63,837 nucleotides of DNA from an uncultured Lachnospiraceae bacterium (GTDB lineage: Bacteria > Bacillota > Clostridia > Lachnospirales > Lachnospiraceae). Positions 1-63,837 of this stretch are shown here, in pieces (within the stretch, counting starts at the first letter, position 1; the number at the start of each line of letters is the position of its first letter). Position numbers and translations under genes: made by a program. Where the stretch lies: assembly GCA_944384025.1 (NCBI GenBank), contig CALWRS010000010.1:1-63837 (forward strand). Reading direction: 5' to 3'. Under the pieces are notes generated by a model. It did not search any database, was not told the origin of the DNA, and saw only the letters and a program-made list of their open reading frames with translations.

Positions 1-47
1 TCAACTCGGATTTGAGATGCCGAAAACCCTTGATTTTACTGGATTTT

Positions 48-1541
48 TTAGTCCAGAGGCTTCATTGTCGGGAACAAGAGAACATCTCGAATTGCCGGGC
101 TGTCCGTTAACAGCATCACCAACCGGTCAATGCCGTAGCCGATTCCTCCGGTAGGCGGCATACCGATTTCCAGCGCGTTTAAGAAGTCTTCGTCTGTACG
201 GTTTGCTTCTTCGTCTCCCGCTGCCAGCGCTTCTTCCTGCGCTGCAAAACGCTCTCTTTGGTCTAAGGGGTCGTTAAGCTCCGAATAAGCGTTGCATATT
301 TCACGGCCGTAAATGTAGAGCTCAAAGCGCTCCACCAAAGACGGGTCCGAAGGCTTCTTTTTCGTCAGTGGAGAAATTTCAATCGGATGGTCGCAGACAA
401 ATGTCGGCTGAATCATCTTATCCTCGCAGAATGCGTCAAAGAACAAGTTTAAAATATCGCCCTTTTTGTGGCGCTCTTCGTATTCCACATGATGCTCTTT
501 GGCAAGCTGTTTTGCTTCCTCGTCGGTTTGCACCTGTGAGAAATCTACGCCCGCGTACTGCTTCACCGCTTCCGTCATAGTAATGCGGGCAAACGGCTTT
601 GCCATGTCAATCTGCGTTCCTGCGTAGGTAATGACAGCGCTTCCGCACACTTTTTCTGCAAGATAGCGGAACATACTCTCTGTTAACTCCATCATTCCTT
701 CGTAATCCGTGTAGGCTTGATACAGCTCCATTAGAGTGAATTCCGGATTATGACGGGTATCCAATCCTTCGTTACGGAACACGCGCCCAATCTCGTATAC
801 GCGCTCTAAGCCGCCGACAATCAGACGCTTTAAATAAAGCTCCAAAGAAATACGAAGCTTCACGTCCTCATCCAGAGCATTAAAATGCGTTTCAAAAGGT
901 CTGGCTGCCGCGCCGCCGGCGTTGGAAACAAGCATCGGCGTTTCCACTTCAATAAATCCGCGGGCATCAAGAAAATTCCGGATTTCCTTAATAATTTGCG
1001 AACGCTTGATAAACGTATCGCGCACTTCCGGGTTCACAATCAGGTCAATGTAACGCTGCCGATAGCGCGTATCCACGTCCGTAAGTCCATGGTACTTTTC
1101 AGGAAGAACCTGCAAGCTCTTAGAAAGCAACGTCACTTCCTTTAAATGTACGCTGATTTCTCCCTTCTGCGTCGTAAATACGAAGCCTTTCACACCGATG
1201 ATATCGCCGATATCCAGCTTTTTAAAAGCCGCGTACTCGTCTGCTCCTAAGTCGTCTCTGGAGACGTAGCACTGGATGTTTCCAAGCTTATCGGCAAGGT
1301 TAATAAAGGAAGCTTTTCCCATTACGCGTTTTGCCATCAAACGTCCCGCAAGGCTAACGTCCTTGCCTTCAAAAGCAGCGTAATTGTCCTTAATATCCTT
1401 TGTGTGATTGCTCACGTCGTACTTTGTAATCAAAAATGGGTCTTTCCCCGCAGCCTGCAACTCCGCAAGCTTTTGGCGGCGCACCCGAATCAGCTCGCTT
1501 ACTTCCTGCTGCGACTGTTCCGGCCTGTTCTGTCCTTCCAC
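48..1541 (-). CDS. lysS: Lysyl-tRNA synthetase, class II
   Basis: Charges tRNA-Lys with lysine in the cytoplasm. The 497-residue product has the usual class II layout: an N-terminal OB-fold anticodon-binding domain (about residues 60-165), then the catalytic domain with motif 2 (FRNEG, about 257-261) and motif 3 near the C-terminus (GIGYGIDRL). The length is normal for the family and the ATG has a good ribosome site (AGGAT region just upstream). It follows greA by 13 bases and shares the promoter upstream of greA, a common pairing in Firmicutes. Identity is very secure from the motifs. Confidence 0.97.
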
Positions 1542-1554
1542 AAACGTATCCTCC

Positions 1555-2052
1555 TTAGCGGTCTGTTGATCTATGAATGCTTAAAACGGTATATACAACG
1601 CGTCCGGTCGGAAGTTCCACTTTTACGTCTTCACCGATTCTAGCACCCATCAAAGCGCGTCCAACCGGAGACTCGTTGGAAATTTTTCCTTTTAATGCAT
1701 TCGCTTCGGTAGAGCCTACAATTTTATATAACAGCTCTTTTCCGTTCTCTGTGTTTTGAAGCTTAACTTCGCAGCCAACGTTTACCATATCCAGGTCTAC
1801 ATCGTCCTCATCGACAACGTCGATATTTTTGAGCAGTTCTTCCAGCTCTTCGATTCTAGCCTCAATCTCCCGCTGTTCTTCCTTTGCAGCGTCGTACTCG
1901 GCGTTTTCCGAAAGATCTCCCTGCTCTCTTGCTTCCTTAATTTTCTGAGCTACGTCTTTTCTGCGAACGGTTTTCAGTTCCAAAAGCTCGTCTTCCAGTT
2001 TTTTTAAACCCTGTGTTGTAATATACTTTTTTCCTGTATTTTTATGTGCCAT
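1555..2052 (-). CDS. greA: Transcription elongation factor GreA
   Basis: Rescues backtracked RNA polymerase by stimulating transcript cleavage. The 165-residue protein shows the N-terminal coiled coil (acidic and basic heptads, about residues 15-80, including [14 protein letters not shown]) and the C-terminal FKBP-like domain ending in [14 protein letters not shown] and the VxxP-type strand. The reading frame stays open to 2265, but the start at 2052 ([10 protein letters not shown]) gives the family length and has AGGAGG 12 bases upstream; the longer version would run through the promoter. First gene of the greA-lysS operon. Confidence 0.95.
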
Positions 2053-2088
2053 TTTAATACCATTCCTCCTTGCACAACACTTCTGCTG

Positions 2089-2118
2089 ATTATAGCCTAA
2101 CTGTTGGAAAATTGTCAA
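2089..2118 (-). promoter_or_regulatory. Promoter of greA-lysS
   Basis: On the minus strand TTGACA (2113-2118) and TATAAT (2089-2094) are separated by 18 bases, a near-consensus sigma-A promoter. The predicted transcript starts about 30 bases before the greA start codon. Confidence 0.8.
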
Positions 2119-2201
2119 CCGCTTCTTTACTTTTAAGGCAAAACATAGTACGCTGTAAGACAAGACTGCCCCCGGATGGCACTGTTTTTGCGAGGTAATC
2201 C

Positions 2202-2957
2202 ATGAATCCTGAAGAATCCCTGAAAAACCGTTTCCGCGAACTGGCGGAACGCGCTTATGCGACAAACACCTACTCCTTTACCAGCTTTTTAACAAGAAGC
2301 GAACAGGCTGTTTTGGAGCAGTGCCGCTCCTCCCTGTCGTACGTCGGCTTTTCGTTCTTTGGCGGCAATCCTTCCGCCGAGCGCCGTCTTGCCGCTTTTG
2401 GCTCCGAAGAACTTTTTGGCTATCCGCCAAATCCGCCGATTTGCCTGCTTGAAATTTCCCCACGGATGCAAAAATACGCGGACGAATTAACGCACAGAGA
2501 TTATCTCGGCGCTCTTTTGCATCTTGGCATTGACCGAAGCGTTCTGGGAGATATTGTATGCCGCTTGCCGCTCGCCTATGTGTACTGCCTAGATACGATC
2601 GCGCCCTTTCTTATCTCCGAGCTGACAATCGTAAAGCATACGCCAGTTGTATGCAAAGAAAGCGATTTGTCGCTTGCAGACATAGCTCCTGCGTTTACCG
2701 CTTTGCGCTTAATCGTTTCCTCTGTTCGCACCGACGCGGTCGTTTCCGGCGTGTGCCATCTCTCCCGCAGCAAAGCGCTTGAATTGTTCGCCGCGGGAAA
2801 AATTTTCGTTAACGGGCAGGAGCTTAGGCAGCCATCGACGCTGCTAAAGGCAGGAGACCTGCTTGTAATCCGCGGGTTCGGGAAATTTCTCTTTGACGGG
2901 GTCGATGGAAAAACGCGGAAAGACCGGCTTTCGGTTGTGCTACAAAAGTATGTTTAA
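2202..2957 (+). CDS. ylmH: RNA-binding S4-domain protein, YlmH type
   Basis: 251-residue protein of the YlmH family, cytoplasmic RNA-binding proteins of Firmicutes linked in other species to cell division and rescue of stalled ribosomes. The N-terminal half carries the family pattern (SFLTRSEQ..., FFGG, then the conserved HRDYLGALLHLGIDRSVLGDI block about residues 97-117). The C-terminal third is an S4 domain (LSRSKALELFAAGKIFVNG...LKAGDLLVIRGFGKF). Start ATG has GAGG at good spacing. It stands alone, divergent from greA, and its last 18 bases overlap the convergent HAD gene. Confidence 0.9.
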   Translation: MNPEESLKNRFRELAERAYATNTYSFTSFLTRSEQAVLEQCRSSLSYVGFSFFGGNPSAERRLAAFGSEELFGYPPNPPICLLEISPRMQKYADELTHRDYLGALLHLGIDRSVLGDIVCRLPLAYVYCLDTIAPFLISELTIVKHTPVVCKESDLSLADIAPAFTALRLIVSSVRTDAVVSGVCHLSRSKALELFAAGKIFVNGQELRQPSTLLKAGDLLVIRGFGKFLFDGVDGKTRKDRLSVVLQKYV

Positions 2958-3626
2958 GACTTCTGAAAAGGTGCGCACTTGAAAATTTGCGGGACTCTCC
3001 GCAACCGGCTCCGGACTCACAAGGCACGTGTCCATGCCGGCCCAGATTCCTCCCAGAATATCCGACGTTTGGCTGTCTCCGATAACAAGATAGCGGGAAG
3101 GATCGCTCTCTCCCATTGCCTCTGTTACTTGCGAAAAAAAGTGCGGATCCGGCTTTTGCGCGCCTAGGACATCCGAAATAAACAGCTGTTCAAAGCAGTC
3201 GTGAACCGAAAATCCGGCAAAGCGCCTTTTTTGCACCCACTCCGTTCCGTTTGTAATTATAGCCAACCGGTATCGCCCTGCCAATTTGCGAATAGTATCT
3301 TCCGCCAAGGGCAGCGGCAGCGTCAGACTGCTAAGCGCCTCCATATAGTCGCGGTTAATTTTCTCTAGACTATGTGACGGCGGATTCGGAAGCGTTTTTA
3401 AAAACTCCGAAAAGCGAAGCGCCTTTAACGCTTCCTTGTCAATTTCCCGGCGTTCCAGCCGCTTCCAGCATTGTTGGTTAATCCTGCTGTATTCGGCAAT
3501 CTGTCCGTCGGTAAGCGCACATCCATACCCCTGAAACGCCTGCCGCAAAGCCTCCCTTTCCGTCTTTTTAAAATCCAAAAGGGTATCGTCCAAATCGATC
3601 AGCAAAATAGCATAATCAGCTCCCAT
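2940..3626 (-). CDS. HAD-superfamily hydrolase, YjjG-type 5'-nucleotidase
   Basis: 228-residue haloacid dehalogenase-like phosphatase. Motif I DLDDTLLDF lies near residue 11, motif II is the ITNGT stretch (about 128), and motif IV is the GDSQTSDILGG region near 182; the alpha-helical cap lies between residues 20 and 90. These features and the length match the YjjG/YfnB group, which in characterised members removes phosphate from pyrimidine nucleotides; the substrate here is inferred only. AAGGAGG lies 5 bases before the ATG. The 3' end overlaps ylmH by 18 bases tail to tail. Confidence 0.88.
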   Translation of the reverse strand: MGADYAILLIDLDDTLLDFKKTEREALRQAFQGYGCALTDGQIAEYSRINQQCWKRLERREIDKEALKALRFSEFLKTLPNPPSHSLEKINRDYMEALSSLTLPLPLAEDTIRKLAGRYRLAIITNGTEWVQKRRFAGFSVHDCFEQLFISDVLGAQKPDPHFFSQVTEAMGESDPSRYLVIGDSQTSDILGGIWAGMDTCLVSPEPVAESPANFQVRTFSEVLNILL

Positions 3627-3772
3627 TTTCGCCTCCTTTTTTGTAAAAACGCCTTGAAAAATACGGTCTCTATCTTAGCGAAATGTGAACAAAAAGTCCA
3701 GCTTTTTCCATAGCTTTTTCACATTTGCATGATAAATACAGAAAAAAAGAAAACGCAGACAGGGGGACACAT

Positions 3773-5776
3773 ATGCAATTCCATTTTTTACGAAGCAACT
3801 TAAAACGAATTTCCTTTTTTCTCATCTTAACGATAGTGCTGCTTACGGGCTGCTCCGAATCCGAGCCTTCCGCTGAAGGCGACGACGCAAAAACCGATTC
3901 CGTTACAACGACACCATCCGAAAACGGAGAAGCAGGCAGCACGGAAACGGATAATTCGACGTATTCCGCCATGACGGTTGATACCGAGCTGAATGTCGGG
4001 AAGTGGGACGATGGAAGCGGCTTTTCCGAAATGACAGAAACGTCTCTTGTTTTTTCGGATAGCGCCGTACAAGTTTCCGGTTCGTGAGCCAGTGCCGAAG
4101 GCACTTACGTTACGATTTCTTCCGAAGGCGTTTACCGGCTTAGCGGAAGCTGTGCAGAGGGCCGGATTTATATTAACGCCGGAGACGACGAGCACATTTG
4201 CCTTATTTTTGACGGTCTTTCGCTAACAAGCGCTAACGGTGCTCCCATCTACGTAGAAAACGCGAAAAAAGTATTACTAAGCTTAGCGGACGGAACAAAC
4301 AATCAAATTACGGACAATACCGTAGATACTTCCAGCGATACGCAAAGCGAGGAGAGCGAAACGCCCGCTCCTGCCTGCATTTACAGCCGTGACGACCTGA
4401 CTGTGGGCGGAAATGGCACCTTGGTTTTACAGGGCGATACAAACGGGCTTGTGACCAAAGACAAATTAAAAATCCTCTCCGGCACGCTTCAAATTACCGC
4501 CGGAAATAACGCGGTTCGCGGAAACGAGTGCGTTGCCATTTACGGCGGAACGCTTACAATCACAGCCGGAAACGGCGGAATTAAGTCACACACCGACAAC
4601 GAAGCCACCTGCGGTTTTGTAACCATACGCGGCGGTTCCATCACAATTAACGCTTCTGGGGACGGAATTCACGGAGAATATATGGTAGACATTCAGGGCG
4701 GCGAGCTGAACATTACGGCGGGCGGCGGCAGCGCATTAGCCCCTGCGCACACTTCCGACTTTGAACACGGCGGCTGGGGCTTTGGCAATACGACCGAAGA
4801 GACAACCGATTCCCAAAGTCAAAAAGGGATTAAATCCGACTATCAGGTAATTTTATCTGACGGCGAGGCAGTTATTGACAGCGTCGACGACGCCGTTCAC
4901 TCCAACGGGACGATTACCATCTCCGGCGGCGAATGGACGCTTTCTACCGGCGACGACGCCGTACATGCCGACAGCTCCCTTACTGTATCCGGCGGCGTGT
5001 ACAACGTTTTAAAAAGCTATGAAGGTCTAGAGAGTATTGCGATTACAATTAGCGGCGGCGAGGGCAGCATTACCGCAAGCGACGACGGTGTAAACTGCAA
5101 CAGCGACGACGAAAGCTTCTTTGGCGGGCGGGGATTTGATTCCGTTTCTGCTTCGTCTCTTCTGACAATTACTGGCGGGACGCTTGTTGTAAATGCAGGC
5201 GGCGACGGCTTAGACTCCAACGGAAATATTGTTATGTCCGGCGGCTACGTTGCCGTTAACGGGCCAAGCGACAACGGAAACGGCGCCTTAGACTACGCCG
5301 GCACTTTCCAGATAAGCGGCGGCACGCTGATTGCTGCGGGCGCTTCCGGAATGGCGCAGTCCGTAACGCCGTCCGACTGCTATTCCCTTATGATTACGTG
5401 CCCCTCCATGCTCTCCGGCGGAACGCAGGTGCGCATAACCAAAGAAGACGGGACGGAGGTCTTCTCCTTCTCTCCGACCAAAAGCTATAACAATATTGTA
5501 ATCTGCACGCCGGATTTAACGACCGGCAGCTACCTGCTCTACTCCGGCACACAGCAGCAATGCAGCTTTACAATCAGCGAAGCGCAGACATCCATTTCGT
5601 CGGACGGAAGCGACTACAGCGGCGGTATGGGCGGCAGGAATCCCGGTATGGGCGGCGGCATGAACCCCGGCGCGGGCGGTGGCATGAACCCCGGCGAGGA
5701 TGGGGCCCGCCCCGGAAGAGATGGCGAAGATACGGCACCGGATCAAAATCAAGACTACAATGACGGTGCGCTGTAA
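3773..5776 (+). pseudogene. Secreted carbohydrate-binding (Cthe_2159/DUF4353-type) lipoprotein interrupted by in-frame TGA
   Basis: One continuous frame runs from ATG 3773 (AGGGGG upstream) to 5776, broken only by a TGA at 4085-4087. The first part is a lipoprotein signal peptide with lipobox LLTGC and an acidic Ser/Thr linker. After the TGA the frame continues without stops: the segment 4088-4402 reads as family sequence (SSEGVYRLSGS..., INAGDDEHICLIFDG), followed by many Gly-rich beta-helix turns (ISGG, ITAG, DGLDSNG) and a C-terminal low-complexity tail of GGGMNPG repeats. This is the fold of Cthe_2159, a pectin-binding beta-helix protein. Unbroken length would be about 667 residues. A nonsense mutation, a sequencing error or stop read-through are all possible; the preserved downstream frame shows that the change is recent or tolerated. 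Confidence 0.8.
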
Positions 5777-5794
5777 AGCAGCAGGCAAAAAAAG

Positions 5795-5826
5795 AACGGC
5801 AGTGTTTTAAAACTGCCGTTTCTTTT
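5795..5826 (+). terminator. Rho-independent terminator after the beta-helix gene
   Basis: Perfect 9-bp stem AACGGCAGT/ACTGCCGTT with an 8-base loop, followed by TCTTTT. It lies 18 bases after the stop of the lipoprotein gene and just before the end of the opposing tRNA gene. Confidence 0.85.
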
Positions 5827-5827
5827 A

Positions 5828-5899
5828 CTGGGCTACAAGGATTCGAACCTTGAAATGACGGAGTCAGAGTCCGTTGCCTTACCGTTTGGCGATAGCCCA
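5828..5899 (-). tRNA. tRNA-Gln (anticodon CTG)
   Basis: On the minus strand a 72-base cloverleaf begins TGGGCTA, with the D-arm region GCCAAACGGTAAGGC, anticodon stem-loop CGGACTCTGACTCCG (anticodon CTG, glutamine codon CAG), T-arm with GGTTCGAATCC, and 3' acceptor strand TAGCCCA plus discriminator G. The acceptor strands pair fully. No CCA is encoded. It stands alone between two plus-strand genes. Confidence 0.95.
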
Positions 5900-6156
5900 A
5901 TCTTCGGGGGACACTTCTAAGTTCCCCAACAACAATGGCTATTATACACAGCCTTTCCAAAAAAAGCAAGAGGGAAATTCTATCTTTTTCGAAAAATTCG
6001 AAAGCTCCCCCGCCGCTTTGGAATCGCTTCGCCTGTCTCGATCAAGAAAATTTACTCTTTCCTTTTCGACGTACAGCGAGTATAATACAAAGTAGCACAA
6101 GCCATGTATGTTTTTCATGGAATTTCACATTCTAGTTTTGAAAGGAGCCTACGAAA

Positions 6157-6594
6157 ATGAAAAAGTTCACCAAATTTGCTTTGCTTGCTGCTCTTGCCGG
6201 AGGCGGTTACTACCTCTACCAAAAGAGTAAACAGAAAAAACAGGAAGACGAATTTGAAGAAGACGACCTGTTCTGTGACGAGACACCGGAGCAGTGCTGT
6301 GAAACCGAAGAAACGGACACTTCCCGGGAAGCGAAAATTGACAGCTTCACCGAAAAGGCAGAAAAAGTTATGAAAACTGCCGCAGAAGGCGCAAACAAGG
6401 CGGCAAAAGCTGCTTTAAAGAAGGCGGATGAAATCAAAGAGTATGTGGCAAAGAAGACTTCGGATGCCGCAGAAGTCGTTGCCGAGACAGCGGAAGAAGT
6501 TGCTGAAACTTGCGAGGAGGCTTCGGAAGCTCCAAGCGAAGACGCAATTACGGAAGAAACGTTTGCTTTCTCCGACGCTGCAGATCCGGAATAA
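6157..6594 (+). CDS. Small membrane-anchored acidic helical protein
   Basis: 145 residues, function not recognised. A short lysine-flanked hydrophobic segment at residues 5-22 (LAALAGGGYYLYQ) could insert in the membrane; the rest is a highly charged, Ala/Glu/Lys-rich helix with repeated patterns (AAEGANKAAKAALKK, AEVVAETAEEVAETCEE), similar in style to YtxH-like or LEA-like stress proteins. Three cysteines sit in the acidic linker. AAAGGAG is correctly spaced before the ATG and a clear terminator follows, so it is very likely a real single-gene unit. Confidence 0.75.
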   Translation: MKKFTKFALLAALAGGGYYLYQKSKQKKQEDEFEEDDLFCDETPEQCCETEETDTSREAKIDSFTEKAEKVMKTAAEGANKAAKAALKKADEIKEYVAKKTSDAAEVVAETAEEVAETCEEASEAPSEDAITEETFAFSDAADPE

Positions 6595-6602
6595 AATTTA
6601 CC

Positions 6603-6635
6603 CCGGCTTGACTTATTATCAAGCCGGAGTTTTTT
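6603..6635 (+). terminator. Rho-independent terminator after the small helical protein gene
   Basis: Stem CCGGCTTGA/TCAAGCCGG with a 7-base loop and a following AGTTTTTTG tract, 8 bases after the stop codon. It also lies at the 3' end of the opposing apgM-like gene. Confidence 0.85.
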
Positions 6636-6644
6636 GCCTTTTTT

Positions 6645-7850
6645 CTACTTTTCCTTTTCCAAAAACAGATCCATCAGCCGGTATCCTTCTTCCCAACAAA
6701 TCCCGGACTTTGCGGCTTCTTCCTCGTTATAAGCCGCCGCCGTATGCATATCTTTTCTGCTGTCGTAAAGAAGATAAGGAATTGGGTCTGCCGTGTGCGT
6801 CCGAAGACGAACCGGCGTCGGATGGTCGGGCATAACAAGCAGCCGATATTCCTCTCCGCTTTTATCCATTGCCTCTTTTACTACGCGCAAAACGCGCGCG
6901 TCCAAATATTCAATCGCCTTTACTTTTCTCTGTGCGCTTCCCTGATGCCCCATTTCGTCCGGTGCTTCTAAATGAATATAAGCGAAATCGTCGCCGTTTT
7001 CCAAAAGCGTATGAATTGCCGCCTGCGCTTTTCCCTCGTAATTTGTTTCCAGGCCTCCGGTCGCTCCCTGCACATCGATGCTGCGCATTCCGGCGCCAAT
7101 CGCGATGCCCTTTAACAAATCGACGGCGGAAATCATCGCGCCGGTTTTTCCGTTTTTCTCCAAAAATGACCGGAGCATCGGCTTTGTCCCAGCTCCCCAA
7201 AACCAAATCGAATTGGCTTTGTTAAGACCTTTTTGCGCACGGGCTACGTTAATTGGATGCGTGTTCAAAATTTCAAAGCTGCGCTTTTGCATGGCAAAGA
7301 GCGTTTTATCTGGTGGCAGATACTCTCCGATTTTTCTCTCTAAAATATCGTGAGGAGGCGTTAGCTCCACTACCGAACCTCGATTCCAAATCAGCAAGTG
7401 CCGATAGCTGACACCTACATAAAAGTGGTATCCTTCCCACTCCAACTGCTTTCGGACTGCTTCAAGCAAAACGGCAGCCTCCGCCGTTGTAATTTCAGAA
7501 GAACTGTGGTCTTTCATTGTCTTCTCTTCGTACGCGCCCTCTTCCGAAAGCGTGACGAGATTGCAGCGAATCGCAACGTCCGTCTCCTGCATAGCAACGC
7601 CGATACTAAGCGCCTCAAGCGGCGAACGACCGGTATAATACAGCTTTGGGTCGTACCCAAGCACTGCTAAGTTGGCTGTGTCGCTACCGGGCTTCATGCC
7701 TGCGGGAATAGTTCGAACAAGTCCTACCTCTCCGGTTTTGGAAAGTTCGTCCATAACGGGCGTATGCGCATAGGCAAGGGGCGTCTTCCCGCCCAGTTCC
7801 TCAAGCGGCTCATCCGCCATGCCGTCGCCTAATACAACAAGATATTTCAT
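6645..7850 (-). CDS. ApgM-like phosphotransferase, proposed homoserine kinase
   Basis: 401-residue member of the alkaline-phosphatase/cofactor-independent phosphoglycerate mutase superfamily. The N-terminal metal site VLGDGMADEP, the phospho-acceptor block GSDTANLAVLGYDP (about residues 56-69) and the C-terminal metal ligands around VMPDHPTPVRLRTHTADP are all present. Archaeal ApgM converts 3- to 2-phosphoglycerate, but in Clostridia this subgroup, when next to homoserine dehydrogenase, is proposed to be a non-orthologous homoserine kinase. Here it lies 16 bases after hom in the same operon and no GHMP-type thrB is nearby, which favours the kinase role. The enzymatic assignment is inference. 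Confidence 0.85.
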   Translation of the reverse strand: MKYLVVLGDGMADEPLEELGGKTPLAYAHTPVMDELSKTGEVGLVRTIPAGMKPGSDTANLAVLGYDPKLYYTGRSPLEALSIGVAMQETDVAIRCNLVTLSEEGAYEEKTMKDHSSSEITTAEAAVLLEAVRKQLEWEGYHFYVGVSYRHLLIWNRGSVVELTPPHDILERKIGEYLPPDKTLFAMQKRSFEILNTHPINVARAQKGLNKANSIWFWGAGTKPMLRSFLEKNGKTGAMISAVDLLKGIAIGAGMRSIDVQGATGGLETNYEGKAQAAIHTLLENGDDFAYIHLEAPDEMGHQGSAQRKVKAIEYLDARVLRVVKEAMDKSGEEYRLLVMPDHPTPVRLRTHTADPIPYLLYDSRKDMHTAAAYNEEEAAKSGICWEEGYRLMDLFLEKEK

Positions 7851-7866
7851 CTTCCTTAACTCCCAA

Positions 7867-9072
7867 CTATTTTACTTCAACGCGAATTCTGTTGAATACC
7901 GTCAGATTTTCGGTTTTCTTCTCAAACTCACCCTCGCTCATTGGCTCCGTCAAAAAAGCGATTTCTTCCGGATACGCGGCAAGCGCTACCGCTTTTGCAA
8001 CCGGAAGCAACGCTTTCGCCTCTTCTTTTTCCGAGACAGGAACGCGAACAAAGAAACGATTCACCATATCTTCCTTCGCGCCTAAAACGAGCTTTTCTTC
8101 GCTCCAAAGGATAGGAATGTTTACATTCGGATGCTTTGCCGCGTCGATAACGTCAGAAACAACAGCGCTTGCGGTCGGGTATTTTCCCGCGCCGCGTCCG
8201 TAGCACATTACGTCGTCTAACTTATTGCCCCGAATTAGGATTGCGTTAAATACACCGTTAACAGGGTACAGCGGGTTATCCGAGCAGAGCATCTTCGGCG
8301 CTACCATCGCGTAGACCACGCCGTCTTTACGATAGCTCTCGCCAAGCAGCTTAATGCCCATCCCCAGTTCGTTTGCATACGCTACGTCAACGTCGGAAAT
8401 GCCCGTAATACCTTCGGTGTAGATGTCTTCGTAATCTACCTGCTTGCCGTAAGCAAGCGATGTTAAAATCGCAATCTTTCTGCATGCGTCGTGTCCTTCA
8501 ATATCCGCTGCAGGGTTTCGCTCTGCGTAGCCTTTTTCCTGTGCGCGCTTTAAAATTACGTCAAACGCCACGCCTTCTTCGCGCATTTTGGTCATCATGT
8601 AGTTGGTCGTTCCGTTTAAAATACCGCTTACCTTTTCCACTTCGTCCGCCGTAATGGAACGGATAAGCTGGCGAATCACAGGAATTCCGCCGCCTACGCT
8701 TGCCTCAAACAAGTAGTTGCACTTTTTCTCCTGCGCAATGCGAATCAGCTCTGCGCCGTACTTTGCTACCAGTTCCTTGTTCGAGGTACATACGCTTCGT
8801 CCGCTCTCAAGCGCCTGTTTGGAAAACTCGTACGCCGGATGCAGACCGCCCATCACCTCTACGATAATCCTGACTTCCGGGTCGTTTAAAATATCCGCAA
8901 AATCGTGCGTTAGCACCGAAGCAACCGGGTCTCCCGGAAATTCCCGCAAGTCCAAAACATATTTGACTTCCACGGGCGCTCCGACTTTTTTTGAAATAAT
9001 TTCCTGATTCTCCCGAATCACGTCAAAAACACCGGAGCCCACCGTTCCATAGCCTAAAATCGCTACCTTCAT
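7867..9072 (-). CDS. hom: Homoserine dehydrogenase
   Basis: Reduces aspartate semialdehyde to homoserine in threonine and methionine synthesis. The 401-residue protein has an N-terminal Rossmann fold (GYGTVGSGV, residues 7-15), the family signature region GILNGTTNYM (about 176-185), catalytic Lys/Asp positions in the following segment, and a short C-terminal ACT-like regulatory domain (about 320-400). It sits between the ACT protein (31 bases upstream) and the proposed homoserine kinase, forming a compact threonine-branch operon. Confidence 0.95.
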   Translation of the reverse strand: MKVAILGYGTVGSGVFDVIRENQEIISKKVGAPVEVKYVLDLREFPGDPVASVLTHDFADILNDPEVRIIVEVMGGLHPAYEFSKQALESGRSVCTSNKELVAKYGAELIRIAQEKKCNYLFEASVGGGIPVIRQLIRSITADEVEKVSGILNGTTNYMMTKMREEGVAFDVILKRAQEKGYAERNPAADIEGHDACRKIAILTSLAYGKQVDYEDIYTEGITGISDVDVAYANELGMGIKLLGESYRKDGVVYAMVAPKMLCSDNPLYPVNGVFNAILIRGNKLDDVMCYGRGAGKYPTASAVVSDVIDAAKHPNVNIPILWSEEKLVLGAKEDMVNRFFVRVPVSEKEEAKALLPVAKAVALAAYPEEIAFLTEPMSEGEFEKKTENLTVFNRIRVEVK

Positions 9073-9103
9073 ACTTTTCTTTCCTCCATTTTGAGGCGAT
9101 ATC

Positions 9104-9544
9104 TTATTCGCGTCCCAGAATTTTCAAATAATGAACTCCGGTTATCGAACGTATCCCTTCCAGCAGTACTTTCACGTCCGCAGATTCCGGCAAAATCTCA
9201 AATCCAAGCGCAATCGAGGCAATCCCGCCAATAGGAATACTCTGCTGGATCGTTAAAATGTTTGCTTTGCATTTTGCAATCTGCGCCAGTATGGCGGAAA
9301 GAATTCCGGTCTGGTCGTCCACTTGCAAAATAACGTTCAGCGTTTTGCCGCGCGCGTTTTCGTGAAAAGGGAGCACATCGTCCTTATACTTATAAAACGA
9401 ACTCCGGCTCAGGCCAACCTGTTCCGTCGCTTCCTGCACAGTAATCGCTTTTTCACTGTCCAGCAGCCGCTTCGCCTCAACAACTTTCAGGAGAACGCCC
9501 GGAAGCGCTTTTTTCTTGACAATATAATATTCTTCCGTTCCCAT
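9104..9544 (-). CDS. ACT-domain protein (PheB/UPF0735 type)
   Basis: 146 residues. The N-terminal part (about 1-65) is a helical region resembling a small HTH (VGLSRSSFYKYKDDV); the C-terminal part is an ACT domain (VILQVDDQTGILSAILAQI..., GIASIALGFEI), an amino-acid-sensing fold. Bacillus PheB belongs here but its role is not settled. The ATG at 9544 is preferred to 9550 because GGGAG lies 6 bases before it and abuts the other one. As first gene of the hom operon it may sense a pathway amino acid; that is inference. Confidence 0.85.
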   Translation of the reverse strand: MGTEEYYIVKKKALPGVLLKVVEAKRLLDSEKAITVQEATEQVGLSRSSFYKYKDDVLPFHENARGKTLNVILQVDDQTGILSAILAQIAKCKANILTIQQSIPIGGIASIALGFEILPESADVKVLLEGIRSITGVHYLKILGRE

Positions 9545-9608
9545 ACCCATCTCCCATTCTAACTTTTTAGTTGTTTTTCAAGCGCACACATTTGTCCGTT
9601 CAGAGGGG

Positions 9609-9637
9609 ATTTTATCACACGCCTATGCAAATTGCAA
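9609..9637 (-). promoter_or_regulatory. Promoter of the ACT-hom-apgM operon
   Basis: Minus-strand TTGCAA (9632-9637) and TAAAAT (9609-9614) with a 17-base spacer, about 65 bases before the ACT gene. No T-box or other leader structure was found in the short 5' region. Confidence 0.6.
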
Positions 9638-9651
9638 GCGATGCAGCGAAA

Positions 9652-9695
9652 AAAAGACCACACAACTGACTATAATGTCTGCTGTGTGGTCTTTT
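9652..9695 (-). terminator. Terminator at the end of the DUF4417 islet
   Basis: 13-bp perfect arms AAAAGACCACACA/TGTGTGGTCTTTT. On the minus strand it follows the 138-residue islet gene by 9 bases and ends in a T-rich strand; the A/T ends make it usable in both directions. Confidence 0.75.
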
Positions 9696-9704
9696 GTGGG
9701 ATGG

Positions 9705-10121
9705 TCAGTAAATCACCGTTACCGTAATATCGTTTTCGATCTCAAAAAAAGATTTGCCATCAAAACATTTTTCTGATAAAACAGCATCGATAACAGATTG
9801 TGGAATTTTACCTTCCATGGTTGTTTCATGCTTGGCAATACATTGTCCATCAGGGGAGCAATCCCATATAACCAAATAAGCTTTCCCACCGGTCACTTCT
9901 GGCTGCAGAACATAGGTTGTCCCACTGTATTCAAATTCTGCTTCATGATTACCATAAGCAACATATGCAGTTCCCGGCGTATTGGAACGTTCCGGCAAGC
10001 TAATGCTTGCTTTTGGATCTTTGGGTGCTAAAACCTTAATCCCATCAACATAATCAACGGTATGCCATCTTGCTGGTGCGCTAAAGCCGCCGCTTTCAAG
10101 AAAAGAACCTCTGCTACCCAT
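9705..10121 (-). CDS. Unrecognised protein coupled to the DUF4417 remnant, probably phage-derived
   Basis: 138 residues from ATG 10121. The product starts MGSRGSFLESGGFS and contains YVDGIKVL and LPERSNTPGT; I recall similar stretches in phage or mobile-element proteins encoded next to DUF4417 genes, some with RNase-like nuclease domains, but I cannot assign a function here. No signal peptide or membrane segment. Its ATG overlaps the TAA of the DUF4417 frame (TAATG), so the two were translationally coupled. The upstream alternative start at 10142 would overlap more and has no better ribosome site. The region looks more AT-rich than its neighbours. Confidence 0.55.
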   Translation of the reverse strand: MGSRGSFLESGGFSAPARWHTVDYVDGIKVLAPKDPKASISLPERSNTPGTAYVAYGNHEAEFEYSGTTYVLQPEVTGGKAYLVIWDCSPDGQCIAKHETTMEGKIPQSVIDAVLSEKCFDGKSFFEIENDITVTVIY

Positions 10122-10444
10122 TACACAGCACGCTCCTTCCATCTTTGAGAAAATGGTGGATAATAATGGATATTATCATAAATATCCAACCCGTCAACGT
10201 GCCTGCCGCATACAATCAGGTTCACAGGCATTTTTTGTTTCTGCAGTTCTTCAACGCCTCGCAACAGCATACGTTTACCGTACGGGCTTGACATACATCC
10301 ATTTGTGGAGATAGCAATAGAACTATTTTCCTGCAACCCATCAAAACACCATTCAAAATCGCTCTCAAGACACCAGGATAATTCTTTCTGTACAATTGGT
10401 TTGACTTTAATTTGTATTTTATCAAACACTTGCCAATTTGTCAA
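10121..10444 (-). pseudogene. DUF4417 protein remnant, N-terminus missing
   Basis: The frame encodes the C-terminal part of a DUF4417 domain (FEWCFDGLQENSSIAISTNGC, then the LIVCG strand and a C-terminal FSQRWKE). DUF4417 proteins are normally about twice as long and occur on phages and integrative elements. The only upstream start is a TTG that is part of a -35 promoter box, and no ATG with a ribosome site precedes the conserved region, so the N-terminal half is lost. I call it a remnant rather than a working gene. Confidence 0.65.
10416..10444 (-). promoter_or_regulatory. Promoter-like sequence inside the DUF4417 remnant
   Basis: Minus-strand TTGACA (10439-10444), 17-base spacer, TAAAAT (10416-10421). 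It would transcribe the remnant and the coupled 138-residue gene. Confidence 0.55.
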
Positions 10445-10463
10445 GAAGTTTTTTCAAAATAAA

Positions 10464-10494
10464 CAACCCACACAGGAAATGAGTCCTGTGTGGG
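10464..10494 (-). terminator. Terminator of the ftsEX-ctpA operon
   Basis: 11-bp stem CCCACACAGGA/TCCTGTGTGGG with loop AATGAG; on the minus strand it is followed by a T-rich tract (TTGTTTATTTTG). It lies about 70 bases after the ctpA stop codon. Confidence 0.8.
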
Positions 10495-10562
10495 CCATAT
10501 TCGTGCATCAGGGATTACAAAATCCCTAAGTTGCACCGCCTTTGTGTGCGTGCCTATTTTCC

Positions 10563-11786
10563 TTACTCCAGCAAAAGCGAAACTGCTGCCTGAATTTGGT
10601 TGTCGTCCTCAATCGGAATCGTAACCTGCCCCTTTAGCTGTTCGTCAAGTTCCACTTCCAAATCCGGCGTCAAGCCGATGCCGTGGATGCAAACACCCTT
10701 TGGCGTAAAGTACTTTGACACGGTTGCTTTAATGGCTGAGCCGTCCTGAAGCGGGAAGATCGACTGTACAATGCCTTTGCCAAAGCTCTGGGTGCCTACT
10801 AACTTAGCAAGGCCGTAATCTTGGAGCGCTCCGGCAAAAACCTCGGAAGCGCTCGCGCTGTTTCCATTAATCAGCACAGCAATCGGAACATCAAGCGTTT
10901 CGCTTCCTTCGGATTTGTACTCTTCTTTCGTCCCGTACTTATCTTCCATATATACCAGCAGTTCCCCTTCTGGAACAATCCGGCTAAGCATTCCACAAAC
11001 GGTAGACAATAAACCGCCCGGGTTGTCGCGCAAGTCTACAACCAAGCCCTGCATCCCCTGCGCTTCCAGATCGTCCACAGCGTCGATAAACTGCTGCTCG
11101 GTGACTTCGTCAAACTCCATCACGTAAATATAGCCAATCTTGTTATCCAACATCTGATATTCTACGGTAGGAACTTCAATAAACGCGCGCTCTACCGTCA
11201 TGGAAAGATAATCGGTCTCGCCCGATCGGTAAATCTTAATATCTACTTTCGTTCCGGCTTCGCCTTTGATTTTGGAGACCGCCTCCGTTAAGTCCATATC
11301 CGCCGTCGATTCACCGTTGATTTCCACTAAAATATCGCCGGGCAAAATTCCCGCCTTGTGCGCGGGCCCGTCAACAAAAGGCTTAACAAAGACAATGTTT
11401 CCGCTTGCATCCTGCGTAACGGTAGAGCCCAGACCGGCGTAGGTACCGGAAGACGACTCGTTAAAAGCGATAAACTCCTCCTCCGTGTAATACGTGGTAT
11501 AAATATCGCCAAGGCTGTTCACTAAACCGGCATAAATGCCTTCCTCCATTTCCTCCACATCCAATTCGTCGATGTAGTAGTAATTCAGCATGGCGATAAT
11601 ATTGTTAATTTTGCTCGTATACTCGCTTTCGTTTAACGCATCCGTAAGATCCTGCGTGCTTTGCGAGCCGTACGGATCTCGCAAGGACAATCCGTTCTCA
11701 TCGTTGGTTCCGCATGCAATCAAGCCGAAAATCATGGCTGAGAGCAAGATGCCCGAAACCATTCCCGTCCAAAATTTCCCTTTCAA
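10563..11786 (-). CDS. ctpA: S41-family C-terminal processing protease (CtpA type)
   Basis: 407-residue exported serine protease. The start is a TTG at 11786 with AGGAGG 6 bases upstream; it gives a clean N-terminal signal with a possible lipobox (LIAC), whereas the longer frame would overlap the preceding gene. Domains: N-terminal helical region, PDZ domain (about residues 105-190; GILPGDILVEING), then the S41 core with VVDLRDNPGG and the catalytic Ser of GNSASASE plus the Lys of FGKG. Such proteases cut wall hydrolases or signalling proteins. It ends the operon with ftsEX and two M23 peptidases, which suggests control of wall hydrolysis at division. Confidence 0.93.
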   Translation of the reverse strand: MKGKFWTGMVSGILLSAMIFGLIACGTNDENGLSLRDPYGSQSTQDLTDALNESEYTSKINNIIAMLNYYYIDELDVEEMEEGIYAGLVNSLGDIYTTYYTEEEFIAFNESSSGTYAGLGSTVTQDASGNIVFVKPFVDGPAHKAGILPGDILVEINGESTADMDLTEAVSKIKGEAGTKVDIKIYRSGETDYLSMTVERAFIEVPTVEYQMLDNKIGYIYVMEFDEVTEQQFIDAVDDLEAQGMQGLVVDLRDNPGGLLSTVCGMLSRIVPEGELLVYMEDKYGTKEEYKSEGSETLDVPIAVLINGNSASASEVFAGALQDYGLAKLVGTQSFGKGIVQSIFPLQDGSAIKATVSKYFTPKGVCIHGIGLTPDLEVELDEQLKGQVTIPIEDDNQIQAAVSLLLE

Positions 11787-11817
11787 ACAAAGCCTCCTGA
11801 TACATTGTTTTCCAAAC

Positions 11818-12762
11818 CTACTCGCGGCTTGCTTCCTCTGCATTATACTCCACATAGTCCAGAGGGTCAACCGGCGTTCCGTTTAGATAGACCGAGAAAT
11901 GCAAATGCGGGCCTGTTGCAACGCCGCTGTCGCCCACAAGGCCAATCACCTGCCCCTGCAATACATAATCGCCTGTATTGCAAAGCATCTTAGACATGTG
12001 CAGGTACCGGGTAATATAACCGTTTCCGTGGTCGATGTATACGTGATATCCTCCGGTTTCGTTGTAAGCGGCCTCACAAACTGTGCCTGCAAGCGCGGCA
12101 ATAATTTCCACACCGTACTCGTCGCCAATGTCAATGCCCTTATGATAGCTGCTTGCTCCTTCTGTCGGAGGAATGCGCGGCCCAAATGCTACGCCCACCG
12201 TCCCGTCGCTTGGAAGCGGCCAAATCATGGCCGAAGGATCCGTAATGTCTGCCGACGCTTCTTCCGGTTCGGTCTGCTCTGCTTCCTCCGTACTTGCTTC
12301 CGGCTGTAACTCTTCGGTATTTTCATCAGAAAGCACTGCCGGAACCGTCTCTTCGGTCTGTGCTGCGCTCTTCATCTCCTGCGCGCCCATTTGCAGCGCT
12401 TCCAAAACCGTAAGCTCATTGCTTTGCACCATCTCTAGGTACAAATCCATAATCTCCTGATTTTCCACAACAGGCAGTCCGTACCTAGAAATCGGTTCCT
12501 GCATACTTACTCTGTTTGCAAAATCTTCCGCCGGCACAGGCGCGGAGCAAAGCCGAAGATACGTAAGGCTTTCCGCTTCATAAATGGTAAGCAGCCGCTG
12601 CTTGATTACTTCATCCTGTCCGGTTGTTTCACTTTCGCCTTCGCTTGCATAAGCGGTAAACGAAAGGCCTCCTTCACCCTGCCGAATGCCAAAAAAGGCA
12701 ACAAGCGTAAGCAGGACCGACAGGAGCATAAGGAATGCTTTTCGCATACTGTATTTTTTCAT
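11818..12762 (-). CDS. M23 (LytM) family metallopeptidase
   Basis: 314-residue exported peptidoglycan hydrolase-like protein. N-terminal signal peptide (residues 1-32), a linker with helical segments, an acidic Glu/Thr-rich stretch (about 150-180), then an M23 domain with zinc ligands in SYHKGIDIG and the HLHF motif (HxH). The domain is very similar to that of the next gene upstream (12791-14158), so the two probably come from a duplication; this copy lacks the long coiled coil. All zinc-binding residues are present, so it should be catalytically able. Confidence 0.92.
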   Translation of the reverse strand: MKKYSMRKAFLMLLSVLLTLVAFFGIRQGEGGLSFTAYASEGESETTGQDEVIKQRLLTIYEAESLTYLRLCSAPVPAEDFANRVSMQEPISRYGLPVVENQEIMDLYLEMVQSNELTVLEALQMGAQEMKSAAQTEETVPAVLSDENTEELQPEASTEEAEQTEPEEASADITDPSAMIWPLPSDGTVGVAFGPRIPPTEGASSYHKGIDIGDEYGVEIIAALAGTVCEAAYNETGGYHVYIDHGNGYITRYLHMSKMLCNTGDYVLQGQVIGLVGDSGVATGPHLHFSVYLNGTPVDPLDYVEYNAEEASRE

Positions 12763-12790
12763 AATTTTACTACGTTCCTTTTACTCAAAA

Positions 12791-14158
12791 TCAGTACTTG
12801 ATATACAGCATCGGATCCACAGCGGTTCCATTTTTGTATACACTAAAATGCAGGTGCGGCGCAGTAGAAACGCCGGTTGAACCGACAAGCCCAATCACTT
12901 CGCCTTGCAAAACGTAATCGCCCTTATTGCAAAGAATCTTCGACATATGCAAATACCGGGTAATATAGCCGTTTCCGTGGTCGATATATACGTGATAGCC
13001 TCCCGTGCTGTTCCAGCCGGCTTCATAAACCGTTCCGGCAATCGACGCTACGATTTGCGCACCGTAATCTCCGCCAATGTCAACGCCTTTGTGGAAACTG
13101 CTCGCTCCCTCAATCGGAGGAATTCTCGGCCCAAAGCCGTCGCCTACGCTGCCGTCGCCCGGAAGCGGCCAAATCATCTGCGACGGATCCGTCACATTTA
13201 ACTTGGGGATGTTTGCAGCGTTGTCGTAGCCGGTGTTTGGAACATCCGAATAGTCTTTATCCGAACCGCCGGACTCTTCCTGCTTTTGCGCTTCTTCCTG
13301 CGCTTTTCGAATTTCTTCTTCTGCGGCCGCCTTCGCTTCTTCCACCGTCATTTCCTGCTCGTGAATCAAAACGAGGTAGTCTTCCAAAAGTTCTTCGTTT
13401 AGACCCATCTCGGTTTCATACACCGAAAGAGCCTCTTCTTTTTTCGCGATAATTTCCTGTGCAAATTCCAAATCCGCCTGATACATTTCCTGCGTCTTGT
13501 TAACGGCTTCGATCTTTGCTTCCAGATAAACCTTATAATCCGCAATCTGGCGTTTGGATTCCAGATAACGGTTCAGCAGGTTGTTGTCGTATTCCGTAAT
13601 TTTTTCGACGTATTCCACTTGGTTTAACAAATCCGTCAAGCTGTTCGCGTCGAAAATCATTTCCAGATACGTCGTGTTTCCGTTTTCGTAAATGTACTGC
13701 AGACGCTTTTTCATCGTCTCGTACTGCTCGGCGGCAATTGCCTCCGCCGCCTCTAGATCCGCCTTAATTTGCTCGTACTCTCGGTTGAGCTGTTTTAACT
13801 CGTCCTCAATCGCAAGCATATCCAGCATAATTTGATTCTGCTTTTGGTCCATCTCTTCCAGATATTCCAAAATATCGTCGTAGTCGCTTTGCATAGCGGC
13901 CAGTTCAGCCTCCAACCGCTTTTTCTGTTCCTCGTATTCTTTCTTTTTGCGTTCCGCCTCCGCGATCGTCTCTTCGTAAGAACTCTTTAATACAACCGAG
14001 CCGTTTAGCGAATCAAGCCTCTTTGAAAGCGTGCCGTATGCTACCAGCCGCTCTGCCTTTGCTTCCCCGCTTGCCGCAAGAAAAACAGTCGGAAGCACGA
14101 CTGCCAAAGACAGCACAAGCAAAATCACAGCAATGAGATACTTATGAAACAATTTCAT
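12791..14158 (-). CDS. Coiled-coil M23 peptidase, FtsEX effector (PcsB/EnvC type)
   Basis: 455 residues: N-terminal signal or anchor (10-30), a long double coiled coil (about 45-290, rich in Glu/Lys/Gln), a short linker, and a C-terminal M23 domain (about 335-450) with SFHKGVDIGG and HLHF. This is the arrangement of EnvC-type proteins and of wall hydrolases that FtsEX activates across the membrane. It lies 25 bases after ftsX in one operon, which supports that partnership. Unlike E. coli EnvC, which only activates amidases, the zinc-site residues are intact, so it may cut peptidoglycan itself. Confidence 0.93.
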   Translation of the reverse strand: MKLFHKYLIAVILLVLSLAVVLPTVFLAASGEAKAERLVAYGTLSKRLDSLNGSVVLKSSYEETIAEAERKKKEYEEQKKRLEAELAAMQSDYDDILEYLEEMDQKQNQIMLDMLAIEDELKQLNREYEQIKADLEAAEAIAAEQYETMKKRLQYIYENGNTTYLEMIFDANSLTDLLNQVEYVEKITEYDNNLLNRYLESKRQIADYKVYLEAKIEAVNKTQEMYQADLEFAQEIIAKKEEALSVYETEMGLNEELLEDYLVLIHEQEMTVEEAKAAAEEEIRKAQEEAQKQEESGGSDKDYSDVPNTGYDNAANIPKLNVTDPSQMIWPLPGDGSVGDGFGPRIPPIEGASSFHKGVDIGGDYGAQIVASIAGTVYEAGWNSTGGYHVYIDHGNGYITRYLHMSKILCNKGDYVLQGEVIGLVGSTGVSTAPHLHFSVYKNGTAVDPMLYIKY

Positions 14159-14183
14159 ATCTTTCCTCCAAACAAAAAAACCT

Positions 14184-15101
14184 CTACAGCTGTCGGAAAT
14201 TTCGAAGCTGCTTATTCAGTGTAAAGTAACTTCCCAGAAAACCAATGCCCACGCCGATGCAAAGAGAAACCGGAGCTAATACCTGAAATACCTCGGAGGT
14301 ATTTACAAAATTCAGCGTACTAAACAAGCTGCTGAATTTGCTTGCAATCAACTCAATAATCTTATAGTAAAGCGCGTAAAGAATCGACAACGGAATGCAC
14401 GCCCCCAGCAAACCGATAATCACGCCTTCCACAAGAAACGGCGCCCGGATAAAAATGTCGGTAGCGCCAATCAGGTGCATAATGGAAATTTCCTTCCGGC
14501 GGATAGAAACACCCATTGTTACTGTCGTGCTAATTAAGAATGTTGCGATGCAAAGCAAAAGCCCGATAATAATCACGGAGCCGATACTCAAAATCCGGTT
14601 TAGCCTTGTCAGCGTATTCACCATATCTTCCGTATCGTTTACTTTGCGAATGCCGGGAAGCATTGCAATCTGCGCTACCGTCTCGGTCTGTTCTTCCACC
14701 GATTCAAAGAAGATGGAAAACGACGCGGAATCTTCCAGCGGATTGTCCGTACCGAACGTTTCCGCCAATTCGTCCGTTAAATGCGTCTCTTTATACTCTT
14801 CCCAGGTCTGCGCGGCAGACTTATATACAACCGAGCGGACTGCTTCCATGGCTTCTATGCGCTGCTTCAGATTTGCAATCTGCTCATCTTCAATGCCTTC
14901 GTCAAAAAAGACAGTCACGCCGACGTTTGTCTCCGCTTCAAGCAGCATATATTGCACATTAATCAAAATAAAGTACATAATTCCAAACAGGAACAAGCAC
15001 GCGGTCATCGTTGCAACCGAAGCGATGGAAAACAGCTTGTTTCTGCGGATATTTTTTATTCCTTGATGAAAACAATAAGCGAAGGAGCCAAAACTATTCA
15101 T
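14184..15101 (-). CDS. ftsX: Cell division ABC transporter permease FtsX
   Basis: 305-residue membrane protein with the FtsX plan: cytoplasmic N-terminus, one transmembrane helix (about 22-46), an extracellular loop of about 120 residues (the effector-binding region), and three C-terminal helices (about 172-195, 222-245, 275-298). The start overlaps ftsE by 8 bases, typical of the pair. It relays ATP hydrolysis by FtsE to extracellular hydrolases, here most likely the coiled-coil M23 protein encoded next. Confidence 0.95.
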   Translation of the reverse strand: MNSFGSFAYCFHQGIKNIRRNKLFSIASVATMTACLFLFGIMYFILINVQYMLLEAETNVGVTVFFDEGIEDEQIANLKQRIEAMEAVRSVVYKSAAQTWEEYKETHLTDELAETFGTDNPLEDSASFSIFFESVEEQTETVAQIAMLPGIRKVNDTEDMVNTLTRLNRILSIGSVIIIGLLLCIATFLISTTVTMGVSIRRKEISIMHLIGATDIFIRAPFLVEGVIIGLLGACIPLSILYALYYKIIELIASKFSSLFSTLNFVNTSEVFQVLAPVSLCIGVGIGFLGSYFTLNKQLRNFRQL

Positions 15102-15906
15102 GTCCGTAGCCCCCTTTCTTATCCTCCACGATGACGCCGCTTTGCACGGAAATCACGCGTTTTTGCATACGGTCAACGATTTCACGGTTGTGTGTAACGA
15201 CAACGACCGTTGTTCCTCTGCGGTTAATTTCTTCTAGGAGATTCATAATCTCCCATGAATTTTGAGGATCCAAATTTCCGGTAGGCTCGTCGGCCAGCAA
15301 AATCATCGGGTTATTTACAAGCGCCCGCGCTAAGGCTACGCGCTGCTGCTCACCACCGGATAATTCGGTGGGGCGATTCTTATACTTTCCGCTTAGCCCA
15401 ACCAAATTCAGCATTTTGGAAACTTCCTTTGGGATACGGCGCTTTGGCGCGCCGACCACTTGCTGGGCAAAGGCGACGTTTTCATATACGTTTCGGTCTT
15501 GAAGCAGCCGGAAATCCTGAAAAACAATGCCGATGCTTCTGCGGTACTTGCACACTTGACGTTTGCGAAGCTTCGCCAAATCCTTTCCCGCTACATAAAT
15601 TCGCCCTTCCGTTGGGGAAATTTCCTTCATCATCAGGCGAATCATCGTAGATTTGCCGGACCCACTCGGCCCGACAATAAAAACGAATTCTCCCTTTTTT
15701 ACGCTAAAGGACACGTCCGTAAGCGCATGGTTCTCCGTAGTCCCATCATATTCCTTTGACACGTGTTCCAGAACAATGACGGGCGCATCCAGCGGATTTA
15801 TCGGTGCACGAGAAGAATTCTCGGAAACCGACTCCAAAGCCGGATCGCTTTCCTGTATTTTCTGTTCCTGCAATTCCGACGCAGGCACATTTTCCCAATC
15901 ACTCAT
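15094..15906 (-). CDS. ftsE: Cell division ATP-binding protein FtsE
   Basis: 270-residue ABC ATPase with Walker A GPSGSGKST, signature LSGGEQQRVALARAL, Walker B ILLADEPTGNLD and a switch histidine (VVTHN). Residues 1-40 are an acidic extension not found in most FtsE proteins, which are about 225-230 residues; the ATP-binding domain begins at IVLEHVSKEY. No well-placed ribosome site was found at an internal start, so the extension is probably translated. Confidence 0.94.
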   Translation of the reverse strand: MSDWENVPASELQEQKIQESDPALESVSENSSRAPINPLDAPVIVLEHVSKEYDGTTENHALTDVSFSVKKGEFVFIVGPSGSGKSTMIRLMMKEISPTEGRIYVAGKDLAKLRKRQVCKYRRSIGIVFQDFRLLQDRNVYENVAFAQQVVGAPKRRIPKEVSKMLNLVGLSGKYKNRPTELSGGEQQRVALARALVNNPMILLADEPTGNLDPQNSWEIMNLLEEINRRGTTVVVVTHNREIVDRMQKRVISVQSGVIVEDKKGGYGHE

Positions 15907-15926
15907 TTAATCATTCCATTCTAGTT

Positions 15927-17015
15927 TTAATACTCAATATTTTCCATGTATTTCATGTATTTTACAACCATAAGAGCGATTTTAAATGTAATCGCGTCTT
16001 CGAAAACGCGTAAATCCAGATTTGTGCTCTTTTGCAATTTATCCAGACGATAAACCAACGTGTTTCTGTGAATGTAGAGCTGTCTGGAAGTTTCTGAAAC
16101 GTTCAGACTGTTTTCAAAGAACTTATTGATTGTCATTAAAGTTTCTTCGTCAAATTCATCCGGAGATTTTCCATCGAAAATTTCCCGGATAAACATTTTG
16201 CATAACGGCATCGGAAGCTGATAAATCAAGCGTCCGATTCCAAGGTTGTTGTAGGCGACCACTTTGCGGTTGCTGTAGAAAATTCTTCCTACGTCAAGCG
16301 CCATTTTCGCCTCTTTGTAAGAACGCGAAATATCTTTAATTTCGTTTACAATCGTTCCATAGGCAACGTGTACTTTGCTCATTGCCTCCGTGTTTAGCAT
16401 GTCCACAATCACTTTTGCGGTATGCATCAATGACTCGTAATTCTCGTTCGGCTTCAACTCCTTTACAATAATAATATTCTTTTCGTCGACCGCCGTAACA
16501 AAGTCCCGGTTTTTCCCTGCAAAAAGCGTGCGCACAGTCTCAAGCGCATTCATGTCTTTTTCGTTTTTTGTCTCCACTAAGTAGACAACACGTCTGACGT
16601 CCGTGTCAATATGAAGCTTTTTCGCACGGTTATAAATGTCCACTAAAAGCATGTTGTCAAGCAGCAGGTTTTTAATGAAGTTGTCTTTGTCAAAGCGCTC
16701 TTTGTATGCAACAAGAAGATTCTGGATTTGGAAGGTCGCGAGTTTGCCAACCATGTAAACATCCTCCGAATCTCCTCTTGCAAGCAGTATATATTCAAGC
16801 TGGTGCTCGTCGTAAACTTTAAAAAAGTGATATTCCTGAATAACCTGACTGTCCGCAGGAGAATCTGTAAAAGCAGCTACAAGTCCTTCGTAATTTTCTG
16901 CGCTGCTCATTGTCGTAGCGAGGGGCTTCCCCTCAGTATCCATCACGCATAAGTCGACTCTTGCAATCGACTTCATCCCATCAATCGTATTTTGCAGGAT
17001 CTGATTTGAAATCAT
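15927..17015 (-). CDS. PucR/CdaR-family transcriptional regulator
   Basis: 362-residue regulator. The C-terminal helix-turn-helix of the PucR type is clear (NVSETSRQLYIHRNTLVYRLDKL, about residues 307-329). The N-terminal 130 residues look like a small-molecule sensor domain and the middle is a GGDEF-derived CdaR-type domain. Start at 17015 chosen because GGTGG precedes it and the upstream frame lacks a ribosome site. It is encoded 20 bases before ftsE with no terminator between them, so it may be cotranscribed with the division operon, or may regulate it or the neighbouring sugar ATPase; these are inferences. Confidence 0.85.
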   Translation of the reverse strand: MISNQILQNTIDGMKSIARVDLCVMDTEGKPLATTMSSAENYEGLVAAFTDSPADSQVIQEYHFFKVYDEHQLEYILLARGDSEDVYMVGKLATFQIQNLLVAYKERFDKDNFIKNLLLDNMLLVDIYNRAKKLHIDTDVRRVVYLVETKNEKDMNALETVRTLFAGKNRDFVTAVDEKNIIIVKELKPNENYESLMHTAKVIVDMLNTEAMSKVHVAYGTIVNEIKDISRSYKEAKMALDVGRIFYSNRKVVAYNNLGIGRLIYQLPMPLCKMFIREIFDGKSPDEFDEETLMTINKFFENSLNVSETSRQLYIHRNTLVYRLDKLQKSTNLDLRVFEDAITFKIALMVVKYMKYMENIEY

Positions 17016-17160
17016 GTATCCACCATGCCTTTCCGCTGCCGCTGTTTTCCCTTCGCTTCGCGCATGGGAAAACGCTTCGTTCATTATTGTAACATTTTCG
17101 TAACAATTTGGCAACCCCCTTTTCCCTAAAGAAATCCGTTGCCAGAAGTTGCTGATTCTA

Positions 17161-17192
17161 AGAAAAAAGCTCCCCATTCGAAAATGGGGAGC
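17161..17192 (-). terminator. Terminator after the sugar ABC ATPase gene
   Basis: 10-bp stem GCTCCCCATT/AATGGGGAGC with a CGAA tetraloop; on the minus strand it is followed by TTTTTTCTT. It separates the ATPase gene from the PucR-type gene. Confidence 0.85.
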
Positions 17193-17208
17193 CGATTTTT
17201 CAATAAAA

Positions 17209-18321
17209 TTAGTGCGTAATAACCTGCTCAGTTTCCTTATCAAATACGTGCATCTTGGTAAGATCCATGCAAATCTGAACGGTATCTCCCGGTCTCGCGG
17301 TTGTACGCGGGCTAACTCTTGCAGTAATGTCGAAATCGTCTACCGAGAAGTACAGGAATACTTCTGCACCCAGAAGTTCGTATACGCGAACAGTTGCAGC
17401 AAATGCAGCTTCCGGATGAGACGCAATAAAGTCAACCTCGTCCTTAATATCTTCCGGACGAATACCAAGAACAACTTCCTTCTCTGCGTAGCCGCCGTCA
17501 ATCAGCTTCTTAGCGCGAGCTTCCGGCACTTTGATCTTCGTAGATCCAAAGACAAGATATACGTCGCTGCCTTCTACCGTAACAACGGAATCGATAAAGT
17601 TCATCTGCGGAGATCCCATGAAGCCTGCTACGAACAAGTTGTTCGGCTTGTCGTAGAGGTTCTGCGGCGTATCTACCTGCTGAATAACACCGTCTTTCAT
17701 AACGACGATTCTCGTACCAAGCGTCATAGCCTCGGTCTGATCGTGTGTTACGTAGATGATCGTTGCTTCGAGTCTTTGATGGATCTTGGAAATCTCGATA
17801 CGCATCTGTACACGAAGTTTTGCATCCAAGTTGGAGAGAGGCTCATCCATCAGGAATACTTTCGGGTTACGTACGATTGCACGTCCCATGGCAACACGCT
17901 GTCTCTGACCACCAGAAAGAGCCTTCGGCTTCCGGTCAAGCAGCTGCTCGATGCCAAGGATTTTCGCAGCTTCATTAACGAGCTTTTCGATCTGATCCTT
18001 CGGAACCTTTCTCAGTTTCAATCCGAATGCCATGTTGTCATAAACCGACATGTGCGGATACAACGCGTAGTTCTGGAATACCATCGCGATGTCGCGGTCC
18101 TTCGGTTCTACGTCGTTCATAAGCTTGTCATCAATGTAAAGTTCGCCGCCGGTGATTTCCTCAAGACCTGCGATCATACGAAGGGTTGTAGACTTTCCAC
18201 ATCCGGAAGGACCTACGAAGATAATAAACTCCTTATCCTTAATGTTCAGGTTGAAATCCTTAACGGCAACGAATCCGTTTGGATATGTCTTGTTAATGTT
18301 AACTAGCTTTAAGCTTGCCAT
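17209..18321 (-). CDS. ugpC: Carbohydrate ABC transporter ATPase (UgpC/MsmK type)
   Basis: 370-residue ATPase that energises sugar importers, with Walker A GPSGCGKST, signature LSGGQRQRVAMGRAI, Walker B VFLMDEPLSNLD, and a C-terminal OB/TOBE region (about 240-370) typical of the MalK/MsmK/UgpC group. It stands alone, with AGGAGG before the ATG and its own terminator, and no permease or binding protein is encoded nearby. In Firmicutes such orphan ATPases commonly serve several sugar importers, so I infer a shared housekeeping role. Confidence 0.94.
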   Translation of the reverse strand: MASLKLVNINKTYPNGFVAVKDFNLNIKDKEFIIFVGPSGCGKSTTLRMIAGLEEITGGELYIDDKLMNDVEPKDRDIAMVFQNYALYPHMSVYDNMAFGLKLRKVPKDQIEKLVNEAAKILGIEQLLDRKPKALSGGQRQRVAMGRAIVRNPKVFLMDEPLSNLDAKLRVQMRIEISKIHQRLEATIIYVTHDQTEAMTLGTRIVVMKDGVIQQVDTPQNLYDKPNNLFVAGFMGSPQMNFIDSVVTVEGSDVYLVFGSTKIKVPEARAKKLIDGGYAEKEVVLGIRPEDIKDEVDFIASHPEAAFAATVRVYELLGAEVFLYFSVDDFDITARVSPRTTARPGDTVQICMDLTKMHVFDKETEQVITH

Positions 18322-18516
18322 AGTGCTGCCTCCTGTTTTTCATCACACTCTACGTTTCGCCCAAAAAAGCGAAATCACATAGTTGCATTTTACAAGAAAA
18401 CAAGAGGAAATGCCATGTGGCAATTACACAAATTCATTTTTTATGTTTTGGGCAAATTGTATACCCAAAAATCCGCAAGCTCTTTTTCTGGTGTTTTTGA
18501 CGAATTTTTTGCACTT

Positions 18517-19392
18517 TTACTGTGGATTTTCAATAAAGCCCTCGCCGCGTACGCTTCGTACATCCTGAATAACAACAAACGCATGCGGATCGATTTGACG
18601 CACTGCGGCAAGCAGCCTTGACAATTCCCGCCGCGCTATGACGCAAAATACCGTTGCACCTTCCCGGCGCGTATACATTCCCCGCGAATGAAACTGTGTA
18701 ACGCCCCGGTCAATCTGGTGCAAAAGCGCTTCGGAAATTTCGTCCGCCCGATCCGACATAATGTACACTGCTTTTGCAAAATGAAGGCCTTCTAACACCG
18801 TATCCGACACTTTGGAAAAAACGACGACAGCAAAAATCGAGTACAGGGCTGCGTTAATACCAAGTACAAAAGCGCTTGCGGCGACAACCGCTCCGTCAAG
18901 CAGCATTAAAATACCCGGCGCTGCGTTCGGATTGTCCTTTCCGGCAATCAAAAGACTAAGCAAATCGCTGCCGCCGGTGGAAGAACGTGCTGAAAAGACA
19001 AGCCCGATTCCGACTCCCATCAAAATGCCTCCTGCCGCGGCCGAAAGCAAATAGTCGCCGTCAAGCAGACGAAACGGCGGGAGGACGAGCAGGAAAAACG
19101 TATGCAATACCGTTCCCAAAAGAACGCCGCCAAGTGCCTTTGCGCCTCTTTGAAAAAACGCCCACGTTAAAAGCGGAAGGTTTCCAATCAGGCTGACAAG
19201 CCAAAGCGGAACCGTCCAAAGGCCAAACCGCTCCAAAACGTGATTCAAAAGAATGCCCACACCGGTCAGACCGCCCGTAACAAGCTCCATCGGTTCAAAA
19301 ATGCAAGTGACCGACATTGCCATAAGCGCCGTGCCAACGACAAGGAACAAAAGCCGCTTTAAAACGTTCCAAACGCTTTGTTTTTTCATCAT
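18517..19392 (-). CDS. YitT-family membrane protein
   Basis: 291 residues from ATG 19392 (AAGGAAG upstream; the longer frame to 19440 is less likely). Five to six hydrophobic helices in residues 10-190 include the family hallmark VTGGLTGVGILLNH and SARSSTGGSDLLSLL; the C-terminal 80 residues form the soluble DUF2179 domain (MYTRREGATVFCVI...). Function of the family is unknown. Transcribed alone. Confidence 0.88.
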   Translation of the reverse strand: MMKKQSVWNVLKRLLFLVVGTALMAMSVTCIFEPMELVTGGLTGVGILLNHVLERFGLWTVPLWLVSLIGNLPLLTWAFFQRGAKALGGVLLGTVLHTFFLLVLPPFRLLDGDYLLSAAAGGILMGVGIGLVFSARSSTGGSDLLSLLIAGKDNPNAAPGILMLLDGAVVAASAFVLGINAALYSIFAVVVFSKVSDTVLEGLHFAKAVYIMSDRADEISEALLHQIDRGVTQFHSRGMYTRREGATVFCVIARRELSRLLAAVRQIDPHAFVVIQDVRSVRGEGFIENPQ

Positions 19393-19463
19393 CCTCAGTT
19401 CTTCCTTTCTTTTTTTTCGCAAACGTGCTACACTAACCAAAATGAGTGTGCAGGAGGTTTTTC

Positions 19464-20189
19464 ATGAAGGCATATATCGTAACCGGAGCAAGCGGCGACA
19501 TCGGAGGAGCAATCGCAAAAAAGCTGGCACAGGAAGGCTGTCACCTTCTTTTGTGCGGCCGGAAAAATACGTCGGCGCTTTATAAACTGGCGGACGAATG
19601 CCGTCTGCCGGGCAGAAATATCGCGTGCTTTATCGGAGACCTCTCCGGCGCTAAGCAGGCAAAAGAAATGGCTGCTGCGGCGCTCTCTCGCTTTGGAAAA
19701 ATCGACGGAATTATTAACGTGGCCGGCGCCGCTTCCCTTGGCCTTTTTACCGACCAGCCCGAAGACGCCTGGAACGAAACGCTTAATGCCAACTTAACGA
19801 CGGTCTATCAGACCTCGCAGGCAGTTCTCCCTTTTATGATTTCCCAAAAACAGGGAGTCATACTGAACATTTCCTCTGTTTGGGGCGTGCGCGGCGCTTC
19901 TTGTGAAGTCGCTTATTCGGCTGCAAAAGGCGGTGTGAATTTACTGACAAAGGCGTTAGCAAAAGAACTTGCGCCCAGCGGCATTGCAGTCAATGCGCTG
20001 GCGCTTGGAATGATTGATACGAAAATGAACGCTTCGCTGTGCGAAGAAGAACGAAGAGCAATCGAAGAAGAAATTCCTGCGGGAAGAAGCGCCTCCCCGC
20101 AAGAAGTTGCAGAAATGGTCTGGCTGCTTTTAAAAGCTCCTTCCTACCTCACAGGGCAAGTAATCGGCTTTGACGGCGGCTGGTACTAA
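19464..20189 (+). CDS. SDR oxidoreductase, EF-P 5-aminopentanone reductase (YmfI) type
   Basis: 241 residues with the short-chain dehydrogenase hallmarks: cofactor loop TGASGDIGG, the NxAG-type strand (NVAGAAS), catalytic Ser in SSVWG and YSAAK. The stretches SSVWGVRGASCEVAYSAAKG and EEIPAGR resemble YmfI of Bacillus, which reduces 5-aminopentanone on Lys32 of elongation factor P, more than FabG of fatty acid synthesis. Start 19464 has AGGAGG 6 bases upstream. No efp gene is in the window, so the specific role is inferred from similarity; a FabG-like function remains possible. Confidence 0.8.
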   Translation: MKAYIVTGASGDIGGAIAKKLAQEGCHLLLCGRKNTSALYKLADECRLPGRNIACFIGDLSGAKQAKEMAAAALSRFGKIDGIINVAGAASLGLFTDQPEDAWNETLNANLTTVYQTSQAVLPFMISQKQGVILNISSVWGVRGASCEVAYSAAKGGVNLLTKALAKELAPSGIAVNALALGMIDTKMNASLCEEERRAIEEEIPAGRSASPQEVAEMVWLLLKAPSYLTGQVIGFDGGWY

Positions 20190-20202
20190 TCGCTGTCGCT
20201 TC

Positions 20203-21162
20203 TTACGGAAGGCTTTCTAAGTAGTCCATAATTCCTTCGGCGCTTGCTTTTGCAAGCGCGTCTAAGGCGCTGTCCGTACTCATAAACGGAATATCCGTTT
20301 CGTTGTCCATATAACAGCTCTCTACAATAACCGCAACCAAATCCATAGACGCTCCGTGCCGGTTAATCGCATAATAGTCAACCGGTACGCCGTTTTCGTC
20401 CACTGTATCGGTGCTTGCCCGCTCATAAGCGCCGTTGTTTTTCAAACCAAGCGCCGAGAGCTGCTCCAAAATAAATCCGGCAAGACGGCGCGACGCTTCT
20501 CCTACGTTTTCCTGCTTCGAAACACAGACCATCGAGCCCGAGCGCGAGTGGTCTTCCGAAGCGTTAAAGTGGAAGCTAAGCAGCACATCGGCTCCCGCAT
20601 TTTTTGCCTTTTCGACGCGCAGACGCAAATCTTCCGCGAGATCCGATGAGAGCACTTCATCGCCCTCCCTCGTTAAAACAACCGTCACGTTCGGGTAGTT
20701 TTGCGCAAGGTAGCTTTGCACTTTCTGCACAAGCTTCCAGTTTTCTTCTTTTTCCACTCTTCCGTCAAACTGCGCTCCCGGGTAGCCTCCGCCGTGTCCG
20801 GCGTCAAGCGCAACGACATACGTGCGCTCTCCTTGCTCCGGCGTGAGAGTTGGTCCTGCCGGGGAAGGCAATGCGTCCGTACTGCCCGGTCTTTGCAAAT
20901 CGTCTTCCGTAGCATGCCCGTCTCCGGGAATGGTCGAATTATCTTCCTGTTGTTCGGTCTCTCCTGTTTTGACGTAAGATTCTTCTTTTTGCCCGCAGGC
21001 TACAAGCGAAGTCAACAAAAGAAGCGTCAGAAACGCTATCTGCAGCGTGCTTTTTTTATTCTTCCTTTTTTTCATAAAAAAGCAAAGCAGGACAAAGCCG
21101 CAGACAAGCGCCAAAACTCCGGCAAGCACGGCGAGCATCAGCGGAATATTGTGCATTTCCAA
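20203..21162 (-). CDS. N-acetylmuramoyl-L-alanine amidase (Amidase_3) with double hydrophobic N-terminus
   Basis: Peptidoglycan amidase that removes stem peptides. Zinc and catalytic residues are visible in LDAGHGGGYPGA, the Glu of VEKEENW, FHFNAS and VIVESCYMDN. The N-terminus is odd: a transmembrane helix is followed by a basic cluster (MKKRKNKKS) and a second hydrophobic stretch ending in a lipobox-like LVAC. I chose the TTG at 21162 because GGAGGAG lies 6 bases upstream; the frame is open to an ATG at 21225 with no good site. Start uncertain by about 20 codons. Confidence 0.88.
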   Translation of the reverse strand: MEMHNIPLMLAVLAGVLALVCGFVLLCFFMKKRKNKKSTLQIAFLTLLLLTSLVACGQKEESYVKTGETEQQEDNSTIPGDGHATEDDLQRPGSTDALPSPAGPTLTPEQGERTYVVALDAGHGGGYPGAQFDGRVEKEENWKLVQKVQSYLAQNYPNVTVVLTREGDEVLSSDLAEDLRLRVEKAKNAGADVLLSFHFNASEDHSRSGSMVCVSKQENVGEASRRLAGFILEQLSALGLKNNGAYERASTDTVDENGVPVDYYAINRHGASMDLVAVIVESCYMDNETDIPFMSTDSALDALAKASAEGIMDYLESLP

Positions 21163-21244
21163 AATGCTCTCCTCCCGAACTCCTACCGTCGGCGCAGGCG
21201 TTCCTGTAACACTCCAAATACTCATCTTTTCTTCGTATCCTTTC

Positions 21245-24200
21245 CTACTCTTCCGTTCCTTCGCAGTGCAAAAAGCTCATTCTCTCCGGTTCATAAGCAA
21301 ACTTCACCGCATTTGAGGAAGTGAGTTCTATGGCAAATTTGCACTTTTCAAACTGTCCTTTTCCTGTACGCAGCTTGCTTCCGATGCCAACGGCATTCAT
21401 GCCTTCCTGCGTAATTTGCAATTGCGAGGAAACCAAATGCACGTCCATGCTTCCTGCCCGGCTTGCAATTCCGTAACACTCTTTCGCGCACAAAAATGCC
21501 TGCATCTTACATTCGCGCATGGAAACAATACCGTGCGTTCCGTCTAATACGCCAAGCACCGCCAAGAAGTCGCCGCTGCCGCGAAAATCCATCCGGACGC
21601 GATCAAGCATAATTTCGCTCTCTCCGCTAAGCGAGCCGATTCCTATGCCGCTGCTAACGTTAAGGACAATGCTCAGCTTTGTGTTCTGGATATGAATCGG
21701 AATCCGCATAAAGAAAGCGCCGCACGCAACTGCTTTTACGAAGTCCATTCGAATGTTGATGCGCGTATCGTCAATCCGAATTACAGACGACGCGTAGCCG
21801 CCTCCGATTCCTACGCCTTCCTTTCCTTCACCGACAATGCTTAGGCAGCCCTGCATAGCGATTGTAATATTTCCAAAGTTTTGCGTATAAGAACCGCCGA
21901 TTCCATAGCTCGCGTTTTCGTGCACTTCAATTTGCAAATCGCCGTCGCCCGTTATACGAACCGAAGAGCTGTCCGGAACACGGATTCCTTTGTTTTTCAG
22001 CTTAACTTGATTGCAAATTTCCAGCTTCAGCCGGCTGCCAACTCCAATCTCTACACAAGAGCGATCCGCATAACCTTCCAAAGTCACGTTGTCAAGACGC
22101 ATGGAGGCTTCGGTATTTTCCGGAATACGGATTGTGATATCCGCCGCAAGATCCGGATGACCGGTAATGACAACGTCAGAACCGGAAACCTGGATTTCCG
22201 TGTAGTTTTCTTTATAAAGCTGCTCGATTTCCACACTGCTTCCGGAAGTAGCATGGAAAATCTTCTTCCCTCTGCCAATGCGGAGTTCTTTGTTAATCCG
22301 GCGGATTTCCTCCACGCGCTCCGGCGCAATTTCCTTTGGCATTTCGTCCTGCGGACGACATGTGTAATACCCTTGTATCAAATCGACGCCCAGCCGGATG
22401 ACCGTTTGCATTTCCGTAATGGTCTCCACGCCTTCCGCAAGTGCCATAAATCCGTTATCGTGAGCGAAGTCGATAATATTCCCTACAAAGTATTGCTTTT
22501 TTACGTCCTGCTCAATGCTGGAAATCAGGCTTCTGTCAACCTTCACGTAGTTGGGCATATACGTAAGCAAATTGGCAACGTTCGAATACCCGGAACCGTA
22601 GTCGTCAACAGCCGTCTCAAAGCCGTGCACATTGCGCCGGTTGCGGATTGCCAATAGCTGATCCTGACTCGCTTCGGTCTGTTCGGTAAATTCCACTACA
22701 ATTTTGTGGAACAAATCTCCGTACGAGGAACGAAGCAGTTCAAAGTCCGTGTCTGTCAGCGTAGTCATCGGTATACTGTTAATAAACAGCTTGCAAAGTT
22801 CGAAGTTGTCCAAATGCTCCTGAAGATATTTCATCAAGTTAAAGAACGTGTGGCGTTCGATATCGTACAAACGGCCAACCTCTTCCGCGTGACGAAGAAT
22901 CGTAAGCGGCGGAATCCGGAAGAATTTGCCAGAACGCATGAGCGCTTCGTAGGCGTATATTTTGCCGTCGCGCGCGCTTACAATCGGCTGGAATTGGTAC
23001 GTAAACAGGTTTTCGTCAATCAGACGGATTACATTTTCCCGCTCTTCTTCGTCAACGACTTCCTGCTTCTTTGCATTTTCCCGGCTCGTAATCTTTACTT
23101 TTTTACGCTTTAAAATGCAGCGGTTGGAAATCTGCTCGATTTCGCCGACTTCCGAAATTGCTTCGCTTATGCGCGCACAGTGCAAAGGCAGCGCATAAGG
23201 ACTTAGCTCCTCGTCGCCGCTTACACGGCTTCGCAGCAAGTTAATTATTTCCTCGCACTCGGCTTCGCTTCTTCCAAAACCGCCAAGCAAAAACTCGTCG
23301 CTGCCTACGCGGGCGCACACTTCGTTCTCCGCCGCAATCTCCTGTAAAATTTCCGCAATTCTGCAAAGTACCTGATTTCCTTTTTCTCTTCCGTACTCGT
23401 CGTTTACGTTGGAAAACCGATCTACGTCAAACGAAATCGCGTGGAAGGACGTATGGGCTTTATCGGAAGCTAAATAGCGCTCGCGAAGAATTTGCAAATA
23501 GCCGCGGTAATTATAAAGCCCTGTCATAGAGTCGCCCATATAATTTTCCTGCATGACTTCGTTCATCACCGTGCGCGTCCGCTGAATTTCCAGCGCATTT
23601 GCCAAAAACCGCATCCATTTCGGGAAATGACGTTCGTACACGCAGCAGCGATTTCCGTAGGAAACTACAGCGTAGCCAAGCACGCGGGACATAAAGTGAA
23701 GATTTGCGAAAATAAAGGCGCGTGGGTGGTCGCACGCTTCAAAAATCTGCGGAAGCATCCACCGGCGTTCAAACGTCCGATTAAAATCTACGCTTCCTTC
23801 CGCTTCGTGCTTCAGACACTGGATCATTTGCTCGGAAAAGCCGGTCATCGGCCCTTTCGTATCCAGAGCCCCTTCGTTTAAGCAAAGGTAGAACGATTCG
23901 AACTCGCCCAGAAAGCAGGTGTACCAATCCAGCTTCCAAATGCAGGAATGGTAATCCTCGCACTCCGTAATTTCCTCCGTCATAAAATTATAATCCGAGG
24001 AAAATGAGCAATATTCTGCGTCCGCCTTATCCACAATGCGCTGCGAATAGCTCTTCATAACATCCGCAGAACAGCCGCAGGAATACCTGGGAAGCAAAAA
24101 GCAGCTGCTTCCTATCTCGCACGCTTCTTTCTCGTTTTTCATCATGGCAACAAGCTTTCGCACTGCTGCCAAAGCCATTTCTTTTGGATTTCGATCAATC

Positions 24201-24937
24201 GTTGTAATTTGGAGTTCCTGCGCGTCTTCTCCTCTCGGGACACCATACCCAGCAACAAGAATGTCCTCCGGCACGTGGTACCCTCTGCGCTCCAGCGCAA
24301 CAACAAGCGCTGCCGCAGACTCGGTATTGCAGCAAATGACTGCGTCCGGCAAACCGCCAGGCTGCCTTAAAAGCTCTTGTGCCAGCTCGTTTCCGGAGTG
24401 CACCCAGCCGTCCCCGTAATGGACGGTCGTTTCCGTAATCGGAAGCCCGTTTTTCTCCATGGCATCCAGAAAATGTTTTTTCAAAAGCTGAAAATAAAAA
24501 TTTGTCTCGTCGCTTACGGAAACGTGTTCGATGCGCTTTGCGCCGTGCACACGCGCCAAATGCTCCACCAGCTGACTCATGCCTTCTTCTTCCAAAAAGG
24601 GAACGCATTCTATGCCGTCAAGCTTCCCTTCCAAGGTAAGCATCGGCTTATGAAACTCTTTTCGAAGCCGCTCAAAAAGCACTTGGTGCTGAGGCAAAAG
24701 AAGACTGTTTGGGAAAAGAAGCAGGCCATCTAAGATCTCCAGATTCATAACATCGTAAATGGTGCATTCTGCCTCCACAAATTCCTTGCTCATCCCGTTT
24801 TGGCACAGTGTCGTAAATATAAGCACGTCCATATCGTTGGCAAAGAGCTCTTTTTGCAGATAGTACATAGCCCGAGCGTGAAAATCGTCTTCTACTCCGG
24901 AAATAATTACACCTATCTTTTTCCTTTTATTTTCCAT
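21245..24937 (-). CDS. LacI-type sensor-GGDEF-EAL protein with C-terminal beta-helix-like domain
   Basis: 1230 residues, no membrane segment or signal peptide. Residues about 5-285 match a periplasmic-binding/LacI-type sugar-sensing domain. Residues about 470-600 are a GGDEF domain with GSDEF at the active site (second Gly replaced by Ser). Residues about 640-875 are an EAL phosphodiesterase domain with all key motifs: EALMR, FINS, VVEFTEQ, DDYGSGYSN, KVDRSLI, AEGVET, QGYY, so c-di-GMP hydrolysis is likely. Residues about 890-1230 contain repeated short strands (ITGHPDLAADITI, GIGGGYASSVI, GIGIGSLSGESEI) that look like a right-handed beta-helix. ATG 24937 is chosen over the TTG at 24958 because GGGAGGGAG precedes it by 9 bases. 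Transcribed alone with the downstream amidase 20 bases away. Confidence 0.88.
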   Translation of the reverse strand: MENKRKKIGVIISGVEDDFHARAMYYLQKELFANDMDVLIFTTLCQNGMSKEFVEAECTIYDVMNLEILDGLLLFPNSLLLPQHQVLFERLRKEFHKPMLTLEGKLDGIECVPFLEEEGMSQLVEHLARVHGAKRIEHVSVSDETNFYFQLLKKHFLDAMEKNGLPITETTVHYGDGWVHSGNELAQELLRQPGGLPDAVICCNTESAAALVVALERRGYHVPEDILVAGYGVPRGEDAQELQITTIDRNPKEMALAAVRKLVAMMKNEKEACEIGSSCFLLPRYSCGCSADVMKSYSQRIVDKADAEYCSFSSDYNFMTEEITECEDYHSCIWKLDWYTCFLGEFESFYLCLNEGALDTKGPMTGFSEQMIQCLKHEAEGSVDFNRTFERRWMLPQIFEACDHPRAFIFANLHFMSRVLGYAVVSYGNRCCVYERHFPKWMRFLANALEIQRTRTVMNEVMQENYMGDSMTGLYNYRGYLQILRERYLASDKAHTSFHAISFDVDRFSNVNDEYGREKGNQVLCRIAEILQEIAAENEVCARVGSDEFLLGGFGRSEAECEEIINLLRSRVSGDEELSPYALPLHCARISEAISEVGEIEQISNRCILKRKKVKITSRENAKKQEVVDEEERENVIRLIDENLFTYQFQPIVSARDGKIYAYEALMRSGKFFRIPPLTILRHAEEVGRLYDIERHTFFNLMKYLQEHLDNFELCKLFINSIPMTTLTDTDFELLRSSYGDLFHKIVVEFTEQTEASQDQLLAIRNRRNVHGFETAVDDYGSGYSNVANLLTYMPNYVKVDRSLISSIEQDVKKQYFVGNIIDFAHDNGFMALAEGVETITEMQTVIRLGVDLIQGYYTCRPQDEMPKEIAPERVEEIRRINKELRIGRGKKIFHATSGSSVEIEQLYKENYTEIQVSGSDVVITGHPDLAADITIRIPENTEASMRLDNVTLEGYADRSCVEIGVGSRLKLEICNQVKLKNKGIRVPDSSSVRITGDGDLQIEVHENASYGIGGSYTQNFGNITIAMQGCLSIVGEGKEGVGIGGGYASSVIRIDDTRINIRMDFVKAVACGAFFMRIPIHIQNTKLSIVLNVSSGIGIGSLSGESEIMLDRVRMDFRGSGDFLAVLGVLDGTHGIVSMRECKMQAFLCAKECYGIASRAGSMDVHLVSSQLQITQEGMNAVGIGSKLRTGKGQFEKCKFAIELTSSNAVKFAYEPERMSFLHCEGTEE

Positions 24938-24989
24938 TTCGACCTTCTCCCTCCCCAAGACCGCAACATTTTCGATCTCTTACGACAAT

Positions 24990-25055
24990 AATACCACAGA
25001 ACCTTCCTCTTTGCACCCTGATTTTTCCTCTTTGGCAAAAAGATTCTGTGGTATT
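24990..25055 (-). repeat. Inverted repeat after the deacetylase gene, possible terminator
   Basis: Perfect 12-bp arms AATACCACAGAA (24990-25001) and TTCTGTGGTATT (25044-25055) enclose 42 bases that include two copies of TTCCTCTTTG. It starts 3 bases after the stop of the deacetylase gene on the minus strand, a terminator position, but no clean T-run follows and the loop is long. Confidence 0.45.
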
Positions 25056-25058
25056 TTG

Positions 25059-26015
25059 CTAGCCTTTATGATATTTTGCTCCGGGCTGCGGCGAGGAAAG
25101 CAGCTCCGAGACCGTTACAAATTCGTACCCTTGCGCCGAGAGTTCTTTGATAATAATGCAAAACGCTTCGTAGGAGTTTTCGTAGATTTCGTGCATCAAA
25201 ACGATATCTCCGTCCTTTGCGTTCTTTAGCACATTATCCACAATCTTCTGAACGTTTTGCTCCCGCTCCTCTTCCGTCTTTCGGCTCTTTAAGCGCCAAT
25301 CCTGCGAATCGTTGCTCCAAAGAATTACAGCATACGGACAGGACGCAACGCGTTCCGCACTGATGCGGCCTCCAAACGGGCGCATTAACGTAGGCGTTTT
25401 TCCGGTGTACCGCTCGATAACCTCCCGCGTTTTTGCAAGCTCTTCGTTCCACTCTTCCTCCGTGCAGGTATCATAAAACACCGTATGCGTCCAACCGTGT
25501 ATAGCGATTTCGTTTCCGTTTTCGCTTGCATAACGGATAGCTTCCGCCGCCGCATCGGACATACGGTTTCCTACAAGGAACCACGTAGCCTGTCCGTTGT
25601 ATTTTTTCAGCTCGTCTACGAACTTGCGGGTAAGCGTACTGTGCGGTCCGTCGTCAAAAGTAAACGCAATGTACTTCTTTTTCGGGTCTTTTGTCGGCAT
25701 GGGCGTCGGCGTTGGTGTGGGCGTCGGTGTGGGCGTAGGCGTGGGCGAGGGCGTTGGCGAGGGCGTTTGCTCTTTTTGCGGCGCTGTCGTTTCGTCTGTA
25801 GGTCTCGGGCTTGTTGCCGTCTCCGGAACAACGTTTATTTTTTCCTGCTCCTTTACGGATTGCAAAAACAAGTAACCAAGACAACAAAGCAAGGCAATTG
25901 CGCAAGCGGCAATCATCACGCGCAGTCCAACTGCAACCCAGTCGATTTTATTTTTCTGTTTTCTCTTTTTCTTTAAATTCCTGTTTCCGGAAATTCTTTT
26001 TCTTCTTCTGTTCAT
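25059..26015 (-). CDS. Membrane-anchored polysaccharide deacetylase
   Basis: 318 residues. A basic N-terminus and one transmembrane helix (about 27-52) are followed by a Pro/Thr-rich spacer (PTPTP repeats, about 78-108) and a NodB-type deacetylase domain (about 113-300): motif 1 TFDDGPHS, motif 2 HGWTH, motif 3 RPFGGR, then SQDW and LMHE. Such enzymes deacetylate peptidoglycan or other wall sugars, often giving lysozyme resistance; the substrate is not visible from sequence. The spacer is encoded by a GC-rich tandem repeat at about 25695-25765. Confidence 0.92.
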   Translation of the reverse strand: MNRRRKRISGNRNLKKKRKQKNKIDWVAVGLRVMIAACAIALLCCLGYLFLQSVKEQEKINVVPETATSPRPTDETTAPQKEQTPSPTPSPTPTPTPTPTPTPTPMPTKDPKKKYIAFTFDDGPHSTLTRKFVDELKKYNGQATWFLVGNRMSDAAAEAIRYASENGNEIAIHGWTHTVFYDTCTEEEWNEELAKTREVIERYTGKTPTLMRPFGGRISAERVASCPYAVILWSNDSQDWRLKSRKTEEEREQNVQKIVDNVLKNAKDGDIVLMHEIYENSYEAFCIIIKELSAQGYEFVTVSELLSSPQPGAKYHKG

Positions 26016-26039
26016 ATTGCAATTTCCAGCTTTCTACAT

Positions 26040-27227
26040 TTAATTTTCTCCGTCGTTTTGCATTTCCTCAATGCATTCCATGAGCGTGTCGTAAATTGCC
26101 TGTACTGCTGCTTTTTGCAGCGCAGGATCTGTTACCGCCGCCGCGTCGCCGGTGTGCGAGAGGTATCCTGTTTCCAAAAGCGCGACCGGTACCGCAGACT
26201 CTTTTACAACCGTATAAAGCTCTGCCGCCGGAAAAATGCCAAACGGCTTAAGTCCAAGCGCATCCGGAACTTTATCCAGCAATGCCTGCGCAAAGTCCTT
26301 GGAGCAAAACGTTGTCCATTCGTTCTGCGTTTCGTTATAATAAACCTGAGTTCCGGAATAATTCTTGTTTTCATGTGCATTAAAATGAATACTCAAAAAT
26401 AAATCCGCCTCTAAATTGTTTGCAATTTCCGGACGAAGATGAAGGTCCGTGCTGTAATCCTCATTCAGGCGGTCATCTTCCAGACGTGTGTAGTAAAACT
26501 TAACTTTGTCCTGCTTATCTGCAAGCTCTTTTAGCGCAAGCGTGTAAGAAAGCGTCAAATCTTTCTCTCTTACACCGTCCGCCGAAGACGTGCCCACATC
26601 CGGAGCGCCATGCCCCGCGTCAACTAACACAATCGACGCATACAGTTCCTTCGGGCGGTAAAAATCCAGAAAAAAATAATTCTCATCCGATTCTACCCGG
26701 CACTCATAAATATCTTGCTCCGAAAAGACAATCGTAGCTTCGTACGTCCCGCCCTGTGCAGGCGAAACGCTTATTTCCCAATCTTCCATGATGCCGCTCA
26801 TACCGTTTTGCACGCCTTCTAAGCCTCTTTCGTATTTGCCGCTTACAACGCATTTCCAGTCTTCTGACGAAAATTGTTCGGAAGTAAGTCCGCCAACGGT
26901 AACGGTAATTTTACGTTGCACGTAATCGTCTTCCAAAACCTGTACCTTCATGCCGTCTTTTTTCTCAAAAAACAGGACGCGGCTTCCCAGATTTTTAATA
27001 ACGTCCGACTTTTGCGCCTCCGGGACGCTGCTCCAACCCGGCGGCAAATCCGCGTTCGCTTCCTGCGTAACACCTGCGCCTCCGGGAACATGCTCCGTAT
27101 CCGACAACGTATTTTCTCCGCGCGGCCACATTACAACGACCAACAGCCCGCAAACAATAAACATAACAAGCAAAAACCACCACATAACCGGCAGACCGCT
27201 GTTTTTTCTCTTTCGTATCCGTCTCAT
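26040..27227 (-). CDS. Membrane-anchored N-acetylmuramoyl-L-alanine amidase
   Basis: 395 residues. Basic N-terminus (MRRIRKRKNS) and a transmembrane helix (about 14-33), a middle region of about 150 residues with beta-strand character that may bind the wall, then an Amidase_3 domain (about 200-380) with LVDAGHGAPDVG, the Glu of VREKDL, SIHFNAHEN and LLETGYLS. It precedes the deacetylase gene by 24 bases, so both wall-modifying enzymes are probably made together. Confidence 0.9.
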   Translation of the reverse strand: MRRIRKRKNSGLPVMWWFLLVMFIVCGLLVVVMWPRGENTLSDTEHVPGGAGVTQEANADLPPGWSSVPEAQKSDVIKNLGSRVLFFEKKDGMKVQVLEDDYVQRKITVTVGGLTSEQFSSEDWKCVVSGKYERGLEGVQNGMSGIMEDWEISVSPAQGGTYEATIVFSEQDIYECRVESDENYFFLDFYRPKELYASIVLVDAGHGAPDVGTSSADGVREKDLTLSYTLALKELADKQDKVKFYYTRLEDDRLNEDYSTDLHLRPEIANNLEADLFLSIHFNAHENKNYSGTQVYYNETQNEWTTFCSKDFAQALLDKVPDALGLKPFGIFPAAELYTVVKESAVPVALLETGYLSHTGDAAAVTDPALQKAAVQAIYDTLMECIEEMQNDGEN

Positions 27228-27394
27228 CCCTTTTATCTCCCTATGAACTGCTCATTTCACGTCTATTATTTACCGTCCCGCCAAAAAAATCAATGCCCTC
27301 TCGCTAAAAAAAGAAAATTTAAAGAATTTGTAACAAATGCAAAAAGGGCAAGCGCAAGCAACTGCTCACTCTCACCCTTTTCTATTTCCTGTTT

Positions 27395-27946
27395 TTAAAG
27401 CTGTACCGACAGCCGGTTGTGCCGACTTTGAAGCTCGCCTAGGTTTCCCTGACGGCAAAGCTCAAGTTCTGACAAAAGCGTAAAGTCCGCAGGCTGGTAC
27501 AAAGAGGCCGGCTTCTTTGCAGAAATAATGCCAAGCTCCTGTAAAACTTCCGCTACAAACTGCGAGCAGAAGTAGTGATAGCTCCTTTTTCTTTGAATGC
27601 CGAAAAAGCATAGAAACGGACCCGAAAGACTGTAATGAAATTTTCCAAGCGCGAGCATATTCTCAAAGCGCTGTTCCAATCTTCGGTGCTGTTCTTCACT
27701 GATTTCCGCCCGGTACAAAGCAAACGGAGCCTTTCGGCACTTGTACATCAGTCCCCGATAAACGCTTTCGCTGACAAATCCCGCAGGAAGCGGAATGTGC
27801 GTATATTTTCTGGAAAAGCTGTATACTTTGCTGCAAGTCGAATCCAGACTGATTGCAGCGTGGGTATATTCCGCTCCAGTCGCCATATGAATCATGCGAG
27901 AAAAAAAGGTATTGGAGCGAATCAGCAACACATAAATACTAGCCAT
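27395..27946 (-). CDS. Permuted papain-like (YiiX/NlpC-P60 superfamily) enzyme
   Basis: 183 residues from ATG 27946 (GGGAGGGT upstream). The order His first (YTHAAISLD, about residue 28) and Cys later (YFCSQFVAEVLQELGI, about 130) is that of the circularly permuted papain-like fold seen in YiiX/YaeF proteins, which act as cysteine peptidases or amidases on peptides or lipids. No signal peptide. Lies between an amidase and malic enzyme without obvious operon partners; substrate unknown. Confidence 0.75.
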   Translation of the reverse strand: MASIYVLLIRSNTFFSRMIHMATGAEYTHAAISLDSTCSKVYSFSRKYTHIPLPAGFVSESVYRGLMYKCRKAPFALYRAEISEEQHRRLEQRFENMLALGKFHYSLSGPFLCFFGIQRKRSYHYFCSQFVAEVLQELGIISAKKPASLYQPADFTLLSELELCRQGNLGELQSRHNRLSVQL

Positions 27947-27999
27947 AACTTCCACCCTCCCGTGCACTTTCTTTCTTGCCGGGGACCATACTCCCAAAG

Positions 28000-29172
28000 T
28001 TATTTTCTGGCCACGCCACTTTCAATCGCTGCCTGTGCAACCGCCTTTGCAACGGCAGCGCCTACGCTGCGGTCAAGCGGGTTCGGCAAAAGCATATCTT
28101 CCGAAAGCTGGTCGGCAGGAACGCAGTCTGCAATCGCTTTTGCAGCTGCAAGCTTCATTGCTTCGTTAATTTCGCTTGCGCGAACATCAAGCGCTCCGCG
28201 GAAAATTCCGGGGAATGCCAAAACGTTGTTGATCTGGTTCGGATAATCGCTTCTTCCGGTACCAATGAGTCTTGCTCCGGCCTGCTTTGCGTCCTCCGGA
28301 AGGATTTCCGGATTCGGGTTTGCAAGCGCAAAGATCATCGGATCGGGAGCCATGGTGCGAACCATATCCTGTGTCAGACAGCCGCTTACCGAAACGCCGA
28401 TAAAGCAATCCGCACCCGGAAGAACGTCTGCAAGATTTCCGGACTTTTTGTGCGGGTTGGTAAATGCAGCCAGCTTCTTCTTTTCGTCTGTAAGACCGTC
28501 TCTTCCTTCGTAAATTGCGCCTTTTCTGTCGCAAACTACGATTTCCTTAACGCCAACGCTGTAAAGAAGAGATGCAATCGCTTCTCCGGCAGCGCCTGCA
28601 CCGTTAATTACAACGCTAAGCTCCTGAATCGAGCGATTCAAAATCTTAGTAGCGTTTGTCATTGCGGCAAGGGCGACAACGGCCGTTCCGTGCTGGTCGT
28701 CGTGGAAAATCGGGATATCGCAGCACTCCTTGAGCTGACGCTCAATCTCAAAGCAGCGAGGAGCAGAAATGTCTTCCAGGTTAATTCCGCCAAAAGATCC
28801 GGCAAGCAATTTTACCGTCTGAACAATTTCCGAAACGTCGTGGCTGCGGATGCAAAGCGGGATAGCGTCAATTCCTCCAAACTCCTTAAACAGCACGCAC
28901 TTTCCTTCCATAACCGGCATACCGGCTTCCGGTCCAATATCGCCAAGTCCCAAAACTGCGGTACCGTCCGTTACAACGGCAACCATGTTTCCTCTTCTCG
29001 TGAGCGAATAGCTAAGCTCCGGGTTTTCCTGAATTGCGAGGCAGGGAGCGGCAACGCCCGGCGTGTAAGCAAGAGAAAGATCCTCTCTTGTCTGAAGCGG
29101 CACACGGCTGACCACGCCAATTTTTCCGTTCCATTCCTCATGTTTTTTCTGGGATTCTTTTGCGTAATCCAT
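28000..29172 (-). CDS. Malic enzyme, NAD(P)-dependent
   Basis: Oxidative decarboxylation of malate to pyruvate. The 390-residue single-subunit form has the catalytic Tyr in LAYTPGVA, Lys in VMEGKC, metal-binding FHDDQHGT, and the cofactor-binding domain with [10 protein letters not shown] and later [10 protein letters not shown]. Start at 29172 has AAGGAGAG about 9 bases upstream; the longer frame runs into the promoter. Single-gene unit with its own promoter. Confidence 0.95.
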
Positions 29173-29259
29173 AGATATAAACTCTCCTTTAAGTATATAT
29201 ATAAAATTTAATTTTAAACGCAATGACACAGCGCACGCCAACAGCGCACATCCTAAACG

Positions 29260-29288
29260 ATTATAGCGCTAAAAGCCAGATTTGTAAA
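29260..29288 (-). promoter_or_regulatory. Promoter of the malic enzyme gene
   Basis: Minus-strand TTTACA (29283-29288), 17-base spacer, TATAAT (29260-29265). It begins immediately after the last gene of the cobalamin operon. Confidence 0.75.
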
Positions 29289-29291
29289 CCA

Positions 29292-29990
29292 TTATTCTTC
29301 ACTCAGTGAAAAATACTTTCTATAAATCCGGTCGAGCTTTTTCCCCAAAGGGGCGGCAAGAAGAAAAAGAAACACAACGTTTGAGACTGCGTACAAAATT
29401 GTATAGGGAGCCGCTGCCAAAAGCGCCGCCAAATACCGCGACACAAAAAAACCGCCGTCCCACCACAAAACTGTCCAAACGTCCATCACAAGCGAATATG
29501 CCATTCCGGCTATCGCGCCGTAAAGAAGAAGTGCCGGGCGGTATCTTTTTAAATACGCGCGCAAAATTCCGGCAAAAAATCCGATAAGCCCCCACGTAAA
29601 CATCTGAAAAGGCGTCCAAGGCCCCTGCCCAAAATAAAAGTTCGAAACAAGCGCTCCCATTGCCCCGGTTAAAAATCCTATCTCCGGTCCAAAAGACAGC
29701 GCCGTCAGGATAACGATGGCGGTTACCGGCTTAAATCCAGGCAGCGCAGCAAATAAAACGCGCCCCAAAACCGTCATAGACGTCATAACCGCCAAAAGAA
29801 CAAGCTCTCCTACAAAGGCTTGCCTCTTCTCCAGCCGGAAGAAAAAGGCAGCACACCCAAGAAGCGCCAGAATTAGTGAGACAAAAGCGTAATACTTCCC
29901 GTCGAAAAAAAGCGTCCCAAGCACTGCAAAGAGCGCCGCAAAAAAGCAAAATACTGTGCGCAGAAGGCGTCGTTTGATTTTTTTTTGCAT
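29292..29990 (-). CDS. ECF transporter S component, probable cobalamin-specific (CbrT-like)
   Basis: 232-residue integral membrane protein with six hydrophobic helices and charged ends. The pattern GFKPVTAIVILTALSFGPEIGFLTGAMGAL is typical of ECF substrate-binding (S) subunits. The ATG at 29990 overlaps the stop of the EcfA gene by one base (TGATG), so the pair is translationally coupled. Because the operon starts with a cobalamin riboswitch, I infer that it binds vitamin B12, as does CbrT of Lactobacillus; sequence alone does not prove the substrate. Confidence 0.85.
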   Translation of the reverse strand: MQKKIKRRLLRTVFCFFAALFAVLGTLFFDGKYYAFVSLILALLGCAAFFFRLEKRQAFVGELVLLAVMTSMTVLGRVLFAALPGFKPVTAIVILTALSFGPEIGFLTGAMGALVSNFYFGQGPWTPFQMFTWGLIGFFAGILRAYLKRYRPALLLYGAIAGMAYSLVMDVWTVLWWDGGFFVSRYLAALLAAAPYTILYAVSNVVFLFLLAAPLGKKLDRIYRKYFSLSEE

Positions 29991-31693
29991 CACACAACTT
30001 CCTCTTTGTTCACTCTGCAAAGCGCTTCCACCTGTTCGCACGTGACCGTTCCCAAAAACAGCCCTTCGGAAATTCGCTTTGCCGAGGTCGTATAGAACCG
30101 GTTTTCGCCAAAGAACTCCTGCGGCGCTGCCTGCGCCAAAATTCCCCCGTCAAAAAACAGACCGCAGCGATTTGCAAACTGCGCGGCGAATTCCAAATCG
30201 TGCGTTACAATCAAAACGCTCGCCCCGTCTTTACAGTGCTTTTGCAAAACGCCGCCAAGCGCCTGCTTGGCATAAGCATCCAACCCCTTTGTCGGTTCGT
30301 CCAACAAAAGAATCCGGGGATTCGCCGCAAGAAGCTTTGTAAGAGCGCACTTTTGCTGCTCGCCGCCGCTTAAATCGTACGGATGGCGGTCTAAAATGTC
30401 CGGAATTTCCAGTTTCTTCCACAGATCGTTTGTTCGCGTTTCCCATTCTTTTTTAGAAAGGGAGCAAACGTTAAAATATTCTTCAAAATCTTCCCGAACA
30501 CTGTCTTTTGCAAAGATGGTTCGCACATCTTGCGGGAGGTAGGAAAGCACACCTTGGTACAGGGAATTGCTGCGATACGCCGCCTGCTTTTTCCCAAAAA
30601 TCCGCACATCGCCCCGATACGCGCGCCGAAGTCCCGCTGCCACGTGCAGCAGCGTCGTCTTCCCGGAGCCATTCCCTCCAAGAAGGCAATACACCTCCCC
30701 TTCTTGCAAAAGAAAATCCGCTCCGCAAAGGATATCCGGCGACGTTTTTTCATAGCGAAACCAAACGTTTTTGAGTGTCAGTGCCGGACTGCCTTTTATT
30801 TCTTCGCCGGACGGAAGCGTTCGCACCTTAGGATTTGGACAGATGTTCTTAAGAAACTGCCTGCCTTCCCGCACCGAAAGCGGACACGATGCGGACGAAT
30901 TTTTTGCAAGACTCCAGTACAGGCGTGCTGCACTTGGAAACGACAGCCGAAGCCGCCTAATAGCTTCCGGTAAAAGCGGTAGAGCGCCGTCCGCCATTTT
31001 TGCGCCGACTTTTGCCGGAGCATCCATACATACCAATTTCCCTTCAGACATAACGCCTATCGTATCGCAAAGCGAAAGGCATTCCTCTAAGCGGTGCTCC
31101 ACAAACAAAATGGTAAGCCCCAGTTCCCGGTGAAGCCTTGCAAGCATTGCCAAAAAATCGGCCGCCGCTATAGGGTCTAACTGCGACGTGGGCTCGTCCA
31201 GCAAAAGAATCCGAGGCCGCATAACCATTACCGAAGCCAAATTCAAAAGCTGCTTCTGCCCGCCGGAAAGCGTCGAAGTTTCCTGGCGAAACCACCGCTC
31301 AATTCCGAAAAACCCGGCAACTTCACCAACCCGCCGCCGGATACTTTCTCTGGAAAGCCCTAAGTTTTCCAGCCCGAACGCCAGCTCATGCCACACCCGA
31401 TCGGTAACAATTTGCTGTTCCGGATCCTGTGACACGTACCCAATTTCCTCCGCTGCCTCCCGCTCGGAAAGCTCATCAAGCGACCTGCCGCAATAAAAAA
31501 TTTCTCCCCGCAGGCTTCCTTTTGGGGCAAGCTCTTTTTTTAACAAACGAAGAAGCGTCGTCTTCCCGCAGCCCGAAGGGCCGCACAAAACGCAAAACTC
31601 TCCTTCCGCAATCGAAAAGCAAACGTCTTTTAACGCCGCACACTTCTCCTGCGGATAGGTAAAGCTCAAATCTTTGACACGTAATATTTCCAC
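29990..31693 (-). CDS. ECF transporter ATPase, two fused ABC domains
   Basis: 567 residues containing two complete ATP-binding domains. Domain 1: Walker A GPSGCGKTT, signature LSGGQKQLL, Walker B ILLLDEPTSQLD. Domain 2: GGNGSGKTT, LSGGEQQKCALTKLL, ILLLDEPTKGLD. It replaces the usual EcfA/EcfA' pair. GTG start at 31693 with AAGGAGAG upstream, overlapping the end of ecfT by 28 bases. Powers import together with the T and S proteins. Confidence 0.93.
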   Translation of the reverse strand: MEILRVKDLSFTYPQEKCAALKDVCFSIAEGEFCVLCGPSGCGKTTLLRLLKKELAPKGSLRGEIFYCGRSLDELSEREAAEEIGYVSQDPEQQIVTDRVWHELAFGLENLGLSRESIRRRVGEVAGFFGIERWFRQETSTLSGGQKQLLNLASVMVMRPRILLLDEPTSQLDPIAAADFLAMLARLHRELGLTILFVEHRLEECLSLCDTIGVMSEGKLVCMDAPAKVGAKMADGALPLLPEAIRRLRLSFPSAARLYWSLAKNSSASCPLSVREGRQFLKNICPNPKVRTLPSGEEIKGSPALTLKNVWFRYEKTSPDILCGADFLLQEGEVYCLLGGNGSGKTTLLHVAAGLRRAYRGDVRIFGKKQAAYRSNSLYQGVLSYLPQDVRTIFAKDSVREDFEEYFNVCSLSKKEWETRTNDLWKKLEIPDILDRHPYDLSGGEQQKCALTKLLAANPRILLLDEPTKGLDAYAKQALGGVLQKHCKDGASVLIVTHDLEFAAQFANRCGLFFDGGILAQAAPQEFFGENRFYTTSAKRISEGLFLGTVTCEQVEALCRVNKEEVV

Positions 31694-32544
31694 TTAAGAC
31701 TCTCCTTGATTTCTAAGAAGGAAGGCAAAAAAACAAGCAGGAGAAAAGCAGCTCCGGCAAGAAGCGGCGGCTGTTCCCAGAACCTTTGGGCCGCAGGGTA
31801 ATATGCGTACCGCAATTCTCCTCGCGCAAAGGAAATTGCAACAAAAAGCGCCGTCATTCCGGAAAAAATCAGAAAAATACTGTCGCTGCGCCGCCAAACG
31901 TAAAGATGAAAATTTGTCCGGTGCGCCAGCCCGTATCCCCGCGCCTTCATTGCGGCAGCAGTTTCCATTGCGTACGAAAGCGACCAGTCAAAAAGCGCCG
32001 AACAGGTTCGGAAAAGAGAATGTGCCCGCTCGGAAATACTTCCCGATCCGAAAAGCCCCATCGCCTTTTGCGCCTGCGAAATCTCGCGCCGCTTTTGCAA
32101 AAAAAGAGGAACAAAGCGAAGCGTCAGCGAAAAGACCAGAGATACGCGCGGAAGCGGCCGCCCAATCAAATACATAAGTTTATCGCCGGTAAACAAAATT
32201 TGAAAGCACCGGCACCAAAGCAGTACGCTTGCCGTCATGCAGCCAATTGCCGCGCCGTAAAAAACTGCCTCAAGCGTCACCGGGTTTCCGTTTATAAAAA
32301 ACAGCGGTGTAACGCCATTATGCGAAAAAAGCGGATTCGTAAGCGTTACCGCCAAAGCTAACAAAACAGAAAACAAAAGCTGTGAGAAAAACTGCTTTCG
32401 GGATTCTAGGGCGGCGAAAAGCAAAATAGCTCCGACAAACGACTCCGCTAGAAGCACCGGATGCCGCACAAACATGGCAGTTAAAAGCACTGCCGCAAAA
32501 TAGAAAAAAAGAACAGCCGGATGATAACCTGCAAGCGCTTTCAT
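31666..32544 (-). CDS. ecfT: ECF transporter T component (EcfT/CbiQ family)
   Basis: 292-residue membrane protein with about five helices and the coupling motif region with Ala-Arg-Gly (MKARGYGL, about residues 208-215), which docks on the ATPase. The start is at 32544, forming an ATGA overlap with the stop of the preceding gene; the longer frame to 32589 lies inside that gene. Links S component and ATPase. A dedicated, not shared, ECF module is implied by having S, T and A in one operon. Confidence 0.9.
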   Translation of the reverse strand: MKALAGYHPAVLFFYFAAVLLTAMFVRHPVLLAESFVGAILLFAALESRKQFFSQLLFSVLLALAVTLTNPLFSHNGVTPLFFINGNPVTLEAVFYGAAIGCMTASVLLWCRCFQILFTGDKLMYLIGRPLPRVSLVFSLTLRFVPLFLQKRREISQAQKAMGLFGSGSISERAHSLFRTCSALFDWSLSYAMETAAAMKARGYGLAHRTNFHLYVWRRSDSIFLIFSGMTALFVAISFARGELRYAYYPAAQRFWEQPPLLAGAAFLLLVFLPSFLEIKESLKWKYYVSKI

Positions 32545-34343
32545 TGTCCTTCTATGTCCTTTCCCATTTCGCATGTGTAAAACCAGCAAATCTCATCTCC
32601 TGCTTTCGGTTCGTACAAAGAGCAGCCAACGTCGGCGGCTGTTCCGTTTACCAAAAACATCCAGCCCGAAAGCGGGCCGCAGGAGAACTCATATAAATAT
32701 TGGATTCCTTGTACGTATACGCTTCCGAAGCGATTGTCCGCTGCCCCTTGGTACTCCATGGGGATACGGTACTGCTGCGCGGCGCGCTGCAAAACCGTAA
32801 ACGCTGTATCGCCCGCGAAAAGCGGAATCTCCGTCTCTTTCAGGATATATCCGTCTGCGGGAAGGTAATCGCCCGCTTTTAAGCTTTCGTCCAGCTCGTC
32901 GTAGTGCGCGTAAATACTGTCGCAGCGGATAATAAGTGTAACCGTTTCCCCGGTTTGAGAAGTTTCCTGCGGGTTGGTTTCGTAATACTCATCAACGGAC
33001 TGGATTTTTACGCATTGCAAAAGCAAAAGAAGCAGGGATGCGAAAAAACAAAAAAGCAGCCACTTCCTGCCCTTGCCTTTATAAAAAAACAGCAAAACAG
33101 CGCTAAGAACGGCCACACCGCCCGTAAAAAGGCGAAGTATATTTTTTAGGTCAATACTCGAAGAGCTTCCCTTCTCTATTAAGGGCAATGCCCCTGGTAA
33201 AGTCGATGCCCCCGGCGAGGGCGATGCCTCCGGCGAGGGTGTTGGCGCATCCGTCTGCTTATCCGTAAGGTCGTAGAGCCGCCCTTTTCCCTGCTCCATG
33301 CGCCACAGCGCCGCTAGCGTATAAAGCGCCTGATCGGACGCCATGGAATTGGACTTGCCGTCCTTTTCATACGCAAAGCCGCCGTCTTCCTGCCGAAAAG
33401 AAAGAAAAGCGTCCGTTATTGTACATCCGTTTTTTGTAAACGCCGCCTCTGTCTGCGGAACTCTTCCCAAAGAGCAAAGTGCAATCAAAACCTGACAGGT
33501 GGAATTTACATTTGACGTTCCGTAAGACGCAAACGACCCGTCCGCAAGCTGCTGCGTAGAGAGCCATAAAAGAGCACCATCCACCGCTTCCCGAACCGTG
33601 CGCGTCTCTTCGCTCTTTGTCGATTTGGAGAGGAAGGAATACGCTTCGCTGCTGCTATAATACGGGGAAAGCGCCTGAATCGCCATTGCCGTAACGTCCA
33701 CTTCCGATACGCCTGTGCCAAGAGGAAATCCCCCGTCCGCGAGCTGATACGACAAAATTTGCTCGATCATATCTTCCCGCGTGCTGCAAGCGTCTTCCGG
33801 CACGGAAAAATCTCCGGCATCCAGCGTTAAAAGCGCCCAAATCCAGCCGTTAACTCCCTGCGCTCCAAGCGACGTCGTTTTTCCGCGGTAATACGTACCG
33901 TCGGCAATCAAATTAATCGGATTGCCTGATGAATCCACGCCGAAGTTCTCCGCATCTCCCCCGCAGGCAAGTACCGTAAGCGCAATTCGGTGCCACTCTG
34001 TTGCCTTTACCGGGGAGAGACCTCCCTGCGTTTTGTACTGCTCCTGCACATAACATTGCAATTCTTCCAAATACGCTTCCTGCCGGTCCGAAATTTCCAA
34101 ACGGCTTAGCGCAAATACGTACAAGTCCCCGGCAGTGCTTCCCGCAAGCAAAAGCTGCTCGTCGCATATCCGGTTTTCCTTTTGCGTCTCGCCGTATGTA
34201 GAAAGCTTCCAAGAAATAACGTCCTGCGCCGTCTCCATCCACCGGGCAGCGGAGGCGTCTTCCGCCTCCGCCAAACCGTCTGCCTTTCGTATAACTGCCG
34301 CCAGCAGTACAATAAGAAAAGCATAAAAAATTCTTTTTTTCAT
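32541..34343 (-). CDS. Intrinsic factor/transcobalamin-like surface protein: alpha-barrel, TM hairpin, DUF4430
   Basis: 600 residues. Signal peptide (1-23). Residues about 30-355 form a helical repeat region with terpene-cyclase/prenyltransferase-type turns (LADGGF at 201, LADGSF at 267, QEDGGF at 318) and VDVTAMAIQAL, an alpha6/alpha6-barrel. A Pro/Ser spacer (366-390) leads to two transmembrane helices (about 403-421 and 427-444) and then a DUF4430 beta-domain (about 465-592; GPLSGWMFLVNG, YEPKAGDEICW). Alpha-barrel plus this beta-domain is the domain pair of animal intrinsic factor and transcobalamin, which hold B12 between the domains. The TM hairpin would leave both domains outside the cell. 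Coupled by ATGA to both neighbours in the cobalamin-riboswitch operon. B12 capture is inference, well supported by context. Confidence 0.85.
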   Translation of the reverse strand: MKKRIFYAFLIVLLAAVIRKADGLAEAEDASAARWMETAQDVISWKLSTYGETQKENRICDEQLLLAGSTAGDLYVFALSRLEISDRQEAYLEELQCYVQEQYKTQGGLSPVKATEWHRIALTVLACGGDAENFGVDSSGNPINLIADGTYYRGKTTSLGAQGVNGWIWALLTLDAGDFSVPEDACSTREDMIEQILSYQLADGGFPLGTGVSEVDVTAMAIQALSPYYSSSEAYSFLSKSTKSEETRTVREAVDGALLWLSTQQLADGSFASYGTSNVNSTCQVLIALCSLGRVPQTEAAFTKNGCTITDAFLSFRQEDGGFAYEKDGKSNSMASDQALYTLAALWRMEQGKGRLYDLTDKQTDAPTPSPEASPSPGASTLPGALPLIEKGSSSSIDLKNILRLFTGGVAVLSAVLLFFYKGKGRKWLLFCFFASLLLLLLQCVKIQSVDEYYETNPQETSQTGETVTLIIRCDSIYAHYDELDESLKAGDYLPADGYILKETEIPLFAGDTAFTVLQRAAQQYRIPMEYQGAADNRFGSVYVQGIQYLYEFSCGPLSGWMFLVNGTAADVGCSLYEPKAGDEICWFYTCEMGKDIEGQ

Positions 34344-35350
34344 TGTCTTTTTGTCTTTGCGCCTCTTAGGGCAACAACCACCGCCGCAGCAGGCAAGGCA
34401 AGAAGCACAAACAGTAAGGAAACATCTCCCGTCTCCGGCGTATCCTCCGCCGTTCCCGAAGGCTTCCCTGTAGGTACAGGCGTTTCCTCTGCCCCAGTTT
34501 GCATTTCGTCAATTGCGTTTTCCAAAAGCTCTTTTGCTTCCTTCACTGCTTCCTGCGAAGCGTCTACAGTTGTCCCAACCGCTAAGGCAGCCGCATAAGC
34601 AGCAGCTACCGCCGCATCCGCCTGCAACTGCTGCGAGCCAGAGACTTGCGCTAAAAGCTTGCAAAGGTCTGTTTTATCCGCTGTAGGGTAAAAATCGCCC
34701 CAGCCTGCGCCAATGTCCATTCCCCATGCCATGGAATACTGTACGCGCAATACATCGCCGTCTGCTGCTAAGACAGCAGAACAATAATCGCTTGGAAAGA
34801 CGTTGTTGACCGACGTCATCCAGCCCGAAAGCGGACAATAATCAAATTCGCTAAGCGTATTTTCTCCTTTTGTCCAGCCATCGTTCAAATCCTCGACAGT
34901 TTGAACGTCCATTTCGTAATAGCCCTCCAGCGTGGGCTGAATATTTTGCAAAATAATTGCCGGCATCTCTTCTCCAAGCCGTTTCGGAGGCTGGCACTTC
35001 GCACCGGCTGAAACCGCCTGCGCTGCGCCGCCCGGCAAAACACCGCCCGGACCAATTGCCGACAAATAAAATCCATCTGTCAGTGTGCCGCTTGCCTGAT
35101 AGGAAAGTCCGTTTTCCGTTAACGCCCGGTCAATGACCTGCGCCGCCGTCTCTCCTTCATAAAAGGGAACCGCAGTAGGCACAAGCAAATAACCGTAGCC
35201 AATCGAGCCTGCTTCTACGCTGACAATAACATAACCATCTGGCTGCGACTTCTTTTCCGAATCGGAGGCAAACGCAGCACTTGTCAGGATTCCGCAAATG
35301 AGCGCTGCCATACACAGCCATGCGGGAAGCCTTTTTCTGAATTGTTTCAT
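34340..35350 (-). CDS. Cell-wall-anchored DUF4430 protein, probable cobalamin-binding
   Basis: 336 residues: signal peptide (1-29), a DUF4430-type domain (about 40-215; ...CPLSGWMTSVNN, DGDVLRVQYSM), an Ala-rich helical stalk (about 228-285), a Thr/Pro spacer, and a sorting signal (TPETGD at 304-309, hydrophobic 311-328, basic KTKRQ end). It should be fixed to peptidoglycan by a sortase. The DUF4430 fold resembles the C-terminal domain of transcobalamins, and the gene is second in the B12-riboswitch operon, so I infer that it gathers cobalamin at the surface and hands it to the ECF transporter. Four-base overlap with the next gene. Confidence 0.82.
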   Translation of the reverse strand: MKQFRKRLPAWLCMAALICGILTSAAFASDSEKKSQPDGYVIVSVEAGSIGYGYLLVPTAVPFYEGETAAQVIDRALTENGLSYQASGTLTDGFYLSAIGPGGVLPGGAAQAVSAGAKCQPPKRLGEEMPAIILQNIQPTLEGYYEMDVQTVEDLNDGWTKGENTLSEFDYCPLSGWMTSVNNVFPSDYCSAVLAADGDVLRVQYSMAWGMDIGAGWGDFYPTADKTDLCKLLAQVSGSQQLQADAAVAAAYAAALAVGTTVDASQEAVKEAKELLENAIDEMQTGAEETPVPTGKPSGTAEDTPETGDVSLLFVLLALPAAAVVVALRGAKTKRQ

Positions 35351-35404
35351 GGTGAGATTCTCCTTTGCGCGCTGTGACGCGCGGGTCTAAACGGACACAC
35401 ATAT

Positions 35405-35671
35405 TTATCCGTTTTTGGCAACCCTTCGTTTCACCTTCGCACGAATCCTCTTCTCTTTGCGTCTGGCAAGCCTGGCCATACGGGCTTCGCTGACCTCTTT
35501 TAGACCAGCCGCTTCAAGCGCCCTTGGCCACGGCCCCAGATGAGCCTTCACCAAAATCACTTCCTCTTGCGTAAAATCCGTTTTCTTCGGAATCCGCGAG
35601 AGCTCCTCCGCTTTTTTTTGCAGCAGCTCAACTGCGCGCAATACTGCCGCTGTTTTTGCATCGTCTTGCAT
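35405..35671 (-). CDS. Small basic protein with homing-endonuclease-type repeat
   Basis: 88 residues from ATG 35671. One helical repeat of the kind seen in HNH-endonuclease-associated proteins (AVELLQKKAEELSRIPKKTDF...LGPWPRALEAAGL) is followed by a very basic tail (RRKEKRIRAKVKRR). No nuclease residues. The frame is open to 35773 but that stretch is the cobalamin riboswitch, so the short form is right. It is the first gene behind the riboswitch; a role in DNA or RNA binding or in regulation of the operon is only a guess. Confidence 0.75.
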   Translation of the reverse strand: MQDDAKTAAVLRAVELLQKKAEELSRIPKKTDFTQEEVILVKAHLGPWPRALEAAGLKEVSEARMARLARRKEKRIRAKVKRRVAKNG

Positions 35672-35721
35672 GATTTTCACTCTTTTCCCTTCCAAACGCC
35701 CAAGGAAGCTTCGTGCGTTGA

Positions 35722-35847
35722 ATTCAGATACGATGCGTGGCGAGTATTCCGACTGATGAGAAAGCTCAAACACGGTAATGGTGGTTGCACCGGATTCGCA
35801 CCGGATTTCCCTCTAATCCTTTTTCAAGGAGCTCCACATCCTGAAAT
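35722..35847 (-). ncRNA. Cobalamin riboswitch
   Basis: Minus-strand leader with the core signatures: closing helix TTCAGGATGTGG pairing with CCACGCAT...CTGAA, then GAGGGAAATCCGGTG and GCGAATCCGGTGC, and the B12 box AGTCGGAATACTCGCC. Directly downstream (35689-35708) CTTCC/GGAAG can form a hairpin covering the purine-rich ribosome site of the first gene, so control of translation initiation is likely. No intrinsic terminator was found in the leader. Predicted to lower expression when cobalamin is plentiful. Confidence 0.9.
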
Positions 35848-35857
35848 CAACAGAAAG

Positions 35858-35886
35858 ATTATATCCGACTTTTTCTAAAAATGCAA
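35858..35886 (-). promoter_or_regulatory. Promoter of the cobalamin uptake operon
   Basis: Minus-strand TTGCAT (35881-35886), 17-base spacer, TATAAT (35858-35863). The predicted start of transcription is a few bases before the riboswitch closing helix. Confidence 0.75.
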
Positions 35887-36336
35887 TTACGAAATCAAGG
35901 TTAATTTTCGTAAAATGAGGTGGCCGAAATACCCTAAAATGCCGCCAAGCGTATTAAGAATAATGTCGTCAAGATCAAAAATCCCGACATGCGTCAGCAT
36001 TTGCGTACATTCTACGCCTAAGCTAAACAAATAAGTCAGAAAGAAAATGACCGGCAAACGACGCATCCTCTTTGGCAGCAAAAACGGCAGCAGCAGCCCA
36101 AACGGGAGAAACGCCGCAACATTCCCGATGATATTCACAGCGAACAGCTGCGGCAGCACACGGCGAAGCCGTACATAGCGCGAAATCTCCCGAAACGGCT
36201 GCAAGTTATATTGGAACCCTGCAATCCGCTCCGTTCGTCCGAAATACTCCGACAAAAACAGAAAATAGAGCAAACAGCCTAGGTAAACTACAAATAGAAG
36301 CCGGATCAAACCGATTCCAATTCTTTTTTTCCTCAA
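35887..36336 (-). CDS. VanZ-family membrane protein
   Basis: 149 residues with four hydrophobic helices and the VanZ pattern (NIIGNVAAFLPFGLLLP, GVECTQM, FDLDDIILNTLGGILGY). The family includes VanZ of teicoplanin resistance but most chromosomal members have no known function. TTG start at 36336 with AGAGGATAGG upstream. It follows pheT by 30 bases and may be cotranscribed with pheST. Confidence 0.9.
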   Translation of the reverse strand: MRKKRIGIGLIRLLFVVYLGCLLYFLFLSEYFGRTERIAGFQYNLQPFREISRYVRLRRVLPQLFAVNIIGNVAAFLPFGLLLPFLLPKRMRRLPVIFFLTYLFSLGVECTQMLTHVGIFDLDDIILNTLGGILGYFGHLILRKLTLIS

Positions 36337-36366
36337 TCCTATCCTCTTTCTTACAACGCGCTCCCA

Positions 36367-38808
36367 TTAGGAACGAAGCTCTACGCCAAGCTTGCCAAGA
36401 CCCTTTAGAATTCGGTTCATCACATCCGTGATTTCTTCCTCCGTCAAGGTATGATCCTTTGCCTGCAAGCGAACGGAATATGCCATCGACTTATAACCGG
36501 GGCGAATTTGCGCGCCCTCGTAAACATCAAAAAGTTCGCAACCTTCCAAAAGAGCTCCGGCATTTTTGCGGATTACTTCCTCCACTTGTCCCGCTAAAAC
36601 CTCCTTCTTCATAAGGATGCTCAAATCGCGGGTAACAACCGGGAATTTTGCAATTCCCTCGTACTGGATGTCAAACGTAGCAAGCGGAAGTATCTCCGGA
36701 AGGTCAAGAACCGCTAGGTAAACCCGCTCCGAAATGTCGTAGTTGTCTGCGACTTCCGGATGCAGCTCTCCTAAGTAACCCATCTCTTTCCCTTTGTAGA
36801 GCACTTTTGCCTGACGTCCCGGGTGCAGGAACGTTTTTCCTCCTGCCGGATCGTACGTAATCTGTGCTTTTAATCCCGCTTTACGAAGAAAGTCTTCCAA
36901 AACTCCCTTCATTTCGAAGAAATCTCCGTCTCCGTAAAATCCGAGCACAAACTGTCTGCGTTCGTCGGGAAGTTCGCGCAGCGGCAACTGCTTCGGCAAA
37001 TAAATCGTCGCCATCTCATACAGCCGGACGTTTTTGTTCCGGCGGCTTGCGTTTAGCGAAAGCGACGTCAAAATTCCGTTAACCGGCAGCGTACGCATAA
37101 TGGAGAAATCTTCGCCAAGCGGATTGCTGATTGTAACGGTCTGCCGCAGTTTGTCGTCCGGTGCAAGGCAGAGCCGGTCAAACACTTTGGGACTTTCAAA
37201 GCTATACGTCATAGCTTCGGAAAATCCGTAATGTTCCGCAACTTCTCTTCCCAGATCTTCTACCCGGTGCGCCATATTCTCTTTTCCGGTCATTGCTTCT
37301 CCCGAAGGCAGCGTTACCGGAATTTTGTCGTAACCGTAAAACCTGGCTACTTCTTCGTCCAAATCCGCCTGCGAAAGCACATCCCCGCGCCAAGTAGGAA
37401 CAATGACTTCGTCGGTTGCCGCATCGTATGCTAAGTCAACCATTTCGAAGTATGAAAGCATCGTCTCTTTGTCAATGGACGTGCCAAGCACTTGATTCGT
37501 TCTTTCGTAAGAAAACGGCACTCTCCACGCTTCTTTTTTTGCGGGATACACGTCTACGCAGCCGCAAACGACATCGCCCGCATCCAGCTCTTCAATTAGC
37601 TCGCAGGCACGGTTGATAGCTTCCATCGTCGTATTCGGATCCAGTCCTTTTTCAAACTTTGCCTGCGCCTCGGTGCGCATTCCCAGTTTTTTTCCGGACA
37701 GGCGGATATTCGTTCCGTCAAAGCAAGCCGCCTCAAAGAGCAGCGTCTGCACGTTGTCAGTAATCTTTGAGTTTTCTCCGCCCATAATACCGGCAATTCC
37801 AACGGCCTTTTCGCCGTCGGCAATCATAAGCATCGTGGAATCCACTTCGCGAACCTGTCCGTCCAAAGTTTCAAACTTCTCGCCGTCTTGTGCGCGGCGT
37901 ACAACAATCTTATGCCCGGCAATCGTATCTAAGTCGTACGCATGCATAGGCTGCCCGTACTCCTCCATTACGTAGTTTGTGATATCGACAATGTTGTTAA
38001 TCGGGCGGATGCCGCAGGAAGCGAGTCTTCTTTGCATCCAAAGCGGCGACGGCGCAAGCCGGATATTTTTCACAACTCTGGCAACATAACGAGAGCAAAG
38101 CTCCGGCGCAAGAATTTCAACGGAGATTTCGTCCGACGCGTTTCCAAGCTTTCCGGTCTTTCTTCCTTTTGGCGGGCAAAATGGCTTGCGAAACGTTGCG
38201 GCAGCTTCTCTTGCAATGCCTAAAACGCTAAAGCAGTCCACGCGGTTGCTTGTAATTTCAAACTCGAAGTTAACGTCCCGAAGGCCCAAAACTTCTACGG
38301 CGTCGTCTCCGATTTGCACGTTCGGATAAAGCTCTTTTTGGAACAAATAAATGCCGTCTTCCGGCGCTTCCGGATACATTTCTTTCGACGAGCCAAGTTC
38401 TTCAATCGAGCACATCATTCCACACGACTCTACGCCGCGCAGCTTGCCTTTTTTGATTTTAATTCCGCCGGGTGTTTTCTTTCCGTCGTGTCCTCCGGCA
38501 ACTCTGCCGCCGTCAAGCACAACCGGCACCAAATCTCCTTCGGAAACGTTTTTCGCTCCGGTAACAATCTGCACCGGGGCGCCGTCTTTTGCCACCTGCA
38601 CTTGGCAGACAATCAACTTGTCTGCGTCCGGGTGCGGCGCAATTTGCAAAATTTTTCCTACGACAATCCGGTCCAGATCCGCATCCATACAAGCGTACCC
38701 TTCCACTTTCGTTCCGGTCAGTGTCATAGCGTCCGTAAACTCCTGCGGCGTGCAGGAAAGTTCCGGAACATAAGCTTTTAACCACGATAAAGAAGTATTC
38801 ATTTTCAT
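36367..38808 (-). CDS. pheT: Phenylalanyl-tRNA synthetase beta subunit
   Basis: 813 residues with the full bacterial layout: N-terminal EMAP-like tRNA-binding domain (about 40-155), B3/B4 editing domain (about 200-390, GQPMHAYDLD), B5 (about 405-480), the pseudo-catalytic class II core, and C-terminal ferredoxin-like anticodon-binding domain (FPVVTRDLSI... to the end). Pairs with PheS to charge tRNA-Phe and to remove tyrosine. Five bases after pheS. Confidence 0.97.
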   Translation of the reverse strand: MKMNTSLSWLKAYVPELSCTPQEFTDAMTLTGTKVEGYACMDADLDRIVVGKILQIAPHPDADKLIVCQVQVAKDGAPVQIVTGAKNVSEGDLVPVVLDGGRVAGGHDGKKTPGGIKIKKGKLRGVESCGMMCSIEELGSSKEMYPEAPEDGIYLFQKELYPNVQIGDDAVEVLGLRDVNFEFEITSNRVDCFSVLGIAREAAATFRKPFCPPKGRKTGKLGNASDEISVEILAPELCSRYVARVVKNIRLAPSPLWMQRRLASCGIRPINNIVDITNYVMEEYGQPMHAYDLDTIAGHKIVVRRAQDGEKFETLDGQVREVDSTMLMIADGEKAVGIAGIMGGENSKITDNVQTLLFEAACFDGTNIRLSGKKLGMRTEAQAKFEKGLDPNTTMEAINRACELIEELDAGDVVCGCVDVYPAKKEAWRVPFSYERTNQVLGTSIDKETMLSYFEMVDLAYDAATDEVIVPTWRGDVLSQADLDEEVARFYGYDKIPVTLPSGEAMTGKENMAHRVEDLGREVAEHYGFSEAMTYSFESPKVFDRLCLAPDDKLRQTVTISNPLGEDFSIMRTLPVNGILTSLSLNASRRNKNVRLYEMATIYLPKQLPLRELPDERRQFVLGFYGDGDFFEMKGVLEDFLRKAGLKAQITYDPAGGKTFLHPGRQAKVLYKGKEMGYLGELHPEVADNYDISERVYLAVLDLPEILPLATFDIQYEGIAKFPVVTRDLSILMKKEVLAGQVEEVIRKNAGALLEGCELFDVYEGAQIRPGYKSMAYSVRLQAKDHTLTEEEITDVMNRILKGLGKLGVELRS

Positions 38809-38813
38809 CCTCC

Positions 38814-39833
38814 CTAGAACTGTTTTAAGAAACGGACGTCGTTTTCGTACAACAGCCGCAAGTCATCAATCTCGTATTTTAACAAAGCAATTCGCTCTAA
38901 GCCTACGCCGAATGCAAAGCCGGTGTATGCCTTCGGGTCGATTCCGCTCATTTCAAGCACACGCGGGTGCACCATTCCGCAGCCAAGAATTTCAATCCAG
39001 CCGCTGCCCTTACAGAACCGGCAGCCCTTGCCGCCGCACTTAAAGCACGTTACATCCATTTCCGCCGAAGGCTCGGTGAACGGGAAATGATGCGGGCGGA
39101 ATTTTACTTTTGTATTTTCTCCGAACAATTCCTTTGCAAACTCCGCAAGCGTTCCCTTCAAGTCGGAAAAGGTAATGTTTTTGTCGATAACAAGCCCCTC
39201 AATTTGGTGAAAGCAAGGAGAATGCGTCGCATCGACTTCATCGGCGCGATAAACGCGTCCAGGGGAGATCATGCGAATCGGCAGACGTCCCTTTTCCATT
39301 TCGTGCACCTGCGCGGAGGAAGTCTGCGTACGAAGCAAAATGTCTCCGGTAATATAAAACGTGTCCTGCTCATCTTTTGCCGGATGATTCGCCGGAATGT
39401 TTAGTGCTTCAAAGTTGTAGTAGTCGTATTCCACTTCCGGTCCGCCCACAACTTCGTAGCCCATGCCGATAAAAATGCGTTCCACCTCGCGAAGCGCCAC
39501 GTTGTTCGGGTGTCTGTGCCCGCTCTCTCTGCGCTTAGCAGGCAGCGTTACGTCGATGGTCTCCGCCTTCATCTTTTCTTCCCGGATTTTCTTTGCAAAA
39601 GCGGCGCGAACCTCTTCCAGACGGCCCTCCAGCTTACTTCTTGTTTCATTTACCATTTGTCCGACTTTCGGACGCTCCTCCGGCGATACGTCTTTCATGG
39701 ACTTTAACACTTCCGTCAAACGTCCTTTTTTCCCAAGAAACTCCACACGGATTTCGTTAAGCGCATCCAGCGTTCCCGCCTGTTCGATTTTGGCAAGACA
39801 CGCTTCTTGAATCGCTTTTAACCGTTCCTTCAT
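38814..39833 (-). CDS. pheS: Phenylalanyl-tRNA synthetase alpha subunit
   Basis: 339-residue catalytic subunit: N-terminal coiled coil (1-85), then the class II core with motif 2 ([23 protein letters not shown] region) and motif 3 ([16 protein letters not shown]). Contains [17 protein letters not shown], a cysteine-rich insertion seen in many bacterial PheS. Expression is controlled by the T-box leader upstream. Confidence 0.97.
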
Positions 39834-39884
39834 AAAAATAAAACCTCACTTTCCGTACATAGTACATCTTATTCCGACATATTA

Positions 39885-40012
39885 TTTGATTAGGCAGCCG
39901 CTCTGCGACATCTTTCCCGCCTAAGAAGCGCTTTTCCGGGATTCAAGACCCGCTCGCGGGTCTTGGCGCATCCTAAGCGGAGCGTTTATCAGATGGGGGA
40001 TTGACTCCCGCC
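39885..40012 (-). repeat. GC-rich inverted-repeat element between T-box and pheS
   Basis: About 120 bases after the T-box terminator and before pheS. They hold an 8-bp perfect hairpin (AAGACCCG/CGGGTCTT at about 39945-39964) nested in imperfect arms (AAGCGCTT, CCTAAGCGGAGCG, CCGCCTAAGAAGCG). No coding frame was seen. It looks like a small palindromic repeat inserted into the leader; other copies were not noticed in this window. Confidence 0.45.
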
Positions 40013-40019
40013 TCTAATA

Positions 40020-40262
40020 AAAAAACCGCCCCTTATGTAGGGACGGAGCATATGCTTCGCGGTACCACCCAGCTTCCTGTTTTTCAGGCTCTCTTTTTCC
40101 GCATAACGCGCGGAACACGGCGTTTCCTACTCTGTTTCCATTTCCGAAACGCGGCTCGGGTGGGAAGGTCGGAACTTGCAGGAACAGGAGAAGCCTTTCA
40201 GCCTGCGAACTTCTCTCTCTGGCAGAAAGCAAGCCCTAAATACACCGTCAATGCCTTTGTTT
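40020..40262 (-). ncRNA. T-box leader of pheST
   Basis: Minus-strand leader with the conserved T-box sequence GGGTGGTACCGCG (about 40056-40070) next to a terminator stem CCGTCCCTAC/GGGGCGG with a run of T (about 40016-40050). The stem I region upstream contains AGAGAGAGAAGTTC, so a TTC (Phe) specifier is plausible, matching the genes controlled. Uncharged tRNA-Phe is expected to prevent termination. Confidence 0.92.
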
Positions 40263-40267
40263 TTTAC

Positions 40268-40295
40268 ATTCTAGCATACTTCTCGGAAAAGTCAA
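40268..40295 (-). promoter_or_regulatory. Promoter of pheST
   Basis: Minus-strand TTGACT (40290-40295), 16-base spacer, TAGAAT (40268-40273), just upstream of the T-box leader. Confidence 0.7.
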
Positions 40296-40397
40296 GCAAA
40301 GCTTTTTCGATTGATTTTCTCTGGGAAATCAGGTAATATACTTCCATGACTTTCCTGCGGCGCGCCGCGTTAGCTTCTTCGGACAGGAGGATCTGTT

Positions 40398-41306
40398 TTG
40401 ATTCGATTAACCGTACCTATCCAGTATATTATGCTGTTTTGTAAAAAACTGCGGGACGACTACGTTGCCTCTTTTGCAGCGGAAGCGACTTTGTTTATGG
40501 TTATCTCCTGCTTCCCTTTTTTGATGTTTGTATTCTCCCTGTTAGAGCACCTGCCGATTTCTGCCGACTCCATTCGGCTCATCTGCCAGGTGTTTCTTCC
40601 GGCCACCCTAAACCGCTATGCGGTTTCTTTATTGGAACGCATGTCGCCAAACGGTTCGAGCACTGTGCTTGCAACTACCGCTATCGCCTTTTTGTGGGCA
40701 GGTTCCAAAGGGTTTCTCTCTTTGGAGCGCGGGCTAAACAACGTATATTCCCGTTTGGAAAAGCGCAACTATTTTCTGAGGCGGCTCCTTTCGCTTGTTT
40801 ACACGCTTTTGTTTGCCTTGTTCATGATTTTGGTGCTTGTCGTCTTTGTCTTTGGCAACCAAGTGTTTGCACACATTGAAACCAGCTTTCCAAGCGTCGC
40901 AAATCTGGCTTTTTTGATTAAAAGCATTCGCACCACGGCCGGAATTGCCATTTTAACGATTCTCTTTACCGCTATGTTTTTGTTTATTCCCAACCGGCGC
41001 GGTCAGCACAGCAGCTTTGTTACAGAGCTGCCCGGCGCTTTAATCGCCGCCATAGGCTGGCTGGTATTTTCTTACCTGTACTCGTTTTATATTGACAACA
41101 TGAGCAATTTTTCCGCCATTTACGGCAACCTGACTGCGATCGTTTTGTCTCTTTTGTGGCTGTATATTTGTATGTATATTCTGTTTATCGGCGCGGAAAT
41201 CAACGGTTTTCTTAAACTGTACGATATCCGCGCGGATTTTCTGCGTCGCAGACGAAAAGAAAAAAATCGTCCGCCGCTGCCGGAAGACACCGCAAAGCGC
41301 GATTAA
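40398..41306 (+). CDS. YihY/BrkB-family membrane protein
   Basis: 302 residues with six transmembrane helices and the family patterns FFAAEATLF-like start, SAD/SIRLI..., WAGSKGFLSLERGLNNVY, and the C-terminal GAEINGFL. Members are named virulence factor BrkB or putative RNase BN but the true role is unsettled; a transporter or lipid-related function is discussed. TTG start at 40398 with AGGAGG 7 bases upstream. Stop codon overlaps that of the opposing SpoIID gene by 4 bases. Confidence 0.9.
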   Translation: MIRLTVPIQYIMLFCKKLRDDYVASFAAEATLFMVISCFPFLMFVFSLLEHLPISADSIRLICQVFLPATLNRYAVSLLERMSPNGSSTVLATTAIAFLWAGSKGFLSLERGLNNVYSRLEKRNYFLRRLLSLVYTLLFALFMILVLVVFVFGNQVFAHIETSFPSVANLAFLIKSIRTTAGIAILTILFTAMFLFIPNRRGQHSSFVTELPGALIAAIGWLVFSYLYSFYIDNMSNFSAIYGNLTAIVLSLLWLYICMYILFIGAEINGFLKLYDIRADFLRRRRKEKNRPPLPEDTAKRD

Positions 41307-43231
41307 TCTTCTTCCGATTCGTACTCACAAACAAGCTGCGTTCCCGGGAAAAAGTGCGCTAAAATTTCCTCGCAGCTTCTCCCCTCTTTGGCCATTTCAT
41401 TCGCTCCGTTTTGCGACATTCCTACGCCGTGTCCGTACCCGCCGCCAAAAAACGCGGCGATGCCGTCTTTGCATTCCACGTAGAAAAAGGCGCTTGGAAG
41501 AAGGCGCGGCCCGCTGACCGCTTTGCCGTCCCTTCGCACAATCTCCTCGCCTTGCAAAGATAAAATCGTGCGGATAGACGTCTGCTTCGTTAACGTGGCA
41601 ATTCCTTCGCTTCCCGTAATCACAACTTCTGTTGCAATTCCACTTTTTCCGCGTTTTGTAACGCTAATCGATGCAATTTCTCCGATGGCGGGTGATTCCT
41701 TCTCCTTTCCTTCCAAATCCGTAATCGTAAGTACTTTCTCGTATGTTTTCGCATACAATTCCAGGTTTCGGTTCACAGTTTCGCTAAACGTTAAGAGCGA
41801 AACTTCCGCGCTCCACCGGTACCACAAAAAATCGGTTTCATAAGGCGACATCTCCTCTTGGATCGTCAGACGATCAAGCGAAATCGTTACAACTTCCTCC
41901 TGCAAAAACGTCCGAAAAGCCTGTTCGTTGGAAAAGTCCACGCGCCGGATAAGCTCCGCCTGCTCCTCTTTGCTCATTGCCGAAAGAAGCTTCGCCACCA
42001 TTTCCGACGGCTCGCGAAAATTCGCGTGAAGGCTTGTTACAAGATAATCGGACGCCGCTTCGCTCCACACCTCATCAACCGACGCGCCAACGCCGCACGA
42101 AGTCGAATAATAATACGTTGCCGCAAGCCGGTCACCGTTCCAGAGCATCTGCCCCGTTGTCTGCGCCACCGCCTGCCTTGCCGCGTCGTTTGAGGGCGTG
42201 TTGTTATACACCTGCGAATTGGTACTGTCGTCTACATGCGCTAAGACGGCAGGATATTTGGGCGAACTTAGCGCCGCAAACGCGTAGGAGCGCGCGCATA
42301 TTGCCTGCGCCTTCATGGCCTCCATGGAAAACGTAGACGGGACCTCGCTTGGCAAAACGCCGCAAAGATAGTCTTCTAGCGGAAGCTCGTTGACAATCCA
42401 AATGCCCTCCGGCATAAAAATCAGCTCGATCGTTCCGGCATATTCCGGCGTCCAGCCGTTTCTCGTTAAGCTCTCAACCCTAAGCGCCCCGCCGTCCGTC
42501 GCCAAAAGCACCCTCGAATACGTCTCTGCGTCCGACGATTGGAAGCTAAGCTTTTCTCCCGCCGCTGTTGTCCTTTTCTCCTCGTCTTCCCCGCTTTTTG
42601 CTAGGTAGCACGTAACAGTAATCGGCGTGTCTGCCGAAACAGTAACCGATGCATGCTCGTGCGAGAGAAATCCGGCATCCATTAGGGCAACGCGAATATT
42701 CGGAACTTGCGAATCCTCAGCAATAGCCCCTACGACTTTCCCGTCCTGAAGCAAAAATCGCACCTGCGCGTAAGCGATTAGCTGCTTTGCTGCGATGCAC
42801 TCCTGCTTATCTCTATCGTACGCCCGAAAATCTTCGGCAAGCGCGTAAGATGTCTCGCCAATAGCAATCCCATCGTCCTCAAAGCGGAAACCGTCAGCAA
42901 CAAGCGCCTCTTGTTTGACGCGGATTTGCGTCACCGTATCGCCTTCTATGCGCAAATCCGCAAGCTGCCACGAAAGCGTCTCCAGTTCTTTCGCGTATGC
43001 GCTGTAAGAATCCGAAAGCACCAGCGTATGCGCCTGATTTTCGTAAAGAAAGCGAATGTGCGCCTCTTTTGCTTCTACGATGCAGCAATTAAAAAGCAGC
43101 CGTTCCTCCTCCCGTGTTTCCTCTCCGGCAGAAGTTCCCGGCTGCATCCAAATAGCAACAAAAATATAAACCAATGCCAGACTTCCAAGTCCCATACCGA
43201 CCAGAAGGCTAAGCTTTGCGCCTTTTTTCAA
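41303..43231 (-). CDS. SpoIID/LytB-domain protein
   Basis: 642 residues: N-terminal membrane anchor (about 7-28), an extended region of about 230 residues of unclear fold, then a SpoIID domain (about 270-630) with EDYLCGVLPSEVP, MKAQAICARSYA and the C-terminal GGGYGHGVGMSQNGA. SpoIID is a lytic transglycosylase that cuts glycan strands during engulfment; related proteins also occur in non-sporulating cells. The longer N-terminal region than in Bacillus SpoIID is typical of paralogues without a proven sporulation role. Confidence 0.9.
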   Translation of the reverse strand: MKKGAKLSLLVGMGLGSLALVYIFVAIWMQPGTSAGEETREEERLLFNCCIVEAKEAHIRFLYENQAHTLVLSDSYSAYAKELETLSWQLADLRIEGDTVTQIRVKQEALVADGFRFEDDGIAIGETSYALAEDFRAYDRDKQECIAAKQLIAYAQVRFLLQDGKVVGAIAEDSQVPNIRVALMDAGFLSHEHASVTVSADTPITVTCYLAKSGEDEEKRTTAAGEKLSFQSSDAETYSRVLLATDGGALRVESLTRNGWTPEYAGTIELIFMPEGIWIVNELPLEDYLCGVLPSEVPSTFSMEAMKAQAICARSYAFAALSSPKYPAVLAHVDDSTNSQVYNNTPSNDAARQAVAQTTGQMLWNGDRLAATYYYSTSCGVGASVDEVWSEAASDYLVTSLHANFREPSEMVAKLLSAMSKEEQAELIRRVDFSNEQAFRTFLQEEVVTISLDRLTIQEEMSPYETDFLWYRWSAEVSLLTFSETVNRNLELYAKTYEKVLTITDLEGKEKESPAIGEIASISVTKRGKSGIATEVVITGSEGIATLTKQTSIRTILSLQGEEIVRRDGKAVSGPRLLPSAFFYVECKDGIAAFFGGGYGHGVGMSQNGANEMAKEGRSCEEILAHFFPGTQLVCEYESEED

Positions 43232-43300
43232 ACTTCCCGTCCCCTGTTTTGCATATTGTTAGAACATCCTATGCAGACAAGCCGGGAATATGACCCGAAA

Positions 43301-44710
43301 TCAATACGCACGAAGCATCTCCAAATAAAGTTCCACGTCGCGCCGGTCAATTTGGAAATTCACAAATCCGTCGATGCACACGGCGTACGCTTCCTCGCTG
43401 TAAGGCAAAAACGATACCGTCATGCCGCGAAACGCTTCTTCGTCCCTGACTTTTACTACAATCGTCAAAACTGGCTCGTCTCCGGTTGCCTCCTGCTCTG
43501 CGACGGCATTCACTGCAAGCAGCAGCATATCGCTTTGCATCGTTGAGAACTGTTCCTGCGAAAGCTCTTCGCCGTCCCACGCGCCCTTTGCCGCCTCCTC
43601 TGTATCCTCGCCCGGCTCCATTGTGACTGTAAGCGTATGCTCCTCCTCGCCAAACGAAAACGTCACCGATGCAATCGCATTTGTTCCAGGCCAGACAACC
43701 GTTTTGCAAATCCAAGAGTATGTGTCTGCGCTAAAGCGGGTGCGCACTACGGCCGGAGAAATTGTCATAACCCAGTCGTTTCCTGCAAGCCGCGCATAGT
43801 AATTGCCATCTTCGTCCTGCCCGCCAATTTCAAGCGAGTAGGCGTTGTTTTCGCTCCCGCTTGCATCCGTGTAAGAAACCGTCAAAACAGCAGCAGGTTC
43901 TTCCAGCCCGTAGACCGACCAATCCTGCGGCATGTATGCAACAAGCGATTCGTAAGAAAAGCTGCGGTAATAAGCGCACTGCTGGTACCATGCGTCGTAA
44001 TCCGCGTTGATGGGCCGCTCGTACGGTTCCGAAAAATACCAGTCAAACACGCCCATTCCTGTGTAATCGTACGGATTTTCCTTATCCTTGACCGCGCGGA
44101 AGCTGCCCATACTGCCCGTTAGGCAAATTTCGGTAAGCTGGCTGTTCTCCGCAATGGATGGAAGGTCAAGGTTCGCTAAGTAATTTTCACGCTTTGCCGT
44201 TAAAAAACGATTGTAATTGCCCGACACCGTGTAAACTTTTTCATCGTCAGAGAACATACAGTAGTACTCATCCGCCGTCAAAAGAGCGTTCCCAAGCGAA
44301 ATTCCAACCAGTTTTTGCTCTCCGGCATACGCCGAAAGCTCAGCAACCGGCTCCAAAAGTCCGTACTCCGAAAGCTCGGCAGGATTTTCAACTACGCGAA
44401 ACGCGTTCAGATTCGATAAGAGGATGGTGAGCAGATTTTCTATTTCCTTTTGCCGCACGGGAAAGAACTCCTGCCCCTCGTATACCCAAGATCCATCCTT
44501 TTTTACAAAGCTTCCGGTAAATGAAGCGTTTGCTATGGTAATGCGGTCAACCGTGTCTACCGCTATCTCCATCACGGAGAAATAACTGGTCTGCTCCTCC
44601 GGCCCTTCGGACTTCGTTTTCTTAGAAGCCGTCCATGCAAAATAAACAACCAACAGTACGGCTGCCGTGGCAAACAGCGCCGCCAAAGGAATCCACTGCT
44701 TCTTTTTCAC
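43301..44710 (-). CDS. DUF4340-domain membrane-anchored protein
   Basis: 469 residues with one N-terminal transmembrane helix (about 7-27) and an extracytoplasmic part made of two or three DUF4340 repeats (VDTVDRITIAN, FPVRQKEIENLLTILLSNLNAFRVVE, YGL-x-EP). DUF4340 proteins are nearly always encoded with Gld-type ABC transporters, as here (14 bases after the GldG-like gene). Function unknown; probably the extracytoplasmic partner of the complex. Confidence 0.85.
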   Translation of the reverse strand: MKKKQWIPLAALFATAAVLLVVYFAWTASKKTKSEGPEEQTSYFSVMEIAVDTVDRITIANASFTGSFVKKDGSWVYEGQEFFPVRQKEIENLLTILLSNLNAFRVVENPAELSEYGLLEPVAELSAYAGEQKLVGISLGNALLTADEYYCMFSDDEKVYTVSGNYNRFLTAKRENYLANLDLPSIAENSQLTEICLTGSMGSFRAVKDKENPYDYTGMGVFDWYFSEPYERPINADYDAWYQQCAYYRSFSYESLVAYMPQDWSVYGLEEPAAVLTVSYTDASGSENNAYSLEIGGQDEDGNYYARLAGNDWVMTISPAVVRTRFSADTYSWICKTVVWPGTNAIASVTFSFGEEEHTLTVTMEPGEDTEEAAKGAWDGEELSQEQFSTMQSDMLLLAVNAVAEQEATGDEPVLTIVVKVRDEEAFRGMTVSFLPYSEEAYAVCIDGFVNFQIDRRDVELYLEMLRAY

Positions 44711-44724
44711 TTTTTTTCTCCTGA

Positions 44725-46140
44725 TTATTTCCTTCGTTTTACAACTGCCACAACACCGGCAAGCAGCAAAAGCCCGGGAACTACGCCTATGGAAATTACG
44801 GCAAGGCTCGTCTTTTCTCTATTCGTCATAACAAGCGCCTCTTCTGCGTTTCGCTTGACCGGAATAGAGATTTCCTGCTCTGCTCCGGAAATTTCCGAAA
44901 GCACCGAAAGCAGCAGCGCCCGATTCCCTAAAGGACGCGCCTCGTCCATGCAGCTGTCCGAAAGGAAAAGAAACGTATTAAACACATATACGTTCGATAC
45001 TTCTCCCAGGTACTCTTCTTTTGCAACCGTCAGTAAGGAAAAGCTGCCGGTTTTGTCTCCTTCCTGCTTTGTAAGCTCGGAAAAATCCGTGCGCAGATAT
45101 GCGTCCTGCGTTGTATACGCCAGTGACGAAACCTGAAGCGTATCCCGCAGATTGTCCCGGATGCTTACGCCGCAGCCAAGACCCCAAAGCACGTTCGAAC
45201 CGTCGTAGGTAGTAAGGACATACGAGGAATTTTCGCTCATGGTATGCGCGCTGTCGCCCTCGTTTACCATGCCTTCCTCCAGCGTCATTCCGTAATAGTC
45301 AAGAAGCGTTGTCAATTCCGGAAATCCGGTGCCCGAATAATCAAGGCAAAGGAAAACCATCAAGTCTGCGCCTTCGTTTAGCCAGCTTTGTATTTTTTCG
45401 CGGTCTTGCGAGGAAAGATCCTTTTCTGGACCGGCAATTACAAGCAGGTCGCAGTCGTCCGGCACACCGCTTTTATTCGTCAAATCCAGATAATCTACCT
45501 GAAACTGATTCAGCTCCAAAAGCGAAGAAAGCGTCTCCGTCAGCTTCCCTTCGTTTGTCAAAACCGTTTTCTCTTCGCCGTGACCGGTCGTGAAATAAAC
45601 TTTTTTGAAGTCTTCCCCCGTTATTCCAATCAGGCCTTTTACAATCTCTTGTTCTGCGTCGTACCCATACAGCGTCCGCTGAATTTCAAAGGACGACGTG
45701 TCGGTTGCATAAATGCACATATCTTCGTAGTCGATGTAGCAATACCGGTCAGGGTCTGCGTTGTTAACGAGAATAATGCTGTTGTTGCGTATCTCTCCCA
45801 TGTTGTTGTAGCGATATACAAACTGGGGATACTGCACCGGATCACGGTACTCCAGCGTCAAATGTTCGCTTTCCTTTGCAAACATCTTCGCCAAGTTGGT
45901 AAATAAAACGCTCTCCTCGCCGTTTTCCACAATGTAGTACATCGTCACGTCCGAAGACAGCGTCTTCAGATACGCTTTCGTCTCGTCGGCCAAAGAATAT
46001 GTCCCAAGACTCGTTAAATCCTTTTGCGGAAAAAAAGCCGAGGCCAGCAGGTTGATGGCAATGATTATGACAACTACAAGCAAAGAAAGCACTACGGCGT
46101 AGGCTCCGCCTTTGAACTTTCGACTGTTAAAATTTCCCAT
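44725..46140 (-). CDS. GldG-like ABC-associated protein
   Basis: 471 residues from ATG 46140 (GGAGG upstream). An N-terminal transmembrane helix, a large extracytoplasmic region with a GldG/IFT-type fold (LTLEYRDPVQYPQF, DYEDMCIY, VYFTTGHGEE, LLVIAGPEKDLS), and a C-terminal helix (about 450-466) with a basic end. In Bacteroidetes GldG belongs to the gliding ABC transporter; in Firmicutes the role is unknown. Partners are the ABC-2 permease upstream and the DUF4340 protein downstream. Confidence 0.86.
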   Translation of the reverse strand: MGNFNSRKFKGGAYAVVLSLLVVVIIIAINLLASAFFPQKDLTSLGTYSLADETKAYLKTLSSDVTMYYIVENGEESVLFTNLAKMFAKESEHLTLEYRDPVQYPQFVYRYNNMGEIRNNSIILVNNADPDRYCYIDYEDMCIYATDTSSFEIQRTLYGYDAEQEIVKGLIGITGEDFKKVYFTTGHGEEKTVLTNEGKLTETLSSLLELNQFQVDYLDLTNKSGVPDDCDLLVIAGPEKDLSSQDREKIQSWLNEGADLMVFLCLDYSGTGFPELTTLLDYYGMTLEEGMVNEGDSAHTMSENSSYVLTTYDGSNVLWGLGCGVSIRDNLRDTLQVSSLAYTTQDAYLRTDFSELTKQEGDKTGSFSLLTVAKEEYLGEVSNVYVFNTFLFLSDSCMDEARPLGNRALLLSVLSEISGAEQEISIPVKRNAEEALVMTNREKTSLAVISIGVVPGLLLLAGVVAVVKRRK

Positions 46141-46164
46141 CGTCGTTTCCTCCAATTTCTTCGC

Positions 46165-47028
46165 CTACTCCCACCGGCGCTTTTTAATCGCCTGAACCGT
46201 TAAAAACACAAACAAAAAGGTCAGCGTCAAATAGTAAAAGTACGCCGATCCCTGAAAGATGCCGTATCGGAAAATATTAAAACGCTCCAAAAGCGAAAGC
46301 CAGCCAAACACGCGCTCCAGGGAGCCGTCCAGCAAGGTCGGCTTTGCAAACAAAATTACCGTAAGCGAGGCGCCGCCCGCCAAAAAAGTAAAAACCGAGA
46401 AAATAACATTTTTCATCAGCACATACAAAAGGACGGCAATCAACGCCGCACATCCAAGCAATACGAAATAAGCGGTTTGATGATCCGTTGGCAGCATCTC
46501 AATAACAAGGTCAATCAGCCATGTAAGCAAGATGACAAGAAAAGTCATTACTGCCGCAAATACCTGACTCTCCGTCAAAGCGGAAATAAACATGCCAATC
46601 GCTAAGTACGTGCACCCCAAAAGAAAGAACGCTAAAATCGTACTGTAAGCAATGTGCAAGTTGGTGTTTCCATAGTTTTTTAAAATCAGCGGATAAATGC
46701 AAATCACAAGGATTCCGACCGCAAACACGCTGACAAGCGCTAGGTATTTCCCGAGTATAATCTTCGTTATGGACACCGGCGCGGTATAAATCAGCTGGTC
46801 TGTCTTTTGCCGCCGTTCTTCCGCGAGAACGCGCATCGTAAGAATCGGTACCAAAAGTACAAAAAACGTTGCGACTGCATTCACCGCATAGGCAAAGTTA
46901 GCATACTCGTGTACGAAATTATAGAGATATTGATAAATGCCGACAAAGAAAAGCAGGAACGCAAGAAACAAATATCCAAGAAAGGACGTAAAGTAGCCTT
47001 TTAATTCTTTTTTATAGATTGCTCGCAT
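46165..47028 (-). CDS. ABC-2 type permease (GldF-like)
   Basis: 287-residue membrane protein with six hydrophobic helices. Starts MRAIYKKELKGYF, the usual entry of this permease type, with the conserved ILTMRVLAEERRQKT cytoplasmic loop. Overlaps the end of the ATPase gene by 17 bases. Forms the membrane channel of the Gld-like ABC system; the substrate is unknown. Confidence 0.9.
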   Translation of the reverse strand: MRAIYKKELKGYFTSFLGYLFLAFLLFFVGIYQYLYNFVHEYANFAYAVNAVATFFVLLVPILTMRVLAEERRQKTDQLIYTAPVSITKIILGKYLALVSVFAVGILVICIYPLILKNYGNTNLHIAYSTILAFFLLGCTYLAIGMFISALTESQVFAAVMTFLVILLTWLIDLVIEMLPTDHQTAYFVLLGCAALIAVLLYVLMKNVIFSVFTFLAGGASLTVILFAKPTLLDGSLERVFGWLSLLERFNIFRYGIFQGSAYFYYLTLTFLFVFLTVQAIKKRRWE

Positions 47029-47971
47029 TGTTTTCCTCCGCCGTCATGGCAATAAATACTTCCTCCAAAGATCTGCTGATCGGACGCATTTCGTATATCG
47101 GCAGCTGCGCGTTTGCAAACGCGTAAAACAAAGGCTCGCATACGTCTTTCTCCGGCTTTGCCAAAACTTCGTATCGCACAAAGCCTTCGCGGTCTTCTTC
47201 TCTAGTTTCCAAAACAAAGCGATCCACTTCCGGAATACGCGAAAAAATACGCTCTGCCTGCTCGGTAGACGCCTTTACGCAAAGGTGTACGCCCTCGGTT
47301 CCGCCAAGCATGGACACAATGGCGCTGGGCGTGTCAATAACGACCTTTTTCCCGTGGTTAATAATCAAAATCCGGTCGCATACTTCGTTCACTTCAAACA
47401 AAATGTGCGAGCTTAAAATAACCGTATGCTCCTTTGCAAGCCGCCGAATCAATTCCCGCATTTCTATAATTTGCGCCGGGTCAAGTCCTACGGTAGGCTC
47501 GTCCAGAATAATTACTTTTGGATTTCCTAAAAGCGCCTGCGCCAAACCGGTACGCTGGCGATAGCCTTTGCTTAAGTGGCGAATCAGCCTGTCTTTCATG
47601 TGCGTGATTCTGGCCGCTTCCATAACGGAGGCAACTGCCTCCCTACGCCTGTTCCCCGTAAGCCCTTTTAGCTCTGCAGCGAACGAAAGATACTCCTTCA
47701 CTCGCATTTCCGGATACACCGGAGGGATTTCCGGCAGATAGCCAATGTCGCGTTTTGCTAACTCGGGCTCCTCGTAGATGTTGTGACCGTTAATCAATAC
47801 ATCCCCCTCGGTCGCGGAAAGGTAACCCGTAAGCATGTTCATCGTCGTAGATTTTCCAGCTCCGTTCGGGCCGAGAAATCCAAGGATTTCCCCTTCCTCC
47901 ACGGAGAAGCTCAGGTGGTCTACGGCGCAAAAATCCCCATATCGTTTGACCAGATTCTGAACCTGTATCAA
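47012..47971 (-). CDS. ABC transporter ATPase (GldA-like)
   Basis: 319 residues with Walker A GPNGAGKST, signature LSKGYRQRTGLAQAL, Walker B VIILDEPTVGLD, and a C-terminal extension of about 90 residues common in GldA/CcmA-type ATPases. TTG start at 47971; its AGGAGG (47980-47985) overlaps the stop codon of a 30-codon frame derived from mscL, so translation is probably coupled to that frame. Confidence 0.92.
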   Translation of the reverse strand: MIQVQNLVKRYGDFCAVDHLSFSVEEGEILGFLGPNGAGKSTTMNMLTGYLSATEGDVLINGHNIYEEPELAKRDIGYLPEIPPVYPEMRVKEYLSFAAELKGLTGNRRREAVASVMEAARITHMKDRLIRHLSKGYRQRTGLAQALLGNPKVIILDEPTVGLDPAQIIEMRELIRRLAKEHTVILSSHILFEVNEVCDRILIINHGKKVVIDTPSAIVSMLGGTEGVHLCVKASTEQAERIFSRIPEVDRFVLETREEDREGFVRYEVLAKPEKDVCEPLFYAFANAQLPIYEMRPISRSLEEVFIAMTAEENNASNL

Positions 47972-47984
47972 TGCCTGTACCTCC

Positions 47985-48077
47985 TCAAACGTTCCGTCGC
48001 TTAATTATTCCTTCGCCTCCAGTTGCAAGGTCGATCATGTTTCCGCGCATGATAAATTTTTTAAATTCCTGAAACAT
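47985..48077 (-). pseudogene. mscL: mscL N-terminal remnant, now a leader ORF of the ABC operon
   Basis: Minus-strand ATG at 48077, preceded by AAAGGGGAAACAA, encodes MFQEFKKFIMRGNMIDLATG, which is the conserved N-terminus of the large mechanosensitive channel MscL (EFK-F-MRGN--DLA-G). After 20 residues homology stops; ten unrelated residues follow and TGA at 47985-47987 overlaps the ribosome site of the ABC ATPase. The channel helices are gone, so there is no channel function. It has its own promoter and may still be translated as a leader peptide. Confidence 0.75.
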
Positions 48078-48119
48078 TTGTTTCCCCTTTTCCTCTGTGA
48101 GGTTTTTCTGTTACGTGAA

Positions 48120-48148
48120 ATTCTAGCAAACACACTATCGTTTGTCAA
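48120..48148 (-). promoter_or_regulatory. Promoter of the mscL remnant and Gld-like operon
   Basis: Minus-strand TTGACA (48143-48148), 17-base spacer, TAGAAT (48120-48125), about 36 bases between the expected transcript start and the remnant's ATG. Confidence 0.75.
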
Positions 48149-49065
48149 TGTAAAACGACAGGCACGCCTCCTATATGCTTTGGTTTGACCGAGCATCCAA
48201 TGCCAAGCGCTCCCGCGCCGGTATGACACGAAACGCCCAGCGAAAGCTCGTCGCAAATAACTTCCATGCCGGGGAAAAACTCCTCGATTTCCCGAATCCA
48301 CTCGCGCGTAGTTTCTTCGTCCGCGCTTGTTGCCGCAAGCAGATAAATTTCTCCCGCCTCGCATTCTTTTTGAAAAGTCGTCGCAAACTCCCGCTGCATT
48401 GCCGCAAGCATTTCGCGCCTTGCACTTCGAAAGCCTCTGCACTTCATGTAAGCGTCCAGTTTTCCGACGTCGAATTTTAAAATCGGCTTAATATTAAGCA
48501 GCGTTCCAAAGGAAGCCGCCGCCGCGCTGATTCTCCCGCCGCGTCTTAGGTTCTCAAGCGTATCTACCGCCAGATAAATCGTCATCTTGTCCCGGTAAGC
48601 TTCCAAAATATTTTTAATTTCCTCAGCGCTGCACCCGTCTTCCGCAAGCGATACCGCATCCAGAACCGAACGGTGCAAAAGCGTTGAGACGCGGCCGTTG
48701 TCTACAACCCAAACGCGTCCCCGGTAAGTATCTGCATTTGCAAGCGATGTCGCCGTCTCGCAGGAGCCGCTTAAGCCGCTGCTAATCGGAATATATACAA
48801 TCTGCTCGTACTTCTCAAGCGCCTTCTCCCAAACGTCCATGACCGCGGCAGGCGACGGCTGCGACGTACTGACTTGCGCGCCTCCTTTTAAGAGCTCTAA
48901 AAATTCTTTTCTGGAAACCGTAACGCCTTCGTAGAGACATTCCTCTCCCAAATAAAAAGGCATGGGCAGTATCGTAATCCCAAGCCGGTCCGCTTCTTCC
49001 TGCGCAATGCCGCTGTGACTGTCCGTGACAATCCCCGTTTTCTTCATTTGTGCCTCCAAAGACAT
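48145..49065 (-). CDS. DegV-family fatty-acid-binding protein
   Basis: 306 residues from ATG 49065 (GGGAGG 7 bases upstream; an internal ATG at 49047 also has GGAGG). DegV signatures are clear: TDSHSGI, SSGLSGSCETA, NGRVSTLLHRS and the Arg-rich LENLRRGGRIS. DegV/FakB proteins bind fatty acids; FakB hands them to the kinase FakA for phosphorylation and use in lipids. No fakA is in view, so which role applies is unknown. Confidence 0.92.
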   Translation of the reverse strand: MSLEAQMKKTGIVTDSHSGIAQEEADRLGITILPMPFYLGEECLYEGVTVSRKEFLELLKGGAQVSTSQPSPAAVMDVWEKALEKYEQIVYIPISSGLSGSCETATSLANADTYRGRVWVVDNGRVSTLLHRSVLDAVSLAEDGCSAEEIKNILEAYRDKMTIYLAVDTLENLRRGGRISAAAASFGTLLNIKPILKFDVGKLDAYMKCRGFRSARREMLAAMQREFATTFQKECEAGEIYLLAATSADEETTREWIREIEEFFPGMEVICDELSLGVSCHTGAGALGIGCSVKPKHIGGVPVVLH

Positions 49066-49100
49066 GTAATTTCCTCCCGTCCCAAATCTCCCAGTTTCTG

Positions 49101-49130
49101 ATTCTAGCATTGTATTTGCAGGATTGTCAA
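49101..49130 (-). promoter_or_regulatory. Promoter of the DegV gene
   Basis: Minus-strand TTGACA (49125-49130), 18-base spacer, TAGAAT (49101-49106). Confidence 0.7.
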
Positions 49131-49148
49131 TCTTATTTCCCTACTCTA

Positions 49149-49177
49149 TTGAATACGGCGTGAAATCAGGATATAAT
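49149..49177 (+). promoter_or_regulatory. Promoter of the rubrerythrin gene
   Basis: TTGAAT (49149-49154), 17-base spacer, TATAAT (49172-49177). The 5' region carries a small hairpin CGGTC/GACCG (about 49189-49205). No PerR box was recognised. Confidence 0.7.
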
Positions 49178-49249
49178 AATGGTGTCGCACGGTCTTTTCA
49201 GGACCGAATTTCATCGTCAAATTAAATCGATTCAATGGAGGGTTCGACA

Positions 49250-49786
49250 ATGTCAAAGTACACAGGAACACAAACCGAAAAAAATCTTCGGGCCGCTTTT
49301 TCCGGTGAGTCCGAAGCGCGCAACAAGTACACGTATTTTGCCTCAAAGGCAAAAAAGGACGGCTTTGAGCAAATTGCCGCACTGTTTTTAAAGACGGCAG
49401 ATAACGAAAAAGAACATGCGAAGATGTGGTTTAAGGAACTAAACGGAATTGGGGACACGGCATACAACTTAGAGTCCGCCGCAGAGGGAGAAAATTATGA
49501 GTGGACGGATATGTACGATGGTTTTGCCAAAACTGCCGACGAAGAAGGATTTCCGGAGTTAGCAAAAAAATTCCGGCTCGTCGCCGCCATCGAAAAGCAT
49601 CACGAGGAGCGCTACCGCGCGCTGCTAAAAAACGTGGAGCTTGCCGAGGTTTTTGCGAAGAGCGAGGTAAAAGTGTGGGAGTGCCGCAACTGCGGTCATA
49701 TTGTCGTTGGGACTGCGGCGCCGGAAGTTTGCCCGGTCTGCGACCATCCACAGGCTTATTTTGAAATTCACGCAGAAAACTACTAA
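49250..49786 (+). CDS. rbr: Rubrerythrin
   Basis: 178-residue NAD(P)H-linked peroxidase protein of anaerobes. N-terminal ferritin-like di-iron domain with the ligands in [21 protein letters not shown] and EKHHEERY; C-terminal rubredoxin-like domain with CRNCGH and CPVCDHP. Start at 49250 is chosen because GGAGGG lies 7 bases upstream; the upstream ATG at 49235 overlaps that site. Single-gene unit with promoter and terminator. Confidence 0.96.
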
Positions 49787-49803
49787 GAAGTCCTAAAAAA
49801 GGG

Positions 49804-49841
49804 GCGGTATGCGGAAAACATTTTCCGCATACCGCTTTTTT
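49804..49841. terminator. Bidirectional terminator between rubrerythrin and the lipoprotein operon
   Basis: 15-bp perfect arms GCGGTATGCGGAAAA/TTTTCCGCATACCGC followed by TTTTTT on the plus strand and CCCCTTTTTT on the minus strand. It serves both the rubrerythrin gene and the last gene of the large minus-strand operon. Confidence 0.9.
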
Positions 49842-49843
49842 CG

Positions 49844-51232
49844 TTATTGCAAAGCGCTTGTATTGGCCGTGTAGTAAACCACAGAAGGCACCTGCCCGAG
49901 GTCTACATTGTCCTCTCGTACAAGGCAAAACGGAAGTATGGCATCTACCATATGACTAGACGGAATCTGTGCAACAGTGAATCCGTTTTCCAGACTCAGT
50001 TGAATTAAAACCGGCAGCTCCCATTTTCCGGTGTCCGTAAACGTTCCGTCCTCTGCCAGCCAATACGCCCGTCGAAAATTCAGAACACCGTCAAGCGTAT
50101 ATTGATTTTCCGTTATGAACAGCTTGCCAGTCATACGATTGGAGCGCACAACGTTGTCTATTTCCAAATCACACAGTTTGGCTTTCTCGCCGTCCCATTT
50201 TTTCAAGTAAAGTCCAGCATCCTCCACGTAGACAGCCCCGCCCGGGAACGTATCAACGAAATAAGTCTCTGCCGCCTCCGCCTCTTCTAGAGAAATCGGG
50301 CTAAGCGGAAGATTTACAATCTCCGTCTTTTCTAACGTTTTCATGTCGATCGTCACAACTTTTTGCGTTGCTAAATCCGGCAGCAGGTCTTCGATTTGCT
50401 GCACAAAATCCGTAGCCTCCGGATCCAGTTTGCAAATTTCATCCAAAAGACCCATAGGAGCCGAGACATATGAATATATAAACATATCCTCTACCAAGTT
50501 AATGTAATAAACATTTTGGTACATCTCCTCTACCGGCTCAAACAGCATCCGGTATTCCCCTGTAGAAAGGTCAAGCTCAAGAACACCGAAGAGCATATTC
50601 TGCAAAATTCCGGCAGGAGTTTCCAGATTCTGCACCTGAAAAACGGTCAAGTACGCTTTTCCGTTCTCAACAAATTGGTATCCGACAACGGACGGCGGTC
50701 CGCCAAGGAGGTAACCGGAAATGAAGGTAACCTCTTCCCATGTTTCGCCTTCAAGCAGTCTGCGGCTGACTTGCAAACCAGTGGCCTCCTGCGTATTGAC
50801 GTTGGTAAGAACGTAAACATATCCATTGTCACAAAACGGCACACCCGTCTGCGCAGGGCACTCCGCCGCACACGTCACAGGGACGCCAGCTTCCTCTCTG
50901 CTTGCCATGTGAAGGCAGGAAGGCTTGTTGCACAAAGCAACCGTCCTCTCGCTTCCGTTCTCCCCGATAGGGGTATAATAAACCATCTTTTTGTCAATAA
51001 AGAATACACCGTTCTCCGTGATGCTCTTGTACCCCATTTCCTGTCCCGGCGCAATGAAAACACGTTCGCCAAAGCCCGAAAGTTTCGTAGAAAAATACGA
51101 ATCTTCCTTGTCTTCCCCTTGTGTTGGTGACGATGACGGTGTATTTGTAACGTCTCCGGAATCGTCCTTGCACGCCGTAAGACAAAGCAAAAATGCGAGC
51201 AGCAGCATACCCCATACAATCTTTTTCCTCAT
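49844..51232 (-). CDS. Beta-propeller-like lipoprotein, third paralogue
   Basis: 462 residues from ATG 51232 (GGGAGG upstream). Lipoprotein signal with lipobox CLTAC, acidic Ser/Thr linker, then repeated strand blocks (GVFFIDKKMVYYTPIGE, ALCNKPSCLH, PFCDNGYVYVLTN, DLSTGEYRMLFEPVEEMYQNVYYINLVEDMFIY) resembling DUF5050-type propeller lipoproteins common in Clostridia. It is a clear but diverged paralogue of the two identical proteins at 56113-57447 and 58349-59683. Last gene of the operon; function unknown. Confidence 0.85.
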   Translation of the reverse strand: MRKKIVWGMLLLAFLLCLTACKDDSGDVTNTPSSSPTQGEDKEDSYFSTKLSGFGERVFIAPGQEMGYKSITENGVFFIDKKMVYYTPIGENGSERTVALCNKPSCLHMASREEAGVPVTCAAECPAQTGVPFCDNGYVYVLTNVNTQEATGLQVSRRLLEGETWEEVTFISGYLLGGPPSVVGYQFVENGKAYLTVFQVQNLETPAGILQNMLFGVLELDLSTGEYRMLFEPVEEMYQNVYYINLVEDMFIYSYVSAPMGLLDEICKLDPEATDFVQQIEDLLPDLATQKVVTIDMKTLEKTEIVNLPLSPISLEEAEAAETYFVDTFPGGAVYVEDAGLYLKKWDGEKAKLCDLEIDNVVRSNRMTGKLFITENQYTLDGVLNFRRAYWLAEDGTFTDTGKWELPVLIQLSLENGFTVAQIPSSHMVDAILPFCLVREDNVDLGQVPSVVYYTANTSALQ

Positions 51233-51248
51233 TCTTGCGTTCCTCCCT

Positions 51249-53660
51249 TTAAAGTCTTGCAAATCTGCGGCTGATAACGATCGCCGAAACCGTTCCCGTC
51301 GCTAAAATGCCCATCGGCAAAAGCCATCGCACGCTCTCCGCCCACAAAAGAGCATACGAACTGCCTAAAATTCCACACAGCGGCAGGCAGCAAATAGAAA
51401 ACTGCGGATACATGATGGACGTTATAAGCGGAAGTACGAACAGCATAGCAAACAAAAGCCACTGTACTACCGTCTTTTCTGCCAGATGAATAATCAGGAA
51501 CAGTACAAGCATAAAGGCGCATGCACCCACGATGCGAAACAGCGTTGCATAAACCAAATACTGTCCCAGCGTCCATCCGGTATAATCGCACAATCTCTCC
51601 ACGCTGTAAGCGGAATAGGAGAGGCTTTCCGGATAAATTCGGTATTGCTTAGAGATGGCGTAATACCGCGCACCTATAACTCCTACCGTTACGAAAACAG
51701 CAATGCCTCCGGCATACCAAAGGCGAAAATGCAGCAGCCTCCGTGCCTTCTTTGTTACGCCAAGCACTCCAATCATTTTGTTTGAACGATCCTGCGCGAA
51801 CACCGGCGGCAAAAGCGCTAAGTAAGCGATAACCAAAAACAACCCAAGCCGTATGTCTTTTTTCAGGTCGATTACCATCTCCCGAAACGGCCTTTGGTCT
51901 ACGACGCACCCTTCTCCGCCTTCTTTTAGGTAGTCTACGTACGAACAAAACGCCTGGAACGCCGGTTCCGGATTAAGCTGGCTGTAAAGCAGCGTCAGCG
52001 CAAAAGTAACGTTTTGCTTTTCTTGCTCGCTTCCATTTACAGAAAGCTCCATCTGCTTTTGCGTCAACTCGTCGATTTTCTCGTAAATCTCCTCAAACCG
52101 CTTGCTCTCCTCTTCCATTTCGCGGAAGGTTTGCTCGGTCAGCTCTCCGCGCCATCTCTCAACATATTCCTGATAATAGTGGCTGTGCATTTCAGCATAC
52201 GTTGGCTCGTAAGTGTCAACCGTCCACCAAATGCCAAGCAGCAAAAGGGCAGGAAACAAAAGAAAGCCTTTTTGCAAAATCCCTTGTCTGTAAAACTCCT
52301 GCTGCCAAAGCCGTACGGAATACGACGGCAATGCCTCACGCGCTTTTTTTCTGCGCCAGAAAAATCGTCGTCTCGTTTTTTCCGTATAACGTCTTTCAAA
52401 ATAAAATGCCAAAACAAGGTAGGAAACTGCTATAAGCAAGGCACACAGCCCAAGAACTACCGCCGGATAGGAAACTGGATAGCCAAACAGGTTGATGTTT
52501 CGATAGATTGCGATCACCTGATCGCCGGACATCATCGCAATCGGATTAACAAACTTCCATACCGCATAGCGGGACGTGTTTCCTATAGTAAGAAAAAGCG
52601 CACACTCCGTGCCAAGCAGCAGGATGACCAAAAAAACGTTTCCCGGCGTACTTTTTACCGGTGCTGTACATGCCGCAATCAAAACTGCGCAGGAGGAAAG
52701 CGCCAACAGCCAAAGGCCGTATAAAACAAGCAAATAGCCGCCGACGGAAAGTCGATAAACGCAGGAAACGTAAGACGCGACGGCTTGTATTGGCCGGGAG
52801 AGATCGCCTATCCCGAACATATACTGCGCTAGCAGCAGATTTTCCACAAAAAACAGTGTGCCAATAATTATGGCAAACAACAAAAGCGCCAAAAGCTTCC
52901 GGTTCAGCCTTGGAATTTTTCCTCTTGCCGTCGTTCGGACAAGCGCCTCCAACTCCCTTTCCTTTTCGAAAATAAACAGTTCTGCCGCAGCATACAAAAA
53001 GAGGACAAGGCAGCAAAATCCAGTCACGGGAAACACTACGGATTCCACGCCTTTAGAGTTTCCATAAACTCCTGTAAGCGCCGGCAGGTCGGCTTTGGAG
53101 AAATCTGCAAGCGTTTTTTCCAAATTTCTCATGTTGTAAGTGTCGCCGTCTTTATCCTGCATAAAAAGAGGGTTAGTCATAAGAAGCTCCGCCCGCGTAA
53201 CCATCTCTTCTCGGTATTCCGGATACTCCTCTACTGCCTGAACTTCCGCCATAACAACCTTTAGCAAAACCGGTTCTATGAAGATGCTGGACGTAAACAT
53301 AATCTCCTCCGGAGACCTCGTATACGTGTTCAACAGTTCGCTCACCCATCCGGTTCCTTCCGGGTCGTAGCTTTCGCAGATTTGTTCGATAGGAACTCCC
53401 AGCCATTCATATTCCTGAAGGATATTTATGTTTTTCTGCCACTGAAGAAGAACGTCTTTCCTGCTCTGCTTTGGATATTGCTCCAGCTTTTCCCACAGCG
53501 CACGATACTCCTGCGCTGTGTAGCTTACCGACTCTCTCTCCGTTTCGCCTTGTGATGAGTAGCGGCGAAAGAAAAGCGCTCCATTTACCGCCAGCAAAAC
53601 ACACAGGAGCAGCCAAACAATCCGGTGGTTCCATAATCTGAAAAACTCATGCCGAAACAT
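51249..53660 (-). CDS. Large ABC-2-type permease
   Basis: 803-residue membrane protein with two similar halves. Each half has a first helix, a long extracytoplasmic loop rich in Glu and Tyr (about residues 35-185 and 490-610), and about five more helices. The first half begins MFRHEFFRLWNHR, the second around the GILQKGFLLFP stretch. Such permeases export or extract peptides or lipids and often confer antimicrobial-peptide resistance. Twelve bases after the ATPase gene. Confidence 0.85.
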   Translation of the reverse strand: MFRHEFFRLWNHRIVWLLLCVLLAVNGALFFRRYSSQGETERESVSYTAQEYRALWEKLEQYPKQSRKDVLLQWQKNINILQEYEWLGVPIEQICESYDPEGTGWVSELLNTYTRSPEEIMFTSSIFIEPVLLKVVMAEVQAVEEYPEYREEMVTRAELLMTNPLFMQDKDGDTYNMRNLEKTLADFSKADLPALTGVYGNSKGVESVVFPVTGFCCLVLFLYAAAELFIFEKERELEALVRTTARGKIPRLNRKLLALLLFAIIIGTLFFVENLLLAQYMFGIGDLSRPIQAVASYVSCVYRLSVGGYLLVLYGLWLLALSSCAVLIAACTAPVKSTPGNVFLVILLLGTECALFLTIGNTSRYAVWKFVNPIAMMSGDQVIAIYRNINLFGYPVSYPAVVLGLCALLIAVSYLVLAFYFERRYTEKTRRRFFWRRKKAREALPSYSVRLWQQEFYRQGILQKGFLLFPALLLLGIWWTVDTYEPTYAEMHSHYYQEYVERWRGELTEQTFREMEEESKRFEEIYEKIDELTQKQMELSVNGSEQEKQNVTFALTLLYSQLNPEPAFQAFCSYVDYLKEGGEGCVVDQRPFREMVIDLKKDIRLGLFLVIAYLALLPPVFAQDRSNKMIGVLGVTKKARRLLHFRLWYAGGIAVFVTVGVIGARYYAISKQYRIYPESLSYSAYSVERLCDYTGWTLGQYLVYATLFRIVGACAFMLVLFLIIHLAEKTVVQWLLFAMLFVLPLITSIMYPQFSICCLPLCGILGSSYALLWAESVRWLLPMGILATGTVSAIVISRRFARL

Positions 53661-53672
53661 GCCGCACCCCCC

Positions 53673-54551
53673 TTATGCGTTCTCTCCAAAGTGATATAAA
53701 TATACATCCTCTAAGGTAGGGTGGACTCCCTCACACGGCAAATCCGGCATCCCTTCCTTACGCAAAATGCGCAAACGGACATTGTCCTCCTCCGGCGTGA
53801 CGGCGGCAACGCGATATTCCTTCATTGCCCGCTCCATCTCCTCTTTCGGAAGACGCGCCTCGAATACGCTCCCCTGAATGGAGGCAGACAAGCTCGCGGC
53901 GCTTCCGCTGCAGGCGAGCTTTCCTTTGCGAAGCAAAAGGATTTCTTTTGATATGTACTCTACGTCTGAAACGACATGCGTCGCGATCAGCACAACTTTA
54001 TTTCGCGCAATTTCTGAAATTAAATTTCGAATGTGCACGCGTTCCTTCGGATCAAGACCGGCCGTTGGCTCATCCATAAGCAAAATAGCCGGATCTCCCA
54101 GCAGAGCCTGCGCAATTAAAAGACGCTGCTTCATTCCCCCGGAATAGGTTTCCATTCTTCTGCGGCTCTCTTCCACAAGATTAACTCGTTGCAGCAATTC
54201 CGGAATTTGCTTGTTTGCTGTCGCTTTGGGAATTCCCTTTAGTGCCGCCATATAATACAGGAAACGCACTCCGGTAAAAGTATCATAGATTCTTTGCTGC
54301 TGCGGCATATATCCAATGCTTCCAATGTACTTTTTGCGATACCCTTGTATCTTTTCGCCGAGAAAGAACAACTCTCCCTCGTCCATTGCGATATTCCAAG
54401 TAATCCCTTTCATTAGCGTGCTCTTACCCGCACCGTTTGGACCAAGAAGACCGTAAACTCCCTCTTCGAATTGGTAAGAAAAATGGTCTAACGCTAGAAT
54501 ATCGCCGTAGCGTTTTGTTGCATTGCGCAGTTCTAAAATGATTTCTCCCAT
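53673..54551 (-). CDS. ABC transporter ATPase
   Basis: 292 residues from ATG 54551. Walker A GPNGAGKST, signature YSGGMKQRLLIAQALL, Walker B ILLMDEPTAGLD, switch His (ATHVVSD), and a short C-terminal extension. Type of the CcmA/EcsA-like exporters. Partner of the 803-residue permease encoded next. Confidence 0.92.
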   Translation of the reverse strand: MGEIILELRNATKRYGDILALDHFSYQFEEGVYGLLGPNGAGKSTLMKGITWNIAMDEGELFFLGEKIQGYRKKYIGSIGYMPQQQRIYDTFTGVRFLYYMAALKGIPKATANKQIPELLQRVNLVEESRRRMETYSGGMKQRLLIAQALLGDPAILLMDEPTAGLDPKERVHIRNLISEIARNKVVLIATHVVSDVEYISKEILLLRKGKLACSGSAASLSASIQGSVFEARLPKEEMERAMKEYRVAAVTPEEDNVRLRILRKEGMPDLPCEGVHPTLEDVYLYHFGENA

Positions 54552-54587
54552 AGCTCTTCTTTCCCCCAATGCAAGTTGCCGCCTGCT

Positions 54588-56096
54588 TTACGGCTGTTTG
54601 CTCCATTCTTCTTTTATTTTTGCATACATCTCGCTTTTTTCATACAGTTCTTCGTACTTGTCAAGCAGCGCATCCAACTCCTGCTCGCTTGCACAGCTGC
54701 GAAAGTCATCGAGAAAGTTCCGAGAAAGAACGGTTACTTCTTCACTTTCCCACCATTTAGAAAACGTTATTTCCTGGATGCAATCTGTTGAGATTACAGG
54801 GAAATATGGTAGTTCCGAGAGCTTTGTAAGATACGCTGCTTTCTCCTCTTCGCTGCTATAATCTTTCACCAGCAGCATATTTACCAAACTACTCGATCTT
54901 TCGTGTAGCAAATAAAACTGCTCTTCTTTTACTGTTTCCTGTGTTTCCCCGTAATAAAGCAGGTTTGCCGCATCCGCGTCCGTATACAGAACTTTTATAA
55001 GCTCCTGCGCTTCTTTTGGATGCTCCGCCCACGAAGTAACGCACAGGAACCCGTGCAATGTGGCATCCATATATTCCGCAAAATCATATGCGCGCATTCC
55101 CTGCGTTTTTAAATTTTCATTTGTGTCATATGGGCCAGCAAGCATTGGGGATAATTTGATGGCAAAGTTATTTTCTTCCGGGTCATACTCGTAATCTTCA
55201 CATATCCACCCGTTCTGGAAGCAGGTATACATTACCTTAACAGCTTCCCGAAACGCTTCTTCTGCAAAGATATTTACCGGCGTCACCCTCCCGTCCTGGT
55301 AACGAACCGGGACGTACGCGTCGTTATAAACTCCCCCAATGTATCTCCAGAGAAATCCCCATCTCAGATCCTGAAAAATCAGGGGAGCTATGTCCTTTTC
55401 AAAGTATCCTTTTTCTGAAAGCATCTGTAGAAGTTCAGGCAAGTCCGCAAGACAAAGCTCCTCCGGCAAGGAAATTCCGGCTTCTTCAAAAAGCTCCTCA
55501 TTAATGCATATACGAAAAGATTTTATAAAACCTCCAGCGGAGGTTAGGCCGTACACAGCGCGTGCGTCGCCTTCTCCAACGCGGATTGCTTCCCAGTAGT
55601 TCTGCGATACCTCACGCACCCAGTCTTCGTTGCTCTCTTGCTGCAAAAAAGACGTTAGCGGCTGCAAAAGACCTGCTTCGACCGCATTTGTAAGCGCGTT
55701 TTCATGTTCATCTATAAGCACTAAGTCCACGGGGGTAGACCGTTCCTTTGCCCTTGCAAGTGCTTCGTACATTTTTTTCTCGTCTGTTGTGCCCCGGAAG
55801 ATATCCACGTAAAATCCGTACCCTTTTTCCCTTAAATAGTGATTAAATCGCAGTACGTTCTCATTAGGGGGCGCAGCCGAATAAGTATTCAGCATAATGT
55901 TTATGCGGACTTCCCCCTCTTCCGGGATAAAAGGCTTATCTAGCGGAACAGACGGGGTTGGTGTAGTTACTGCCCCCGTCTGTTCAGGACTTACAGCGGA
56001 AGAAGGGAGGGGCTGCACCGTGTCCGAAGTAGGAGCGGCGCAGGAAGTAAAAATAACAAAAACAAGCAACAAAACTGTAAAGAAACTCTTTTTCAT
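54588..56096 (-). CDS. Extracellular solute-binding lipoprotein (family 1-like)
   Basis: 502 residues. Lipobox FTSC, Ser/Pro/Thr-rich linker, then a two-domain binding-protein fold with the family style (INEELFEEAGISLPEEL, LMLSEKGYFEKDIAPL, GFLCVTSWAEHPKEAQELIKVLY). Usually such proteins feed sugar importers, but no import permeases are encoded here; the neighbouring ABC transporter looks like an exporter or extractor. It may have been recruited as a sensor or receptor. GGGAGGGAG before the ATG. Confidence 0.85.
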   Translation of the reverse strand: MKKSFFTVLLLVFVIFTSCAAPTSDTVQPLPSSAVSPEQTGAVTTPTPSVPLDKPFIPEEGEVRINIMLNTYSAAPPNENVLRFNHYLREKGYGFYVDIFRGTTDEKKMYEALARAKERSTPVDLVLIDEHENALTNAVEAGLLQPLTSFLQQESNEDWVREVSQNYWEAIRVGEGDARAVYGLTSAGGFIKSFRICINEELFEEAGISLPEELCLADLPELLQMLSEKGYFEKDIAPLIFQDLRWGFLWRYIGGVYNDAYVPVRYQDGRVTPVNIFAEEAFREAVKVMYTCFQNGWICEDYEYDPEENNFAIKLSPMLAGPYDTNENLKTQGMRAYDFAEYMDATLHGFLCVTSWAEHPKEAQELIKVLYTDADAANLLYYGETQETVKEEQFYLLHERSSSLVNMLLVKDYSSEEEKAAYLTKLSELPYFPVISTDCIQEITFSKWWESEEVTVLSRNFLDDFRSCASEQELDALLDKYEELYEKSEMYAKIKEEWSKQP

Positions 56097-56112
56097 ATGC
56101 TCCCTCCCTGTT

Positions 56113-57447
56113 CTAAATACCTCCGGTCAAGCTATAAATTACATCCAAAGAACCTTGTTTGTTAAAGATATCTTCTTCTTTCACTAAGCAGGGCGTATCT
56201 CCCCACTGTACAGAATCCGGAAACGTTACAAACGCATAGCCGTTTTCCAAAGCCATGTACATCCGAATTGGAAGTTCCTTCTCTTCCAAGGCAGTAAATG
56301 TCCCGTCCGCAGAAAGTAAGAACGACTGTACCAATGAAACATCTCCATCTGCAGGGCGGTGTTCCTCCTGCAAATACAAACGGTCTGTAAAACGGATTGC
56401 TTTGATAACGCTTTCCTCCGGTACGTCATAAAGTTTTTTCACATTGCCGTCTAACGTTTTATAACAAAGCGTTCGGTCTTCTACGTAAACCACGCCTCCG
56501 GTAAACACATCGACAAAATAGGATTCCTGCTCTGTTCCTTCGAGCGCTAAGAACGTATAAGAACCGAGCTGCGTCTGTTCCAGTGTGTCCATTTGAATCG
56601 TCAAAACGTTTTGAGAAGCGTTCCGGGAAAACATCTCAGAAACCTTTTGAAAAGCTTCCGGATCTTCTTGGTCTATCTTTGATACTTCATCGATAAGATT
56701 TGCCGGAGCGGAAACGTAGGTGTATATCAAAACATCATCGACCCGGTTCATATAGTATACATTCTGGTAAGGCTCTTCCAGCGTTGGGAAAAGCATCCGA
56801 TACGTACCTGTAGACAACGTCAATTCCATAACTCCGAAGAAGTCAAAGTCCAAATAACCATCCATAAAAGGAATATGTTTAATCTTGCTGACTACCAAAT
56901 ACGCTTTTCCGTCTTCCACGAATTGATATCCTACCACTTCGGGTGGAAGACCAAAGCAGTACCCGGAAATGTCCGCAACCTCTTCCCAGCCGCCTCCGCC
57001 TACCGGCTTACGGCTAACATAAAACCCATACTCCTCCGCAGATTCCCAAACGGAAAACACGTAAACGTATCCATCCGCGTACGCCAGTATTCCGGCTCCT
57101 TTCGGGCATTCTGCCTCGCACGTCACGGGAATGCCGGCTTCTTCGTCGCTTGGGACATGACGGCAAGAGAGATCGCTGCACATAATAACGGGTTGTGTGC
57201 TCTCCTGCCCTAACGGCGAGTAATATAACAAGCGATCATTTCGAAAATAAAATGCGCCGTTTTTGGAAAAGGTAGTGGTACCCGCTGACATTCCCACTTC
57301 AAAATAGGAGCGATCGCCAAAATCCGACAGCTCCGAAAGCGTAATGCCTGCCGGCTGCTTGTGGTTTTTGTCCTCTTTACACGCTGTTAAACTAAGCAAA
57401 AGTACAAAAAGCAAAATCCCCAATACCAGCTTTTTTCTCATATGCAT
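56113..57447 (-). CDS. Beta-propeller-like lipoprotein, copy 1
   Basis: 444 residues, identical in sequence to copy 2 at 58349-59683 and about half identical by eye to the lipoprotein at 49844-51232. Lipobox SLTAC, then strand repeats (AFYFRNDRLLYYSPLGQ, CSDLSCRH, AECPKGAG, YADGYVYVFS, VEDGKAYLVVS). Four cysteines near residues 90-115 could form disulfides or bind metal. GGGGAGGGG precedes the ATG. It should be anchored to the outer face of the membrane. Function unknown. Confidence 0.87.
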   Translation of the reverse strand: MHMRKKLVLGILLFVLLLSLTACKEDKNHKQPAGITLSELSDFGDRSYFEVGMSAGTTTFSKNGAFYFRNDRLLYYSPLGQESTQPVIMCSDLSCRHVPSDEEAGIPVTCEAECPKGAGILAYADGYVYVFSVWESAEEYGFYVSRKPVGGGGWEEVADISGYCFGLPPEVVGYQFVEDGKAYLVVSKIKHIPFMDGYLDFDFFGVMELTLSTGTYRMLFPTLEEPYQNVYYMNRVDDVLIYTYVSAPANLIDEVSKIDQEDPEAFQKVSEMFSRNASQNVLTIQMDTLEQTQLGSYTFLALEGTEQESYFVDVFTGGVVYVEDRTLCYKTLDGNVKKLYDVPEESVIKAIRFTDRLYLQEEHRPADGDVSLVQSFLLSADGTFTALEEKELPIRMYMALENGYAFVTFPDSVQWGDTPCLVKEEDIFNKQGSLDVIYSLTGGI

Positions 57448-57493
57448 CTCTCCCCTCCCCTTTCGTTCGCCTACGGTTCATTCCGGCGAGCAA

Positions 57494-57869
57494 TTAGTCC
57501 CGTACTTTCACTTCCGTATACTCATACACTTGCGTACCATCTACAGGATAACTATGTGTTCCATTGAGTTTCAATTTTACATAGGATTTAACGGTTGCGG
57601 GAACTCTGGGTTTTGCGTAAGCTCCGTACTGCCCTATGTCATATGCACTTACCGACTCCGTTTTTCCCGTGTTATGGTTATAGTAGGTCAGGGTGGAGCT
57701 AGTCCCAGTAGATACTGCTGCTGAGCAGGAAGTTACAGAATGATCCCCATATAGCACATCATTAAAAGTCGAGGTTCCCCTTGCAGCCATACCGTTATCA
57801 TATGTGTTTTTGAAATTTTGTGGATACAACCAACGCAATACGCATTAATTTTTTTCCTTTTTTATTCAT
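57494..57869 (-). pseudogene. Small secreted protein gene, copy 1, broken in the signal peptide
   Basis: Related to 59730-60152. The original ATG (57869) and first codons (MNKKGKKLM) are intact, but compared with copy 2 a net 47 bases are missing in the signal-peptide region near 57822-57830, shifting the frame. The mature part is still open (NFKNTYDNGMAARG ... TEVKVRD), but only behind an unlikely TTG start at 57838 that has no signal peptide. The upstream ribosome site is also weaker than in copy 2. Confidence 0.75.
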
Positions 57870-57930
57870 GGTTTTATACCTCGTTTCCCTTTTACTCAAG
57901 GGCCGCTCATACTTGTTACACAAAATATTC

Positions 57931-58332
57931 TTATTTACTGCTCCCCGTAGATTCTTCATAAATGAACTCTTCTAAGGCTATACAGTGTTCGCCCAAGAGT
58001 GAAATTTCCTGTCCTTCCTCTTCCTGTGAAGGCGTAAAAATAACAATGCTCCCGTATCTTCCAATACTATACAAGTGCTGCGTACTCGACTCACCGGTTT
58101 CCTTGTCCGTATGCGTCAGTTCCGCGCTGACAAACGTCATTTTCCCTTTATCACAGGCGGAAATCGAACACGTGCCGTACACAGTATGGCTTAATTGCGA
58201 AGACATGCCCACGTGCACGTCTCCGTCGAATGTGTGCTCGGCAGATACTAGGTAGGCATAAATTGACTCCGCATGGAAAAATCCGATGCTTAACATCCCT
58301 CCGATAAGGATTGCTGCGCATATTTTTTTCAT
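57931..58332 (-). CDS. Small secreted protein, divergent member
   Basis: 133 residues with a signal peptide (1-26, cleavage near IYA). The mature part keeps the plan of the 140-residue protein at 59730-60152: a Cys in a CSISAC-like stretch, a run like THTDKETGES, and LYSIGRYGS beside the other's AYNMGQYGA. I take the two as remote relatives. Located between the two lipoprotein copies. Role unknown; a secreted peptide factor or small toxin is possible. Confidence 0.7.
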   Translation of the reverse strand: MKKICAAILIGGMLSIGFFHAESIYAYLVSAEHTFDGDVHVGMSSQLSHTVYGTCSISACDKGKMTFVSAELTHTDKETGESSTQHLYSIGRYGSIVIFTPSQEEEGQEISLLGEHCIALEEFIYEESTGSSK

Positions 58333-58348
58333 ATGATCCCTCCCTGTT

Positions 58349-59683
58349 CTAAATACCTCCGGTCAAGCTATAAATTACATCCAAGGAACCTTGTTTGTTA
58401 AAGATATCTTCTTCTTTCACTAAGCAGGGCGTATCTCCCCACTGTACAGAATCCGGAAACGTTACAAACGCATAGCCGTTTTCCAAAGCCATGTACATCC
58501 GAATTGGAAGTTCCTTCTCTTCCAAGGCAGTAAATGTCCCGTCCGCAGAAAGTAAGAACGACTGTACCAATGAAACATCTCCATCTGCAGGGCGGTGTTC
58601 CTCCTGCAAATACAAACGGTCTGTAAAACGGATTGCTTTGATAACGCTTTCCTCCGGTACGTCATAAAGTTTTTTCACATTGCCGTCTAACGTTTTATAA
58701 CAAAGCGTTCGGTCTTCTACGTAAACCACGCCTCCGGTAAACACATCGACAAAATAGGATTCCTGCTCTGTTCCTTCGAGCGCTAAGAACGTATAAGAAC
58801 CGAGCTGCGTCTGTTCCAGTGTGTCCATTTGAATCGTCAAAACGTTTTGAGAAGCGTTCCGGGAAAACATCTCAGAAACCTTTTGAAAAGCTTCCGGATC
58901 TTCTTGGTCTATCTTTGATACTTCATCGATAAGATTTGCCGGAGCGGAAACGTAGGTGTATATCAAAACATCATCGACCCGGTTCATATAGTATACATTC
59001 TGGTAAGGCTCTTCCAGCGTTGGGAAAAGCATCCGATACGTACCTGTAGACAACGTCAATTCCATAACTCCGAAGAAGTCAAAGTCCAAATAACCATCCA
59101 TAAAAGGAATATGTTTAATCTTGCTGACTACCAAATACGCTTTTCCGTCTTCCACGAATTGATATCCTACCACTTCGGGTGGAAGACCAAAGCAGTACCC
59201 GGAAATGTCCGCAACCTCTTCCCAGCCGCCTCCGCCTACCGGCTTACGGCTAACATAAAACCCATACTCCTCCGCAGATTCCCAAACGGAAAACACGTAA
59301 ACGTATCCATCCGCGTACGCCAGTATTCCGGCTCCTTTCGGGCATTCTGCCTCGCACGTCACGGGAATGCCGGCTTCTTCGTCGCTTGGGACATGACGGC
59401 AAGAGAGATCGCTGCACATAATAACGGGTTGTGTGCTCTCCTGCCCTAACGGCGAGTAATATAACAAGCGATCATTTCGAAAATAAAATGCGCCGTTTTT
59501 GGAAAAGGTAGTGGTACCCGCTGACATTCCCACTTCAAAATAGGAGCGATCGCCAAAATCCGACAGCTCCGAAAGCGTAATGCCTGCCGGCTGCTTGTGG
59601 TTTTTGTCCTCTTTACACGCTGTTAAACTAAGCAAAAGTACAAAAAGCAAAATCCCCAATACCAGCTTTTTTCTCATATGCAT
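58349..59683 (-). CDS. Beta-propeller-like lipoprotein, copy 2
   Basis: Same 444-residue protein as 56113-57447, produced by the tandem duplication; the one base difference noticed does not change the protein. The ribosome site and leader are also shared. Identity of the copies suggests either a very recent duplication or ongoing gene conversion, because the genes beside them have already diverged. Confidence 0.87.
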   Translation of the reverse strand: MHMRKKLVLGILLFVLLLSLTACKEDKNHKQPAGITLSELSDFGDRSYFEVGMSAGTTTFSKNGAFYFRNDRLLYYSPLGQESTQPVIMCSDLSCRHVPSDEEAGIPVTCEAECPKGAGILAYADGYVYVFSVWESAEEYGFYVSRKPVGGGGWEEVADISGYCFGLPPEVVGYQFVEDGKAYLVVSKIKHIPFMDGYLDFDFFGVMELTLSTGTYRMLFPTLEEPYQNVYYMNRVDDVLIYTYVSAPANLIDEVSKIDQEDPEAFQKVSEMFSRNASQNVLTIQMDTLEQTQLGSYTFLALEGTEQESYFVDVFTGGVVYVEDRTLCYKTLDGNVKKLYDVPEESVIKAIRFTDRLYLQEEHRPADGDVSLVQSFLLSADGTFTALEEKELPIRMYMALENGYAFVTFPDSVQWGDTPCLVKEEDIFNKQGSLDVIYSLTGGI

Positions 59684-59729
59684 CTCTCCCCTCCCCTTTC
59701 GTTCGCCTACGGTTCATTCCGGCGAGCAA

Positions 59730-60152
59730 TTAGTCCCGTACTTTCACTTCCGTATACTCATACACTTGCGTACCATCTACAGGATAACTATGTGTTCCAT
59801 TGAGTTTCAATTTTACATAGCGTTTAACGGTTGCGGAAACTCTGGGTTCTGCATAAGCTCCGTACTGTCCCATGTTATATGCACTTACCGACTCCGTTTT
59901 TCCCGTGTCATGGTTATAGTAGGTCAGCGTGGCTCTGGTCCCAACAGATACTGCTGCTGAACAGGAAGTTACAGAATGATCCCCATGTTCTACATTATTA
60001 AATTCTGAGGATCCCCTTGCAGTCATCCCGTTATCATATGTGTTTTTGAAATTTTGTGGATGTCCGGTACCCGCAGAAGCCGGCATTGCATTTGTCAGCA
60101 CCATGCCCCCAACCAACGCAATACACATTAATTTTTTTCCTTTTTTGTTCAT
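59730..60152 (-). CDS. Small secreted protein, intact copy 2
   Basis: 140 residues from ATG 60152 with AAGGAGG 9 bases upstream. Signal peptide 1-28 ends in PASA. Mature part of about 112 residues is polar and Tyr/Thr/Ser-rich (HSVTSCSAAVS, TLTYYNHDTGKTES, MGQYGAYAEPRVSATVKRY) with a single Cys. I do not recognise the family; the last third recalls lactococcin 972-type bacteriocins in residue pattern only. First gene of the operon, directly behind two promoters. Confidence 0.75.
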   Translation of the reverse strand: MNKKGKKLMCIALVGGMVLTNAMPASAGTGHPQNFKNTYDNGMTARGSSEFNNVEHGDHSVTSCSAAVSVGTRATLTYYNHDTGKTESVSAYNMGQYGAYAEPRVSATVKRYVKLKLNGTHSYPVDGTQVYEYTEVKVRD

Positions 60153-60181
60153 GGATTTATACCTCCTTTTCATTTTATTCA

Positions 60182-60210
60182 AGAGTAACACACATTTTTC
60201 AAGATGTCAA
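60182..60210 (-). promoter_or_regulatory. Proximal promoter of the secreted-protein/lipoprotein operon
   Basis: Minus-strand TTGACA (60205-60210), 17-base spacer, TACTCT (60182-60187), ending 30 bases before the first start codon. Confidence 0.65.
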
Positions 60211-60312
60211 GCGCTTTTATTTTCGCGAGGTTGTACCCCCCCCCTCTTCAATTGTTCGACAATTTCAGAACGTTATCACCGCGAAAGTTCCAACAGTGAA
60301 TATTTTTAGTTT

Positions 60313-60341
60313 AGTGTACCACCGGTTGTCTTGCTTGTCAA
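60313..60341 (-). promoter_or_regulatory. Distal promoter of the secreted-protein/lipoprotein operon
   Basis: Minus-strand TTGACA (60336-60341), 17-base spacer, TACACT (60313-60318). An inverted repeat GTCTTGCTTGTCAAGAC (60328-60344) covers the -35 box and could be an operator. Between this and the proximal promoter lie a dyad AATTGTTCGACAATT (60250-60264) and a run of nine G on the minus strand (60236-60244). Confidence 0.6.
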
Positions 60342-60360
60342 GACGTTTTATTTTTTTCTG

Positions 60361-60400
60361 TTGAAATTAATTTCTCTTTCGCTTATAGTAGAAAGAGAAA
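60361..60400 (+). promoter_or_regulatory. Promoter with 10-bp dyad over the -10 box, flavin reductase-rubredoxin gene
   Basis: TTGAAA (60361-60366), 17-base spacer, TATAGT (60384-60389). A perfect inverted repeat TTTCTCTTTC (60371-60380)/GAAAGAGAAA (60391-60400) brackets the -10 box and looks like a repressor site. The sequence does not match the PerR or Fur consensus. Confidence 0.65.
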
Positions 60401-60430
60401 AGAACTATCTAATAATGAAAGGGGAACATC

Positions 60431-61042
60431 ATGGATAAAAAAGCGATGTACAAGCTCTCTTACGGACTCTTTGTCTTAACTTCGTGCCACAAAGGAAAAG
60501 ACAGCGGCTGTATTATCAACACGGCCGGTCAGGTTACCTCGGAGCCGAACCGACTAAGTATTGCAGTCAATAAATCGAACTATACGCACGACCTAATCTT
60601 ATCGTCCGGGATTTTCAACATTTCTGTTTTGAGTGAAGATGCTTCCTTCTCCGTTTTCCAACACTTTGGTTTTCAGTCCGGAAGGGAAGTTGAGAAATTT
60701 AAAGACTACGCCGCATGTAAGCGCAGCGAAAATGGATTGTATTACATAACGGAAGGAACGAACGCCTACCTTAGCGCACATGTAGAACAGGCTGTCGATT
60801 TAGGCACGCACACCATGTTTATTGCGCGCGTTACAGATATGCAGCTTCTTTCCTCCGCTCCTTCGGCAACGTACACCTACTACCAGTCTCACGTAAAGCC
60901 AAAGCCGGAAGCGGCGCAAAAGGAAGGAAAAACAAGCTGGAGATGTACCGTCTGCGGTTATGTTTACGAAGGAGAAGAACTGCCCGACGACTTTATCTGC
61001 CCGTTGTGTAAACACCCGGCATCGGATTTTGAACGCATATAA
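60431..61042 (+). CDS. Flavin reductase-rubredoxin fusion (high-molecular-weight rubredoxin type)
   Basis: 203 residues. N-terminal FMN-binding flavin reductase-like domain (about 1-150; LTSCHKGKDSGCIINTAGQVTSEP, FNISVLSED) and C-terminal rubredoxin (about 165-203) with CTVCGY and CPLCKH iron ligands. Such Hrb proteins pass electrons from NAD(P)H to flavodiiron or rubrerythrin-type oxygen and peroxide reductases in anaerobes. AAAGGGGA before the ATG. Convergent with the next gene, 8 bases between stops. Confidence 0.92.
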   Translation: MDKKAMYKLSYGLFVLTSCHKGKDSGCIINTAGQVTSEPNRLSIAVNKSNYTHDLILSSGIFNISVLSEDASFSVFQHFGFQSGREVEKFKDYAACKRSENGLYYITEGTNAYLSAHVEQAVDLGTHTMFIARVTDMQLLSSAPSATYTYYQSHVKPKPEAAQKEGKTSWRCTVCGYVYEGEELPDDFICPLCKHPASDFERI

Positions 61043-61050
61043 CCTCCTGC

Positions 61051-62019
61051 CTATCTTGCATCGGCAAATTCCACTTTGATACGAACGAACTCTTCTATAT
61101 CCCGAAGCAATGCATACAGCTCCGCGCGGTCTTCAAACTCCGCGCGGCTTGCCGGGAGCGGGTTGGATTTCATCTCCTCGTCCATTTTTGAAAACGCTTC
61201 CAGCAGCGCTTTTCCCGTGTTTTCTTTGTGAAATTCTGCCGCTAGCCGCGCGAGATAGTCCGAAATCCTTTGTGCCGTTATTGGCTTTGTTTGCAGCCGT
61301 CTTACGCGGCGGTACATGTCGTAAAGTACGCGCGCCTGCTGTTCACGCATCTGAATATACTCCCCGTCAAACGTATCCTTTGTTCCAAACTGGTTGTTGT
61401 AGTTTTCCTCCGCCATCTTATAAGCCGCGGCAATCGCCTGTTCCAGCACATGAAAACACGCGCCGTTGTAGTCGGAAAGATCGCAATCAACAATCCTTAC
61501 GGACATGCGGTGCAAAATGGTACGAATCTGCTCATCCGCCTCTTCTCTAAGCCGTTTCATATAGCTGCTTCGCTTATGCAGATGCAAATTGGCGGCAATC
61601 CCAACGCCCACTCCCAAAAGAAACAAAAGGATTTCGTTTCTGATCTCTCCCGCTCCCATCGCCTCAAAGGTCAAAAAATGCGAGACAAGCACCGAATCCA
61701 TCGCTATTGCCGCCGGTTGGCGGATTGTGTGGCACAAAAATATAAAGGCAGCAAGGTAGAAGAAGAACGCGTGCAACGTAAAACCCATCGTCCAAAAGCT
61801 CAGGGCAGCAAGTGCTAAGGCGCATACAAAAGCAGCCAAGCGTCCTGCCGCTGTTCGAATGGTTTCTTTTTTTGTGGGCTGAATTGTCAAAATCGCTATA
61901 ATTCCGGCGGATACAGCAAACTCCAATTCCAAAAAAGTGGCAAGCAAAATTGCAAGAATCGCCGCCAGCGTCATTTTAACGACGGAGGGCAGCATGGGAC
62001 CGTACTTACGAAGCTTCAT
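61051..62019 (-). CDS. Aromatic acid exporter-like (ArAE/FUSC family) membrane protein
   Basis: 322 residues. Residues 1-150 contain five or six hydrophobic helices beginning with MKLRKYGPMLPSVVKMTLAA and including LTIQPTKKETIRTAAGR, typical of this family; residues 155-320 are a cytoplasmic helical domain (ArAE_1_C type). Members are putative effluxers of aromatic acids; substrate not known here. Single gene. Confidence 0.85.
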   Translation of the reverse strand: MKLRKYGPMLPSVVKMTLAAILAILLATFLELEFAVSAGIIAILTIQPTKKETIRTAAGRLAAFVCALALAALSFWTMGFTLHAFFFYLAAFIFLCHTIRQPAAIAMDSVLVSHFLTFEAMGAGEIRNEILLFLLGVGVGIAANLHLHKRSSYMKRLREEADEQIRTILHRMSVRIVDCDLSDYNGACFHVLEQAIAAAYKMAEENYNNQFGTKDTFDGEYIQMREQQARVLYDMYRRVRRLQTKPITAQRISDYLARLAAEFHKENTGKALLEAFSKMDEEMKSNPLPASRAEFEDRAELYALLRDIEEFVRIKVEFADAR

Positions 62020-62107
62020 CTTCCGGGGACTCTCTTTCTTAAATCTGATTGAGTAGTATACCCGTTTTCCGCTCCTGCGTCAATCATGCGCGCCGTATCC
62101 ACAAAAA

Positions 62108-62147
62108 ATACGCCCGTCATTCGCCAAAAAAGCGAATAACGGGCGTA
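62108..62147 (-). terminator. Terminator of the cynS-FNT operon
   Basis: On the minus strand arms TACGCCCG-TT-ATTCGC and GCGAAT-GA-CGGGCGTA enclose a T-rich loop and are followed by TTTTTTG. It lies 7 bases after the stop of the channel gene. Confidence 0.85.
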
Positions 62148-62153
62148 ATATTT

Positions 62154-62894
62154 TTAACTGTCAGCCATTTGCGGCTTTTTCTTCTTGCTGGTAGAGCAGA
62201 AATAATACGGAAGGGAGAACAGCACAATCCCGCCAAACATGTTGCCCAGTACTACCGGCACGAGATTGCTCACAAAACCACCCCACGTCACAACGTCGCT
62301 TGTGGACGCAAACGGCGAAAGTACTCCCATTGCCAAAAGGGTCATATTGGCAATGCTATGTTCCAGTCCAATGCCGATGAAGGCAAACAGACCCCACCAA
62401 ATCATAATCAGCTTGCCGGAATCGGAACTAAGCTTCTGTCCGCACCAAACCGCAACGCACACGCAGATGTTGCAAAGCGCTCCGCGGAAAAACAGCTCCA
62501 TAAAGTCCGGATTGATTTTGTTTGCGCTCATAGTTACAACGAACTTGCCAAACAGATTGATGATCCATACGTAGCACGCTTCCAGCCAGCTGATTTTTTT
62601 GCTCATTGCGCCTATGCCAAGCAGCATATTGTTTCCGGTAAACAAGTCGCTGCCGCACATAATGCACATCGAAAGCGCCGGCCCGAAGCTCGCGCCCATA
62701 ATCAGTTTCGTAAATCCTGCCGAGTACTCGTTCCCGCTTACCTGCGCGCCAAGCGTGAAAATCAGGGCGATTCCGATACCGATATAAGCGCCCGCAAACA
62801 TCGAATACACAAAGCACCTTAACAGGCTGTTCTTTGCGTAATCTACCTTAACCCTTGCAACATTGGATATTTTTTCAATTACCGCAGTTTCCAT
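62154..62894 (-). CDS. Formate/nitrite transporter-family channel
   Basis: 246 residues with six hydrophobic helices and FNT patterns (FVYSMFAGAYIGIGIAL near the N-terminus, MCGSDLFTGNNMLL, LFAFIGIGLEHSIANM, then the NMFGGIVLF helix). The family moves small monovalent anions such as formate, nitrite, hydrosulfide or lactate. It lies 30 bases after the cyanase gene in one transcript, so cyanate (or the bicarbonate used with it) is a plausible cargo; that is inference. Confidence 0.9.
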   Translation of the reverse strand: METAVIEKISNVARVKVDYAKNSLLRCFVYSMFAGAYIGIGIALIFTLGAQVSGNEYSAGFTKLIMGASFGPALSMCIMCGSDLFTGNNMLLGIGAMSKKISWLEACYVWIINLFGKFVVTMSANKINPDFMELFFRGALCNICVCVAVWCGQKLSSDSGKLIMIWWGLFAFIGIGLEHSIANMTLLAMGVLSPFASTSDVVTWGGFVSNLVPVVLGNMFGGIVLFSLPYYFCSTSKKKKPQMADS

Positions 62895-62924
62895 AAAAGT
62901 GCACCCCCTTTTTCTTACGCAGTC

Positions 62925-63401
62925 TTACCAAGGATATTTCCCCTGCTTGCTGTAAGGCAGAAGCTTGCCGTTCCATGTTATAATAACACGGTCGCCGTGC
63001 GGATCTTTCTCAATGTCAATATCAATACCAAAGTCGATAGCGCTCATAATTGCGTTCCCGCCTTTTTCGTGCAGAATTTCCTTAATGGCAGGGCCATAGG
63101 TATCAAGCACTTCATGGAGACGATACAAAACTGGATCTGTATTGCCCTTGTACGGATGCTCGCTTAAGCATTTGGTAATTTCCTTGTCGATGCCAAGGAC
63201 TTCCGCCAACTTATCGCAATATTCCACCGGAACGTACTGCTGTCCCTTGATGGCGCTTGTAAGCCATACCTTATTCACGCCAACCTTCTCGGCAAGCTCC
63301 TCGTAGGTCAGGCCGCTTGCTTTTTTTGCGCTCTCGATTGCTGCAAGCTCATCTGCGAATTTTACTCTCTCCAGATACTCAAAGTTGCTCATGGGTGTCA
63401 T
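62925..63401 (-). CDS. cynS: Cyanase (cyanate hydratase)
   Basis: 158 residues; turns cyanate plus bicarbonate into ammonia and CO2. N-terminal helical DNA-binding-like domain (about 20-75) and the C-terminal catalytic domain with Arg94 and Glu97 (YRLHEVL) and Ser120 (IMSAIDF), which correspond to the known catalytic Arg, Glu and Ser. Length and end (LLPY) are normal. GGAGG is 10 bases before the ATG at 63401; a second ATG at 63392 is possible. Supplies nitrogen or removes toxic cyanate from carbamoyl phosphate or urea breakdown. Confidence 0.93.
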   Translation of the reverse strand: MTPMSNFEYLERVKFADELAAIESAKKASGLTYEELAEKVGVNKVWLTSAIKGQQYVPVEYCDKLAEVLGIDKEITKCLSEHPYKGNTDPVLYRLHEVLDTYGPAIKEILHEKGGNAIMSAIDFGIDIDIEKDPHGDRVIITWNGKLLPYSKQGKYPW

Positions 63402-63456
63402 AATAGCACTACCTCCAAAAAATATTAATAAATTTTTCTGTTTTATACAGAAAAAA

Positions 63457-63491
63457 GAGGCAAAGAAACTGTGTGTCAGCTTCTTTGCCTC
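63457..63491 (-). terminator. Terminator-like hairpin in the cynS leader
   Basis: 11-bp arms GAGGCAAAGAA/TTCTTTGCCTC with a 13-base loop; on the minus strand it is followed by TTTTTTCTG. It lies between the predicted promoter and cynS, so it could be an attenuator or the end of an upstream transcript. Confidence 0.65.
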
Positions 63492-63497
63492 AAGTGC

Positions 63498-63527
63498 GTT
63501 ATAGGTCTATACGACTTTTTTTGTCAA
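63498..63527 (-). promoter_or_regulatory. Promoter-like sequence upstream of cynS
   Basis: Minus-strand TTGACA (63522-63527), 18-base spacer, TATAAC (63498-63503). The expected transcript start falls at the foot of the terminator-like hairpin. Confidence 0.5.
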
Positions 63528-63540
63528 GCGTTAAATTAGG

Positions 63541-63837
63541 GGTCTGGCAAGGAGCAAGCGCTTCCCAGAGTTTAATTTAAGCTCCTTTACTTCGTCCCTT
63601 TGTAATTTGCAAGCAGGAATTTTTGCGTGCTTGCTTGGTAAATTATCGCTTGGAGAAGTGCAACATACCGAAAATACGGCATTTTCAAAATCATTTGTTA
63701 CCTACCTGTGTCTTACGGAGAGCTGCCCAGGGCTCTCCAAGACTATGGTAGACAAAGGTGCAAACTGAAAGTTTCTAGTGTTTGTTCTCAACTTTCCTTT
63801 ATTTTCGGGCATCCCAGCCCATCTACATCTATGTATT
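63541..63837. other. Hairpin-rich DNA without a recognisable gene
   Basis: 297 bases to the window edge. The only open frame is a 44-codon minus-strand stretch (63702-63836) cut by the edge, not recognised. Inverted repeats: TAATTTGCAAGCA/TGCTTGC...AAATTA (about 63610-63648) and a multi-part stem CTACC, GTCTT, GGAGAGC pairing with GCTCTCC, AAGAC, GGTAG (about 63701-63750). It may be a structured RNA or the edge of a mobile element. Confidence 0.4.

Follow-up and report, generated by a model that had tools for sequence, protein, structure and literature searches.

A cobalamin riboswitch operon that combines transcobalamin-like surface proteins with a CbrT-like ECF transporter in an uncultured Lachnospiraceae bacterium

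Known systems for the capture and import of vitamin B12

The ECF transporters considered here were reportedly first classed in a paper from 2009 and, to our knowledge, they are otherwise known as needing no binding protein. ECF-CbrT from Lactobacillus delbrueckii (PDB entry 6FNP), of which CbrT is the proven B12 S component, alone imports the vitamin in an E. coli test strain, and no extracellular receptor is described in the available part of that report, in which an E. coli strain lacking btuC, btuF and metE is also described (PMC5997447). CbrT-type ECF transport of B12 has also been deduced from genomes of gut bacteria, in which CbrUVT importers were predicted; the available text of that study, which does not contain the term DUF4430, regards the transport of B12 as unsolved for numerous gut genomes (PMC6593275). 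Moreover, Bacteroides uses surface B12-binding lipoproteins that act ahead of an importer (PMC6143338). In animals, transcobalamin, haptocorrin and intrinsic factor are built from an alpha/alpha barrel with a beta domain after it. The fold of the Bacteroides receptor lipoproteins differs from that of the system described below.

The locus studied here (29292..35886) lies in a stretch of 63,837 nt, hereafter called the window, on contig CALWRS010000010.1 of an uncultured Lachnospiraceae bacterium (GCA_944384025.1; assembly of 1.92 Mb, 96.7% complete). It resembles ECF-CbrT in that a CbrT-like S component is encoded with EcfT and EcfA. In contrast to the system from L. delbrueckii (PMC5997447), the T component, the fused A component and the S component share one riboswitch operon with surface proteins. 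Unlike the animal carriers, the larger of these proteins has a predicted membrane hairpin between its two domains, which are encoded by two separate genes in some relatives. The surface capture of B12 that is proposed below would be analogous to that of Bacteroides, which is a Gram-negative system (PMC6143338). The ECF-CbrT part of the locus is already known, and no description of the receptor part was found among the literature matches listed.

Organisation of the operon and its leader RNA

Downstream of the riboswitch, six packed genes on the minus strand code for a small HNH_repeat protein, a putatively wall-anchored DUF4430 protein, a protein with a barrel and a DUF4430 domain, EcfT, a double EcfA ATPase and an S component. 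The wall DUF4430 gene overlaps the barrel gene, and the latter the EcfT gene, by ATGA, and EcfA and the S component meet at TGATG. The first-pass annotation had reported this gene set with its order, strand and overlaps, all of which can be read from the sequence, and its core observation of a riboswitch followed by a six-gene operon holds overall. It had missed one overlap, the 28 nt shared by the EcfT and EcfA genes. The first gene (35405..35671, minus strand; 88 aa from the ATG, alternative GTG start at 35680), previously described as encoding a small basic protein, could be assigned to the Pfam family HNH_repeat (PF18780; 40.6 bits). Members of this family are encoded directly behind the riboswitch in 7 of the 40 riboswitch-DUF4430 units among 80 family loci, and also in L134, the nearest relative found.

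The leader contains a short, divergent form of the cobalamin riboswitch aptamer (RF00174; 35722..35851, minus strand). Its score of 31.5 bits is exactly the Rfam gathering score of 31.5 (E 3.2e-4 within the window), and no second match to RF00174 was found across the host assembly. L134 has an RF00174 match of 32.3 bits at the same place, with the same first gene behind it. Alignment of both leaders gave a joint structure of 44 pairs, 7 of them changed on both sides and 0 broken, with the reservation that these two leaders also served to fit the structure, whose pairs were not individually compared with those of Rfam. A chance match is unlikely because L134 matches at the same place and because the 7 changed pairs are compensatory and none is broken. 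Judged from its score at the threshold and from covariation across two sequences, the leader element is a cobalamin riboswitch, as had been proposed. When the leader of the window was folded alone, no signal above that of shuffled sequences was obtained; only the comparison of the two species gave one. A hand-set register of one leader stem was rejected, as 2 of its 7 pairs were lost in L134.

Between the aptamer and the first gene, a hairpin (35686..35707, minus strand) may form between UUCCUU and the AAGGGA that lies in the Shine-Dalgarno region of this gene. The six pairs are the same in the window and in L134, the window alone folds here no better than shuffled sequences, and a shorter stretch favours a different fold. 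The hairpin is a possible candidate for a translational expression platform. The first-pass annotation had also placed one promoter ahead of the riboswitch. A promoter scan reported none at this place, but a putative promoter can be recognised by eye (35858..35886, minus strand), with a perfect -10 element TATAAT (35863-35858), a weak -35 element TTGCAT (35886-35881) and a spacer of 17 nt. Thus, a single promoter ahead of the operon is plausible, although the support for it is weak.

The two surface proteins

The third gene (32541..34343, minus strand) encodes a predicted membrane-tethered protein that is composed of an alpha/alpha barrel (aa ~30-360), a two-helix hairpin (aa 399-444) and a DUF4430 domain (aa 511-590). 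Both domains of the transcobalamin/intrinsic factor fold, the alpha/alpha barrel and the beta domain, are present in this one protein. In Pfam, the DUF4430 domain (PF14478) scores 56.4 bits (cut-off 23.8) and the barrel matches Prenyltrans with 26.8 bits (cut-off 26.5). The AlphaFold2 model has a pLDDT of 87.8, and a Foldseek search with it against 350,542 PDB chains returned transcobalamin, haptocorrin or intrinsic factor in all of the top 15 rows (best E 4.8e-9). The alignments with the carriers span 552-592 columns, with 11-14% identity in full-length structural alignments. Taken together, the barrel and the DUF4430 domain fail to superpose on transcobalamin (overall rmsd 14.5-16.8 A), and the placement of the domains differs; the DUF4430 domain alone fits the beta domain of the carriers with a TMt of 0.75 and an rmsd of 3.3 A. 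The structure check thus bears out the proposed transcobalamin-like fold strongly for this protein. The first-pass annotation had further spoken of animal-like parts, which stands for the fold but not for the sequence: the sequence profile of the barrel matches squalene-hopene cyclases rather than transcobalamin, which counts against a role in B12 binding, no cobalamin-binding carrier family was found in the Pfam-A search at E <= 0.01, and a profile built from DUF4430 only missed transcobalamin in the PDB sequences. The barrel fold also occurs in enzymes. In L054, L064, L074, L046, L055 and L094, barrel and DUF4430 are encoded by separate adjacent genes. The alpha and beta domains of human transcobalamin, once separated, are reported to come together only when cobalamin is present (PMC5599065).

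The second gene (34340..35350, minus strand) encodes a predicted secreted protein with a C-terminal TPETG anchor-like signal, which is kept in L134, and a sortase is encoded in the host genome. The assignment of this protein to DUF4430 is not supported by the Pfam score (PF14478; 18.4 against a cut-off of 23.8), but homology was found by profile comparison with the DUF4430 rows (hhalign, E 2.5e-36), in which an insertion splits the domain. The predicted model is mediocre (pLDDT 73.8). In the search of the same 350,542 chains, the top 18 rows comprise 16 chains of transcobalamin, haptocorrin or intrinsic factor and 2 of the DUF4430 protein 3u7z; the matches are weak, the best having an E of 1.7e-3 and no row reaching E <= 0.001, and they support the transcobalamin-like fold proposed for this protein weakly. 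The profile of the protein finds the beta domain of transcobalamin-2 first among the PDB sequences (E 0.0033). Moreover, its GFYL loop aligns with the loop of human transcobalamin bearing L358, which forms a backbone hydrogen bond to the B12 phosphate (PMC5599065).

The ECF transporter and the probable B12 requirement of the host

An S component, a T component and two A ATPase domains are encoded together, as is characteristic of ECF transporters. EcfT (31666..32544, minus strand) belongs to the CbiQ family (PF02361; 35.3 bits, cut-off 25). The fused EcfA (29990..31693, minus strand, GTG start) contains two ABC_tran stretches; its best NCBIfam match is ECF_ATPase_1 (305, cut-off 315). The S component (29292..29990, minus strand) matches 6fnp_A, which was taken as the CbrT chain of the ECF-CbrT structure from its length of 182 aa and from the match itself. 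This chain was found by phmmer (E 6.5e-10) and by profile search (E 7.4e-22), in which it was followed by 4hzu_S, an HmpT structure, at only 8.3e-4 and by no other at E <= 0.1. The S component is thus closer to CbrT than to the other solved S components, in agreement with its earlier description as CbrT-type.

The host genome probably encodes a B12-dependent MetH, judging from the domains of L132. CbiD, the one family searched in the 96.7% complete assembly, gave no match. A second B12-binding match in the host genome lay under the cut-off and was dropped, because the frame reads by eye as IMP dehydrogenase.

Recurrence of the gene set

A survey of other Lachnospiraceae for the co-occurrence of DUF4430 genes, cobalamin riboswitches and ECF genes had been proposed with the first-pass annotation, and these elements indeed recur elsewhere in the family and the phylum; Kurthia sibirica, for example, has the operon as well (L153). 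In a family sample of 200 genomes, 95 genomes contain DUF4430, with 146 domains. Of these domains, 73 (in 55 of the 95 genomes) are located at most 10 kb downstream of a cobalamin riboswitch on the same strand, as compared to about 0.5 expected under uniform placement. Leaving out 4 riboswitches under the gathering score gives 69 domains in 52 genomes, and a nearest-of-any-strand rule gives 72 domains. Thus, the linkage between riboswitch and DUF4430 is general in the family sample. For 40 of the 95 genomes, no cobalamin riboswitch was found within 10 kb upstream of any DUF4430 domain. In the same-genus genome included in the sample (G189), RF00174 has no match at all, and the same-genus locus L070 shows no riboswitch even at E <= 5. 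Among the 80 family loci, 41 lack RF00174; scanning 17 of them with the whole of Rfam revealed no other riboswitch ahead of the operon. The hits were two tRNAs and a single lysine riboswitch, which in L055 is situated some 5 kb past the S gene. A regular expression for divergent cobalamin aptamers was dropped, as it recovered 0 of the 39 loci with known ones.

In loci anchored on the S gene, DUF4430/barrel genes occur on the same strand in 64 of 80 cases, and in 35 of 37 where the locus is at least 18 kb long. A cobalamin riboswitch was missing from 7 of the 14 S-anchored loci that were scanned with Rfam. In a phylum sample, DUF4430 was present in 121 of 398 genomes and, among the domains listed, 38 of 52 (24 of 35 genomes) have a cobalamin riboswitch upstream on the same strand.

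Proposed mechanism and alternative readings

The locus is very probably a riboswitch-repressed operon for the capture and import of B12, in which transcobalamin-like surface receptors would feed ECF-CbrT. Because the cobalamin riboswitch class has been reported as an off-switch (PMC11477304), low intracellular cobalamin would permit expression of the operon. The two-helix hairpin would tether the barrel protein to the outer face of the membrane, and the other DUF4430 protein would be anchored in the wall and serve as an outer scavenger or relay; both may bind B12. A captured corrinoid could then be passed to the CbrT-like S component, which would topple into the EcfT-EcfA module, where ATP would power the import; the imported corrinoid would serve MetH. 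Since ECF-CbrT imports B12 on its own (PMC5997447), the receptors would not be strictly needed.

Compatible with this mechanism, corrinoid precursors such as cobinamide or other cobamides might be taken up instead of or besides cobalamin, which is possible although we consider it rather unlikely. CbrT is reported to transport cobinamide as well (PMC5997447), the beta domain of human transcobalamin binds it (PMC5599065), and the aptamer is a divergent form; however, the riboswitch is of the B12 class and MetH requires a complete cobamide.

It is improbable that only the ECF transporter is devoted to B12 and that the DUF4430 and barrel proteins, loosely sharing the operon, act in adhesion or as surface proteins of a general kind, or have another ligand. 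Such roles are suggested by fn3, GLUG, purple-acid-phosphatase-N or S-layer domains in two relatives, by the match of the barrel sequence to Prenyltrans and squalene-hopene cyclases, and by the absence of a DUF4430/barrel gene from 16 of the 80 S loci, 13 of which are in stretches shorter than 17 kb. Moreover, 3u7z (RUMGNA_00854 from Ruminococcus gnavus), a solved small single-domain DUF4430 protein, was deposited as a putative metal-binding protein. 3u7z is a homologue (E 7.3e-13) of the small DUF4430 protein of L092 that follows a cobalamin riboswitch. Against such roles, the small units in L092 and L084 comprise a riboswitch and two genes, one for a small DUF4430 protein and the other S-like. 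Furthermore, transcobalamins rank first for both surface proteins, and the occurrence of DUF4430 follows that of the cobalamin riboswitch and of the CbrT-like S gene. That the S component carries another vitamin, as the Pfam family name ECF-ribofla_trS (PF07155; 42.7 bits, cut-off 26.7) would have it, is extremely unlikely because it fails the NCBIfam riboflavin equivalog (17.8 against 99), its profile prefers 6fnp_A to 4hzu_S, and the riboswitch is of the cobalamin type, with no FMN riboswitch passing in the window.

Implications

Capture and import of B12 by surface receptors and ECF-CbrT would give DUF4430 a suggested function in B12 capture, connect bacteria with the fold of the human carriers of B12 and suggest that an ECF transporter can be served by dedicated receptors outside the cell. 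It could equally well prove right or wrong that a widespread route of B12 import in Bacillota consists of ECF transporters fed by surface receptors homologous to the animal carriers, with two receptor halves from separate genes closing around B12 in some species. If the receptors are homologous in this way, the two-domain carrier of animals would be derived from the bacterial surface receptor or have a common ancestor with it. The operon provides a testable gene set for possible B12 capture by Gram-positive gut and soil bacteria, and the recurrence of such gene sets in related bacteria suggests a common route for catching and importing B12.

Organisation of the operon

On the minus strand of the window, a cobalamin riboswitch (RF00174, 35851-35722) precedes six genes, which code for an 88-aa HNH_repeat protein (35671-35405), a secreted 336-aa DUF4430 protein (35350-34340), a 600-aa protein with a barrel and a DUF4430 domain (34343-32541), EcfT (32544-31666), a double EcfA (31693-29990) and the S component (29990-29292). 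From the 336-aa protein on, the genes are joined by ATGA, ATGA, a 28-nt overlap and TGATG. Coordinates and junctions thus bear out the first-pass annotation, which had described six genes behind the riboswitch with ATGA twice and one TGATG. The operon is flanked by a VanZ-family gene upstream and a malic-enzyme gene downstream. A perfect TATAAT lies before the riboswitch (35863-35858), where the pattern scan reported no promoter. A good promoter-like site, TTTACA-17-TATAAT (minus strand, 29288-29260, 11/12), follows the S gene and lies ahead of the malic-enzyme gene, which suggests separate transcription of the malic-enzyme gene.

The HNH_repeat is a homing-endonuclease-associated repeat. The gene for the small HNH_repeat protein directly follows the riboswitch in the window, in the nearest relative found (locus L134) and in 7 of 40 riboswitch-DUF4430 units (L034, L038, L060, L061, L063, L068 and L083); the L038 protein has three repeats.

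A marginal cobalamin riboswitch

The riboswitch, whose cobalamin identity had been left to a covariance model, matched RF00174 at 31.5 bits, which is exactly the gathering score. Because this score is marginal, independent support was sought in genome-wide uniqueness, in L134 and in paired changes. No other match was present in the genome assembly of this bacterium. L134 derives from a Lachnospiraceae MAG and contains the closest S-component relative from named genomes among the matches listed (65% identity). It has a 32.3-bit match in the same position, and the same operon follows; there, barrel and DUF4430 occupy two frames. When the two leaders were aligned, 7 of 44 predicted pairs were changed on both sides and none was broken, in a structure fitted to the same two sequences on which it was scored; a separate stem register that was set by hand lost two pairs in L134. 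Thirteen low- and middle-scoring aptamers before DUF4430/barrel genes, including that of the window, have a common core, and several of them are equally short. The riboswitch match is unlikely to be due to chance. A UUCCUU just before the Shine-Dalgarno region of the first gene could base-pair with that region; the pairing is unchanged in L134 and would fit translational control.

In the alignment of aptamers standing before DUF4430/barrel genes (A5; 35722-35851 in the window), several are short, have diverged, share a CAUUACUGUAUUUG-like core and have low RF00174 scores. These aptamers might differ in ligand preference.

Surface proteins and S component

The 600-aa protein combines a Prenyltrans-type barrel with a DUF4430 domain, and its AlphaFold2 model (56 rows, pLDDT 87.8) has two helices between the domains (399-420 and 425-444). 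The proposed comparison with intrinsic factor and transcobalamin gave a clear result for this protein: in a search of 350,542 PDB chains, transcobalamin, haptocorrin and intrinsic factor took all of the first 15 places (best E 4.8e-9). The beta domain of human transcobalamin alone matched the model with a TMt of 0.75 at 3.3 A. However, the overall rmsd to the animal carriers was 14.5-16.8 A, so either the domains are arranged differently with respect to each other or the model does not fix their arrangement. Sequence profiles of the barrel point to terpene cyclases, and transcobalamin was not found with a DUF4430-only profile.

For the 336-aa protein, the same comparison held in rank and not in strength. 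The first 18 rows comprised 16 animal-carrier chains and two of 3u7z, a DUF4430-type protein of Ruminococcus gnavus, but the best E was only 1.7e-3 and the model is weaker (pLDDT 73.8). When PDB sequences were searched with a profile of its relatives, the top match was the beta domain of transcobalamin-2 (E 0.0033), and hhalign linked the protein to DUF4430 rows (E 2.5e-36). Counted along the profile alignment, whose transcobalamin numbering agrees with His345, Tyr352 and L358 (PMC5599065), the GFYL loop has its Tyr opposite transcobalamin residue 362 and aligns with the loop that contains L358, the backbone of which is reported to bind the B12 phosphate in transcobalamin (PMC5599065). The C-terminus (TPETG, a hydrophobic stretch and a basic tail) is kept in L134 and looks like a sortase signal; a sortase is encoded in the genome. 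After DUF4430, a confidently modelled helical segment without Pfam match (aa 220-290) is perhaps a spacer across the wall.

The S component is closest to 6fnp_A among solved sequences, which was the single phmmer match (E 6.5e-10). With a 31-row profile, 6fnp_A (7.4e-22) and 4hzu_S (8.3e-4) were found. 6FNP is ECF-CbrT, for which transport of cobalamin and cobinamide has been reported (PMC5997447), and 6fnp_A was taken as the CbrT chain on the basis of the match and of a chain length of 182 aa.

Linkage of riboswitch, DUF4430 and ECF genes

The suggested survey of Lachnospiraceae revealed that the three elements do co-occur. PF14478 was present in 95 of 200 family genomes, including that of the window (146 domains), and RF00174 was sought in each of the 95 with a permissive filter. 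At E <= 0.001, matches were found in 78 genomes (137 in total, 4 under the gathering score). For 73 domains in 55 genomes, a same-strand cobalamin riboswitch lies no more than 10 kb upstream, and for 39 of these domains no more than 1 kb; about 0.46 linked domains are expected under uniform placement. Taking the nearest riboswitch on either strand gave 72 domains, and omitting the four low-scoring riboswitches left 69 domains in 52 genomes. The other 40 genomes lack this link, including G189 of the same genus, in which EcfT-EcfA-S precede the barrel/DUF4430 gene (L070), unlike in the window, and the RF00174 scan gave no match. Regulation thus seems to differ within the genus.

In the phylum sample, PF14478 occurred in 121 of 398 genomes. 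Forty of these, each from a different family, were tested, and the 35 with DUF4430 among the matches listed were retained (five dropped out). The same arrangement was seen for at least 38 of the 52 listed domains in at least 24 genomes, with about 0.43 domains expected. When 20 phylum stretches were mapped, the order riboswitch, barrel/DUF4430, DUF4430, EcfT, EcfA and S was frequent. All three ECF components were present in 17 of these and in 42 of 80 family stretches, selected with the best-scoring DUF4430 places first; 23 of the 42 also had the riboswitch.

Conversely, contigs were searched with an S profile. Among the best 80 of at least 593 relatives, 64 loci had DUF4430/barrel genes on the same strand (35 of the 37 loci of at least 18 kb), and no receptor gene was detected in 16, of which 13 are stretches under 17 kb. 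An Rfam scan of 14 of the 80 loci placed a cobalamin riboswitch before the operon in six (Kurthia sp. 3B1D, K. sibirica, Viridibacillus soli, L134, L137 and L145) and just past the S gene in L205; none was found in L140, L141, L142, L148, L150, L180 and L204. In L150, L204 and L205, the operon reaches or nears the edge of the stretch examined.

Several variants exist among relatives. Barrel and DUF4430 are separate neighbouring genes, cut near the membrane hairpin, in L046, L054, L055, L064, L074 and L094, and L114 joins a squalene-cyclase-type barrel, DUF4430 and S-layer domains in one protein. In a small form (L084 and L092), the riboswitch is accompanied by a single small DUF4430 protein and an S-like gene, and T and A are not close by. 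In L084 this DUF4430 protein is membrane-anchored; in L092 an LTTGC motif marks it as a lipoprotein, and it is homologous to 3u7z (E 7.3e-13). The S-like neighbour in L092 matched neither Pfam nor the S profile, and at E <= 1 it found nothing in the PDB other than 6fnp_A (E 0.0073).

L119 (genome G222) carries two cobalamin riboswitches (15514 and 10048), both with DUF4430 genes behind them; a 1378-aa barrel/DUF4430 protein is encoded after the second. Some surface proteins of these loci are very long: the one encoded at L042:1385-9538 has 2717 aa and combines fn3, GLUG, purple-acid-phosphatase-N and DUF4430 domains. Among control genomes, DUF4430 was also found in Lactococcus lactis and in Methanosarcina acetivorans, and the domain therefore reaches archaea.

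Putative route of vitamin B12 uptake

Riboswitch control of CbrUVT was previously predicted. CbrUVT is in use as a predicted B12 importer (PMC6593275), import by ECF-CbrT is already known (PMC5997447) and it has been published that vertebrate carriers have DUF4430 at their C-terminus (PMC4350170). Among the matches listed from the open-access literature, no paper was found that connects B12 uptake by bacteria with DUF4430 or with transcobalamin-like proteins.

At low cobalamin, the riboswitch would open and the receptors would be made and anchored. Barrel and DUF4430 would close on B12 as do the domains of transcobalamin, which are described as assembling only in the presence of cobalamin (PMC5599065). 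The S component would then take B12 over, and the ECF motor would import it. The genome encodes an apparent B12-dependent methionine synthase (L132) and gave no match for CbiD; this is compatible with a need for imported B12 but is no proof of it. Weighing against the proposed route are the 40 family genomes without the riboswitch link, the profile results for the barrel and for DUF4430, and the 16 S loci in which no receptor gene was detected. As predicted from sequences and models, capture by the receptors followed by ECF import is most likely the working order of the operon.
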